Assembly (NCBI GenBank): GCA_963978905.1
Contig: OZ022259.1
Span: 992,001-1,056,000, forward strand
Direction: 5' to 3'
Length of the DNA stretch: 64,000 nt
Source: Trichostrongylus colubriformis
Taxonomy: Eukaryota > Nematoda > Chromadorea > Rhabditida > Trichostrongylidae
Below are positions 1 to 64,000 of the stretch, piece after piece. Within the stretch, counting starts at the first letter, position 1, and each line of letters starts with the position of its first letter. The notes beneath the pieces were generated by a model. That model had not been told where the DNA came from. It was given only the letters and a program-made list of their open reading frames with translations, and did no database searches. The position numbers were made by a program, and so were the translations under genes.

Positions 1-199
1 GCCCGACCACAGTTGTGTATGGAGTCGAGCGAAAATTTTCTTTCCTCTACTTTCAGCTAAGCTATTGAATTGGAAAAAAGCAGAGAATATGGCGTGATAA
101 TAAAGCATTTTGGTGTTAACATACTTCAGTCGCTTTGCAACGCATCCATTTTGCACCTCACCGACATGAATCGCGCGCAGTGGTGTGCGCCAGCCAACT

Positions 200-3100
200 G
201 GTTTACGTCATCATTGGGAGTTTGGATAGTTCAGAGATAAACAGTTTTGTATTCGATTGCATCGATTGGTAACTAACGTTCACTTGCTGAGCATCCAATT
301 CCTACACATTAATGGTATAATGGTGGATCTATATCTTTATTATCATTGTTAATCGTTTTCGTAAACATGCTTCACTACTTGGAATTTTACATAGCTAGCG
401 GTCGATACCAAGTGTTGCTACCAATACCTAATTAAAATGATTCCGAGTGAACCGCTCGCTTCGCTATCACAGATATAGGTTGTATCATAATTATCAATGT
501 AGATCACAGTATCAAGAGTAGTGCACCATTTTTTGGAACGCAAGGCAATTCAGCGGTCGATGCATCGGCCAGCCATATCAGGACATAAACAAAATATGTT
601 CATCCAATGGCACTGGGCATCGGACGCTTTTGCTAAAGCGGTCGTATAGTAGTAGCAAATGATGTAAATGATTTCATCCTATCCAATCCTAATGGTTCCT
701 ATCAGCCACTGTAAGCCGCTATCAGTTTCACTGAGGCCCTGTACCCAACAATACCATTGAGTCCCCCGTACCCTACAATACCTGCAAATGTGAACATTTA
801 ACTGTTAGCCGCAAAAGCGAACCGGCCTTGGTGACATTTCCCTTCTCACGTTTCCAATCGAATATTATCAACCATTATCACTTTGGATCACCCACTATCA
901 ATGTCCCCGTCCAACCCTGCTGAACACCCATGAGTGACAGCGGCGACATTTGTCTTCTCATAATCATTATCAAATTTATCAACCATTATCGATTTGAATC
1001 ACCTACCATCGAAGTTCCTGGCCCACCCTGCTAAACATCTATGATGTGTTAGCGCTCTAGGATCAATGCGAAAAGCGAAACAAATTTGACGACGTTTGTT
1101 TTCTCATATTTATATCGAATCTTATCAACCATTATCACTTTAACTCACTCACACTAAAAGTCCCTGGCCCATCCTGCTAAACACCTATGAGTGTTAACGC
1201 TCCAGGATCAATGCCGAAAGCGAAACGGATTCGACGACTCTAGCCTTCCGACGCTCCTTTTCGAATCTTATTAATCGTTATCAATGCGGGTCACCCACCG
1301 TTAATGTCCCTGTCTCAGGACTTAGAACACCTATAAATATCGGCACTCTAGAATCAACGCGAAAGGTGAATCGAAAATGACGACATTTGCCTTCTCATGC
1401 TCCTAATCTAATCTTATCAACCGTTATCAATGCGGATCACCCACCGTTAATGTCCCTGGCACACCCTGCGAAACACCTATGAGTGTTAACGCTCCAGGAA
1501 CAATGCGAAAAGCGAAACGGATTCGACGACTCTAGCCTTTATACGTTCCTTATCGTATCTTATCAACCGTTATCAATGCGGATCACCCACCATTAGTGTC
1601 CCCGTCCCACCCCGCAAAACACCTGTTAGTATGAACGCTCCGGGACCAATGCGAAAAGCGAAACGGATTTGACGACTCTAGCCTTTTTACGTTCCTTATC
1701 GTATCTTATCAAGCGTAATCAGTGCGGGTCACCCTTCATGAATGTTCCCACCCCATCCCGCAAAACACCTGTGAGTATGAACGCTCCGGGACCAATGCGA
1801 AAAGCGAAACGGATTCGAAGACTCTAGCCTTTATACGTTCCTTATCGTATCTTATCAAGCGTTATCAATGCGGATCACCCACCATTAGTGTCCCTGTTCC
1901 ACCCCGCAAAACACCTGTTAGTATGAACGCTCCGGGACCAATGCGAAAAGCGAAACGGATTCGACGACTCTAGCCTTTATACGTTCCTTATCGTATCTTA
2001 TCAAGCGTTATCAATGCGGATCACCCACCATTAGTGTCCCTGTTCCACCCCGCAAAACACCTGTTAGTATGAACGCTCCGGGACCAATGCGAAAAGCGAA
2101 ACGGATTCGACGACTCTAGCCTTTATACGTTCCTTATCGTATCTTATCAAGCGTTATCAATGCGGATCACCCACCATTAGTGTCCCTGTTCCACCCCGCA
2201 AAACACCTGTTAGTATGAACGCTCCGGGACCAATGCGAAAAGCGAAACGGATTCGACGACTCTAGCCTTTTTACGCTCCTTATCGTATCTTATCAAGCGT
2301 AATCAGTGCGGGTCACCCTTCATGAATGTTCCCACCCCATCCCGCAAAACACCTGTGAGTATGAACGCTCCGGGACCAATGCGAAAAGCGAAACGGATTC
2401 GACGACTCTAGCCTTTATACGTTCCTTATCGTATCTTATCAAGCGTTATCAATGCGGATCACCCACCATTAGTGTCCCTGTTCCACCCCGCAAAACACCT
2501 GTTAGTATGAACGCTCCGGGACCAATGCGAAAAGCGAAACGGATTCGACGACTCTAGCCTTTATACGTTCCTTATCGTATCTTATCAAGCGTTATCAATG
2601 CGGATCACCCACCATTAGTGTCCCTGTTCCACCCCGCAAAACACCTGTTAGTATGAACGCTCCGGGACCAATGCGAAAAGCGAAACGGATTCGACGACTC
2701 TAGCCTTTTTACGCTCCTTATCGTATCTTATCAAGCGTAATCAGTGCGGGTCACCCTTCATGAATGTTCCCACCCCATCCCGCAAAACACCTGTGAGTAT
2801 GAACGCTCCGGGACCAATGCGAAAAGCGAAACGGATTCGACGACTCTAGCCTTTATACGTTCCTTATCGTATCTTATCAAGCGTTATCAATGCGGATCAC
2901 CCACCATTAGTGTCCCTGTTCCACCCCGCAAAACACCTGTTAGTATGAACGCTCCGGGACCAATGCGAAAAGCGAAACGGATTCGACGACTCTAGCCTTT
3001 TTACGCTCCTTATCGTATCTTATCAACCGTTATCAATGCGGATCACCCACCATTAGTGTCCCCGTCCCACCCCGCAAAACCCCTGTTAGTATGAACGCTC

Positions 3101-3660
3101 CGGGACCAATGCGAAAAGCGAAACGGATTCGACGACTCTAGCTTTTTTACGCTCCTTATCGTATCTTATCAAGCGTAATCAATGCGGATCACCCACCATT
3201 AGTGTCCCCTTCCCACCCCGCAAAACACCTGTTAGTATGAACGCTCCGGGACCAATGCGAAAAGCGGAACGGATTCGACGACTCTAACCTTTTTACGCTC
3301 CTTATCAAATCTTATCAACCGTTATCAAGGTGGATCACCCACCATTAATGTCCCCGTCTTACCCCGCAAAACACCCAAAAGGGTCAGCGCTCTAGGACCA
3401 ACCTGAAAGGGGAAACGACATTGGTGACATTCGCCTTTCGAGGCTCCTTATCAGCGCGTATCAGCTGCTATCACTTTCGGTCCACCACCGCCTGGGTCCC
3501 CTTACCACCCCCTATATCATTTGTAAAATTCAGCGTCCTAGCTTTGCTGCGACGCGAGATATGAATTTCGTGACAAACAGACGGACACACACACACACAC
3601 ACACACACGCACAGACATACTAAGCGAATTATATAGAGTAGGATAATAGAGGACAACACT
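200..3660 (+). repeat. R1 composite repeat, copy a (head, expanded array, tail)
   Basis: This is the first of five copies of a dispersed family in this window. The head (about 200-830) recurs at 3.8-4.3, 8.0-8.35 (inverted), 10.85-11.5 and 22.2-22.4 kb; shared strings include CTGAGCATC and GCGGTCGATACC. Tandem monomers follow, then a tail at 3440-3650 with TTTGCTGCGACGCGAGATATG, ATTTCGTGACAAACAGAC, an AC microsatellite and a final TTATATAGAGTAGGA. No coding capacity is evident. The tail resembles the 3' ends of non-LTR retrotransposons and SINEs, which is an inference. Boundaries are approximate because only other copies define them. Confidence 0.8.
1230..3330 (+). repeat. 146-bp satellite array with higher-order units
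   Basis: About 14-15 tandem copies of a 146-bp monomer, each containing CTTATCAAGCGTTATCAATG and GCGAAACGGATTCGACGAC. The period is fixed by identical sites at 1722, 2306 and 2744, which are 584 and 438 bp apart (4 and 3 monomers). A variant monomer carrying TCACCCTTCATGAATGTTCC occurs only at those three places, so the array has a higher-order pattern of one variant followed by two or three standard monomers. Divergent single monomers occur in the other R1 copies, so the array appears to have grown from an internal tandem module of R1. Confidence 0.9.
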
Positions 3661-3789
3661 ATATCCCCAAACCCTTCCCCTCTCTTAAAAATTTACTTAT
3701 TACTATTTGCTCCCATCCGTCATCCAGTTTCGATTTTTGCCCAGGCGGACAGTGTGTTTACCCACAAATCGTTTAACGCTTGGGCTGAA

Positions 3790-5236
3790 GGGTCACTACT
3801 GGGAGTTTGGATAATTCAGGGACCGATAGTTTTATATTCGATTACACCAATTGGTAGCAACTTGCTGAGCATCTAATTCTTACATGTTGATGGTAGATCC
3901 ATATACCAGGTATCAATGCTTATGTTTTTTAAAACATTCACATTATTTGGAGTTTCACATCGAGCGGTCGATACCCAGTATTGTTGCAGGTACCGCACAA
4001 GAAAATGATTCGCTTGCTTTGCTATCACAAATCTTGATCGCATCTTGATAATCCATATAGATCGCACTATCAAAAAGCGTGCACAATTATTTGGAACATT
4101 AGGCAATCAAGCGGTCGATACATCGGTATCTGATATCAACACAAACAAAATATATTATCTAGTTGTACTGACGCTTTTACATTAACGATCGCATAGTAGT
4201 AGTGAACGGTGTACCGGATTTTATCCCATCAACATCCTCTTATCAACCTCTGTAAAGCGCTATCATTAAGTCACCATTTATCCCCGTACCCCGCAATACC
4301 TGTGTGGGCATTCCACTCCCGGTCGGAAAAGCGAATCGGATCTGTGACATTTACCTTCCGACGCTCCTTATCGAATCTTATCAACCGGTATCAAATTTGG
4401 ATCATCCACCAATAATGTTCTCGGCCTATCCCGCAAAACACCTATGAGTGTCAGCGCTCTAGGATCAACCCAAAAGACGAAGCGGACTTGACGACATTTG
4501 CCTTCCGACGCTTCTTATCGAATCTTATCAACCGGTATCAAATTTGGATCACTCACCATTGATGCTCCCTCTCCACCCTGCTAACACCTATGAATGTCAG
4601 CGCTCTTGGATCGACGCGAAACGCGAAACGAATTTGTTGGCATTTGCCATTTTACGCTCCTTATCGTATCTTATCAACCGTTATCAGGTTGGCTCACCCA
4701 ATATTAATGTCCCCGCCCCATCCCGCAAAACACCCCTGTGAGTGTCAGCGATGTGGGGTCAACGCGAAAGGCGAAACGGATTCGACGACTCTAGCCTCTT
4801 TACGCTCCTTATCGAATCTTATCAACCGTTATCAGTGCGAGTCAACCACCATTGATTTCCCTGTCTCAAGACTCAGAACACCGATGGATATCGGCGGTCT
4901 GGGATCAACCCGAAAGCGAAACGAATTTGACGACATTCGCCTTCTCATGCTCCTTAACAAATCTTATCAAACATTATCAATTTGGATCACCCACCATTAA
5001 AGTCCCTGGCCCACCCTGATCAACACCTACGAGTTTTAATGCTCCAGGATCAATGCGAAAATAGTAACGGATTCGACGACTCTTGCCATTTCACGCTCCT
5101 TATCGTATCTTATCAACCGTTATCAAGTTGGCTCACCCACTATTAATGTCCCCGCCCCATCCCGCAAAACACCTATGAGTGTTAGCGCTCTACGATCAAC
5201 CCGGAAGGCGAAACGACTTTGGTGACATTCGCCTTT
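3790..5236 (+). repeat. R1 copy b, left part
   Basis: The head (3790-4300) matches copy a, for example GGGAGTTTGGATAATTCAGG and CTGAGCATCTAATTC. It is followed by about six divergent 146-bp-type monomers (4340-5220), each with CTTATCAACCG and CCCGCAAAACACC. The copy stops abruptly at the TTTAAAGGCA junction near 5236, and its tail resumes near 7083 after an insertion. No gene is visible in it. Confidence 0.8.
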
Positions 5237-7083
5237 TAAAGGCAGTGTTTGGAGAAATTCGGCAGAAAAGTAAAAGAAGTAGTGAATATGAAAGTCGAGA
5301 TGCTTACGAGGGAGGTCTTTCAGGTCATGACGCGCTTTCGGGAAACGGTTTTTTCCATTATATGGGGGTATCTACATGAAACATATAACTGACTTCCATT
5401 TTTGCTGCGCGGCCCCACAAATGCCAAAAAAGGAGAAAAGAAATTTTTTCGAAAAGGCGATTTTAACCCACTTATGGTAACGCATCCTCCTTGCAACTTT
5501 GATCATGTGCATATCCAAAGGTGTTCTTATATTTCACATCCAAAACAAAGTCAAATACGGAAAAAATGAAACCTCATCTCTACCATGTACTAAAAGTGCG
5601 TAGCAGTCTCATAACGGATCCCCGATGTATGGATGCTGTGGCGATTGGATGGCCTACTGGATACGGCGATGGACTCTTAAACGGATGAAGTGATGGGTTG
5701 GTGGTTCGAATCCCTGCACTGACGAAGTTTTGCATTTTTCTTTGCATTCACTTTTTCGTCTTCAAATATGTCTATTTATGCCGAATGACTACGATTGTCG
5801 TTGACAGCATGCCAGAATGACTCCATTTACGAATTGTCAATGAATTTTGTGATGTGATCTTTCTAGACACGAAAGGACCCGTAGCGCTCAAAATTCGCGA
5901 TTTCGCCCAAAACGAGTGTCATATTCGTGTTCAGGAGGCCAAACTACCCTTGGGGACACATTTCTATCCAATTTCAAATTTTGACCCTAACTTCGAAAAA
6001 GATGTTTGGTCATGGGTACATGGTGCGCTTTCTACTTGTAATAGAAGTGAGTAACTCACAAAATCGATGAAAATCAGTGGGATATGCACAGCATGGATGC
6101 CTATCGCTATAATTTCAGCTATCAAGCACCAAGCAAGAGAAATAGAGAGAATTTCCTAACAAGTGATATCGTCGTCTCCTTCATCGAATGTGCAGTCGAT
6201 GGTATATACCAATGCCCAGCTCAAAGTTTCGAATTTGGGTCAAAATCTCGATTGGGCTGGAAACTTACTCTTAGGGGTAGTTCGACCTCCTTAACACGAG
6301 TATCAAATCCGTTTTGCGCAAAAACGCCTCGTTCGTGTGCTATAAGCGCCGAAAGGCTAAAAAATTGGACTGTCAAACTTGCTGAAAACTGGCAATAGAG
6401 GGCAGTTCGGTGTTCTAAATGTAATTACTGCTCTTAATCTTCATATTCGAATGTTTACGAGCCCAAAAACTGAAAATCTAAATTTTGCAAAAATTTGTCC
6501 TTATTGGGAATCGAACCATCAACCCTGTTTTTGGCATTTGTAGGGCCGCGCAGCAAAAATGGACATCAGTTATATGATTCTTGTACATACCCCCATACAT
6601 GCAAAAAACATCTTTCAAAAAGCGCGTCATGAGTTGGAAGACCTTCCTCGTTAGTAACAGGACACTGAGGAAAAAACAAATGGAAATGGTCAGAGATCTG
6701 AGAAATAGGACCCTTCCCCACCGTTGATTCCCGATGTGGGCCTTCCCGTGAAGAGGCAGGTGGTCCGGACGAGATTTTCATTGACGTGTTGACATGTCCT
6801 AAACACGGAGGGATGTTCGGAAATAAGGAAGCATCCTTTTTCTGAAGTGAGCTTCAAGCCAGAACTGAGAAGGTGGGTCGCGATACCTTCTATTCCCACC
6901 CCAGCCAATCAGTCGCTAGGGGGCTGACTGAGCTATGTAAGGCGGCTGGAGCTGAAAAGCCGCCTCTGCCACAGCTCCGAGGCGCGCCTTTCGTGAGGGA
7001 TTTCGCCGCAAATAGGCTTTCCAGACCCGTAGTTTTCGAGTAAATGATTCCTTATTCCTTATCCCCCACATTACCCCTAACAT
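5237..7083. mobile_element. nested DNA element with TTTAAAG ends inserted in R1b
   Basis: The sequence on either side joins to restore R1: CATTCGCCTTT before it and GGCTCCTTATCAGCGCG after it match the uninterrupted copy a. The ends look like short inverted repeats: TTTAAAGGCAGTGTTTGG on the left, and the complement of the right end reads CTTAAAGACAATGTTAGG. Inside lies a second, longer inverted pair: 5301-5426 against 6532-6657, about 126 bp each, containing GTCATGACGCGCTTT and TTTGCTGCGCGGCCC. No transposase is recognisable, so it is non-autonomous. It may be two elements nested in each other. Confidence 0.65.
5641..5720 (+). other. tRNA-like Pol III promoter remnant
   Basis: Within the inserted element are an A-box-like TGGCCTACTGG (5650-5660) and, 43 bases further, a B box GGTTCGAATCC (5703-5713). 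The spacing suits a tRNA-derived promoter. I could not fold a complete cloverleaf, so this is a tRNA-derived or SINE-type head rather than a working tRNA gene. A further B-box-like GGTTCGATTCC lies on the opposite strand at 6507-6517. Confidence 0.4.
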
Positions 7084-7210
7084 TGTCTTTAAGGCTCCTT
7101 ATCAGCGCGTATCAGCTGCTATCACTTTCAGTCCACTACTACCCCTTATCATCCCCTATATCATTTGTAAAATTCAGCGTCCCAGCTTTGCTGCAACGCA
7201 AGATATGAAC
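7083..7210 (+). repeat. R1 copy b, displaced tail
   Basis: GGCTCCTTATCAGCGCGTATC followed by TTTGTAAAATTCAGCGTCC and CTTTGCTGCAACGCAAG is the tail module of R1, in the same orientation as the left part ending at 5236. It lacks the AC microsatellite and TATATAG end, so the copy is truncated or broken again near 7210. Confidence 0.75.
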
Positions 7211-7364
7211 AGAGGTACCTCACGAAATTCGTGAAGATTCGGAAAGACGAAGTTTGGATCCAGCATGCGCCGAGCACGTTCCAAAGCAGCCCTTTTACAT
7301 ACGATCTGTCATCGTGATGTTTCTCTGAACTACACATAAGAGCATCCAGTGTCAGGGGGCTGTA

Positions 7365-8350
7365 AGGGGATCCTAGCGGTCGTGGACCGAAAGTGATAGA
7401 AGCTGATGAGGGCTGATAGGGAGCCTTGGAATGCTGATGTTGCCGAATCCTTTCGGTCTTTTGGGTCGATCCTAGAGCGCCTACATTCACAAGTGTTTCG
7501 AGGGGTGGGACGGGCACGTTAATGTGGATGATTCTTATTTATAACACTTGATAAGATTCAATAAGGAGCGTCAAAAAACTAATGTCTTTAAACCCTTTTC
7601 CCCATTTGAGCTTATCCTAGAGCGCCGACACTCATAGGTGTTCTAGAGGATGGGACGGGCACATCAATGATGGGTGATCCAAATTGATAACGGTTGATAA
7701 GGGATGATAAGGAGCCTCAAAAGGCTGATGTCGTCCCCATTCGGGTTGGTCCTTGAGGGCCGACACTCATAGATATTTTGAAGAAAGGGACAGAGACATT
7801 GATAGTGAGCTTGATAACGGTTGATAAGATTAGATAAGGAGCGTCAAACAATTGTCGCGAAATCCGTTTCCCTGTTCTGGCTAACAATGGATGTTCACAC
7901 TCACAGGTATTACAGAGTATGGGGGCCTTAATCATGGCTTTTCGAATCTGCCATCCGGAAATGTAGAAGGGATAAAATCCGGTACACTACTTACTACTAC
8001 TATACGACTGCTGTAGGAAATACGTCTGATGCTCAGTACTATTCGGTAAACATATTTTGTTGATGTTCTGACATCTGCTGCCGATGTATCGACCGCTCAA
8101 TTGCCTAGCGTTCCAAATAATGGTGAATGTTTTTCAAAACTGCGATCTACGTAGATGATCAAGATACGATCTAGCTTTGTGATAGGAAAGCAAGCGATTA
8201 ATTCTCTCATGCAGTGCAAGCAACAATTACGGCTATCGACCGCTAGACTATGTAAAATTCCTAATAGCGGTGCATGTTTACAGAGACGATAAGCATCGAT
8301 AACTGGCATACGGATCTACCACCTATAGCAGAAAGTAGGGGCTCAGCAAA
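7365..8350 (-). repeat. R1 copy c (inverted)
   Basis: Read on the minus strand this is an R1 copy. The head lies at 7980-8350 (GGTAGATCC, GCGGTCGATAC region, AGTAGTAAGTAG near the ACTACTATACG string) and three or four monomers at 7380-7930 (GATAACGGTTGATAAG is the complement of the monomer core). It lies head-to-tail inverted relative to copies a and b. No coding sequence is seen in it. Confidence 0.75.
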
Positions 8351-8359
8351 AAGGCAACA

Positions 8360-9196
8360 TCGACCATTCCCCCATAACATATTTCTATTGAGTTAAATAA
8401 TTATAATGAATAAATCGCACAGTACTGTGCGATAGTCCAACTGGTCTATTATAAAATAAAAAAGCATTTTTCGAAGAAAGAGTTGGATGAAGCTTATCGA
8501 GGGGATGCTATACGAATAAACACATATTTTCAGTAAAAAGGAAAGGTAGCATTTTGAAAACCATTCGAAGACTGCTTACCCTTCATCACATATCTCATCT
8601 ATGAACAAAATGCATGTGTCCATGGCATCAATGAAAGCTCTCTCTTCGACGTTTTTCCGAAGCACCGTTGAGATAGCGTCGAAGAGACAGTTGAGCAGAA
8701 TTCAACACAAGCTCGTTTTCGCGACTGCTTCTGAGCACGTACATATAGAGATTTACATTGGACCGGTAGATGCAGGTCACACCATCGAGATTTGATTCGC
8801 TATTTGATTTCAGGCGACGGCTGCGACGCGGCGATCACGATGGAACGCGGTATCTTCCCATACTAAATTCTGACATATTTAAATACTTCAAACTTTACCT
8901 AGAGCCCATCTTTCAAACAGCTGTAAACTGTTTTCCTAATAAATCCATTAGTACTATCTATTGGCCGCTTGCTCTTTTCAGTGGTTGCTTAGTTCTCGAT
9001 ATGGGTTTCCGGATGAGGATTAGATGAGAGAAATTTTGAAGTGTTTCACTTCAAATGGACGTACCTGAGCTATGCCATATCTTCACAAAGAAGCAAGAAA
9101 AATTTAGGAAAGCCAACTGAGAGAAATTTTTCGTCGAATTTGCGAGATCTTAACAAGATTCCCCCGAAAAATTTATTTATTTTTGCTGAAATTTCT
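8360..9196. other. spacer; perfect 20-bp palindrome at 8414-8433
   Basis: I find no supported exon here. The one structure is ATCGCACAGTACTGTGCGAT at 8414-8433, a perfect palindrome. Related versions occur at 10591-10610, 21730-21749 and 21826-21844. At 21.7 kb two of them bound a 120-bp element as terminal repeats, so this may be a fused pair of such ends. Confidence 0.5.
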
Positions 9197-9925
9197 CTAG
9201 TATGCATCCTTTGCTCTCGAAGGCTTAGTGAGAGGGCGAGAAGCGTCGATCAGCTTCTCTGAGAAATGCGCCATGCGTGAGGATTTCATCCACATTCTCA
9301 ATGAATACAAACGTTTTTCCGGTCCGCATAGTGCTAGATTATGTGCTTGCGATCGTAGTAAGATATAGAAGAAGTTCATGCCAGCTAATTTTTTGTTTTC
9401 ATCCCATTGTTTCTGCAGTGTCCATCCACGGTTGTATCCGTTTCTAGAGTCATGTTGGTGGTCTGGCCACCTGATCCCCAGAGCGTCTGCTAGAACAACG
9501 AACAGAATTATATAGATTTATTATGGATAAAGGAGCAAATGAATGAAGGGGGGATTAGTTCGTTGCAATGGACGTGGGAGGCTCGGTGGTGACGATGGAA
9601 GTACAGGCGCCGGAGTAGATGGCAAATTGGTCTAAGGAAACCAGGTCCGGTAGCTCGAGCGTTCCCTCTCTGTCTTCTAGGCGGCGTCAGACCTCAAGTA
9701 TATAGGTTAGTACCGTAGCCGCGGAATTCAGTGAGTCATCAATCATGGAAAGAGAACAGGTTTCAGCGAATGCTTACAGTAGATATCGCTTTCCACGGCT
9801 AATTGGTGAATTTTGGAGGTGTCTCTGTACGTGGTTTCGGTGTCAGCGGACCAATAAAAGGGCTGTTGGCGTTGACCGGTTTCGTTGCAGATCGCGCCAT
9901 GCTTGAGGTCTCCATGATGATCAAG
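9197..9925 (-). CDS. last two exons of an unrecognised protein gene
   Basis: Two minus-strand exons fit in phase. The first spans about 9925-9778; its 5' limit is unsure and it contains the strings HGAICNETGQR and FYWSADTETTYRD. It ends at a GTAAGC donor in phase 1. The second spans 9486-9197, begins after a TAGCAG acceptor and ends in TAG. It adds about 95 residues including IRWPDHQHD, NRGWTLQKQWDENKK, NFFYILLRSQAH and MWMKSSRMAHFSEKL. The joined product is hydrophilic with aromatic-rich patches and reads like real coding sequence. I do not recognise the family. Further upstream exons presumably lie at higher coordinates but I could not place them. Confidence 0.5.
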
Positions 9926-9949
9926 TTAAACTAGTTTCAGGTTCGAACC

Positions 9950-10850
9950 CACTTAGTCATTTTTCTCATTTTTTCCCTTACACTTTAGACCCTTAGCCTG
10001 AGAAATTCTGTTGATCACCGCTTACTTCAACATTTACGACCCCCCCCCTCTTAGCAGAACAAATACAACCCCCCTCCACGTTGAGGATTCCTCAACGGAG
10101 GCTTGATCCTGCCTCCTCATGATTTCTAGGAAGCCCCTTCGAGTCGGTTCGGCAGTGGTAGTCCGGGTCTTTCGTAAGCTCTTCGGTCGGCTCAGCGGTG
10201 GCCCTGGCCAGCGCGAGACGCCCCAACGAATCGTCAGCGGCCATCCGTGGCACGGTAATAAGTACGGGCCTGTACCGCCCATCAAACTCGGTATAAATAC
10301 CGCCCAGGACTGAGTATAAATGCCGCTCTCCCCGGCGCTCCTCCAGCTCTACGATAAGTGACTCAAAAGCTCACTTCAAGATTACTGGGGTATTGCAGCT
10401 TCCGCCGTGACCACACAATTCTACCTACAGCCAGCAGGCTGCACATTTACCGAGACAGAGATATCAATCCTTTGAGCCACAAAGCAGCCCAGGCTCGCCC
10501 ACCCCAGACCTGATTGTTGACAAGGACGGTGGCGACGGTGGCAACAACGTGCACATGAGGCCTACGACTTCTATAATAATAAGTTGGGTTATCGCACAGT
10601 ATTGCGCGAATAACACAATAGCATTAGGTACTGGGGAGATGGTCGATGTTGACTTTTTGCTGGACATCTACTTTCTACATATAGGCGATAAATATTAACC
10701 GATATCGAAGATATCACCACTAAGGAAGTTCACCTTTTTTCAGAAGTCCAGATGATTTAGCGAGATACCTTTTGTTACAATGATATCAACGACCAATGTT
10801 CGGGCATGAATGGGTGAATCCACTAATCAGTTACCCCTCGGTTGAAGTGG
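9950..10850. other. spacer without supported genes
   Basis: No exon with good splice signals is evident. The stretch holds a C-run near 10041, a GC-rich tract at 10080-10360, and a degenerate version of the GCACAGTACTG palindrome at 10591-10610. Confidence 0.4.
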
Positions 10851-12060
10851 TCACAGCTGGGAATTTGAATAGTTTAGAGATGGACAGCATTGAATCCAGC
10901 TGCATCAACTGGTAGCAATTTGTCCAGAGCATCTATTTCCTACATATTGGTGGTAGATCCATATCCCAGCTATCAATGCTTATCGCTTTTGTAAACATGC
11001 ACCACTATTTGGTATTTTACATAGACTAACGGTCGATGGGTGGGAGTCGATTGATCGAACTGCCGCTTCGCGGCGCCGTCAGCACGACTTGCTGTAATCG
11101 GTTAGAACTCCGCTCACTATGCAGTTGGCTGGTATCGTGAGCGACCCTCAAAGATTGCACGTTGGAGGATTCAGAAGTTCGACAGATAAAACTACAAACA
11201 GCTCGCACTCGACGCGGACGACCGCGCGAAAATTCTACCTCGACCCCCATCCAGCGGTCGATACCCAGTATTGTTGCTGGCACCGCTCGAGAGGATGAAT
11301 CGCTTGCTTCGCAATCACAAATCAACATCGTGTCTCATGACATCCATGTAGATCGCAGTATCAAAAGACATGCACCATTATTTGGACGCTAGGCAATTCA
11401 GCTGGGGATACATCGGCAGCAGATACAAGAGCATGGACAAAATATGTTCACCCAATGGACTGAGCATCAGACGCATTTACCATAGCAGTAGTATAGTAGT
11501 AGTAAGTGATGTTCCGGATTCACCCCTGCCCCATTTCCTTATGCTCTTATCATCACTTGTGAGCCGTTATCAGGTCCGAAAAGTCACCATTAACGCCCCC
11601 GTACCCTGCAATACCTGTGAGTGTAAACATTCCACTGTTAGCCAGAAGAGCAAAACGGATTTGACGACATGAGACTTTTGACGCTCCTATCAAACCTTAT
11701 CACCCGTTATCAATTTGGATCACCCAACATTGATGTGCCCGTCCCAACCCTCAAAACACCTATGAGTATCGACGCTCTAGAATCAACCCGAACGGGGTAA
11801 CGGATTTGGCGACATTGGGCTTTTGACGCTCCCTATCGAATCTTATCAACCGTTATCAATTTGGATCACCCACCCACTTTCGGTCCACCACCCCTGGGGT
11901 CCCCTTACCACCCCCTATATCTTTGTGAGATTCACGATCCCACCTTTGCTGCGACGCGAAATATGAATTTCCGGTCAAACAAACACACACACCACACAAA
12001 CACACACCAACAGACACTATTGGCCGATTACGTAAAGTACATAGATGTAAGATAAGGAAG
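10850..12060 (+). repeat. R1 copy d, with foldback insertion
   Basis: The head starts at about 10855 (GGGAATTTGAATAGTTTAGAG), is interrupted at 11038-11254, continues to 11560, has two monomers (11690-11870) and ends in the tail (11905-12050) with TTTGCTGCGACGCG and an ACACAC-rich segment. It is a short copy with few monomers, which shows the expansion in copy a is not ancestral. Confidence 0.8.
11038..11254. mobile_element. GC-rich foldback element (family F4) in R1d
   Basis: About 217 bp of inverted-repeat DNA: GGGTGGGAGTCGATTGATCG at one end, and the complement of the other end reads GGATGGGGGTCGAGG. It interrupts the R1 head exactly at CGGTCGAT, which appears on both sides (11030-11037 and 11255-11262) and only once in other R1 copies. 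This is therefore an 8-bp target-site duplication. Relatives lie at 21.2, 41.4, 46.4 and 60.9 kb. It has no coding capacity. Confidence 0.75.
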
Positions 12061-12531
12061 AGATGCCAATGATAAAGAAGACGTCATGAGGGAACAGATG
12101 ATGTCCCAGAGTCCCATGACACCATTCAGCGGGTACTGATACGAAGGCTCGTTTTCATGCGGCAGTCTCGTCCAAGGCCAGATGTCAGGAGGCTTATTTT
12201 GCCCCATTCGAGGACTTTCCTCCGGATGGTTCATTGTCGACGCTCTCCGCAGCACCTCTAATTACATAATTCAACGCTTTACCCTACTCAAAGTAATCCT
12301 GAAATGTGACTTGAAGTCACCCGTCCATAAGGACACACCAATCTTAAGCCTTAAAATTAGGTGGAATTAATAAAAACAATCGCTTGAAGGAGCCCCCACG
12401 AAGACCTCACAAGGCCAACATGCAATGAACACTTCTACCCCACTCGAGCCTCCCACGTACTACTTTCAGATGGATAAATCCCTCTTCCCATTAGTGTGGA
12501 GTTGTTTTCATTAGGTTAACCGTGTTATAGT

Positions 12532-12838
12532 TTTGTTGCGGCTGCACGATGCACCATCACTGTGCTGTGCCTGCTTGAACACAACCGAGCCACGCCCACA
12601 CAGCCAAATCATATCTGGCCTTAGACGAACAGTTCCAATGTGGAAGCTGCTTTCATCATCAAAATCGCTTTTCAACAAATTATCTTCTCTAATTGCAGGT
12701 TTCCTTCTCCACGTGAGCGCCACATTGGAAATTTGTCGTCTAATTGTAAGGCCAGGTGCGATTTGGTTGGGTGGGCGCGGCTCAGTTGTGTATGAACACG
12801 CACAACACTGTGAAGGTGCACCGTGCAGCCGCAACAAA
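12532..12838. mobile_element. foldback element, about 307 bp
   Basis: The first and last roughly 120 bases are inverted copies: TTTGTTGCGGCTGCACGATG at the left, and the complement of the right end reads TTTGTTGCGGCTGCACGGTG. Both arms carry ACACAACCGAGCCACGCCC-like sequence. The unpaired centre is about 60-70 bp. Open frames seen here on both strands are a side effect of the palindrome. Confidence 0.8.
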
Positions 12839-13204
12839 GGTGCAGGTGCGGTACGCTGTACCACATCTCTACAGATGACCCCCTATAATTTTCACTCGAA
12901 ATGTTGAAGTCAGCTGATCCGTAGCCGCGTGCCCGGACCTCATTCATAACCAGACAAGAGGCCACGGACATAAGCGTCCATGCGCGCACAAGCTGCGATT
13001 TTTGTGGTGCATGTGGGTGCTTTAGAAGCACGATCAGAAAGGGAGCTATTGAAGCGATTACGCGAAGCGTAGGACACCCCATCGCTCTAAAACCCCACTA
13101 AGATGGCGCCTCATGCTGGCACCTATCTCGTCGCACGGCAAGCTCTGAATTGCTGGCTGTGCTCCGGCAAAAACAGTCCCAAAATCACAGAAAACGTTCA
13201 AATG

Positions 13205-13210
13205 TTTATT
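13205..13210 (-). terminator. AATAAA polyadenylation signal of the phosphatase gene
   Basis: TTTATT on the plus strand is AATAAA on the minus strand, 34 bases past the TAA stop at 13244. This is a normal position for a nematode 3' end. Confidence 0.6.
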
Positions 13211-13243
13211 AAGTGCTTTAGCACAGTCGAGCTCATAAGTTCT

Positions 13244-16200
13244 TTAGCTCGAATACATCATTTCTGGGGTATATGTCAGTATGTTCCCTTGAAACTGACG
13301 GTGAACCTCGTCAAATAAATCCGTCCACATTCGATCGATTAACTGTCGAACATTATGTCCACCTACACATGAAGACAAAGCGCCACATTGTAATGCCTGA
13401 ACGAAGACGAAGAGCTCAGGCGTCGAATGAGCAGGTCGGTGGTGTGGAGATTACCTTTTCAGCAACAACCACATTGATATAAGCGTACTGCCATGGGTTC
13501 ATCACTGCTCTTGCACGTTTTTCTCGAAGTTTCTCAACCACTCCCTGTAGAAGAAACTCGCGATATATGTACCTTCAGCGACGTGATTCTGCGGCTGGCC
13601 AGATTCGATGTGGAGCGCGGCCCTACGCTCAAACGCATCCCATTGTTGAACCGTGTCCAGCAAGTCGCTATTTGGGATGCGTGCTATTAAAACAGAAAAT
13701 TCGTGTTACAGTGCCCACCAGTGCGACGCGATGAGTGCGAGCTAAGGGCGCCGTATAAGTTGGGTCCTAAAGCGATGAAGGTGCCCTGGGCCCTATCTTA
13801 GGCGTAACTGCTTCAGGACCCAAGTGCTACGACGCACGTAGCTCGCATTCCTCGCGTCGCGCGATGTATGTCGCCCGCAAATTTCCTGTCCTAATAGCCG
13901 TTACGTGAGAAAGAAAAAGACCACACCTTTATATTCACTGTATTGTTCTGGTACAATTGCCTCAGAGCAACATCGAGAGCGATGAAAACTCCTGTGCGAC
14001 CGAGGCCGGCGTGACAATGCACTAGCAAAGACGATGAGGATTGTGGCAGCTCCTAAAGATATCTAGGATTTTGGCACGACAAAATCAGAGGTCTTGTGTA
14101 GGAAACAACTCAACAGTATGAGCGTAGAAGCAAGGGGTCACGTTGAGATAATCGCTCAGTCACTTACGTAAGACTATTCTTTGATACCCTTGAGATTTCA
14201 GACACTTCTTTGCTTTACGAATAAACAATTGGGCGCTATGTACTTGAGGTGGTATCAGTGATAGCAACATGGTTTAACACGACTGATGTGACAGTAACAA
14301 GCGCAAGACACGTCAGTAAGGTGCAGGCTTGTTGCTACCTCCACGGTACATTACGCTGGTTGTGCATCATTAGAATCGGATTACGCACCTCAACAAGCAG
14401 GGCCAAGCAAGCGAGCCAGGGGGCCGCATGTGGTTGGAGCCTTAAAGGCACATTCCAGGATTACCGTGAATAGGATGAAGCGCTGAATTATAGAATGGAG
14501 GTGCTGAAAAACAGCCGACAAAGAAAAATCTGAAAAAAAATCCCCGAAAATGACAGAAATAATGTACGAGATTACCGCGTGAAAGTGAGCCATTGCAACT
14601 CCCGTTGGATGGTATCGTAAGGACTGATTGTTAGATATAACCTGTTTGCCCTCATCAACGTTTCATTCACTACTGGAATTTCTCATTTATCTCATCTTAT
14701 CGCACAATTCGCAGGCCTCATTTGCAATGTTGTTTCCACCGCTACCGGCGTCACTGCCGGCAATTCGGTCTAGAGCGGGCGGGCGTGGGGTGCTTGATGG
14801 AGTCGCGCTATCTTCTTTGGCTCTCCACGCTCCAGAACGTCTCGGTGAAGGTACAGCTTACGTGGCTCGGGTCAATCTATGACCACAGAAGGGGCTACAA
14901 TGTCACAACAATCCTGGAATGTGCCTTCAAGTAACTGCCGAGTCCTATGCCTCATTTTTGGAGCAGTTGCCCAAAATCGAAGAATATGATACAGTAGGTG
15001 AGGAATATATGTCACATAGTGTTATATGGTTCGTTTCGCCTCCGACTCAGACGAACCATTGTATGTTGCCAGCCTTTGAGGCTCATCAGTGAGTAAGGCT
15101 GGCAACATCAAATAAATGTGTAAGCGGGTGGTAACCAATTTGTTATGAAAAAGTGTATGTTAATAGCATACAACATAGGTAAGAAGTATTAAAAGGTTAT
15201 AATAAAAAAGGTAAATTTGCTGTGCTAAAAAAAAAGGTTGATGTAGGTATAATAGTCTTTTTGAAAAAGGTTGATGTTGGTATAATAGTCTTTTTGAAAA
15301 AGGCGTGGGTGCATATGATACTAAGGGAACGCTTTATAATTGGAGCGCATATGTACATTGTCTGCACCCAGGCTTTATTATTGCAGTACTTAAAGTATGG
15401 TGAAGAAAATAAAAAAGAACTAAGCTTCCCATAATCTTCCTCTCATGTTAGCAATAATCACTGCAAGATAATACTGCTACTTACACACCGCATGCTAAAC
15501 TTGCAAGAACGAAAATAGGGGAAGGTACCACAAGTTAGATGAGGAACTGGAGTAATGTGGAGGACATCAAATGTAGAACATGTATTGGCTATTCGTAGTG
15601 CTTCTGTATATATAACCGCCCCTTTATTTTTTAGAGATATGTTACTATTACTATGTGGAAATCTGTTCACTTTGAAATTAAAGTCGTCAGTTTTGTTATA
15701 TAGCCATGTGAGAACTCTTCCATTGTTGATTTCTAATGTTAGGTCGAGATAGTTTGCATAGTGATCGGAAATGTGAGTCTTTTTAAGCTCTAGTTTGTTA
15801 TCATAAATCCTTCTAAGAATAGTTTCTACTTCTAGTTCATCAAAATTGTGTACAAGAAGTAAATCATCCATATATCTAAATGGTATGAAAGTCTTACCGG
15901 TCATTAATTTAATGGTCTTTGCGTAATTAAATTCCAAAACTGACAAAGTAAGATCTGCTAATAACGGACTGAAATTGCCACCTTGTGGTACCCCTTCCTT
16001 TTGCTTGAAGATATTGTTTCCGAAAAGGCAGTAGCTGTTATCTAACAAATAGTCCGTTGAATAGAGTAAATCCTCTTTTTTGTAGTATCTATATCCATTT
16101 CTTAGCTCTTTGCCATCACTTTCCAAATACAGCTTTTACAGCTTTTCAAAATACATTGAACCCATTAGTGGCGATAAAAGCTTTGTTGGAATTTAACAGA

Positions 16201-19200
16201 TATTTAACAGTATTTTCACACTTTCCAATATATGGCTGTTTCAAGTTGGTAAACATATCTGTGAAGTCTGCTGTATAAATTTTAATATTTTTGCATCTAA
16301 TGCTACTTAGATCCTGGCTAATATTAATATTAACTATGGACCAGTAAGTTTTGATGGTCCTACTGCGATCTTCAGTAGCTTTTGCATAGTTTTTAAAATG
16401 GTTCTTAATGTAAGTGAAGATAACATGTAACTCTTTAGCTAACGGTTTAATGCTACTATTAAATGCTCCTGTGATGAATCTAAACTTTATAGGGTTTTTA
16501 TGTAGTTTAGGGAGGGCATATATATAAGGTAAATCGGCCTCTATACCAAAAGATAAATTGTTAGCTTGACAGAAAAACTTGTGCTTATTTATGATGCATT
16601 CTTTATTTTGTTCTTGTATCAGTTCATATGTATTTTTGGTATTTGTATAGTTTAGAATCCTTGTATTCGTTTCATAGTATAAGCCCATTTCCTCCATAAG
16701 TGTTAATAGGTAGTGTTTTTTACAAATAATGCCATAATTATTACCAGCTTTATCTAGAGGACAAAAAATAAACATACTTCTGTATTTTTTTACCTGTTCA
16801 CTTGAAATGTATTCACCTTTACTATCAATATTATCAACTGTTAATAGTGGTTTAACTTTACTGTGATAACTGTTATCAATATATTTTATTATAGCTCTTA
16901 TTTGCTCTTGGTTTAATTTATACCTTTGAATCAAGTATTTAACAACTTTATTGGTTAAATCCTCAAATATTTCTTTGACTTCTTTTCTACTGATTCCTTG
17001 GTCTAATCTATATTTTGTACCCTTGCTCAATAATTCTTTAAATGTTTTTTCTTCTATGATGCTGAGGTCTCCTGTAATTATATGTCCATGGTGCTCATCA
17101 ATAAATTTTTTATATTTTTCTATCTGACAGATGCAAGTCCTACACAACGTATTTTCAATCTCTTTTATGTCCGGACTTTTTAAAAAGTGGTTATAATTAA
17201 ATATCTTGCTGGATAACGTGTTTTCATACTTAAACAAAATTCTTATGGGTACATAATCTTTTTTATTATCATTCTTGCATGCTATCTCCTTAATCAGTGC
17301 TGAATTAAATATTTTATTAAATGATATTTTATCAAAAACTCTACTTCTATAATTTATTGTGATATTATGGTAAATGATATTTTCTTTTTTGTTCTCTTAT
17401 ATGTATTAAAATGAAAATGTGCTAATAAACTAAACACAAGCAACCTGTTTTTATTAGTGATTTCTGTTAAGAAGTCTTCTCTGGTAGAGAGTTTGATTAT
17501 CTTATCAATTTCAATTCTCCTTAAACTTTTGAACATTCTGTAACATTCCATTGGTTCAAGATTCCCTTCCTTTCTGACCAATTCCTGCAGTACCGTATTA
17601 TATTTGGTGCTTTTCTTGATACTTTTGCTTTTGTTGACCCCTCTGTTATCTCTTTTTTTAGTAATATTTAGCGAAAAGAAGGGGGATTGTTTTTGAATAG
17701 TTGAGTCTTGTTTAAATTAGTGATGTTTCCATATCCTTTGATGTTGTCATTGAGTCCGAAAGGTAAAGGCGTCATTAGAAGTTTTATCCAAAATAACTCC
17801 TTTTCTAAGAGGATGTTTCTATCATTTGTGCTTTCTGAATCCAGTACCGTAACAGTAATTCCTTGGTCGCAAGTGTAGAAATGTTTGTAGAGAGGGGTTT
17901 GTTTTTTATGTGTGTATATGTTATTTAAATGTTCCCCAATTCTCTCTTTAAGCTTTCTGACGGTCATACCCACATACTGTATTCCACATTTGTTACACGT
18001 GAGACAATAAATAACATTTTTTGTGTTACAGTTAGTGTTAGTACCTTTATATGTATTTATACGTAATTTTGTAACCTGTGAAATTATGTAGTTGTCGTTG
18101 TTGGTTATATTGCATGTCCTACAGACCCTATCACAATTGCAACCTTTGTTAGCATTACCAAAATGGTAAAGATAGTATTGATTGGCCTCTCCCCTTACCC
18201 TGTAGAATTTAGTATTGGTGTAGTACCCGGTTGCATTGCTTTTTGCAGTATTTTTTGACCCAAGATCTAAGCGCATGAGTGGTCCAACCCACACGCAGAG
18301 AGGAGTCATTCCCTAAGGTTTGGCAGGACTGCTGCCAGGGGGTAGCAAAGAACAAGTTATGTGCGGTCGCTCAACTCGCACGCGTTGCGGCGAGAAATCG
18401 TGTCTTAATCATCTTTACTCCGAAGCTGTCGTGTTGGTCGTGCACTCTTCTGAACAATTTTTACGTCCGGCGCTACCTTCGCCTATTCGCCTAGGCTCTC
18501 AGACAATAGAGGAACCCCCTGCCTGTTCCTTCAAGGACAAAAATATTTCGTTTGAGTGTGCAGTCTTACACAGATTTGTTCAACATTTTTCGGGATGTCC
18601 CGTCATTATGATAGCACGTACACATAATCGTGCCAATTGTTTGGATTTCAAATACGCTTGTTTCATCCGCAATCATGACTCACCCTCTCTACGATGTCGA
18701 TGATTCGTAGAGCTGTCGCAGCATACGATGCAGTAGTCACTGGCCATGGTATTGGTAAACATCCATCAGGCCACCTGAATAGTTTTGTGCATTTCTGGGG
18801 GATTCTGTAAGATGGCGACATGATTGACGCGGTTGTATCGCGGGCATGTAGTGTAAGGTGAACGTGGAAATCACTAAAAATATGATTAGCTGGAAGTGGT
18901 CTTGTTAAAAGCTTAAAAGAAATCGTCCACGGAAATTCCATGATTCCAACTCATCCATATCACTCTATGGGATACCGCACACGAGAAGAAACACGAAAAC
19001 CAAATCATCCTCATTTCAATCGAAAAAATTGAACAACTGGGAGAACAACAACTCCTCTGCTCTGGATTCACGCAGAATAACCCTCGGTTCACGGCGAGAA
19101 AAGAGTAAATTTTCGCGCCCACTGTTGATCTACTTTCCATCGTCTCCGATCATTGACAGCCGCCGCTTAGCTCCCAGAGCCATCCCGCCTCCACGGACGG

Positions 19201-22200
19201 CTGCACCTCCTTGGACGTTACTTTAACAAGCTGTACTTCAGCCGGATTCTTGTTTTCCGCATGGAACTTTGTACGTGGCCCGTAGTAAGCAAATACAACA
19301 TTAATATAGCAAGCAACTGAAGAACTCAAATTTCCGTGGACGACTTCCTTGAAGCGAGCAGAAACATCATGAAAGTAGCAGGAAGGCGTTGGAGAAAGAA
19401 CAGTTTTCGTACGATCACAGACGATTCAAGCAAACACTAACCGATAGTAACACATGTGTACGATTTCTCTATCCGGCTCGGGATCGCCTATAGGATTGGA
19501 GTATGAAATCCGTAGCTGTGTCACTCGATACACCATATCATTTGGTTTCACGGCCCGAATGCCTGGAGAAATCTGTAAACGAAGGAAGATTGGGCTATAA
19601 AAATGAACAACTCCTTGCTCTGCAATGTAGATACAGCAATTTTGTGCATCTGGTAGTTCGCACAAAATCTGCATTCCCTCATAACTTCACACCGCAACGA
19701 GCGGTGTGCAGCGCAATGCGTGCAAGTTAGGGGCACCGCGCGCACTTGGATCCCAAAGCGGTTAAACCTAGCTACGCACAGCGAACCCACTTTGCGCACC
19801 GTGGTGCGAAATCCTGTCTCAACGAGAAAGACCCCTCCTTTTTCGGTATCCGATCCTCAGAACAACATACCATCATTCTAGTATCGATACATGTGATTTT
19901 AAAAGGCATGTATGCGACAGTCTTTCCGATCTCAATCGGCCAATACTGAATCGTTTCCTTGCAAGGATCATATATTGCCGGATAAAGACGTTCTTCATGA
20001 GGGAAATTCACGGAAAGAATCCGCTCTACTTTCTCCTTAAGAGCATTATATTATACTCTACGAGCCATGAAGAACCCCGTAAGGTAGCGTACCTGCCAAA
20101 CCATACACCAAAAATCAAACACACTGCTCATTGTCGGTCCCTCACTGGCCAAATATTCACCTTGAAAAAGCGGCCCGATGCGTTGAGCATTGATCTAAAA
20201 ATTCGAGAATCATAATAAAAACTTGATGACTAAGACATCGTAAGTTGCTGTATCTACTAGAATCTCAGTGTATGTCACCGAGATGCATTTAAAGACACCG
20301 TTAGGGCAATTTTTGCAAATTGGGTGACTACGAAAGTAGAGGTGCTCAGTAATATAACAGTAGAAAAAGAACGACATAAAACGGCGAAAAAACCAAGAAA
20401 TGGGAACCCGAAATTCCCCCTCCTCTCTCTCGTCCTCTGCGTCTCTGGTCGAAGTGGACTGAAGACAGGCCAGAGTCTCAACCAGCCGGCCGCGATTGTT
20501 GTCCCGCCCCTCCACGTCGACTCCCCCGAGCGCATAACGGCATAACGGCATGACGAGTTACGGGGCCGCCCCAAGTCGCGTTTTTTTCATGCGATTTTCA
20601 CCGAATGTGGCCCTTTCTGAGGTAGAAGGTTCGTTTCAGAGAACATGTACTTCCAGATCTCAGTTTTCCCTTACCCCTAATGGTGCCTTTAAAGACAACA
20701 GAAGGGGATGATTTTGGCTTACGGTAGAACAGACGTAGTGTGGACGAGTTTAAGTGGCCGCCATTGCACAAACTCGCCAATTTGACGCCTTGGCATGGTG
20801 CCAAAATGAAATGTTTCTACTAGAAATTTGTTTCTTTTTACTTTTTACTTTTTTCTTTCTTATATTGTTTCTAGATGTACTTACATAAATGCTAATGTAG
20901 TTGGGAACGGCCACTCCATCGCGCTGGGAGTCAGGTGCTACAACTTACGTTGGCCCGCGGCCCGTCTCCTACAACGGACAACTCGGAAGGTCTGTGAAAT
21001 GATGCGAATTGGATGCGAATACACCGCAGCGATGCGCTCTTGAATCCGGGTTTTTTCACCGATTATCGCTTCTAACCTTCTGTGTTCGTTACAAGATGCT
21101 CATTTCTTTGCATCATCTTATTTTCGGATCCCTTCCGCTTCCTTTAACGACTGCACGTGTCATTACCCGACTCACAAAACGGAATGTGATCACGAATCAC
21201 GAATCCATCACAAGCTGAAGCGGCTAGGTACTCTTGGGTGGGGGTCGACAGGTCGAATTTCCGCTTGCGGCGTCGCACTCGCGGCGCCGTCAGTACGAGC
21301 CGTTGGGAATTCCGCTCATGACGCAATGGGCTGGTACCGTAAGGGACCTTCAAAGATTGCAAGTTAAAAGCTTCGGGAATTCGCCTACCTTTGAAGGTAC
21401 CTCACGGTACCAGCTCGTTGCGTCTTGAGCGGAATTCGGAACGACTCGTACTTGCCGCGGGCGGTCGCGCAGAAATTCGACCTAGCAACCCTCCACCCGG
21501 TATTCTTCAGTGGCTCAGCTGGCCACAAAAGACCTTCAGAAAAGGGAAAACTGGGGGTGTGCAATCAATGAATTTTGGCTGATATACGCATGAGGAAAAA
21601 AAGCCTTCTGCTTTCGGACATCAGTTAGGAAACCTAGGTGGTACTATAATGAGAGGGAGAAGGTGGACGCAAGGTTGGGCGCGACTTAATGAATTTCTAA
21701 GGATGACATGTCTTCAAACCAGTTTGGCTATCGCACAGTACTGCGCGCACACACAGTGAACTCATCAACTTATGAAATAGTCGATACTGACTAATCCATA
21801 TAGACAGAAGCTCTACAGCATTATACACACAGTACTGTGCGCTAGCCAAAATGGAATCTCTGAAAACATCCATCGGTGCTAACGCAATGGGAGGGGGGGG
21901 GGGGGGGGGGTGGGCACACCACAATGGACAATATTTTTACCTAAGCCTAAGGGGAGAAAGGACCTCTTCCTTCCTCCATCAAGGCTTAGGCAAAGGTATA
22001 CGCATGAATGTGCATATTGACCCCACAAGGATCTCTCCAAGATGTTTAGATAAGCAACGCTTTATAAGATGTCCCCCCCCCCCTTACTGCGATAGTACCC
22101 ATCCATCACTTCAGAGGAGCTCAGATTGCAATGGTCAAAAAATATTTTGTTGCTACTGATTTTGAGATAGATTTTGTGTTCAGTGAGCATTCAGCGCCTT

Positions 22201-23861
22201 ACTTCGATGTGCTGGATGATAACATAGTCAATTATAACTGCTTGTTGTATCTTTACGGACAGTCATCACTAAATGAAAGTGTGGGTAGTTTAGCGGTCGA
22301 TCCGTTTTGCCGCACCTGATACAGAAACGAAATTTGTTTACCGAGATAATCTAACGCTTGAGCTATAGTGGTCGCACGACAGTGGCGAGCGGTTGTCGGA
22401 TTCTATTGAACCAGCTTGTTATTGACTCTCACCGTACATTACCAAAAGTCATCATTTGCTATCACCCGCTATCAGCGTCCCCTTTTCACTACACACAACG
22501 TTGATAATTGAAGAAAAGTTTGAATCAATGGAAAGCGCAATTGTTCCGCGCCGTCCGATTCCGGCACACATCATAAGCCCCACCACTTTATATCAGTTTA
22601 GATCACTCCCCACCCCCCCCCCCTCATTAATACCCCGCTACCTACGTATCAGTGAGTGTCGGTGCTCCACTGTCAACCCGAAAAATACAACTTTTTGATA
22701 GCACTTGTTTTTCGACGCCCCTTTTTAGCCTTTATCAAATGTTATCAATATAAACCTCCACTACTGAAATGCCTGCCCCACCTTTTATAACTGTTGTGAG
22801 TGTCAACGCGGAAAGCGCAACGAATTCAGTAGCATTCATTGCTTACCACCTCTTATCTGTCTTTGACAGTTGTCATCAATTCCGGTCTCCCGCCAACAAT
22901 CTTCCCTTCCCACCTTACAGAATCTCTATGAATTTCAACGCTCTACGGTCAACTCAAAACACGCAACAAATTTGATGACATTCGCCTTGCAACAGCTCTT
23001 GTCGTCTGTTATCAGTTGTCATCTGTTCTGCACCAGCCCCTAGGTTACTTGTAAAATTCAGCTGCTACGACGCGAGCCATGAATTTCGTGACAAACAGAC
23101 ACACACACGCAAACACACATGCACAGAGACACGCATAGCGGACTATATATAGTAGGACAAGTTGCCCTCACCTATCGCCAGTGTAACATCGAAGCTTGAC
23201 AAAACACGTGAGCCGCGTATCGTTGATTATCTCCACCACTACCACCCTTATCTCCCGGACCGCTAATTCACCGCTCTCGATGACATGAAAGATAAGCTTA
23301 CAATGAATGTGCATCTCACTTATCGCTGATCAATAGCATCGTCATGAAAACCAAGTGGTGTCAGTCTCTGTGGTCCTGGAAATCTCGCTGGGACATGCAA
23401 GGCTGCTGCGCAGAGATGAAGGCAGGAAGCGACTGGGAGGAAGATGGGTGGTTGTGGCTATCAAACTAAATCCGCTGTTCCCACAAGTTATACTAGAACC
23501 TTGAAACACGAAAAAGGGTCACCTTGAGTTGACGATTTGTGTTTCCTCCATTTGGTGTTGCGATGAATGGGTTTCCTTTGCCTGTCTGGGTTTCCCAAGC
23601 GCTTGGTCCACCATCCAAGGAAAAGAACTCTTCACACAATCCACCGTAAGCGTTTTCAATGGAAAATCTCGTCAAGAACCAGCGATCGACCTGGAGCACA
23701 GCGATACATTTTTTGGGTGGACATGAAGTTCGGAATCTCCTCACCTTCATATCTTGGGATGGTGTCTTTCCGCCGACATCGGTGACAACGTGTTTCGTTC
23801 TGATCTCTTTCTCACGTTCTCGTACGCATCGAATAAGCCTATTCTCGTGAAATCCGCCCAT
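13244..23861 (-). CDS. single-domain protein tyrosine phosphatase
   Basis: Classical PTP that would remove phosphate from phosphotyrosine, about 400 residues. Minus-strand exons: 23861-23745, 23690-about 23500, 20943-20885, 20194-20093, 20035-19871, 19572-19442, 18774-18684, 14052-13927, 13544-13455, 13396-13244. Family landmarks in order: GLCEEF and NTNR (N-terminal part), NYISIYINA, the ASEGP and FDFWCMVW region, YWPIEIG, YRVTQL, the WPD loop in RWPDGCLP, the signature HCHAGLGRTG (CX5R) and the Q-loop NPWQYAYI. Catalytic Asp, Cys, Arg and Gln are all present. The start is the ATG directly after a TTTGTAG acceptor. Phases agree at every junction except exon 2 to exon 3, where a base or micro-exon is missing from my model. 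Introns carry a retroelement, foldbacks and an R1 copy. It fits the PTP expansion known in nematodes. Confidence 0.85.
13700..13890. repeat. foldback remnant, GGGTCCTAAAGCGAT family (F6)
   Basis: The stretch contains TTGGGTCCTAAAGCGATGAAG and, inverted, CTGCTTCAGGACCCAAG, with AGCTCGCA-type flanks. Relatives are at 37.6-37.8, 45.85-45.95 and 52.8-52.9 kb. It lies in the last-but-two intron of the phosphatase gene. Confidence 0.6.
14441..14931. mobile_element. MITE-like element with CTTAAAGGCACATTCCAGGA ends
   Basis: The left end CTTAAAGGCACATTCCAGGA (14441-14460) is matched by the complement of the right end, CTTGAAGGCACATTCCAGGA (to 14931). Size is about 490 bp, with no transposase. Partial ends of the same kind occur near 12290 and at 62.56 and 63.03 kb. 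Confidence 0.7.
15024..15108 (-). ncRNA. paired hairpins with hammerhead-like core boxes
   Basis: Two adjacent inverted repeats occur at the retroelement's 3' limit. ATGTTGCCAGCCTT (15063-15076) pairs with 15095-15108 (14 bp), and ATGGTTCGT (15026-15034) pairs with 15051-15059 (9 bp). On the minus strand the first loop holds CTGATGA (15089-15083). The second hairpin holds GAAA (15037-15034). The bases next to these boxes, GCCTC and GAGGC, can pair as a stem II. Penelope-like elements are known to carry hammerhead ribozymes. Here the strand order does not give one complete canonical ribozyme, so it is a remnant or half of a multimeric arrangement. Confidence 0.4.
15231..15303 (-). repeat. 33-bp direct repeats in the retroelement 3' region
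   Basis: AAAAAGGTTGATGTTGGTAT followed by AATAGTCTTTTTG occurs twice, at 15231-15263 and 15264-15296, with the start of a third copy to 15303. It is AT-rich like the element. Short tandem repeats near the 3' end are common in retroelements. Confidence 0.8.
15458..17620 (-). pseudogene. reverse transcriptase domain of the Penelope-like element
   Basis: Motifs in order on the minus strand: LEPMECYRMFKSLRR (linker), CPLDKAGNNYG, LPYIYALPKLHKNP with FRFITGA (finger region shared with telomerase-like transcriptases), IYTADFTDMF (motif A), GVPQGGNFSPLLADL (motif B) and FRYMDDLLL (motif C, catalytic Asp pair). Pieces lie in three frames: about 17620-17390, 17400-16146 and 16126-15458. Thus there is a shift near 17395 in an A-rich run and another between FIATNGFNVF and SDGKELRNG near 16135. 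It is complete in content but not translatable as is. Confidence 0.85.
17668..18260 (-). pseudogene. GIY-YIG endonuclease domain of the Penelope-like element
   Basis: About 195 codons are open. A Cys-rich segment CNCDRVCRTC precedes the core NVIYCLTCNKCGIQYVGMT and LKERIGEHLNNI, the GIY-YIG fold's first strands and Arg helix in the form typical of Penelope elements. A later Glu in LLEKELFWI would fit the catalytic glutamate. The frame ends at NNPPSFR because of an apparent shift at a C run. The next frame continues with NITKKRDNRGVNK, so endonuclease and transcriptase were once one polyprotein. The 17 codons upstream of 18260 are probably host sequence. Confidence 0.8.
18916..19346. mobile_element. 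MITE-like element with GTCCACGGAAAT ends
   Basis: AATCGTCCACGGAAATTCC at the left is mirrored by AAATTTCCGTGGACGACTT at the right, about 430 bp apart. The same CGTCCACGGAAA end bounds the foldback at 48.2-48.6 kb. It sits in the intron between phosphatase exons 19572-19442 and 18774-18684. Confidence 0.6.
21237..21500. mobile_element. foldback element, family F4
   Basis: GGGTGGGGGTCGACAGGTCG at the left is answered by the complement of GAAATTCGACCTAGCAACCC at the right. Within the arms, GGTACCGTAAGGGACCTTCAA and its inverted partner TGAAGGTACCTCACGGTACC flank a short centre. It is GC-rich against its surroundings and lies in phosphatase intron 2. Confidence 0.75.
21726..21850. mobile_element. 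tiny element bounded by GCACAGTACTG inverted ends
   Basis: TTTGGCTATCGCACAGTACTG at 21723-21743 is repeated inverted as CAGTACTGTGCGCTAGCCAAA at 21830-21850. The inside is about 80 bp without coding capacity. The same tip makes the perfect palindrome at 8414. Confidence 0.55.
22130..23160 (+). repeat. R1 copy e (divergent)
   Basis: A degraded head lies at 22180-22450 (GCGG TCGATCC region), followed by four or five weak monomers (22450-22985, each with TATCA and a Pro/His-rich reading) and a clear tail at 23045-23155 with GCTACGACGCGAG, ATTTCGTGACAAACAGAC, ACACAC and CTATATATAGTAGGA. It lies in phosphatase intron 2, opposite in orientation to the gene. Confidence 0.65.
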
Positions 23862-23862
23862 T

Positions 23863-23872
23863 CTACAAACAG
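23863..23872 (-). promoter_or_regulatory. probable spliced-leader acceptor, phosphatase gene
   Basis: On the minus strand CTGTTTGTAG stands one base before the ATG at 23861, with no partner donor nearby. A 3' splice site touching the start codon is typical of trans-spliced nematode messages. Confidence 0.45.
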
Positions 23873-25239
23873 CATGATATTATCGCAACGCATCGACATC
23901 AAAAGGACTCGGACAAGCTCGAGCACAAAGAAGCAGGACATGACAGAGACGCAAACAAAGACGTTCAGAAGACAGTCTGCTAATCTTGGTCTGCATCTCG
24001 TAAACCAGGCCCTTCCTGCTCAGCAGCGGCACCGAGCTTGCCGGGGAAATAGTGAGGTCGTACCTAGGCGTGAGATAACTGGATCCGTCAGCCAAGTACC
24101 GTTGATTCTTCCTGAAAACGTCGGTCATGTAGCAGACTCCGTGGCAAGTCCAGGAGATCGCTAGAACATAGGAATACTAAAATGGCTGTAACCTCACCGC
24201 AAACCACTTATATACGTTACAAATGATACGTTTTCCTCGCTACAATCAAGTCAATGATATCATTACCACTCTGGTAGAAACAGCATGTTCGTGTCGATCA
24301 GTTGTTGCTGGGTCGACCATTGAGACTGGACTTCTCATTTGCTATGGAAACATAGCCAACCTGAAAGTATAACTATTCGAACGAGAGCGCCTAGAAAAAC
24401 CCGAAGTTCAAATCACTGAATTCAAATTCGAAATTATGAAAGTGTGGACAAAATCGCGAAGGGAATACCGCATCTGGACCAGGCTACCCCATCCGACGAC
24501 TGGTTTAAAGGACGTAAGAGTAAACGCGCTCTAAAGCAAAAGGAGATATACGGTAGAAATACACGTAAACCTTTTGGGTGATCAATTTGTGTCCGCATTG
24601 CAGAAGTTTGTAGGACGTTGCGCTTAGTCGTTTTTTCCCTTGAATGAACCTTCTCAGTTTTATATTGGAATTTTCTGTCTTGATTTTCGATTCGGTACTG
24701 CTGTATGCCGTCGTCGATTACCTGATACCATCCTACAATCAATTTGTACACTAAGGTGTGTACTTTTTACCCAACCTTCAGGAGAGGTAAGGTTCCCTTC
24801 CAACAAGGCTTATGTAGAAAATAGCGCCGGCACACTGGTTCAAAGGTAAGACGTAGCGATGGAGCTTCATTTTTTCTTTTGGCAATGTCTCTTCGATAAT
24901 AACATGTACTTCACTTGATTATTTATCCCATTACCGCTTCGGCTCCGTTCAACATTCTGGAATGTCATTCTTTTGGTCTTCTCATCATCTATTCCTTGCA
25001 TGCGTTCTTGTGTCGCACATCCGGCAAAGAGCCAGCAATGATGTTTAGGAATGCATCGATTGTTTTCACCAAAAGAGGTGCTCTTTTTGTTGTCAATTCG
25101 AACGTGTAATGATATAGTGTGAATTCTTTAGTTTTTTTGATTTTTCTTCCAACTACTGAACCGTGTTCAAATGCTTCTGGCGTCCGATTCGTCTCGTGTG
25201 GCCTTCTGGCATTCAATCGTCACTTTGTTATTCTCCTGT
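23873..25239. other. spacer between phosphatase and sel-9
   Basis: No gene is firmly supported. One possible 48-bp minus-strand micro-exon (24111-24064) lies between TTTTCAG and GTACGA and reads KNQRYLADGSSYLTPR; it could be an upstream alternative exon of the phosphatase gene or chance. The spacer should also hold the divergent promoters of both genes; no specific element is recognised. Confidence 0.35.
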
Positions 25240-25240
25240 T

Positions 25241-25251
25241 CCTTATTTTAG
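25241..25251 (+). promoter_or_regulatory. probable spliced-leader acceptor, sel-9
   Basis: CCTTATTTTAG is a good nematode 3' splice site, ends 15 bases before the sel-9 ATG and has no visible upstream exon. It fits SL trans-splicing. Confidence 0.5.
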
Positions 25252-25266
25252 AGAGTTGGGTACAAA

Positions 25267-27469
25267 ATGTGGCGTGGCGTGGCGCTGTTCGCTTTTCTCG
25301 CAACATCTGCATCTGCCTACTTTATTAATATCGATGCAAACGAGGAGCAGTGCTTTTTTGATCGCGTCATATCCGGAACGAAAATTGGTCTCATGTTCGA
25401 AGTTGCAGAAGGAGGTTTTCTTGACATTGACGTCAAGGTATGATTTATAAGAGCAGCCTGCTAAAAATGCGTTGAGGTACTTGACACAAGGGTTACAATA
25501 CTGTTGTCTTCCATTATTTGCATGTGAAGGATTGGGCTGAGAAATTGCGGGATAGTTCAAAGCTATGGGAACTTGAATTTTTGTCCATTTAAGTTTGTGG
25601 AATTATTTTTTGACAGGTGATCCTATCGATGTACATGTAGGTACTCAAAATGATAGGTTAAAGTTCTCCTACCTGAAGAAGTGGCATTCTCAAATGCATC
25701 TCGTGCTTTGATTCCAAATATGAATGCTCATTAGGTTAATATCTGTGAAATGATCCTTCAAAATATGTCATGTTCAGTGGATAAAATTCTTTGACGATGC
25801 CATCTGCATTTTTCAATGAAAGCTGTAGAAATTTATGGGCGATCACAGTTTTTAGTACGCTGTGTCAGAGGCGGTAAAAGAGCGTCAATACCGAGTGGAT
25901 GTGACTTTTTCTGTACATCATATTTGAAGGTTTTCATATGGATTTCGTCCAGTGACAAAATCAAAAACTCGACTGATTTCTGTTCTCCCATTTGGATCAT
26001 ACCATGCATCCGTCTTTCACTTCTCTGAGTTGATTTTCCGCCATTCTATGGTCAGAACGGTGGCCTCAAATGTCATGTCGCCGATTCAGAACTCGCTCTC
26101 CTTTGTAAGCGATCATAGTGCACATATGTGGTCGATGTATCCAAGATCTTGTAAACATGTGCGAGATAATCACACAGGGGCATGAAGTAGCTGTTTTGGC
26201 CAGCTGTATCCATGTTAAGGAGGACATCTTTGGGCTACGAACATTTCATAAGTGCTCGCAAAGGTATTCAACTCCTTTAGTGCGATTTCGTCATTTCAGA
26301 TTAGTGGACCGGATAACAAGATAATTTACAAAGGTGAACGGGAGTCGTCTGGTAAATATACCTTTGCTGCTCATATGGATGGAGTGTACACGTACTGTTT
26401 TGGAAATCAAATGAGCACCATGACACCCAAGGTGAGTAAGTGTTGTCCAAAATATTTCTGTTGCCATCGACTCATTTTAATCTGCCTAATAGTCAAACCA
26501 TCGATGGATTTTCGAACATTTTCAGAGAAACGATGTTTCAAACTAGTATGTGCTTAGAAGTACTAGTAAAGTCTCATTGAAGTAGACTTTACTAGTACCT
26601 CTAAGCTCATACTAGTTACATTACGATGATCACATGGCACTTCTTTTTTTTTAACTAAGTCTAAAATCGTTAATGGTTGCGAAAAATAGCACTCCAGTGA
26701 CAAAGCCAGCCATTTTCAGTTCCACACAGGGGTGACCACACTTTCACACAAGTAACACTGAAATGTAACCACCCACGGGCACTCAGTTTTTTCTTGGAAT
26801 AAATTGTATTGTCAGGCTGTCATGTTCACGATCGAGATTATTGAGCCGCATCAGCAACAGCAAGGCGCAGCACCAAACCAAGATGCCGGTAAGAAATTAC
26901 GCCTTCTTTTCATACTATCACTTTAGTCCGCGTGTGCCAATAGGGCCTTGTTCCGTTTACAGCCACCGAGACAGAGTGGCACAGGCGGAGACGCAGAGAC
27001 ACGCAGCCACGCCCTGCCGTCGGCCCCGCAAAATATGAACGCGACCTTACAGAACTCCTCTTTTCTTCAACGTTCATTTGGATTCCTGCTATTCGACCTG
27101 CTGAAAGTTTTCCATTTTGTTTAGCAGATAATCAAAAATTGGAAGAAATGGTCCGCGAGTTGTCTACTGCGCTTATGTCCGTGAAGCACGAGCAGGAATA
27201 CATGGAGGTCAGGGAGCGTGTGCACCGATCGAGTGAGTTCAGCTTCTGTCTTTTTTGGAGGTCGTTGACTATTTTGTTACAGTTGTGAGGTTATGTTCGA
27301 ATTCTCTTCCCTCCGTCTCCAAGAGTATCAGATACACATTTCAGTCAACGAGAACACTAATAGCCGAGTAGTTCTTTGGGCAGTGTTCGAAGCACTCGTG
27401 CTCGTGTCGATGACTGTCGGACAAATATGGTATCTTAAACGGTTCTTCGAAGTACGCACAGTCGTGTAA
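25267..27469 (+). CDS. sel-9: TMED2/p24-beta cargo receptor, SEL-9
   Basis: p24-family membrane protein that cycles between ER and Golgi in COPII/COPI vesicles and helps select cargo. In Caenorhabditis sel-9 affects quality control of Notch receptors. Five exons: 25267-25437, 26300-26431, 26816-26888, 27128-27232, 27345-27469, all with GT-AG junctions and consistent phase, giving 201 residues. The order is signal peptide (to about ASAYF), GOLD domain with [29 protein letters not shown] and YTYCFGN (the two conserved Cys), coiled coil [20 protein letters not shown], one membrane helix, and a cytosolic tail [12 protein letters not shown] with the FF and basic sorting residues. The sequence is almost the same as the free-living worm protein, so it is under strong constraint. 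Introns 2 and 3 carry small hairpin elements. Confidence 0.96.
26541..26617. repeat. 34-bp-arm hairpin in sel-9 intron 2
   Basis: AACTAGTATGTGCTTAGAAG continues to 26574 and is matched by the inverted arm 26584-26617, with only two mismatches and a 9-base centre (26575-26583). ACTAGT is repeated within each arm. It may be a very small foldback element or a precursor-like hairpin on either strand. Confidence 0.7.
26941..27050. mobile_element. small foldback element (family F9) in sel-9 intron 3
   Basis: TAGGGCCTTGTTCCG at the left and the complement of the right end, TAAGGTCGCGTTCATATTTTG, together with internal GGCACAGGCGGAGACGCAG and GCAGCCACGCCCTGCC, match the element at 43201-43380. It is 110 bp here against 180 bp there, so it is an internally deleted copy. 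Confidence 0.6.
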
Positions 27470-28181
27470 ACTACAAGATTGTTAGTAGATTAGATGAGCT
27501 TTTAAATCCTTCACGAAACAGGCCTGATATGCTCATTGATGAGAGTATGGAGTTCCCTCCATTTTCCTTTCTCGAATGGTCCTCATTGATCGTATTTGTT
27601 CGTTTTCATATACACATTGCGTGCGTCTTCCACTCGAATATCCGTTTGGCCGTTGTTGTTGCCTTATCTCTCTAGTGCGTGGGTGTTTCATAAATATTAT
27701 GATGATACTACTCGATTTTTCTGTCACCATCGCTGGAAGAAAGATCGAGTTCCTGACTTCATCTCATCTTTTTGTGGGTTTTCGGTAGGAAATTCCTAAT
27801 TCTGATTACTGATGACCTAAAAATGTTTCCTTTTTTATGTATTAAAGGTTACGAGTTCTGTATATTTATTCGTCTCTGTGATTTTACAGTGTAATGTTGT
27901 TTCTGTTACAGTAAATTTGTTTTTGATTGTGATTTGTACTCAAAGATGAAGGATACCCTACTTCCCTATGCGATAGCGCGCCTCCTCGTGAACTGCTTAC
28001 GCTCTATTCCCTTAAACTTCCGTAATTTCGTGTGCATTGGGGTGCACCCCACAGTTAGTGGCGTAAGGAAGTGTGTCAAGGATGCATCCTTACCGAAACA
28101 TTTGGCGTAATAGTTGACGACGTAAAACCCCTTTTTGAAAACCGATGAAAATATGTCAGGCTATGTGCAGCCAATATGTTA
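27470..28181. other. convergent 3' spacer
   Basis: This lies between the sel-9 stop and the stop of the first SGNH gene, which face each other. It is AT-rich with 3'-UTR character. I see no canonical AATAAA for either gene and no further exon. Confidence 0.5.
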
Positions 28182-31100
28182 CTACGAACGGGCAAACTTC
28201 CTAGCCAACTCTCTGAAAACCTGACTGATTCGTTCCTTTGCGAAACGGGTGAAATTATTCCACTGATCGATATATAAGAGATCAGTTTCGTCGTTGTAGC
28301 CCCAGTATCGATTATCCTTGGTGAGTAGTAGTGGCTTGATGTCGACAATCTCGCATTTTGTACAACTGAAATGTAAATATTGGACGGTCACATTTTTGCC
28401 TTCTAGCTGCTAGGAATCTTGAATTATACGGGGGTAGTAGGATGGGGCGTTACTTTCTGAGGATGTGAAGATCATTTACGAAAAAAAAAAAACCAGCGAT
28501 GATACTGGGTTAGGGTCATTCATTCGTCAGGCTAATTTGTTGCGATCAGCACATGCCATATGTGCTGATCGCTACAAATAAGTTATGCATCGCGGGCTCT
28601 AAGGAGGTGCCCTCGGTTTGACCCCAGCCCGATATCGTGAATGATGACGAAAATCCGAAAAACATGTTCTAGAACAATGATACAAAACGTGGGTCGGTTA
28701 CATGATCCGATTGTCTTCCATCACAAAGCCTCGAAGGGGTGGAAAACCACACAAGCGGTATTTTCAAGATATCACGCAAAAAAAACACAAAGGAATAGGT
28801 CAGTCCTTACTTTACTTTCAAGTCTTGAATTCGTTGTCGGGCAGGATAATCGTCGTATTTGATCAGTCGACCCTGCAATTCCCATCTATTGAAACTTGAG
28901 CGTAAATTTCATACATAAATCAGGTTCCAGAATATGTTCTCGCCGTTTTTCTTTGAAATTCTTCCTTTTTACAACTATTCCTCTGTCGGAAAGCCAATGC
29001 AAAAGTGTCATTCGAAAAGGTTAAATGCTCGATCTTACCTTTAGTTCTCGTGTCGATTTCACCGAATAAATTTGATCGTAATTCCCACGGTTTAGCGAGG
29101 GGATGGCTTGTAAAATGTAGATCTTAAAGATTCTCAATAGAGTATAACATTGAAATGGAAGAAGAGAACGGAACGTGAATGGAAAGCTCTCAAACCTTAT
29201 CCGCAACTTCCTCCATCCTCTTCAGTGCAGCCAGCTGATCATGGTATATTTTGTCATCCTCCACGGTAATATCGTGTGTCTTCTTAGCCTGAACGTGTCT
29301 GAAATGCGCATCTGCCAGCATAGATTGGACTTCGAGATGGATCATTCACTTATCATTTTACATGTGACCAGGTGAGCTTCGCGATCTACATCGCGTTACG
29401 GGGTACCGGTGCGAAGCGGGCTGTGGGCGAAATGATGTAAAAGAAATTTCAAGCAGTGTGGTTTGGCGGCAATCATAAGATTTTACATTTGTGCTGAGGG
29501 GTAGTCCATTAACAGCCTTCACTACAAAGACTCATCATAGCCATACAGTAGGTATCGATATGCATGCAATAAGCTCTATAGAATGTAAGCCTCTGCAATT
29601 GTGTCCATCCACTGGTGCTGTCCATCACACTGCACCGTCCTTCGTACGAAAACCGACAATTACGACCCATGGCACATGATGCTGCAGTTTTTCAACTTTT
29701 GCGACTGTAATCATTCAATAAGATCCCATTACTTGCTTTCAGCTCTTTGCTTAGGGATCTATGATTTCGATCGATGTCGACCAATAGGACTTCATTGGAG
29801 TTCGGCAAAAGCGTCACCCATTGGTGTGGCTCGCTGATCATTTTCCAGAATTTCATCTTCTATGAGGGTACTCAGTAGTATGATGCATAAGCCGTTTCCA
29901 GCCTTTCGCACAAAACCGATATTTTCAACCAATATCCTTATGACGCCCCGTCTACCGTGATAAGTTGACATTATTTTTGTCACTCTGGCAGCTTTGAATT
30001 ACTTCAGCCTCTACGGCGCTCTAGACCGCTCTGGAGCGGTGTTCTATCTTTTATGAGTGCGCACGATTTTGTTGATTGCACGTTCCGCCCATTGTGGGCG
30101 GACCTCCACCTACCTCAATGACGTGCAACACCACCTAGACATCGCGAATCTCCATCGATTTTTTCGCAGTCTCTGGGCTGTCCTGAGGCAACTTATAAAC
30201 GCTCGTAATAAACACCACCTACGGGGAGCGTGCTCCGGCAACTGAAGGAGGGTATTCTTCATCTGCTACATACACCCTTAACTCATTTTGGCCTACCTTT
30301 TCCCGACTCCTGGGGTTTTTTTTTTTTGAAAGGAATTACAGCAAATTATGGAATTTTGCATCTAAACACCGAACATTTTAACGCACGCCACGCCCACAGT
30401 GGGGAAGTCTGACATGATCCATTTGCTACCTATTCGTCTCTTAGCAAAACCCACCTAGGCCTAACTCGACCTCACCTCTCCGCTTGTTCTTCAGGTGGTG
30501 CTGAGTTTCGGGGCACAGATACAACATGACAGACACACCAAACTCCTGGTTCATATATAGGTTATGATTCTTCATCTGCTACATACACCGTTCACTCATT
30601 TTGGCCCACCTTATCCCGACTCCTAGGCTGTTTTGGAACGAATTATAGAATTTTGCATTCGAACACCGAACATTTTAAGACAGGCCCCGTCCACAGTGCC
30701 CGGTCTAGTAAAGTAGTGTGCAGTAAAGACACCTCTTGCACAAAAACCGATATTATCAACCAATATCGATCGCTGATGCATAATGTTGTAGAATTTTAAC
30801 TTCTATGAGGGCACTCACTCAATAGTATGGTCCATGAGCCGTTTCCAGCCTTCTGCACGAACATTGATATTTTCAATCAACACCGTAGCGAAGGCTCCGA
30901 TTAACGTGATCATTTAGCATTATTTATGCCACTTGAGCTGTTACACATTGCTTCGGTTTTTACCCGGTTCCTAGATCGCTCTAAAGAGAAATTATAATGT
31001 TCCGTGGGTGAATACGATTTCGATTGCTCGCTCTGCCCACTTTGGGGGGTCGCTACTCACTTCAGATATGCTGAACACAGCTCAGATCTCGCTGACCTCC

Positions 31101-34100
31101 ACCGATTTTTTCTCAGTCTCTACACTGCTCTGGAGCCGGGTTATGAACATTTGTGGTTAGCACTGCCTACTTGGAGCACGCTCCGCTCATTGAAGGTGGG
31201 TTTCCCTCAACTGTTACATATACCCGGATCTCGGGTGTGTATGAAGTGGTACGAATGACTTTCTTCGCACCTAATGTGCGAAGAAGTAATTACGCTTCGC
31301 ACCTAATGTGCGAAGAATAATTAACGACGGGCGAAAATCTGAGGTCACCCAATCATGTAACTTGCCTACAACAGCCACCAAAAAGCCACCAAAGAAAAAT
31401 GATATGAAATGAATGAAACCAGGAGTAAATGAATTCCCTTATCGGGTACTGTTAGGTTTTAAGGAAAGTTTTGGCCGGTTTTTGCAATTTCAACTTCAGA
31501 AGATCAGAACTCGGCTCAGAGTGCATCTTTTCTCACAGATTAAGCACCGTTCGATTCGCTACACTCTTGGCAACATTACGCATATCTACATATCTCAATT
31601 TGAAGAAGGGCTGATGATTTATATTGCGCGAGATAAAAAAAAGTCGACTCCAAATCGCCATTCTTTTTGAACACACTGCTACGGAAGGAGCTGTCCAGAT
31701 GTTCTGGGAAGTGGGTCATAGATAGCGCTAAATCCGATGAACATGATGGACGAGTGAATGCCTTATATCCTGCAACTGCTCCAATTAGTGGAAGACGATC
31801 AGTGGGAAATGTGCTCGCGTATGCTCCGAGGGGTCGCGTGGCACCCATTTTTTAGGTTTTTTTTTTCAAATCGAGGATACTTGAGGTGGACAACTAAGTT
31901 TGTTAGCTGAGGGCCAATACTTGTGGGTATCCCATGCAAGTATGGACTCTTTTCGCTTTCTGCCGTTTCAGTCAAAGCGATTTGATCTGAAAAATTCTAG
32001 CAACTCGTTCTCAATTCTTCCGAAACCAGTGACAAAGTGTTCCACCCAGTGATTCACCCCCTCCTTTTGCGGTATTCACATTTGAGGTTTCCTTTGGTGC
32101 GACTCGACTGAGCAAGAACTCGTGAAGTGAAGTTATCCGAACAGGGCCATTTTCACAGTATTTTGAAATTTCTCTAATAAATCGAAAATCTTGGGGCAAT
32201 CTAAGAAAAGCTTATATCCAGGAAAAGCAACTTTTTGTCTATCTAAGGAGCACAGCATGTAATTTCATTCATGTTGACGCGCTTTGAAATTCGAATTTAT
32301 GTTATGAACGCACAAAAGCGGGCACAACCTTCCTTACAACCTAATACATGCCGTTTCAAATACAAGGAGCATTCACAACTAGGCAATTATGATGGTTATG
32401 TAATGATGATTCACTTACGAACATGCACACCTTCATCTATTGCATAAATTCACTCATTGTTCTCCGTATTCTGTGCTTTTAAATGAAACTCTGTGCACAC
32501 TAAGGCCAAATTCCTTGACCTTTGAGTTTATATTTGTACAAGGGTAACTGATTGAATACTGGATGTGTGTTCACAATACAGCTTTTTTGCCTTGTAATAC
32601 AGGATATAGAATTCATTTGCTCGTGGCTTCCTCTACTCATATTATTTTTCTTTTAGTGGCTGTTCTAAGCAAGTTACATAGTTGGGTGACTTCAGATTCT
32701 CGCCCCTCCTTAATTACTTCTTCGCACATTAGGTGCGAAGCGTAATCACTTCTTCGCACATCAGGTGCGAAGAAAGTCATTCGTACCACTTTATACACAC
32801 CCCCCGGATCTCATCTTGGTCCACCTTCTCCACATGCCCGGGCAATTTTGAGACGAATGCAGCGCACGCCCCGCCTACTGTGTGCGGAGTCCGTGTGCGC
32901 TCTGTACATCTTGGACCATGCCCAAACTACTTTACATATAGGGTATGATAGATTGAGGCTACAGGACTTCAACTTCTTGGGCACTCACTCTATAGCATGG
33001 TTGATAAGCCGTTATCAGCCTTCCGCTCAAAAACAATATTTTCAACCAATATCTCAGCTTAGGCTACGTCTATCCTTCACCAAATTGATTAATTTGAAAT
33101 TAATTTGGTATATTTTTGTCACGGTTAAACATTGCTCGGCTTTTACCCGGTGTCTAGATCGCTATGTAGAAGAATATAATTTCTCATGAGTGAACACGAC
33201 TTCATCTATTGCATGCTCCGCTCCTGAAGGCGGGTCTCTCTTACCTGCGACAAACACCATAAACTCGCCTCCACCCCTTTCCCTTTTTGGCGACGTCCGG
33301 ACTCTTTTGGAACAACTTATAGAATTCTCCACATAAACACCGATTATTTTAACGCATGTCCCCCCTAAGTAGACGGAGGATCTTCACATGGTCCATGTGC
33401 GCTCTTTACATCTCCTACTACCATGACCCACCCAACCCAAAGTTGACCCAACCTCTCCCGCTTGTTTCTCCGATTATGTCGAGTTTTGGGTGGACAGACA
33501 AACAAAATAACAGACAAACCAATTTCCTGGTTTATATATAGGTCATGATGGAAGGTCATGAAAGCTTATGATTTCTAGGTTGCTCTGTAGCCGAGTTATG
33601 AAGTTAATCGTGGTGAGCACCACCTATTTGGAGCACGCTCTGCCCACTGAAAGCGGGCCTCTCTTAACTACACAGATACAAACTCCATCACCTCGCCCCT
33701 AAGTTTTCTCGACGTTCGGATTCTGTGGAACGATATATAGAACTTTCGGCGCTGTCGCAAAGAGGGAGGGGGGGGGGGGAGGGTGCATCCCACCATGAAC
33801 TAAGCCTAGAGGAAAAAAGGAATCCTCTATTTCCACTAAGCCTTAGGCAAAAAATGCGCCTCAATGTGCAGAGTTACCCCTCAAGAATCCCTCTGAGAAG
33901 CCCAGATATGCAGCGTTTTGTGAGATGTCCCTCGTTGCAAAGGCACCAATTTTTCACACAAACACCGAACATTTTGACCGCAAACCCCACCCACAGAAGG
34001 CGTAGTCCCACATAGTCCCCCCATAGTTATGCACTCTGCAAACTTCTACCATGCCCTACCTGACCCACATTTGACCCGAGTTCCCCGCTTGTTTTTCACG

Positions 34101-37100
34101 CGGTACTGACTTTCAGACAGATAGACATACAAAATGATAGACACACCAAACTACTGGTTTATAAATAGGGTATGACAGGATCTGATGACGATGTGCTGAA
34201 TAGAGCCTCGACCCCGCTCCGCCTTCTGGAGGTGGCCCCACTAAACTCGACTTTACCCGCTTTTCCTGACGTTCCAGCAATTTTGAGACAATTTATAGAA
34301 TTTTGCACCCTAACACCGACCATTTTGACGCAAGCCGCGCTCACAGTAGGCGGAGTCCTACATTGCACATGTGCCCTCTGTACATCTTGGACCATGCCCC
34401 AACCAACCTAAACTTGACCTGACCTCCCCACCTAGCCTTCTGGCAAAACCGAGAATCGAGCGGGCAGACAGACATCCGTACAAACAAAATTACGAAACTC
34501 CTGGTTTACATATAGGGTATGATTGATATTGATGCATGATGTTGTGGAATTTCAACTTTTATGAGGGCACTTAATCAATAGTATGGTCCATGAGCCGTTT
34601 CCAGCCTTCTGCACAGAAACCGATGTTTTCAACAAATATCGATCGCTGATGCATAATGTTGTAGAATTTTAACTTCTATGAGGGCACTCACTCAGTAATA
34701 TGGTCTATGAACCGTTTCCAGCCTTCTGCACAAAAACCGATATTGTCAATCAATATCGATCACTGATGCATGATGTTGTAGGATTTTAACTTCTATGAGG
34801 GCACTCACTCAGTAATATGGTCCGTGAGCCGTTTCCAGCCTTCTGCACAAAAACCGATATTTTCAATCAATATCGATCACTGATGCATGATGTTGTAGAA
34901 TTTTAACTTCTATGAGGGCACTCACTCAGTAATATGGTCCGTGAGCCGTTTCCAGCCTTCTGCACAAAAACCGATATTTTCAATCAATATCGATCACTGA
35001 TGCATGATGTTGTAGGATTTTAACTTCTATGAGGGCACTCACTCAGTAATATGGTCCGTGAGCCGTTTCCAGCCTTCTGCACAAAAACCGATATTATCAA
35101 CCAATATCGATCACTGATGCATGATGTTGTAGGATTTTAACTTCTATGAGGGCACTCACTCAGTAGTATGGCCCATGAGCCGTTTCCAGCCTTCTGCACA
35201 GAGACCGATACTTTCAATCAATATCGATCGATTCAATCAATACCGACAAAGTCCATGTGCGCTCTGTACATCTCCTCCCACCCAACCCACACTTGAACCG
35301 GCCTTTCTCGCTAATTCTGAGGGTATGTCGAGTGTCAAGTACCTCAAACTTGGGTAATTAAACCGGACAGACACACAAACATCCGTACGAACACACCAAA
35401 CTCGTGGTTTAAATATAGGTAGATAAACGGATGTATATTGTTAGGTCAGGATTGGTGTAGTCGCGCAAGAGAGGCGAGTGCGTGCGCACGAATGTTTTCG
35501 AGTTTTCGCGTATGATTGCGTACATCGCCTTGTTATTTTTTCTGTTGCTATCACTTTTTGTTCAAAGGACTCCACAATACTAGTCCATGACGTTCAGATC
35601 GCAATCCCCACCGGCTGCACTAATTCGCACTGGAGGCGTGGCGTGAGCGACGTCGCAATGAGAAACTGTGACCTAACGATACACATACGTGATAATTGAC
35701 GTTATTCTTCACGATTATAACTCCCACTGACCTCTGCAGAATAAAAATCACTTGGGGTTTCAAAGTCTTCAGCAAATCTTCATAATCCACTTTGACATTG
35801 CAGGCGGGTTTTTGTTGCTCCACAAGTACATCACATCCTTGAATTAATTACTTTCGCTTATTTTCTCGCTTACCATCATCAAAATGGCATATAGCGCTGG
35901 AAATAATCCAACACTACCACATACAAAATCAAAAACTCCAATAAAGAAGGAGTATATATAGATCATTCTAACTTCAGAAGGACCAAAGCAAAGATGAGCG
36001 TGCGGTTGCGGAGCGTAATGTTTGACATATTAATGCAAAATGCAACCGCTCTGCATCTGAACAACGCATTTTTTGGGGACTTATTTCAAAGCGGGGCGAT
36101 AAATCACTGCCTAAGCTGTGGCCACTTAAGTTATTCGTATTGCTTCAAAACGAAAAATAGTAATAAATAAAAACAACTCGAAGTCATGAACAAAATGCAT
36201 GGAAACAATGATGGACGCATACCTTTCATTGCGAGTATGTTGAATTCTTTAGCATGCTCTTGAAAGGCTTCATAAACAACTGGCCCGAGGTTGATGGCGT
36301 AACTGTCGCCCAAAACGAGCATGTCGTGCTTGCCGTGAGCATTCTGTTAGAAAAAAGTTATTCGAAAAAAAAAACTTCTGCATTAATATGAGTGAGATGT
36401 GATCCGTTTCCAATGAGAAAAGAAATATCAAAATCAAAATACGATCTCCTCGCGAACTACGGATGCTCGTTTTTAGGTTGACTTCATAACGACGCAGGAC
36501 TTATAAAAACGGATGTGCCAATCAAGGGTTTCAGAAGAATTTTAGAATATCAGCTATTTCACGGATTAGCGGGACCCTGCATATGAAAAACGCTGAAAAA
36601 TAATAGTCAGGACTATGGACAGTTTCCAAGATTGTTAATGAAATCGTTATAGCAACATATGTGCAGTTTTCGAGCCTTTCATATGATGAATCCTCAAAGG
36701 TGGATCAGACAATTATTATCCACTAAGGAGAAATGTGTTCGTTGTAAACGGAAGCAAGAGTTAACCGAAATGACGTAGACCGTGTGTGGCGTCGTCACGG
36801 TGAAAGCGCAGACAAAGTAACTCAAAAAGAGCGTAAGCCATAGGCGCGTAATTGCTGCGTGCTACCACCACACATCACAGACCCGCGTAGTGCCAACCAG
36901 TGGTCTGTTACGCAACGGGGACTAGATCCAACGGATTAGGGGCTCCCTTTCTCTGGTTTCTAGATTTCAATTTTCTGCACTTGCCCTCCTTGGCACCTTT
37001 CTTTCCATTGGCAACGGTGAACCAACTATCGGGACACTACGTGCGAGCACGCCTTGGTATCCCTAAACAAGCCCAAATCGACGTCTACGAAATCGCCGAG

Positions 37101-39010
37101 CAGCATGGCCTTCCTTGATGTACAGCTAGCAGGTACATTTCAATACTTCAATCAAAGTAATAGTGCTCATGGTTAAAGAGCGGCGAACGAAAAATCCCAT
37201 ACGCACTCAACGCGGAGAATTGAGTCGAAAAGGGGATGACAGGGTATAGTTTAGTTTCAGTCCAGGACATGGAGACGAGAAAAGTGATATTCCGTCAAGG
37301 CGCAGCAGTTTTTCTGGCACCGCAATACTAGATAGACTAGCGCGCTTGTTTTCGATACTGTTCCTTAGTGGCCGGAACCACTGAAGTGAAAGGAAACTCG
37401 CATTCCCTCAAAAAGAAATGCAAAGAAGTGATGGGAAAGATGCAAGTGGGAAAAGTTAATTGCCAGCTACCTGACCAAAACCCCCAGGTGACTTAATAAT
37501 AGCAACTTCTGGTAGTAAACAATGTGACATGCCCGCCAACTTACTTGTATAGAAAAGGGACACTACTGTATAGCGTGAAGAAGGGAAGTAAGCTTCTCAA
37601 CAATCGCACAGCCGCAAAGACACCAAATATATGTCATTAGGACAGAAACGTCGCGTGGCCGTGTTCGGCACGCGACGGGATGGTGCGAGCTATACGCGCC
37701 GTATGAGTTGAGTCCTGAAGCGATTACGCCTAGAATGAGGCGTAGGGCACCGTCATCGGTTCAAGACCCATCCGATACGGCGCGCATAGCACGCACCATC
37801 ACGTCGCGCGCCACACGACGTTTTTGTCCTAATGACATACACCCGCGTAGACAGCAGGATTGCATACGTCATGACGTGCCGAATATATACAGTATACAAC
37901 GCCTGGTTCTTCTTTATAAAAGTACCTACAGTCCATTTCGGAGCGCTTGATAGGGCGTGGCCTATGGACTTGGGTGAGAGTGTATCAAACTCTCTCATCC
38001 CGCCACACACCCTCACTATCGCCACTCAGGCCACGCCCTATCTAGCGCTGTGAAATGGACTGTACCTCCGATCTTCTCCTCGCGATGTTTGGGATTAAGT
38101 AGCCCGGGTCTACTGTTTACCGAAGCTGCAAGTAGTCTGCAAACTGTTCGCAAGTATAGCCGTAGCCCCATGTTTTTTGAGGTTCGTTTCGGAAGCAATA
38201 GCGTATCGGGAAGGTTCGCGGTAATAGTGACTTGGTAGCGGAAATGCAACAGGATATTTTCAAAAACAACATGGGACAACTTGCAACTCCTATGCCTCCA
38301 AAGGATCCATAACTGTACGAATTAGGAGAGTGCGGAAGTGTCTCCAGGGCTAAAAATCTATAGTCCGATCGAAATTTCGCTGAAAAATACCTCCGCAATT
38401 TCACACAATCCAAATGGTGGTTTCGAGAGTGCTGCGAAACGATTGCTCAAGCGTTTGCATATGGAGGTGTCCATGTTTCTTACCATATCGTTCTCTATGA
38501 AATTCAGTTGTCTCGGTCGCCCTAAATAAGAGCGTAGAATTTTCGCATAAATGCATGCTAAAAAGAGATAATGCAATCAAAGTCGACCTGTCAAACAACC
38601 TTCAAAAAAGTACGCCGAAGTGTCTAGACTTCATACTACCCTAAGTAATTCCACTAAAAACATGCTTTGAAACATCTTTCAACATTTCAGACGCACAGGT
38701 CCTGTCACAGTGTGTCTTCGACTTCATACTCAGTGACGCGATCGCGACTTAAGCAGTACGTGAGACTTTGACTGAAATTATCTACGAGCATGACTTCTCA
38801 AGAAATGAAAATTCCGACGACTCGCACTTGTGCTTCTGGTATTCATACGGTATAAAAAATCAGCAAAAAAAAAATAAAACGAGAAAGTAACGTCAAGTTC
38901 AAATCAGGTAAGAAATCATCTTCAAATACGTCTTACTCACAAATCGTCTTGCCAAGGGTCGGCACACTGAATATGAGTACAATTGCCGCACAAATCCTAC
39001 TGGGAAACAT
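28182..39010 (-). CDS. secreted SGNH-domain protein A (OAC-related), 298 aa
   Basis: Eight minus-strand exons in perfect phase: 39010-38941, 38557-38391, 36343-36223, 35837-35732, 29298-29196, 29122-29039, 28872-28811, 28365-28182. A 20-22-residue signal peptide (MFPSRICAAIVLIFSVPTLG) leads into the C-terminal SGNH region known from nematode OAC acyltransferases: CKRLSNRFA, the nucleophile block MLVLGDSYAINLGP, LLKTLKPQVIFILQR, KIYILQAIP, CTKCEIVDIKP and DLLYIDQWNNFTRF. The ten-helix acyltransferase part is absent, so the product should be secreted. The last motif normally supplies Asp and His; here the Asp is present but Asn stands where His is expected, so activity is doubtful. Its paralogue lies 3.5 kb upstream on the same strand. 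Intron 4 is 6.4 kb of repeats. Confidence 0.85.
28535..28579. repeat. 20-bp-arm hairpin in the last intron of SGNH gene A
   Basis: ATTTGTTGCGATCAGCACAT (28535-28554) is inverted at 28560-28579 with one mismatch and a 5-base loop GCCAT. Its role is unknown. Confidence 0.65.
31233..32803. mobile_element. 1.57-kb DNA transposon with 9-bp target duplication
   Basis: CCGGATCTC stands immediately on both sides (31224-31232 and 32804-32812). The ends are inverted repeats of about 93-95 bp beginning GGGTGTGTATGAAGTGGTAC, and each arm contains two hairpins of the form TTCGCACCTAATGTGCGAA. A 9-bp duplication with long terminal repeats suits Mutator-like or Merlin-like elements. The roughly 1.4-kb interior has no recognisable transposase; open stretches at 31413-31670 (plus) and 31848-31576 (minus) are unassigned. 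It is inserted into an R2 copy. Confidence 0.85.
34527..35240 (+). repeat. 117-bp tandem array
   Basis: Six copies of a 117-bp unit start at 34527, 34644, 34761, 34878, 34995 and 35112, followed by a partial one. Each holds TGATGCATGATGTTGTAG, CTTCTATGAGGGCACTCACT, GAGCCGTTTCCAGCCTTCTG and AACCGATATT plus CAATATCGAT. Single diverged units lie at about 29.85 and 30.8 kb, so the array grew inside R2 just as the 146-bp array grew inside R1. Confidence 0.9.
37630..37838. mobile_element. foldback element (family F6)
   Basis: TATGTCATTAGGACAGAAACG at the left mirrors CGTTTTTGTCCTAATGACATA at the right. The arms include GTCGCG-rich sequence and the GTCCTGAAGCGATTACGCC string of the GGGTCCTAAAGCGAT family. 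Length is about 209 bp, in intron 2 of SGNH gene A. Confidence 0.75.
37922..38067. mobile_element. foldback element, 146 bp
   Basis: GTACCTACAGTCCATTTCGG and GATAGGGCGTGGCCT at the left are repeated inverted at the right as AGGCCACGCCCTATCTAGCG and GAAATGGACTGTACCT. It lies in intron 2 of SGNH gene A. Confidence 0.75.
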
Positions 39011-39020
39011 CTGAAAAACC
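39011..39020 (-). promoter_or_regulatory. probable spliced-leader acceptor, SGNH gene A
   Basis: On the minus strand GGTTTTTCAG abuts the ATG at 39010 directly. The paralogue has the same arrangement, which supports both the start codon and trans-splicing. Confidence 0.5.
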
Positions 39021-40199
39021 CGATCAGATAAAAGTGAACAATCATATATGAATATATCAAGATCATATACGAATCATATATGAATATATCAAGATATCCT
39101 GACAGAATGTGGAAGTACCCTGCGCACCACTAAACTCGCACACTTCATAAATGCTTAGCTATGGGACGTCACGAAAGGGATTTGTTGGATACTTAAGAAC
39201 GCGTTCATACTTTGTGCACTGGCGTCAACGGCGTCAAAAACGTGCCAACTGACCACCACGTCGGCATCATGATGGCGCGCTGCGTTTGCAAAGCGCTCGA
39301 CCCAACTGCTCGATTAGGAGGTACGTGGCTCGTCCCGGCAACACGCTTGCTTGCAATTGGGGGCGTGCCCCTTGCCGTCCTGGCTCTCCCAGATTTGCCT
39401 AAGCCTTACTAGGGAAGAGCTTTGGCTTTAAGCCCAAATACTCGATCGAATTCGGAGGCTCTCGCCACGATCATCTTACTGTGGTGTGGTTTGGTTGAGC
39501 AATTTACAAACGGAGCACGTTACCAGGGTGCCACCGTAGTGGGCGGCAGGATGATTTCACCGTTCGCCAATGCCAGTGCGCCAGGTATGAGCGCGGATCA
39601 AAAGGGAAGCACAACCAACTTAGTCAGCACATGTAACACAGTCAACATCTCCTATAGTGAGTTTTTGGCAAGCCGATGTCCAAGTCCGACTGACTGTTCC
39701 AGAGGGGTGGTAGAAGCCAAGTGTGTTGGTCGTGCTGCGCATATTAGTAATTACAAAACAACCAAGGTGAGGCACACAACTGGCACATGATGATGATTAA
39801 CACTAAATTCAGTAAGACGATGGAGAAGTCTCAGAACTTTACTGAGCTCGCTAGCTCGGTGGCTGTGTATATGAAGCAGTGAAAAAGAAAAGGTTCAGAG
39901 GCTTTTATGTAGTACTGGATAAGACGCTTTTAGTGAATCGAAGCGGATCGCTCGTTACATCAACTGAGATCCGTCAATTTATTCCAAAAACCTGTCTCTG
40001 GTTGTGCAGGTGCTTTTTTAAGGTAAGTGATGATTCACCAACAATGATCAGTACTATATCTGAGTAGATACACCCCTCATGTAATAGCTTCTTGCTATGT
40101 TGGAAGCAAATCTACCGATAATCTAGGGTGAATTATGGGGCTGAACAATGAGTTAAGCTGTTGACTGGCTAGACAGAAAAGTAAACGTAGGTGAACCCC

Positions 40200-40500
40200 A
40201 GAAAAGCCACTTTTGGGCCCTCCCAGGAGTGTGTGCACTTATGACGGAGAATCGCTCGCGGCGTCGCACTCGCGGCGCCATCAGTATGGCTTGCCGAATC
40301 GATTGCCCTTGGGAGCCCGGCAGAGCGTGGCTGCGTCATCTCTGCACTTCCACCCATGCCACACTGCCTCGCTTGAAGGCTGCCATGTCCTGCCACTGGT
40401 ACTCGCACTCGCCGAGCCGCTTGCCACGGGCGATCACGCGATTTCCCGTCATGAGTGCACACACCCCTCTCCTGGCTATCTTCAGTGACCGCCACCTACG
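40200..40500. mobile_element. foldback element (family F5)
   Basis: CCCAGGAGTGTGTGCACTTATGACGG at the left end is mirrored by CATGAGTGCACACACCCCTCTCCTGG at the right (partial strings CAGGAGTGTGTGCAC and GTGCACACACCCCTCTCCTG). The arms hold CGGCGTCGCACTCGCGGC and TTGGGAGCCCGGCAGAGC. A second, less symmetrical copy is at 47.43 kb. Confidence 0.7.
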
Positions 40501-41436
40501 CCAGAGAGTGGCCTTGGCATCGTGTGTGGAATTGCAAGCCGTCCAAGTTGCAAGCATCCCAGTATAAGCCGAAATCCCTCTCTTCTGGTGTCTTTATCGG
40601 AGTTAAAGGAACTTTCATGTTGACTGAGTGGAACTACTAGCTGGCAAACCAAAGACCCTGGCTACATGCTGCTCCAAAAGGATATGGGATCAGGAAAAAC
40701 CGGCGCCGCGCCTTTATGCCACATTCACCCGCCGCATGGTCCACTTGTCACGCTCATGTTTATGACCATTGGTTAGTACGTCACTGACATCAACAGATCC
40801 ACGTGGGAACCGTGGGAACCAAATACTCGAAGCTCTGTAGTTTTTACGTGGAAACTGCTGGAGACACATGCGTTTATTTGATTGTTTCAAAATTTCAGTG
40901 CATGAAATTCCATACTTCTTTATTCTGTTGTAACAATAACTTGAATGCGGGGATAGTTGTCTTAAAGTCGACAGCATGCGACCACCTTCCGAGCAGGTGA
41001 AGAATATGTGAAGAGTAAGCATTGAAAAAATCCGTCATGCGGCTTCGAGGTCCATGTTGGAGAAAGTCCGCGAAGTGACTACTTTGGAGAGTGGGGAGTT
41101 TCTCGTCGAATGAGGGAACCTTCCAGAGCTAGGAGCTGCGTCAGGAACAAGGACATGCATGGTGTCAAGAGAATTTCCGCGTCTTATGACCCCTCACATT
41201 CCTACTTACCAAGATGGACAAGTTCAAAACAGCGATGAAGCTATCATTTGAAAGCGGGGAGTGCCTGCTGTAGCTCCATGAAAAGTAATGGAGATGGATG
41301 GCGTCAGTGGAAGCTGATATGGTTGTGGTGGTGGACAATTTGAATACGACCGTCTCTCTGCACCACTTCCCTCCGTGAACTGAACAGGCACCGCCTGACC
41401 TGGTTGTGCGAGGACGGGACAATGATCGCGGCTGGA

Positions 41437-41688
41437 TGGGTGGGTGCCGATTGGTCGAATTTTCGCGCGGCCGCCTGCGGCGAGTGCGAGTCGCCTACAG
41501 ATTTATCGGTTGAAACAGCAGTAATAACAACATAGGCAAACTTAGGAAGCTTCCAAACTGCAATCTCTGAAAATCCTTTACGGTCCCTGCCCATTGCGTC
41601 TTGAGCGGAATTCCAAACAACTCGCACTGACGCCGAGAATGCGACGCCGCGAAGCGAAAATTCGACCAATCGGCACTCACCCCTACTT
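41437..41688. mobile_element. foldback element, family F4
   Basis: GATGGGTGGGTGCCGATTGG at the left and CCAATCGGCACTCACCCC at the right are inverted copies. The right arm includes CCCATTGCGTCTTGAGCGGA and GAAGCGAAAATTCGACC, the family hallmarks. Confidence 0.7.
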
Positions 41689-42504
41689 GATGGCTTAGCC
41701 CTTGTCCGTCTGCATCTGCCTCACCGATTAGTGATGCAGCGTGAAAGGGAAGGAATCAGAAGAGACTTCACAGGTTCAAATTTCTCGGGGTTTTCACCGT
41801 TTTATTCCGCCCTTTCTCTTGTGCCACACAACTGACCACCTCGACTTTTATATTCCACAACACAATCTGCCAAAATTACCGCTGACGGTGTTTTTGAAGA
41901 TTATTTGAAGCTTACTCCAACAGGGCTCGAAGGCACAACTCGCGATAAACAGATGAGGCAATTAACCTCCTTGGAGCAATATATTCTTGGGTAACTGTCC
42001 AGGACGCATCCTCTTTACGCAGACGCGATACGTCATCGGAGCGATAAATCCACTTGAACCCACTCGCACCACGCCCTTTTAGCCCAGCTGACTCGTAAGA
42101 GAGCTCAAGTGGGCGTGGTTAATGTTGGTACTAGGGATGTAGCGCCGTGACGGCAAAGGCCATAGGCAGTAGATTTTTGATAGCTGCCCAAAATCTACTG
42201 TTCATGGATGTAAGGCAAATAATCTGAATAATCGAGAAGTATGTCTTCAAGATCAAAGTTGGTTGGTTGTTGAGCCCTCCTCGAAAATGTTCAAATGATT
42301 GTCCTCGATCCCCATCATGTTACATAGTTATGCTGTCTGCGTATCGATTAATCTATTTTTATTACGATTAAGACAAGAATGCTACGCGCTTGCGCTTCTA
42401 TGTCATGCGTACCTTCTCGCACTGGCTAATTTGAAGACCTTTGGTCTGGCGTCACATTCAAGCATGTGAACCGAGTTATAACCATATGCTACATGCAGGC
42501 ATCA

Positions 42505-45500
42505 TCAAAAAATGACAAACGTCCTGGCCAGTTCCTCGAACATCAGCCTAATGCGATCCCTTCCAAAACGAGTGAAATAATTCCATTGATCGATATACAA
42601 GAGGTTATTTTTGGGATTGTAACCGCGGTAGCGTTGCTTACCGTCGATCAGCTTTGGCTTGATGTCCACAATTCGGCAGTTTAGGCACCTGAAAAGAAGC
42701 ATAGTTCTTCGCTGAATTCCCTTAGAAATGATCACATGGGTACCCGGGCCTGTCAGGCTATAGCCGGCCCGAAAAGGCTACCGCAGACCTTATCAAGCTG
42801 GTTATCGCCTCTAGGATTTAACTATACTTGTTGCTTTAATTAACACTATAAATTGACTGAGATTAATCAATTAATTATCACTTGAAATTTATTGAAACGC
42901 GTTCGCGACGCCGCAACGGCACCTCTTGCACTATACTCGTATCAGATGGATACGGTTGAACGCGCTACCGGGAGAGAAGGGATTGAACTATGAATCATGT
43001 CCTCACCGCAATCCCAACTGCTCAATTCGCTTTCTTGCAAAGACGTCGTCATCGCTGATCAATCGGTCCTGAAAATTGCTCAATTCTTGGAATTTTCTTA
43101 TTTTATTGCATGGGTCAAGTGACACACGGACTTGCAAACCAGCTGTTGGGATGACATGCTCGATCGTGTGGTCCGCACCGCCGCGTCACGCAGGGTGTCT
43201 TAGGCTGCGTTCATACTTTGCGGTGCCGGCGAGAAGGCGTGGCTGTGTGTCTCCGCGTGTCCACCTGTGCCAAGCTGTCTCGTTGCTTCATCGTCTTTGC
43301 ACCCCTCCCCGCGTCCCACTGTGTCTCGTTGCCTACGAACGCAGCCACGCCCTGCCTGCGCAAAGTATGAACGCGGCCTTATGCCTGCTTACCCTCGATA
43401 TTTTCGAAGGCGCGCTCTCTTTGTCGCCTAATCAATATGCTTTTGCACCGTGCTTACCTCCTTTCCCTTCTTCAGCCTCACAAGGGTTAAGCACTGATCG
43501 AGGAGATCGGAAAATTCCTTGATAAGATCCCCTTTGCGTCTCACCAATGAGAATCCCCCCTTAATCCACATATAAGATCCCCGCTCACATATCGATAATG
43601 TGTCTACTGGATTTTAAGTGTCAACGAAATGTTGAAACCGAAATAATAGGCATCAGTCTGGCCCCCTTTAGAAATTTGAAAAACTTTCTCATCGGAGGAG
43701 CGCGACATTGCGGTTGCGGGGCGCGCGTCAGGATTACCCAACTAGTTCACCGCGATACGCGAATCGTATGCCCGGCAAGTGCCACGCTGTGAATTGACCA
43801 CGCGGAAAGCAGCATCGACGGAACCAGCGCCAGATGTCTGCTGACTTACTGACAGTCCGCCTTCCCTTGATCCCCTGTTCGAGCCGTCCATCGCATAAAT
43901 TTACAGGAATGAATGGATGTAGATGGAGTCCAAGCAGCTGTAGTGCTCTATGAGGATCCACTGACGAGGAGTTCAAGAGATGGGATAGCGCCAGGGACAA
44001 AGAGGAGGATATTGACGCCGTCTTTAGTGTTATCTTGTCATTATCCCATTGAGAGTTATTGCTGCGTTGAACGTAAAGGATTCCTGCAGGGGGGAAGTTT
44101 AGCAGAATTTTCCTCAACAAAAACTCGACGGTTCTTCGACACCCAACTCTTGAGGAGCCGTTGAGGAAATTTCGGGCAGGCTGGTCGATTCTTGATAAGG
44201 TGTCGGTTGGTCAATTCTTAAAACGTCGCCCCCCCCCCCCTCCTTCAGCACCAGGGTCCCATTTGACACTTAAAGCCAGGCTCACCAAACTGACAGAATT
44301 ACTCCTGAATCACTAGAACAAAGACCTGAATAACTGCACCTTGAGTTTTCGTATAGGCGTCACTGTATATGTCAGATAATAGTTTGTCCGGTTCAAAGAA
44401 GGAAATGCTTGCAGGATGTATACCTCAAAATACGGATTTAACAGCGCGTTAGTACATCGCCGATAAGTGATCCAGGAGATAAAAATCGGGAACCTTTCGT
44501 GCGACTCGCTCCAGCTGTCTCAACCGATCCAGTTGCTCACGAAATATCGCATCCTCTTCGATAAGTCTCATTTCATCACGTGCTTCTTTCGCCGCAATGC
44601 TACTGAAGCAAAAAGATTGTCAGAGAATGAGAGAGATCGACGAAATCCCCTGGCTCATTAAGCTGTCGGCTTTCATCAGAAGTCATACTAGTGATATAGA
44701 ACATAACTATTTCAGCATAGATATCACATAATAACTTAGATAGTTGCGGTGATTCAGTTGACCATTAAATGAAAGGTGACATAGTAATAAAAAATGAAAA
44801 AATAGCCCAAAAACTAGAGCATTGCTATCCCTTTCCACCTGCTTCTGCAAGTGCAGTGCATCTATAATGTGTCAGTTGTCACTACGCGGATCTGTGATGT
44901 GTGGCGGTCAGATGCAGCATATAGCGCGCTTACCTGCAGGTGTGGTTCGCTCAGGCAGCCTATAATTTCCCTTATTGTGCTTAGAGCCAGCACGAGAATT
45001 TTGCACCGCAGACTTCCACTTACCATTCACATGAGCAGAGTTATAGCGATCCTACTTTCTTTTTCAAGACATCCAAGCACATCCCACTCACCTCTTTTGG
45101 ATGTTCAAGAACAAGCCTTTGATGCCACTGCACAGAAGCCGTCGAACCTACCTTTCAAGCACGAATATCACATCCGGCTCAAGCGCTTCTAGTAAATCTG
45201 TATAGTTTACATTGTCTTTACAGCTCGGTCTTTGATGCTGAACCAGCGTCTCGCATCCTGGAAATTATTTTAATCGCTTAATAACAGTAATGACTGAATA
45301 ACAAGCTATTGGCGATATTTCCACCAGTTAAAAGCTTTACGGAAGATAATTCAACTGATCGGTGTATATCGCGGAAGCACTAAACAGCCACGGAAAAAAA
45401 CGAGAAGGAACAGCTAAAAACCCCAGATATGCGAGCCTCACTACCACCTCAACTGCACTGCCGGAAGTGTTTTCCTGCGCATCCCACTACTGACGTATCG

Positions 45501-47149
45501 ATGGGAACTGTGACACGATATGATGTTGAGGGAGAGGCCATAAACAACACGCTCACTTGTGGAAGGAGCCAAGGCAGCGAGGGTTCGCAGGCAGGCTGGA
45601 GGTCAGAACATGCCTACCATGAATGGTCAGAACATGCCTACAAGTCACCTCTTTGGACTACTCGCCTTCAGTTGCTGTGATCATTTTCCCTTTACTCCTA
45701 GGATTAACCTGCACAATTATCGAGAAACGTTCTGAAGTTGAGGCCCTTTCCGTGCTCAGCAAGTCAGACGAGTACAGCGGATGCTTGCCGATTTAGAAAC
45801 GCCATATGTACTTCGTTTCCAGTGCAACTACGTCTCAAATATGACGCAGATTACGGTATCGCTTTAGGACCCGACTGCAATCGGCGATTTTGGCTCGCAC
45901 GCTTCGCGCCGCACGCCATACGAGAATATTCTGTCCTGAAGGCACACATCCACTGCAGCAGGCACAGTGGATAAGAAAGCACCATCATTTTGCAGATTCG
46001 CCATTAAACTAAACAGTCGGGTCAGGGGCCATGTTGCTACCACTACTAAAATCTTCATGACTGTGGGGTGCTTTTGTCTGAAGACCCTTTTAGAAGTGTC
46101 ATGGTTAAAGATGGCGTGCAGAAAAGAGAAGTCCAAAAAATTACAACTCACCGTCCAGTGAAAATATATTAAATTCTTTTACATGCTTTATAAAAGCATT
46201 ATAGACTGTAGGTCCAAGATTAAGGGCGTAACTGTCGCCCAAAACCAGGAATTTATGCAATCCCGGTCCATTCTGCAAAAAAAAAGCGTGTTCAGCGTCA
46301 CGGGCGAAAAATAATGACTTGGCTTGTCTCTCCCACTCGGTTCTCACATTGCTAATGTTATATTAGCGATAAATAGCTATTAATACATAGAAAAGTGCGT
46401 CCACTGCCGCGAAAATCCACGGCCAAAATTCGGGTGCTGTTCGTCGCGGCGCCGTCAGTGCGAGTCGTTTTGATTCTGCTCAAGACGCAATGGGCTAGTA
46501 CCGTAAGGGACCTTTTAAGATTGCAGGTTGAAAGTTTTGAGAGTTCGCCTATCTTTAGAGGTCCCTTACGGTACCAGCCCATTGCGCCTTGAGCGGAACT
46601 CCAAACGACTCGTACTGACGGCGCCGCGAGTGCGACGCCACGAAGCGAAAATTCGACCAATCGTTCCCTACCCCGTAAATTCCAGCAAATTCAGATTTTC
46701 GAAGAAGAGACTTATCAATATAATCGATATCACCTCCATTTCACAGAATCCAGACGGTGGCCGCGAATTGGGAGCGAATCGATTACTCAAACGATGGCAC
46801 ATGCTCGCGTTCAGGTTTCTATCTATATTGTTCTCTTTGAAGTTCAGATATCGCATGAGCGCTGAAAAATGGGCATCGAATCTTTTGGAACATTTCATCC
46901 TGAAAGTCATGGGATAAAAGGGTGGTGTGGAGAGGCAGCGTCACTCAGCCATTCCAAGGCGAACAAAAAGCATCTATCACAGGACTCACTCATGTTCCAC
47001 GCGGCATCAGAAATGTCGATTTTCGAGTAGTCTGGAGGCTCATCAACACGAAACTCGTCTTCGAAGTCGCTGTACTCCTCACTCCACCCACCATGCACCG
47101 ACAGCACAAACCACGATATCACTGTGGCACAGATCCGATAGTAACGCAT
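42505..47149 (-). CDS. secreted SGNH-domain protein B (OAC-related), 317 aa
   Basis: Paralogue of gene A with eight minus-strand exons: 47149-46990, 46861-46734, 46272-46152, 45257-45152, 44602-44494, 44423-44340, 43068-43007, 42688-42505. Exons 3, 4, 6, 7 and 8 have exactly the same lengths as in A (121, 106, 84, 62 and 184 bases). The product has a signal peptide (RYYRICATVISWFVLSVHGG), an acidic stretch EEYSDFEDEFRVDEPPDYSK, then MCHRLSNRFA, FLVLGDSYALNLGP (SGNH block I), LLEALEPDVIFVLER, VYILQAFP, CLNCRIVDIKP and LLYIDQWNYFTRFGRDRI. Tyr stands where the catalytic His of the final motif would be. The N-terminal acidic segment is not shared with A, which has a longer second exon instead. 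No acyltransferase domain is present. Confidence 0.85.
43201..43380. mobile_element. foldback element (family F9) in SGNH gene B
   Basis: TAGGCTGCGTTCATACTTTG at the left mirrors CAAAGTATGAACGCGGCCTTA at the right; the arms carry AAGGCGTGGCTG and CAGCCACGCCCTGCC. Length 180 bp, in intron 6. Confidence 0.75.
46425..46665. mobile_element. foldback element, family F4, in SGNH gene B
   Basis: GGCGCCGTCAGTGCGAGTCG at the left and CGACTCGTACTGACGGCGCC at the right are inverted copies. GGGCTAGTACCGTAAGGGACC faces GGTCCCTTACGGTACCAGCCC around a 50-bp centre. It lies in intron 2 of gene B. Confidence 0.8.
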
Positions 47150-47160
47150 CTGAAGAAGTT
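47150..47160 (-). promoter_or_regulatory. probable spliced-leader acceptor, SGNH gene B
   Basis: AACTTCTTCAG on the minus strand abuts the ATG at 47149, as in gene A. Confidence 0.5.
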
Positions 47161-47429
47161 TGCCTAGTAACTTTTATATCTTTTCACAGAGAACTCTAGA
47201 TGGCATACTGCATTGAATAGATCGCCAAAGACAGAGCTTCCCATCACGCCGCTCGATTTTACACACTTCTAGCTGTGATCAGTGAGTTGTTCGCATTATT
47301 TTTCCAGTATTTTTTCTCCCACTCATTTTCGCTAAACAGCAAATCAACTGCTCCATGGCTCAAGGTTTCTTGGACCGTAATTATAAATTGCAGTTATTTG
47401 AACAGGTTCAGAATAAAAATGTGTGGGTG

Positions 47430-47720
47430 TGTGTACCTACGACAAGAAATCGCTTGGCGGCGTCGCACTCGCGGCTCCATCAAAACGACCTGCCGAATCG
47501 ATTGCCCTTGGGAGCCCGGCAGAGCGGGGCTGCGTCACCTCTGCCTTCCACCCATGCCACACTGCCTCCTCCACCCATGCAACACTGCCTCGCTTGCCCA
47601 AAATTTGTGCACTGGAACCCCCTTGTGTACTGCCTTGAACAGCTGCCGCTTTCTCGAAGTTTCCCGCCTCTTCCGACGTCTCAAAGTCTGCCCCTTATCT
47701 ACAACCGTGACTCCAATCAT
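47430..47720. repeat. degenerate foldback copy (family F5)
   Basis: It shares GGCGTCGCACTCGCGGC, CCGAATCGATTGCCCTTGGG and CCACCCATGCCACACTGCC with 40.2 kb. CACCCATGC-ACACTGCCTC is duplicated inside. The second arm is largely lost. Confidence 0.65.
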
Positions 47721-50263
47721 TCTTGTTTATACACGGTGGCTAAGAAAAGACAAGCAGGTGCCCAGCATGACCGCCGATGGAGATGGTCACTTGTCAGCGA
47801 ACACTTCATCGCCACGATACTCTGGCAAGCGAATCAATTTGCATGTCACCTGGTATGTATGAACACCCTCTCAGCGGGTGAGTTATTGAGGTGTAGACGC
47901 CACTGATGGTACTCTCCATGTTAGTAGCCAGCGTTGGATCTCCAGGGTGTGGCTGCCATCCACATTTATCTGTGGAACCAGAACCAACCGAAAAGTAGCT
48001 AGCACCCAAGTCACTGCATGGGTAAAATCCCGAGTAACTCCTCCCACGGATGGAACCCTTGTACACTGCCAGGTGTAGATAGTTTTCTCCAAAAATTAGC
48101 GCCCCAGGCAAGGGGCAGCAATGACATGGCGGAATGAAGGCAGAGGGAGCACTAGGTGTACCTCATTTTCAGCACTGGCACGATGCTAACACCATTTAAT
48201 GGAATCGTCCACGGAAAATGAGTTTTTGTGTTACCCATACGTTTATGTTGTATTTGCCTAATGTGGGCCTCATGCAAAATTTCACGCGAAAAAATGTGAA
48301 TCTGGCTGAGATACAGCACCACAAAGTGCGGTCCCAGTGGGCGGGGCCTAAGAGAAAAGCCTCGTTCCGTCGTCCGCCGTGGTCGGAGACGCATTGTGGG
48401 AGCAGAAAGTTTCGTAAACAGTCCCACTCTCCGTTCCCAACGGCGGCGGACCACGGGTCGAGCCTTTTACTCTTAGGCCCCGCCCACTGGGACCGCACTT
48501 TGTGGTGCTGTATCTCAGCCAGATTCACATTTTTTCGCGTGAAATTTTGCATGAGGCCCACATTAGGCAAATACAACATAAACGTATGGGTAACACAAAA
48601 ACGCATTTTCCGTGGACGATTCCTTTAAGGATGGGGTATTGGGCGATCACCTTACAAGCACTCTGCTACTACATCGGTATACAGTAGGATAGTGATATGA
48701 CAAATTGATGATAAGTAGGCCAGCGCAGCTTAGTGAAGCCCGAAAACGAGTAAAGGAAGGGAAATGAGAGAGAAAAGCCATTGCCAAAACCTTCGGAGTG
48801 CGCCATGCAGCCTTCTTTCAATAATGGTGCGTCTCAAAATTCCTGGAGTCGGACGGAACTGACACGAGGAATAATGCGAGTCAACGAAGAGCGTTTTATG
48901 GATTTTGAGAGCCACAAATAAAATTTTAGTCAGTCCTAAACTGATTATACAACGCACCCTTGAGCTACTGCGGAGCCGGAAGAACGCGAATGAATGAAGG
49001 GAAAGCCACGACTTCACAGCTCGTTGACCTTTATGTATTGGTTTGACTTGGATGCTGGAAAATCGAATTGGATCGAGCAGCGATCGAATCCCCAATTTGC
49101 GCGGGAAATCTTGCCCCGAGCACACTGAAAGGGTGTTTTTGTGGGTGAATATCAAAGCGGGTCACCGGCAATTCGTCATTTCGAACTGGACATCCTATGA
49201 GGTCAACCGGTGTGCGGTCAGGGATGATGTCAAAAAGTAGTGGGAAATTCGACGAACAAGTCCACTATGCAGTTTCCCAGAGGTCTGATGAACCCGGTTG
49301 GAAATGCGCTAAATGTGAACATGGGGTAGTGATGCAGCTGTGTCGGTAGTCCCTTCCTTCGACGCCCTATGAACTCACAATGGATTTCCGAGGTTTTTCC
49401 AAGGAAAAACCTGGTGTTGAAGCTAATGCACTTCAAAAGACCTAGGGGTTTGAACACTAATAATTGAATCATGGCACCTAGTGAAGAAAAACCTCATTTA
49501 TAAACTTCATATCAACTTAGATAACCGCAGCTTGCAGGTTGGTGGAAGAAATGGGGCCTGTCTCTTATGTCGTTTTCAATTTCTTGAATACTTGCCTAGT
49601 GGCTGTGTAATTTTGCACCATCGCAAAAGCGGGATTTTTCTTGGAAAAAAATGAAGATAAATTTGTCTTGCAATTTTAAGCTGAGGTTTGATGTGGGTGT
49701 GCGAATGCGCGCTCACGTTTTCTTAACTCTATACTTTGAGAAATTTCCGGAAGCATTTTGCTATGAGATTTGTGAGAATTTATAGGTGGCTGTATCACTA
49801 TACATTGCAGTGTACGGTTTGCTATAAAGGGTTATGGCATTGAAGGAGAAATTTCCATTTCAAAAAAGGCGACTTCACTTATGGAATGAATCAGTACTGA
49901 CACAGAAGGTTGATCCGCAAAGGCAGTGACATACTGAAGGTATCGCTTGAGCTCCCAAGCCATCATTTGGAGACCCTGGCCATTCAGTCACATCTACGTT
50001 AGCAACGCAAAACGAACCGAACGGCTCACCCACAGCTGATTGCGTTCACCTTTCACATGACGAGTCTACGGACTCATCACACGAATGATTTCACATTAAT
50101 AATAATGATCTGACACATCGCTCATCGTGGACTGTCAGAATAGCCGACGGCGGGTGTGTCACAGCCCAGATGGCTTATGTCACGTTGCTCGGAAGGCACG
50201 ACTGGCGTCGACAGTGTTTATGTGAAACCGACACCTTTGGCTCCTCGACGAGGACATTTGCCC
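47721..50263. other. spacer between SGNH gene B and the BPI-family gene
   Basis: Apart from the foldback at 48.2-48.6 kb I find no supported gene. Open frames at 48730-49155 (minus, 141 codons) and 49043-49240 (plus) overlap on opposite strands, have no domain signature and no convincing splice context. The promoter of the BPI-family gene should lie in the last few hundred bases. Confidence 0.4.
48199..48630. mobile_element. foldback element, 430 bp, with 160-bp arms
   Basis: AATGGAATCGTCCACGGAAAATG at the left is mirrored by CATTTTCCGTGGACGATTCC at the right, and the match continues for about 160 bp through GTATTTGCCTAATGTGGGCC and GCACCACAAAGTGCGG. The centre (about 48360-48470) carries a smaller near-palindrome around GTCCGCCGTGG. 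Near-identical arms mean recent activity. A diverged half copy is at 56.02-56.2 kb. Confidence 0.85.
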
Positions 50264-53200
50264 ATGATCGCGTCTGATCGCTGGCTGCTGTTTGTGGAAT
50301 TTCTGGCCATCGCCAGCTCATTAACAGTGGCTGATTCCCCTCAAAACAATGCTGATCTGAAAGCACGTCTGGATCTGTCGGCATTCAAGTTCTTCTCGAA
50401 AACCGCTCATCATGTGGTAAGCCTCTGTGCTTCAGAATGTCGTTGTCAGATTAAAACGAAGCTCAGACTGACGTGAATGAAAGTCTCGACCGCTTGACAC
50501 CGGGAAGGGCAATTTCGGCTTACGAGATGCGTTTGCGGAGGTCTCGACTTCGTTAGTATACCGTATTTGCACACACAGCGGTTGCCACTACGTCGAGTGT
50601 AAACTGATTGGATTTTTCGTCAAAACACCCTTTTCTTCACTTTTTCGCTTATTATTCCTTTCACGGTTTCTGAATGTTGTTGTTTCACTTGTTTAACATT
50701 ACAAATGAAATCAAATTCGCCCTACGTGACAACAAATGACAGTGGCGTCGGACCGCCACTCAGCCACTGAAGAGTGAAGTTCGAGGTGAAGCGCGCTAGA
50801 AGCACAATAGCACCCCGAAGACGCGTTTTCGCTACACATTATCTCTTATGAGCTCGAATATTTGATAAAAGAGGACAATGTACTCGACTACGCTTTCCTT
50901 TCTTGCCCCTTCCCCCCCCTCCCTCGGTGCTTTTAAAAGTGTAGGTTTCATCTTCATTTTGCGAAACCAAGATAGAGGACTTCGGGAGTTGTAATGTGCC
51001 GGTCACAGCGGAGAGCTTGTCCCGAAAATCAAAAAAAACGGTGCGGTTGATAAAAACCGGTATACTTAGTCATTGTGCTCATTCCCTTCCCTTTCAACCG
51101 CTTCCATGACGCTCCCTGATCCCTTCCCTTAGTTTCTCTGAGTGAGCATCAGGACATTCCAACTGGGTCAGATTACGCGAAGAGGCACAGTTCGCGCCCC
51201 TAGCACGTGATCCATTCACAACGGCATCTCCAAGGCTTATGGCGCGCGCAGCGACGAAATCTGCATGGCGCGGTACCCAAAGAGTGTCTTAACGCCCATG
51301 CACCCACCTAGCCAGTAGTAGAGGTAGCTGGGGTCAAATATGAAATGAAAAGATTCCTGATTATGAACGTTGATATGCTTAGTAGTAGGAAAGCGAGAAA
51401 AAAAATGGAATAGAACGGTCAGAAACACGACAGACATCCCCCCTCACTTTGATTCCGAAAAAGGGCTGGCCACGTTGAGGAAAGTTGAGGAAAGGGGCGG
51501 GTCTTGTAAAAACAGGTGGGAACTGTTGAAAGAGACGGCACTTACAAAGCCCCGGGCACTCATTTACATCGGAATTTTTCTAAACCCGTATCGTGGTTTT
51601 CATTCGGATGACCATTTTTGGAATTTTCAAAACTAACATTACTCACTGTCCTCAAGATACGCCACAAGATCGATGCATAGCTCACGTTTAAGGGCTCTGA
51701 AGTAGTTGTTATTGAATGCACTTCTATAATTTTCACTACTTTCTATTGTGTATGCTACATGCTTCTACCAGGTGGACCTTGAAATACCGAAAATCGCCCT
51801 TCCGGACATCACGCTCGATATTACCGCTGGACCAGGACATGGCGTGGTGGCCGCGCATAACCTGAACATTACCAAGTTCAAGTCACCAAAGTGAGTGGAA
51901 TTTATTTTGTCTGCCGCACCTCAGGTGAGTCGTAAACGAGAGCGATTAATTATTGCAGTATTGATTCAAAAAGTCGTTTCAGCGCAGAACCGTTCATGTA
52001 CTATATAGGTCTCCCAAAAAAATGAGTGGACCTGCGAAAATTTCGAAAAAGAATATTTACTTATAATTACGTCCCTGCGCATTGCTTAGATGTTTCAAAA
52101 TCGTTCAAAAATTAGACCGCCTGCCCTGAAGCGTGTGAAGGTCGCATCAGTCTGCAAGCAGTGATTTTGCAGTCCGGAGAAAAGTTGCTATCGTAACTCT
52201 TTTCAACATTTTCACGCGCTCTCTGTGCAATGGGTGTGTGCCACTGGCACAAAAAATTCGCGTCGCTCACACGGCGTGTGACGCGATGGGTTCTACGGCG
52301 CAGACCACATGCATTAAAATGTAGAAATGTTTTGCAACAGTTTCTGACAAAATTCCCCTCAAATCTATTTACATACCACACATAGGCCTTAATTTTTAGA
52401 AAAAAACCACTTTGATTAATGTATTTTGTTATATTGCTCTATCGAGATATATTCAACATCTGAGAACCAAAAAAAATAGAAAGAAAGGGGCTATGTCGAG
52501 AAAAATAGGATAAAATATACATCCGCAGTCAGCTAATCACAGTTATTCATTGCATCGTTCGGGTTGAAGCCCAGGTAACACTCGTGGTAGGGGATTCCCC
52601 TCTCAGGTGAACGCCATTTCCAACGCAGATGTAAAGATTGGAATAGCCCAGACTCAAATTGTACTGGGCGCCCTCTCCATGGGTCCCACTCACAGACGTT
52701 TCTGGAAGTGTTACGATATCAACTTTCAGATGATGGCGAGGAAAAAGTCGCAAAAATTATCCTACAATCCTACAACCTTACATGATAGTTGGGTCCTAAA
52801 GCGATATCCTGTCCGACACATTGTTTTGTGAGGACCCACTGTATACGGCGTCCTCATCTCGCACGCGCACGCGCCCTCGCGAATCTCCTGCACAGACCCT
52901 GCGCAGCACACCCTCTACTGCACAGGAGTGGGCGCTGGTAATGGCGTGACTGTGCACCAAAGCACAGCTGAGTTTCACGGGTCTGCAAAATGTTCGTTGG
53001 TCAAATAAACATCCTTTGCACTGCCGACTTTCCACCAAACCACTGAGTGATCTGGATTCATTCAGCTTCAATTTCCTACTAAGCGAAAAAGGACTGTCAT
53101 GGTCGTCAAGTGGTGGAGCTGTGAAAATCGGCGGTTTGTGGGAGGCCGAGTATACAATAGGTGTGCCGGTAGGTTTTCGGTTATTGCTCTTTGCTTGCTC

Positions 53201-56200
53201 TTTTGATAGCTAATCGACACAAAAATGGTAATCACTCCTCGCAAATTCCAGTAGAAGTTTCGATACGAGAGCTATCTTTTTACTGAAGCTGTTTGGATAA
53301 TCGTGGTAACAATATGATCAGTTAGGCTGTAAGAGTTAAAAAACGCACAAAAATTCATTTTCGCGTTTTTATATTTTTTTTGTTATAAATCGGTGAACTA
53401 TTATAATATTTTGAATCGAAGCTGTATATATGCATTTTCGGAATCACCTCGTTGAACTTCACAAACGCTACATTTTTTGATTCTTTTCAACTTGGTAGTA
53501 AGCTACTTTTTTCACATTTTGAAAAGTTTAGGGGAAAATTTGTTTGAAATCTGCTGAGCTGGCAAAGAAATGTTTTCTCTTTCCTAATTGTGAAGAAAAG
53601 TCGAAATCATAATCATTTCAGAAAAGCCCCTCTTTTTTGGTGTGGCCCTAAATAGCACCTCTTAGGCGGCAGCACCCCTTCGATATTAGGGAGGACCCTT
53701 GCAGTTTCCACCCACAGTGGTAGAGGTCAACTGACCGGTTTAGTTACCCTCGACGTTCCCGCGTTCGTGACATCCACCATCGGCATGGAAAAGCAGTCAC
53801 GACCGAGGGTGCCCCAGCTTTTTCCACGACCGTGCACGAGAATCGCACGCGGCCGGCAAGAGCGTGGGGAGCTGATTGACAGCAAAGAAAATTCCAAGGG
53901 GAAAAATAACAAATTCATTATTGGAGAGTTCAGATCATCCGATGGTATATCGCCTGGGGAATCGAGTGGTGCACTTTTCATTCGAGAATCTGCAATTAAT
54001 CGAGGATGCGGGGAATCCACGGAGCTGCTGTTTATGGTCACACGAAGGAAAAGAGAATTTTTTTTCCAGTTATGAGATCTCCACACATCCGTGAATCAAC
54101 TACGACTATTAAGAAACTTCATTTGCCTGTTGAGATTTTAAAAAATTCCGGTTAGATTTTGAGAATGTGAAGTAATGTCTTACTATCTAATAGAATAAAA
54201 CCTAAATATGTAGCGACAGCTTGTACCGCAAGCTGCTTTCGAGAATACATATATTATTTTTGAAAATCAATAACTAATCGATTCATTGCGAAAACCATAA
54301 AAGACGCAGGGGTGCGTTTTCGCGCGATTTTTGACTTTCTTACACTAACTGTGGTCATCAACCAGCACTACTCGAGCGTTCAAAGAACGTCAACCATGCC
54401 ACGAAGGTTGTAGAAGTAGAATCAAGCCAGCAATCATAAAGGTCTACGCAAACCACCTGTTCTTTCAAAAAGTTTCTTTCGCAGTTACGCGAATCCGGTT
54501 GGATCGAAGTGCTGGCGGCGGATATTCAAGTGAACGTATCGGCACGAGTGTTGGACATCCAGGCACACCCTCAGGTGATAGTCGGCGACTGCACAGTGGA
54601 CATTGTGCATTTTGACTTGAGGTACGCATTAAAACTATTCGAAAAAGGGGGAAGGAAATGTAGAGGCGGATGGCGCGCATTCCTACACCCATGGTGCAGG
54701 GATCTAATCCCACAACTCAGCCTTCCATACCTCAGGTGAGTTGGTACCTGACTCGACTGATAGGGTAAAACCGTTGACTTGTACATCGTCTGGTACACGT
54801 AGGATTACATAGGCCAAATCGCATTCACCACCACCACGATTCTGAGTGGAACTAGGATGCGCTGCAACAAATCCCTACTATATATAAAACCCTTTGTCTG
54901 TCCGTCCCTTTGTCCGTCCCTCCGTCTGTCACGAAATTAGGTGTTATATGATAAACGACCCGTGGAGATGGGGACAAGTGTTGGATAGGTGGGGCTTGGG
55001 ACAAGAAGTAAAGACACACATGGACCAAGTCAAGCTCCGCCCACGATGGGCGGGGCGTACACTGGGATGTCCTGTTGTCAGCCTGAAATCGTTGATTGGG
55101 TTCGAATGTGCCCCAAACGTAGGGAGAAGATGGTTCAGGTCAGCGATGAGTTTCTTCATGTCAAGAAAGAATTCTGGGCATAGTGGGCGGAGCATTTTTG
55201 GTGGTGGGCGGAGCTTGGACATTTTATGGTACAGGGCCTGTGGAGATGGGGACAAGTGTGGTATGGGTAGGGCATGGAGCAAGATGCAAAGCCCACACAT
55301 GGTTTATCTCACGCTCCGCCCACGGTGGGCGGGCGGGCGTTGGAATACTCTGTCCTGAGGAAAAAGAGCAATTTTGATCGGCCTACTGATGCACATAGTA
55401 TTTCGTGCACAGAATAGTGCGCCAGCCAATTGGTGAATGATGAACCCTAAAAACTACATCCTTTATCCATCATTTCTGAGAATGCTAGCACAACTGGGTC
55501 CTGCGTGGTGTAAGCTAGAAAGAGAACTTTTTTCAGAATTGGCGGAGGCGTTTTACCGTGGCTGGTAAACCTATTCCGAACAGAAATTTCATACGCTTTG
55601 AAGAAGACCATTCATAACCAGGTAACAATACCGTACTTTTGGCAATGTTATTCATTATGCTAACAGAAATTCGGCAAATAGAAACTTGGATCTTCCTCGA
55701 TTGGTTGTGAATTATTTTCAGGCATGTGAAACTGCTCGCTCAATTCTGCTTGTGGATTTCAATGAGTTCTTGTTTTCATTGCCACTACATATACCGATAG
55801 GACAGGATTTCTACCTTGACTATGCCCTGCAGCGAAATGTAACGTATAACAGGTCGGTTTAGGTGGTTGTGGCAGTCGAATTGAAGTTAAAGCCGAAGTA
55901 AATCATTTTTCGCGTATAGCCGTGACCTAAAAATTAGAGGGAAGTGCGCGCGGTTGTAAAGCGGTATCAGATTGAATTTTAAAATATTTCTGTCATTCAA
56001 AGCCAAGTTCTTCTGTTACTCATGTACTTTCTATGTTGTATTTGCTTACTGCGGACCACATGCAATGTTTCACGCAACAAGAGTCCGGCTGAGATACAGT
56101 TCCTGAAAGTGGCGTCCGACTAGGTGGGACTGTCCGTGGAGGCGGGACTATGAGGATTCTGGGAGCAAAGCGGCGGCAGTCACGTGGTTGGAGACGCACA

Positions 56201-59200
56201 GGGAAAGCGAATCAACACTGAGCGCGAAAATCTAAACAGCGTTTTTTTTTTTTCGCCAACTCGCTGTTCGAAGGTTGCTTCGTTCACTTTGTTTGGACTG
56301 ACTAACATATCAGGTCGTTCGGAAAATTCTTGCTGTTTGTTTCACACTGTTTCACACGCTGTTTCGATGTTTCACACTTTGAGATATTTTTTTATTCTTC
56401 CCAGGGTGTCACATGTTCCACAAACAATCCTGAAAAAGTTGATGAGCTGAGCTACGGGACTCTGCTGCGTCCAGAATACTTATCTGATCTGGCCTAACGG
56501 ATTACTACTTCCTCGAGCGTCTCAACAGCTTTCTTCGGGAGAAATTCGCTGTACATAGTTTTTCAGAATCCTAAGCCTGAGAACAGTCAAGCTTGTATCT
56601 TATGGCAAAAATGTGCTGATTCTTATTTTGATTGATAAAATTTATTATGAGCTAGGATATGCGCATATTATAAGTTGGAAGTCGAAAACCGCATGAACTC
56701 CTCGAACTAGCAAGTAAGAAAATGACTTGAAATCAAACTTACCCTGGATCAGCCGCTGCACGGCAAAGAAACGTCCGAAATTGAATTTGCCATCGTGTGA
56801 TCACACCATAAGCGATAACTGCCACTCCGTTGCAGAACCTTCTATATATACATATTCGTCAGCACGAAGTTACATAGTTAATTCGTTCTCGATTAGATTA
56901 CTTGGTGAAAACTGATAGTACTTGCTCTTGAGTCCAATGTGTAGGTACCATTCGGTTTTAACGCGCCACTCTCAGTGAGGGCATGTTCTACCGATCAATA
57001 GGAAATAGCCAGCAGAACTGGTGAAATATATGGGTCCTTCCCAAGAGACAACATCAGCCGAAGAGACATGGACTACACAGCAGGCACAGCCAAACCTGCT
57101 TTTAAATATCTGAGACTCTGATTACCATTTAGAAGGCGAATAACACCCGGACCCTACAGTGCTATGATGCAGCGCTTGTGCCCCTTCGTATCCCAATAGC
57201 GCCAAGGGTTCTCTTTTATCACTGCAAGATTTTGTTAACATTTACGTCGGCGTTTAGTGGCTGGAAATAGGAGCCAATCAATAATTTTCAGCGAATTCGC
57301 GGAAGTAGAACTACTGGCTGACGTCGTCTATGGCCTTCACACGTGCCATCCGGAAAAAATCGAGCAGTGGGAAGGTTCGTTTTGATATCGAAAAGTTGGA
57401 GCCTTTACAAGAGTTAAATCAATTTCAGAAGCTGGCCTAATCCCAAAGATGATGGTTGTCTGGTTGAGCGAAACAGTGCCCAACTGTTTGCTTAGCAGCG
57501 CTCACGAGGGGAAACTCGTCCAATTCACCATCACCAAAGACATTCCCGAACTGGCCTCATATCTGAGAACAAGGTATGGACACGTTTATGGCAAAAAAGA
57601 TATTAAGATTATGTAAACGGCACATAGACGAATCGGAGAGCACCGCCTCTTTGCGGACGAGTTATCTCCTACTATGACCGGGGTGCCTCAGTTTGAAAAA
57701 AATCTGGTGCAGTGATCACAATTTGCACAGTTTCGGTTTTTCAGCTGCTCACTGTTCTCTATCTGTATCGGACGTTTCTTTCCGAGGCTGAAGTCCGAGT
57801 TCCCGGATCAATATGTCGATCTGCACTTCCATACCTATGACGCACCATTTGTACAAATGCACGATGGAGAAGTGATAATGAACGCGACATTTGCAGTCGA
57901 TTTTTATATTCATCCAAGGAAAGACCACATGAAGAGTCTGGCACGAATGGGTGAGTCTTTCATTTTGTGCAACTCCCATTTTGAGATCCCAGGCAGGAGT
58001 GAAACAAACGGCGTTAAAGACCCATTACAGATAATTTTGGACGAGTGTGGAACATAAAAGCAAAGGTACGTAGTAGTGCAGCAAAATGGAAGGAACGGAA
58101 TGAAACTGTCCAAAACTCAAGAATAAAACGATGGCGATGCAAAGGGCGAGGGCAACTGAATCAACTACCCGTGAACGTTGCCCCGCCTTTCTGAACTACT
58201 TGGCCATCAACATCAGTTGAGAGGAACGCGTCCAAGGAAGGCCGCGTTAAAAACCCCATACATGGGCGCTCTGGGCCATTGCATTCAAATCCATTATACA
58301 TTCCAGCACAATCCAATTTTCAATCGTTTTTTTTTTTTGGGGGGGGGGGGGGGAGTGATTCGAAGAAATAATTAAAAGCCAGCAATGCAGATATACGTAA
58401 TCCTAGGAAGGAATGAAGTTTTAGGGTGGATGAATCAACTCGGTTCCTTCCTTCTTTATCCACTTGCACAAAGCTGATAGACAACTCAATCTTTTTGTCC
58501 TTTTCGAATTAGTTTTACCTCTTAAATGACTCTTGAAGAATCAAAATAACCTGCTCGGGGCATCATAGCGATTCAAATAACAACAGAAAAATCGGCTAGA
58601 TGAATGTAGAATAAAGAAAGAGGATAAAAAAAGAAGAGCGTGCATGTGAAATAAGATGGAACGGAATCGATACAAGAAGTGCTGCTAGCGATGTTGTGCC
58701 CGCGTGGGCTTACCTGATCGGGTAGATTTGGCATTGACTAGATCAGATCAAATCTGAACTTCGCCCTTACTGTCGAGGCAACTTTTTAACTAAGACATTT
58801 CTGCGAAAAAGACCTTTTAAGGGAGGACTACCAGCTAGTAAGAGGCTATCTGGGGTCACTGGTAACATTAACTGGTCCGTTTCCATGAGGCAGTCTTCTC
58901 TTCAGATACTTCCAAATTTCTTGGGAAGTTGAAGAAAGAAAACAGCGGAAGCGAAAGAGAGCAATGGCGACTACTCATAGCGAGCGACGGAATCGCTTCT
59001 ACAGTCGATTGACGCAACGTGCAGGGCTCTGCTCAGATCCAGGGCCTCCGCTGCGTCAATCGCGGGCTAGGCATGAATGCTATGAAATCTCTATCTATGT
59101 TCTTCTCTCCCTTAATCGGCTGAGTTTGAAGACGGTCTCTTTGGCTCGCCCAGTTAATCCACTGAACCCTACTCCTGGACTTATCACGAGAAACGGTGGA

Positions 59201-60145
59201 TACCGGTAGGCGGACAAATTTAGCCCTTAACGTGGCATGTTTTCAGTTTTGGAATCTTCGTCGATTATTCTTCCTGAGATTGTGGATAACCGGCTGACAG
59301 GCAGTCTCAATGACACTCAACTTCAGCTTTGGGAGGACTTCTCCGATATCGGCGAAATGTCCAAAACGTGCGTTCTAAGGGCGTCACCACCCTCAAAAGG
59401 GCGTGGCCTAGAAGGCTGAGATTCCGTTTTCCCAATAGACGTTTCACTGCGGCCGATTAATGACTGATTTCAGCTTTTTGACGATGTTCGAGAAAGTGTT
59501 TGCGACTTTTGCTCGGGTGATGGTCGAAGCCGTACTGCACAAGGGTGTTCCCCTGCCTATCTTTGATAATGTGACCATATCAGGCAGGTTCTACTCATCT
59601 TTGACTACGATTTCAACTCAATATAGCTCCTCGAGCATTTTCTGGGTCAGAAAATCGCGTTAACAATAGATGAGGTTAGCGATATTCACGTTTGGACAGT
59701 ATGAAGCATGACGGCCACATGTGGCCCCATACTAAACGGTTTCCCTCCTCATATACGATTTCTAGCGAGGGAAAGATGGGGGAGCTTGAACTTTTTTGGG
59801 TTCATGGCTATTTGGACCCTTGGTGCGCCTCTGCATGAACTGTCACTGTCTATCTCCCAGTTAAGTCGATTTTCAATTTTTTAAAATTTCTATATCCAAC
59901 TTTTCTCTGCTTTCTGCCTTAGGAATCTTTGAATATGTCAGTTCAACTCAGTCTCCCCCCCCCCCCTCCCCCCCCCGTGGAGTCATCTTGCAAACTTTGG
60001 TGGTGTAAATTACGGGCACCATCGACTGTGGTTGGAGTCATTTCTTCCACGTTTCACCGATCGATCATAGTCCATTTCAGGCGACTCCGAAATACGAATA
60101 TTCGAGAAGCACGTCCGTCTTAATGCCGATTTTGAGTTCAGATGA
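50264..60145 (+). CDS. BPI/LBP/CETP-family secreted lipid-binding protein
   Basis: Twelve exons, about 490 residues: 50264-50416, 51772-51890, 53048-53168, 54485-54621, 55537-55621, 55722-55852, 57292-57374, 57429-57573, 57745-57950, 59247-59367, 59474-59587, about 60081-60145. It begins with a signal peptide (RWLLFVEFLAIASSLTVA). The N-terminal barrel has LEIPKIALPDI, GLWEAEYTI, HPQVIVGDC, LPWLVNLFRTEI and HNQACETA; the two Cys are 40 residues apart, the spacing of the disulfide in human BPI. The C-terminal barrel has FAVDFYIHP, DNRLTGSL and GVPLPIFDN. Family members bind lipopolysaccharide or lipids. All junctions are in phase except the last: the expected ending SEIRIFEKHVRLNADF lies one base out of frame with exon 11, so that exon boundary or the assembly is off. 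Confidence 0.88.
54885..55375 (-). repeat. R1/R2-type repeat in BPI-family intron 4
   Basis: Read on the minus strand it ends with ATTTCGTGACAGACGG, GGACGGACAAAGGGACGGAC and TTTTATATATAGTAG, the same terminal module as R1. Inside, two diverged direct copies of about 230 bp (GTGGAGATGGGGACAAGTGT at 54962 and 55240) carry the CGCCCACGATGGGCGG and CATGTG strings of R2. Confidence 0.7.
56025..56200. repeat. half copy of the 48.2-kb foldback family
   Basis: CTATGTTGTATTTGCTTACTG, GCGGACCACATGCAATGTTTCACG and GGCTGAGATACAGTTCCTG parallel the arm at 48240-48340. It lies in intron 6 of the BPI-family gene. Confidence 0.55.
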
Positions 60146-60183
60146 CTTGGAAATTTTTGTGGAACTTTAAACTTCACTTTTTG

Positions 60184-60189
60184 AATAAA
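60184..60189 (+). terminator. AATAAA polyadenylation signal of the BPI-family gene
   Basis: AATAAA lies 38 bases after the proposed stop codon and supports the 3' end of the gene model. Confidence 0.6.
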
Positions 60190-60591
60190 ACGTAAACCCT
60201 TTGATTGTGTGGCCTAAGGGCAAGGAGCAATGAACCGACCACGACGCCATAAGGTCCCAAGGCTGTGCAACAAATTCTTCCAAGAATCAAAAGTGAGGTA
60301 CCGTCCTCGGAATTTTTCCCTTTTTCCCGTTGTTCTCCATCTCTTACCACTTCCATTTCCTTTTTAATGATATAGTCTTATGAACTGAAATCACTGCGAG
60401 GGGTATATTTCGAGCGCTCATCAGAAGTACGCAGTGGAGTGTGTCCGAACTCTCGAATTAGGCGAAGACATCCAAGGGATCGGCAGCCACGTCCCTTAGC
60501 GTGCACCAATTCATAACTGGACCAGTCCTGCTCTGCGCGGTGACCCAAATCAAGTGTTCTGACGCACGGTAAGATGTGGGTCCGCACATAC

Positions 60592-60668
60592 CTTTGTGGG
60601 AAGACAGTGATCATAACCTATAACGAAATTCATTACTACGCCGTCTTCATCGAATTTCAGTGAAGTAT
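60592..60668 (-). CDS. possible exon of an unassigned minus-strand gene
   Basis: Between a GCCTAG acceptor and a GTATGTGC donor lie 77 bases reading TSLKFDEDGVVMNFVIGYDHC and LPTK in one open frame. Composition is coding-like. It might be a later exon of the NUDT9-like gene at the right edge, but phase and homology do not prove it. Confidence 0.3.
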
Positions 60669-60945
60669 CTAGGCATAAACATAAAAAAGGTCGTGTACAC
60701 TTTTGTCGAATTATCGCGCGGCGAGCAGCGCCACGGATTTCTTTGCGTGTGATTGCGTACATTGCAACACTACCCTCAAAGTTTTGCGCCCGAATTTATT
60801 ACTTCTTAATTAGGATTTCTATCATGTAATGTTATCGTTTCTTTTGCTTTTCATATTACTATTTTGTCTTATTGGGGCACAACAGTTATAAACACAAAGT
60901 TTTCAGATAATGATAGGATAAATAGCTATTTCTTGATGGCCTTCC

Positions 60946-61050
60946 ATAGTACCAGACCCTTGCGCCCTGAGCGGAATTCCAACCGACCGCAGCAAGTTGT
61001 GCTGATGGCGCCACGAGTGCGACGTCGCAAAGCGAAAATTCGACATATAA
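60946..61050. repeat. half copy of foldback family F4
   Basis: CTTGCGCCCTGAGCGGAATTCC, GATGGCGCCACGAGTGCGAC and GCAAAGCGAAAATTCGAC match the right arm of the 46.4-kb copy; the left arm is missing. Confidence 0.65.
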
Positions 61051-62199
61051 GTATACACACCCACGTGAAAACAGCGAAATCTATTCCCTTTGATGATGCG
61101 TGTTCAGCGCTTCTCCTCAATCCTGGTAGTGACCGTCCACATTCAGACGTGATCCTTTGGGAGACTGCGGTGACTGCACTCAAAATCTGAATTTATAAAG
61201 GAAAGATCAAATCGAGTCTGGCAATAACATCCTGGTATTTGTAAGGAGATGGAGAGCGAACTATGATCCAGCTGAAAGCTCTTCGACCGCAGCAGGATTA
61301 GCAACAAACGATTTTTCCCGGCATGTGACCCCGGATTTGGCCCCTCCCCGCTTTGTCTTCAAAAGAGGTACGATTGCAATGAAGATACCAGTACCTCTTG
61401 GACAATCCAAGCGCCTTCCACAAAAAACATGGTTGGTGGATACAAAACAATCACGACCACTGTACAAACTTTATTTCACCAGTCTCTTTCAATTTGTAAG
61501 ACAAGAATCATTTGATGATCCGAAAGCGTTGAAATGTAGGAAAAGGGAGCTGAGCGAGATCTGGTGACTTCCAGCAATCAACGTAACGGCTACGAAAGGT
61601 TCTAGAATTCGCCCAAATAGGTACACAAACGGTTCTGACAACGGATACATAATCCTGGCGCCAACAAAACGAAGCTGCTCAACGCTCAGTTCCCTTTTGA
61701 ACAGTCACAGCTATACATGGAATGCGATTACTGAGCACGAATCAGAGGTGAGCAATCAGCAAAATTGAATTGATTGGCAATATTGGTTAAATGTAAAAAT
61801 TCCGGAGAAAAAGCCTTCAAAACACAACGGTCATTCGATACCGTAAACTAGTAATGTTTTATTGAGCATGTCTGTGTGCACTTTTGTCAACGACATGGCG
61901 GACCCGATAGCGTGCCAGCTGTAGCCAATAGTCGATTGGAGAACTTTACGATTCCTGGAAAAGATATGTTAAATGTTGTGCACCAACAAATCAATACTAA
62001 AATGAGCAAAGATCAAGCACAGTCGGCATAATGAGTAGGCACCCACAGATGAACCCTGGAGTGAGCATGAGGATTCCGACCGACAGTTTGGCTGTGAAGG
62101 AAGGACTTGGAAGCGGCAGAAGGGGCAATTTCGGTCTACGGTGGAAGACCAGCAGTTTGGACGATTTTAGCTGACTGTAACTATGCAACTGCATCGTGC

Positions 62200-62530
62200 C
62201 ATTTTACCTACCGTACAGAGAGGAATTCTGAGTTCCAACTTCCGTCGATGATCGAAGATGAGGGACGCTTCTGCATTTGCCAAGGTAGAGAAGATTAGAT
62301 GGGCCGGACACGTCATGCGACATCGCGATGCCCTCTGGACCAGAGCGGTAACTGACTGGATCTTCCGTAACGTTAAAGGAACACCTGGATGGTCGCCAGC
62401 CTGATGGTCACGAAAGCTCTGCGCAAAGGAAAGGAGATGCTGCGAGTCTCCGGACCTAGAAGGGTTCACTGGACTACTCTCACTCGCAACATGGACGAAT
62501 GGAGACGTTGCTGGCCCCCACTCGGGACTG
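62200..62530 (+). pseudogene. C-terminal scrap of an RTE-type non-LTR retrotransposon
   Basis: Conceptual reading gives KMRDASAFAKVEKIRWAGHV, RAVTDWIFRNVKGTPG and, in another frame, VHWTTLTRNMDEWRRCWPP. This is the conserved end of the RTE reverse-transcriptase polyprotein, as in Caenorhabditis RTE-1. An internal stop (SPA then TGA near 62400) and a frameshift in the same place, plus a stop upstream of the Lys-Met-Arg segment, make it a dead 5'-truncated fragment. The transcriptase core is not in the window. Confidence 0.8.
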
Positions 62531-63075
62531 CCGTAGCACAGCACTCCAGAGATGAGTTAAAGGCACAGTTCACGATAATATGATTATCTTGATTCCATCC
62601 CCGAGTAGATAGCCGCTTCCACCAGAACAACATGGGTGCCATCACCGCGGCGCGAGGGTGAGTGCTAAACGCGTGAAGAACACGTAAATGAGATGGCGGC
62701 CACCGTCTCAAGATTACCCACACCCATCTTACGATTTGCCAGCAGGGAAGCGGTGGCATATACGTGTATAAGAGGCATGATATCGACTGCGAAAAGATAA
62801 GATAGGGGGAATTTCCAAAGGAACAGCAACCTTATCGGATGATGTTATCACGCAAAAACTTGTCGAAATGTTTGCCTCTGGTCTGAAGGCTCGTCGAAGC
62901 CAAAGGTCAGCGGCACCTAATTACCATGGTTTTTGAAAGGATTACTTGGCTCTTTCTTTACTTATGTGTTCTTCAGCACCTCCAGAGTCCTTATGGAGAG
63001 AGATGACGCATGAAAATTATCGTGAACTGTGCCTTTAACATTCCACTTCTGAAGTGCTGTGCTACGACAAACATG
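62528..63075. repeat. inverted pair of GGCACAGTTCACGATAAT segments
   Basis: CGTAGCACAGCACTCCAGAG with TTAAAGGCACAGTTCACG (62531-62578) reappears inverted at 63005-63072. The pair brackets about 430 bp and could be the ends of a MITE. The RTE scrap touches the left arm. Confidence 0.6.
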
Positions 63076-63126
63076 AGCGACAATTGTGACGCGAGAAAAA
63101 AGTTTTCAAAAGACTGCGTCACTGAC

Positions 63127-63938
63127 CTCAGTGAGATCGCCCACAGATCATGTTCGGTCCACGCGTGATCCGTGTCGATGTCGTGTTCAATGGCCAGCCT
63201 GGCAATGTGGGCGGGACTAGTGTCAGTTGTAGGGACAGTTTCAGACGCGTCGATGATCGATGAGTCGAGACGACGCATGGAAAACACCTGAATATCTCAT
63301 AGTTTGACCGAAATGCTCGCATTCTTAATCATTGTCACCAGCGTTGCAAAAAAAAAATTCGCACGACTGACCCCTGCACGTTATTGACAAACTGACAGTA
63401 AGCAACCAATACCGTCAGTACATTTGCAAGCCTTCCAGCGATTACATATTGTATAATAAATTCTACTGAGTGATATCCAGCTATTACCTGCGCATCGGAT
63501 TCAGGTAGTCCTATTGCTCTTAACAATGAGGCCAGATGTTCGTCTTTTGAACTACATTCAGGATGTGGTTCATTTGGAAGGTTGTGATGTGAATCGAGCA
63601 GCACCTGAAACATTCTCAAGTTGAAGTCACCAAAATCGCATTAAAATTCAATAGCTACTTGACCATACGTACTTTACAGTCGGCTCTTGTAGTCCCTGTC
63701 AGAATAATGTAGTAGCAACGTTTGTTGGCGCCAAAACGCGGATGGCATCCACGGCCAGCGATACCTGAAATATCGATTGTAGTAGTGATATCGATCGATC
63801 GTGGTACCCACAAAAAACACAAGCCGAACCTCGTCGTCCGAAAGGATTCAGTGGATAGCCAGCAGCTGACAGCATCCATCCTTTGCCAGAATCCATTGCT
63901 TGTCGCGAGCGCCACAACCGTCGCAATTCAGTCACGTT
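63127..63938 (-). CDS. NUDT9-type domain protein, partial (runs off the window)
   Basis: Four minus-strand exons join in phase: 63938-63830, 63764-63673, 63604-63488, 63287-63127. The product contains NPFGRRGIAGRGCHPRFGAN, which matches the NPxGRxGxxGRGxxxxFGxN motif of human NUDT9 and of the TRPM2 C-terminal NUDT9-H domain, and later DTDHAWTEHD, which parallels NTDNAWxE. Both are landmarks of ADP-ribose-binding Nudix proteins. Between them the Nudix box is unrecognisable: NLPNEPHPEC replaces the usual LPGG segment and no REx2EE follows. The product may bind but probably not hydrolyse ADP-ribose, either as an enzyme relative or as the tail of a TRPM-like channel. Exons beyond 63127 (3') and 63938 (5') were not resolved. 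Confidence 0.6.
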
Positions 63939-64000
63939 CTGAAATAAGCGCTAAAAGCACTGCTATAAGATAAGCGACGGCAGGGCAACAATGACAGCTG

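Follow-up and report, generated by a model that had tools for sequence, protein, structure and literature searches.

The stretch of Trichostrongylus colubriformis DNA analyzed here, which we refer to as the window, is 64,000 nucleotides long. On its minus strand lies a copy of a Penelope-like retroelement with its endonuclease domain ahead of its reverse transcriptase (RT), together with a hammerhead ribozyme in the 3ʹ untranslated region (UTR). Exons matching the tyrosine-phosphatase family PF00102 were found on both sides of the element and on the same strand, which puts the element inside a tyrosine-phosphatase intron; an intronic location had been predicted. The features of the gene and element are as follows.

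20057..20179, minus strand: upstream exon of a tyrosine-phosphatase-type gene (PF00102 positions 42-65, E 0.001, 19.2 bits against a curated cut-off of 20.9)
14964..18346, minus strand: endonuclease-first Penelope-like element copy, delimited by homology to L010, L011, L013, L017, L018, and other loci
17671..18312, minus strand: open reading frame (ORF) piece 1, N-terminal GIY-YIG endonuclease (PF01541, E 8.6e-7; motifs QYVGMT and LKERIGEH)
17357..17716, minus strand: ORF piece 2, linker region with the frame broken on both sides (from translation; collinear with the L010 open frame P0001)
16149..17396, minus strand: ORF piece 3, N-terminal RT region (LPKLHKNP, ADFTDMF; at least 103 own-genome matches)
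15461..16135, minus strand: ORF piece 4, RT palm (GVPQGGNFSP, YMDD) with the C-terminal end missing (PF00078, RVT_1, E 4.4e-8)
15564..15567, minus strand: site of 286-287 missing bases that are present in close copies (alignment gap in L009-L014 and L019)
13894..14052, minus strand: tyrosine-phosphatase exon (HCHAGLGRTGVF; PF00102 positions 168-205, E 1.3e-9)

The original prediction placed the element at 15020..18260. It is present there, but its limits by homology to other genomic loci are wider, running from a truncated 5ʹ end at 18346 (measured against L010, L011, and L018) to a 3ʹ end near 14964-14974; 5ʹ truncation is an observed trait of copies in this family. The endonuclease was correctly read as lying 5ʹ of the RT on the same strand, with all five motifs (QYVGMT, LKERIGEH, LPKLHKNP, GVPQGGNFSP, and YMDD) in the predicted 5ʹ to 3ʹ order. 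The description of an unusually complete copy could not be upheld, as the ORF is broken into four pieces, the 5ʹ end is truncated, and part of the RT end is missing. The match count for the RT piece refers to those matches listed, with 100 of 635 candidates scored; these matches, alongside relatives that carry both domains in one open frame, argue that the homology is not due to chance. PDB sequence searches gave no match below E 0.09, and no target-site duplications were seen by eye in the flanks of copies inspected. Judged from its sequence, the window copy is a dead, decayed, and 5ʹ-truncated endonuclease-first Penelope-like retroelement.

Relatives of the window copy within the same 331-Mb genome have both domains within one uninterrupted frame, 968-1014 codons long; this is the Penelope-like combination of RT and GIY-YIG, itself broken in the window copy. 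Among 18 open frames of at least 780 codons from this genome, some of them the same copy counted in two loci, 11 were EN-RT (endonuclease first), five were canonical RT-EN, and two held RT only. The set P0001-P0098 comprised 70 EN-RT, 26 RT-only, and two RT-EN sequences, and 119 further matches to the canonical P0097 yielded 117 RT-EN and two RT only. In an RT tree of 50 rows, a single branch split 33 endonuclease-first from 17 endonuclease-last rows, consistent with one change of order, in a tree for which the program warned of long branches (P0096, P0098, and L049/L051 where they meet the endonuclease-first side). The RT of the window element grouped with the endonuclease-first elements and apart from canonical clades, and its GIY-YIG domain is N-terminal to the RT; neither the window element nor its endonuclease-first relatives have the C-terminal endonuclease of canonical Penelope elements. 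The endonuclease-first element is putatively of the Naiad type. Penelope-like elements with permuted domains, Naiad and Chlamys, were reportedly described by Craig and colleagues in 2021 and likewise encode an N-terminal GIY-YIG endonuclease followed by RT in one ORF. The endonuclease-first Penelope-like element is an already known kind, under the names Naiad and Chlamys.

Could the window copy be a rearranged canonical Penelope element with only an apparent permutation, or two different elements that adjoin? Such a reading draws on the fragmentation of the window copy into four pieces and on the presence of canonical RT-EN elements with GIY-YIG in the same genome (L049-L052), but it is refuted by the endonuclease-first single open frames in eight loci (L010, L011, L017, L018, L022, L025, L026, and L027), and the grouping in the RT tree also speaks against it. 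We therefore regard it as extremely improbable, and the original view of one permuted element, not allied with canonical Penelopes, held on both counts. The canonical elements L049-L052 differ from the endonuclease-first elements in having the endonuclease last and in an ORF GC content of 45.5-46.6%, compared with 29.3-33.6%. A horizontal origin was considered from the AT-richness of the element; because the other endonuclease-first frames measured, from own and outside contigs, are also AT-rich, composition alone is no evidence for it. Comparison of 5ʹ and 3ʹ UTRs revealed no repeat in L010 or L018 and one of 27 nt in L022, with no pseudo-LTR. The one tandem array observed, in C7, has a 6.18-kb unit that seems to include non-element DNA, and we rejected it as an array for ribozyme processing on those grounds.

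The ribozyme lies 3ʹ of the ORF, some 52-62 nt upstream of where the window copy ends. Its parts are as follows.

15026..15106, minus strand: type-CSG (non-circularly permuted) hammerhead ribozyme of 81 nt in the 3ʹ UTR, identified by core blocks, stems, and covariation
15078..15094, minus strand: block C, with the stem I 5ʹ strand, the CUGAUGA core (15083-15089), and the stem II 5ʹ strand
15065..15106, minus strand: helix joining stems I and II, in which 15095-15106 pairs with 15065-15076
15045..15059, minus strand: block S, with the stem III 3ʹ strand, GUC, and the stem I 3ʹ strand; cleavage is predicted between 15050 and 15049
15026..15042, minus strand: block G, with the stem II 3ʹ strand, GAAA (15034-15037), and the stem III 5ʹ strand

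All of the core elements are present in the window ribozyme (CUGAnGA, GAAA, and an NUH triplet at the predicted cleavage site), and the blocks run CUGAnGA, then the cleavage site, then GAAA, or C-S-G. No curated-score match to the Rfam 15 models for hammerhead types I, II, and III was obtained for the window and 10 loci, and six outside loci had no match with E up to 0.1; these models miss the type-CSG permutation in the loci searched. No Rfam RNA was found in the L010 5ʹ UTR at E up to 1. The permuted ribozyme was absent from the original prediction and is the novel part of this locus.

We then looked at occurrence. Of 40 copies examined, 34 retain the stems and the core (CUGAnGA, GAAA, and NUH at the cleavage site). 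Deviant cores were seen in L020, L021, and L023, with UUGAUAA or UUGGUAA replacing CUGAUGA, in L026 (CUGAUCA), and in L040 (CCGAUGA); the CUGAUGA core was not found in L043, and L109 has a G at the cleavage site, which our scan scripts bar by design. Scanning for all six block orders across 44 loci (211,342 bases) returned 27 CSG matches and none of any other order, with no match in 10 Markov surrogates. The S-G (3ʹ) half alone matched 374 times genome-wide and never in the reversed control, and 28 of 40 such matches sampled in listing order were complete ribozymes. Outside contigs carried the type-CSG ribozyme in three of six related loci, in otherwise different sequence. Four canonical loci (L049-L052) contained none, and viral contigs yielded neither matches to the ribozyme pattern nor elements related to the window copy.

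Covariation was assessed in two alignments. In the A2 alignment (23 rows), double changes occurred at 18 of 30 pairs, a number that none of 500 shuffles reached, though additional pair types were no more numerous than in the shuffles (183/500). All A2 rows except L026 were script-picked for pairing in stems I-III, leaving only the joining helix unbiased there, and this helix showed changes on both sides at 9 of 12 pairs. In A4 (46 distinct rows), 93.5% of 1366 cells were paired and double changes occurred at 22 of 30 pairs, with a score of 0.464 compared with 0.171 for shuffled and 0.06-0.12 for slid alignments. A4 was fitted to the joining helix, which changed on both sides at all 12 pairs, and to stem III, so the unbiased helices of that alignment are stems I and II alone. 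Within these limits of selection, stems I-III and the joining helix are all present with covariation.

The C-S-G order might instead have arisen by chance or as an artefact of aligning two strong hairpins. These hairpins alone are very stable (z -6.3) with no need of a pseudoknot, and looser thresholds applied to the six outside loci also gave one CGS and one GSC match. Against this, stems I and II connect the two hairpin loops, at least one stem I pair is changed on both sides in 9 of 23 A2 rows, and stems I and II pair in 88.6% and 97.4% of A4 cells, respectively, despite lying outside the A4 model. Furthermore, 35 strict matches were found in 284,699 bases, overlapping loci included, and none in any of 20 Markov surrogates. 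An artefact is accordingly very improbable. We consider it highly probable that the window holds a dead endonuclease-first Penelope-like copy, presumably Naiad-type, whose family carries a type-CSG hammerhead in its 3ʹ UTR.

Next, genomic copies were examined for traces of cleavage. At the contig C1 places of a 13-mer from the S block, which covers only some families, none of 29 copies ended at the predicted site (23 continue according to the match list, and six were read). Of 20 G-block places fetched, 16 lacked TCGTH before the site, and the site could be the starting point of no more than three of these 16, or four should L108 be a copy. The genomic copies that could be checked derive from uncleaved RNA. 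In vitro cleavage rates of 0.004 and 0.026 per min are given for the two published type-CSG RNAs (PMC10085705), and we would strongly expect RNA of the window-family ribozyme to be capable of in vitro cleavage as well. For a canonical element, PAc, cleavage by the hammerhead requires the protein of the element, and insertion mainly uses unprocessed RNA as its substrate (PMC11167929).

We can postulate how the ribozyme might act. Element RNA would be translated into a single EN-RT protein that binds the 3ʹ region of the RNA; the GIY-YIG domain would nick DNA, and reverse transcription of the uncleaved RNA would start past the ribozyme. Cleavage of the sense RNA by the ribozyme, after the NUH triplet, would be slow or dependent on help from the protein, and would separate the initiation tail from the coding body. 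The likeliest role of the ribozyme, proposed only tentatively, is to retire RNA that has served as template or to compete with such use. A somewhat doubtful alternative is that the hammerhead-like fold is kept as a protein-binding or initiation structure at the RNA 3ʹ end, with self-cleavage incidental or lost. The origin of checked copies from uncleaved RNA fits such a structure, as do the helices retained in L020, L021, and L023 despite their altered cores, and catalytic hammerhead mutants of the canonical element are without effect on insertion in vitro (PMC11167929). The conservation of the core nucleotides, both in most copies and in the three outside loci, argues against a purely structural fold, as does the finding that the core in L020 and L023 is altered jointly at C3 and G8, which become U and A.

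The type-CSG permutation was reported by Eckert et al. 2023 from two similar metagenomic sequences with modest covariation, and there the evidence for its biological relevance was called weaker because covariation events were few and the two sequences similar (PMC10085705). Those ribozymes share with the present one the C-S-G order, the hammerhead core, stems I-III, and a helix uniting stems I and II. They derive from metagenomic DNA, with no context given in the text consulted, whereas the present ribozyme belongs to a family of retroelements, where it has hundreds of matches and covaries strongly. Type-CSG thereby gains a natural setting with a defined place in a retroelement, making its biology testable. 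We are evenly divided on whether type-CSG hammerheads are an ancient hallmark of Penelope-like elements that have the endonuclease first, with the two orphan published sequences being pieces of such elements and the ribozyme acting in replication. If so, protein domains and ribozyme blocks would both be permuted in the same lineage.

The locus also shows that the hammerheads of Penelope-like elements are not all built to one architecture. This has implications for whether the ribozyme had a single origin or several, and for its job in an element whose template seems to be uncleaved RNA. Poseidon of Anolis, PAc, is also Penelope-like and has a hammerhead near the region of the RNA where reverse transcription starts, but differs in its RT-EN order, a hammerhead that cuts 26 bp downstream of the start codon, and tandem pseudo-LTRs (PMC11167929). 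The minimal hammerheads of Penelope-like elements likewise lie in a non-coding part of the element and are type I (CGS) without stem III or loop contacts (PMC7761336), whereas the ribozyme described here has the CSG order, a full stem III, and a joining helix.

Every endonuclease (EN) and reverse transcriptase (RT) motif named in the original prediction was found on the minus strand of the window, where the pieces run 5′ to 3′ as EN, linker and two RT pieces, with RVT_1 also matched by Pfam (4.4e-8):

17671-18312, minus strand: GIY-YIG endonuclease piece (Pfam GIY-YIG, 8.6e-7)
17357-17716, minus strand: linker piece between the EN and RT pieces
16149-17396, minus strand: first reverse transcriptase piece
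15461-16135, minus strand: second reverse transcriptase piece

The description of this copy as complete did not hold, as it is broken into four frames, lacks 286-287 bases near 15565 that close copies have, and is cut at its 5′ end at 18346. Its intronic location was borne out: two protein-tyrosine phosphatase exons flank the element on its own strand, and it is therefore intronic, in sense orientation. Another likely phosphatase exon, the third, was recognised by eye only from a WPD region near 18773 and had no Pfam match.

Intact relatives were sought in the source genome (330.9 Mb, 52 contigs), where the window RT piece gave at least 103 matches with identities between 39% and 100% (scoring covered 100 of 635 candidates). 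Sequence was retrieved for 20 stretches, each 8-10 kb long (L009-L028). By pattern search, six of these (L010, L011, L017, L018, L022, and L025) hold GIY-YIG and YMDD in a single open frame of 968-1014 codons, counted stop to stop, and profile HMMs added L026 and L027/L028. EN and RT thus belong to one element with EN first, as proposed, since relatives carry both in one frame. Among 18 open frames of at least 780 codons from this genome, some of them one copy present in two loci, profile HMMs assigned 11 to EN-RT order, 5 to RT-EN, and 2 to RT only. Canonical RT-EN elements coexist with EN-first elements in this genome; four canonical loci (L049-L052) were chosen after searching the genome for the GIY-YIG family, which gave at least 150 matches (150 of 789 candidates scored). 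GC content was 29.3-33.6% in the EN-first frames (L010, L011, L015, L017, L018, L022, and L025-L028) and 45.5-46.6% in the canonical ones.

Several arrangements were observed among these loci. A divergent EN-first family forms a tandem array (G000:C7:44562848-44588822) in which five RT matches are spaced 6.18 kb apart; the repeat unit appears to extend into DNA outside the element. At L022 (308-8001, sense), an older element from a related family appears to have been interrupted by an EN-first copy. L049 holds two canonical RT-EN frames head to tail, ~330 bases apart, and a GIY-YIG frame on the opposite strand. Near the 5′ end, the 5′ UTRs of different families (L010, L018, L022, and, in part, L023) share GGCCAYACCTCTT followed 1-3 nt on by AAAAATAGG; this motif is present twice in L022, 73 bp apart, and an Rfam search of the L010 5′ UTR gave no match at E up to 1.

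To place the RT, the L010 frame (P0001) was used as a protein query, returning 97 proteins, with scoring limited to the 7994 candidates that share the largest number of words with it. Domain order across P0001-P0098 was EN-RT in 70, RT only in 26, and RT-EN in 2. The canonical hit P0097, used as a query in turn, returned 452 proteins, of which 120 are listed; its 119 further hits comprised 117 RT-EN and 2 RT only. The tree holds 50 rows out of 235 sequences: 7 of the 18 own frames, two-domain P0001 hits whose RT part exceeds 300 residues (the first 14 and every fourth thereafter), P0096-P0098, and every ninth RT-EN hit of P0097. A single branch separates 33 EN-first from 17 EN-last rows, and domain order changes once on these 50 rows; the tree program gave a long-branch warning for P0098, P0096, and the meeting of L049/L051 with the EN-first side. 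On this tree the RT therefore groups with EN-first elements and apart from the canonical C-terminal-EN rows, in agreement with the original prediction. The EN-first families of this genome form one supported group of six with P0002. The window element is a probable member of the Naiad type of Penelope-like elements.

Downstream of the coding region, conservation was higher: distant copies L020, L021, and L023 are only 66-72% alike in their coding part, yet still 78-83% alike in a 3′ UTR stretch near 15026-15134. Its minus strand holds all the parts of a hammerhead ribozyme, arranged unusually as C-S-G (15026..15106):

First, block C, minus strand: stem I strand, CUGAUGA, stem II strand
Second, block S, minus strand: stem III strand, GUC, stem I strand
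Third, block G, minus strand: stem II strand, GAAA, stem III strand
15095-15106 with 15065-15076, minus strand: helix joining stems I and II

When 44 loci (L009-L052, 211,342 bases) were scanned for all six block orders, the 27 hits were all CSG and none lay in the four canonical loci; 10 first-order Markov surrogates gave no hit. Looser thresholds, applied to six outside loci only, gave one CGS and one GSC hit besides. Counting CSG alone gave 35 hits in 284,699 bases, partly non-independent because L001-L008 overlap other loci, versus 0 in each of 20 surrogates. The CUGAnGA core and stems passed the script's thresholds in 33 of 40 stretches (L009-L048, in which L027 and L028 are units of the one C7 array, both carrying the ribozyme), and in 34 once L034 was extended (L120). 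One core position is changed in L026 and L040, and no core was found in L043 or its extensions. L017 carries a weaker second match to the ribozyme model, antisense to the element (168-268, plus strand; 34.8 bits, E 1.1e-4).

The core is also changed in L020, L021, and L023; with L053 they form a subfamily in which UUGAUAA (UUGGUAA in L021) replaces CUGAUGA and the helices are kept. In L020 and L023, C3 to U and G8 to A occur jointly and may be a compensated pair, because in another hammerhead a C3G/G8C double mutant partly restored cleavage, according to PMC11167929. CCGAUGA in L060, L112, L113, L116, L118, and L123 suggests, from sequence, a lineage with a changed U4. Genome-wide, the S and G block pattern occurs at 374 places (reversed control, 0). 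Of 40 sampled (the first 43 listed less 3 already among our loci), 28 had an intact block C and stems and 12 were truncated or mutated. At the cleavage site, 22 of the 40 had C, 16 had A, and 2 had U, the pattern excluding G; L109, from another pattern, has G.

Covariation was examined in a 23-row MAFFT alignment (A2), where both partners were changed in 18 of 30 pairs, a number that none of 500 shuffles reached (covariation score 0.315 versus 0.162), and the count of further pair types was not above shuffles (183 of 500). As all rows except L026 were picked by a script demanding pairing of stems I, II, and III, only the joining helix is free of selection there; it had double changes in 9 of 12 pairs. 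A model of the A2 joining helix and stem III (R1) was then searched over 67 of 99 sources, leaving out L001-L008, L028, L096-L098, and 20 of the 40 loci L053-L092 (among those left out, L055, L062, L075, L077, L086, and L092 are visibly truncated). The 61 matches, 46 distinct, formed alignment A4, with 93.5% of cells paired, double changes in 22 of 30 pairs, and a score of 0.464 versus 0.171. Stems I and II, which are not in R1, were paired in 88.6% and 97.4% of cells. This search gave no match in L034, L043, L049-L052, L093, or L094, the last two lying above E 0.01 at this search size.

Searching with an alignment of 15 EN-first proteins (A3) also brought up six related loci outside this genome, in bacterial MAG records, five matching over both domains (query residues 19-92 to 912-954) and L097 over RT only. 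Their frames have 27-38% GC, and we infer that the contigs are mis-binned eukaryote DNA. A type-CSG hammerhead is present in three of the six:

L095: 531 nt 3′ of the open frame, R1 E 2.8e-8; five and five pairs in stems I and II, one extra base
L093: ~1 kb 3′ of the open frame, R1 E 0.0024; 4 of 5 and five pairs
L094: ~2 kb 5′ of the open frame, R1 E 0.0082; five and five pairs

Stems I and II are again not in R1. The L094 ribozyme is perhaps the end of an upstream copy. No CSG hit follows the frames of L096, L097, and L098 within the ~0.7, 1.2, and 1.6 kb available.

Were cleaved RNA the template, one would expect copies with an end or a start at the cleavage site. An S-block 13-mer that covers part of the families was located 89 times (reversed control, 4); on contig C1, none of 29 ends at the predicted site (23 continue by the S-G pattern list, and the remaining six, read directly, do so as well). 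Among the matches listed, 12 of 83 G-block places on C1 lack TCGTH before the site. With 8 from C3, these 20 were fetched: 4 had TCGTH after all, the majority of the other 16 carry mutations or are cut at another place, and no more than 3 of the 16 (L099, L100, and L107), or 4 if L108 is a copy, could begin at the site. Because the copies checked mostly neither end nor begin at the predicted cleavage site, these insertions derive from uncleaved RNA. Members of the L010 and L022 families share 3′ ends that lie ~55-60 nt beyond the ribozyme, and the corresponding distance in the window copy is 52-62 nt. Many related copies also show 5′ truncation; both features would be expected of reverse transcription that begins in a defined 3′ region. 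Reverse transcription would then start in that region of the element RNA, and ribozyme cleavage would sever this initiation tail from the RNA body; we conjecture that this happens on RNA which is not, or is no longer, a template.

Among the papers searched, PMC10085705 alone combines type-CSG with hammerhead, and none joins hammerhead, retrotransposon, and Naiad; Cervera 2014, Lunse 2017, and Craig 2021 may hold earlier mentions of either. PMC10085705 (Eckert et al. 2023) names six possible block orders, places C-S-G among the non-circular ones, and reports it from a pair of similar sequences that were found exclusively in metagenomes and that both cleave in vitro. In the published type-CSG, as in the window motif, a helix brings stems I and II together, and the slow rates given there fit insertion from uncleaved RNA. 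Uncleaved RNA is likewise the reported source for canonical PAc, whose hammerhead, according to PMC11167929, cleaves only with its protein and is dispensable for insertion in vitro; the checked insertions of the window family resemble PAc in this respect.
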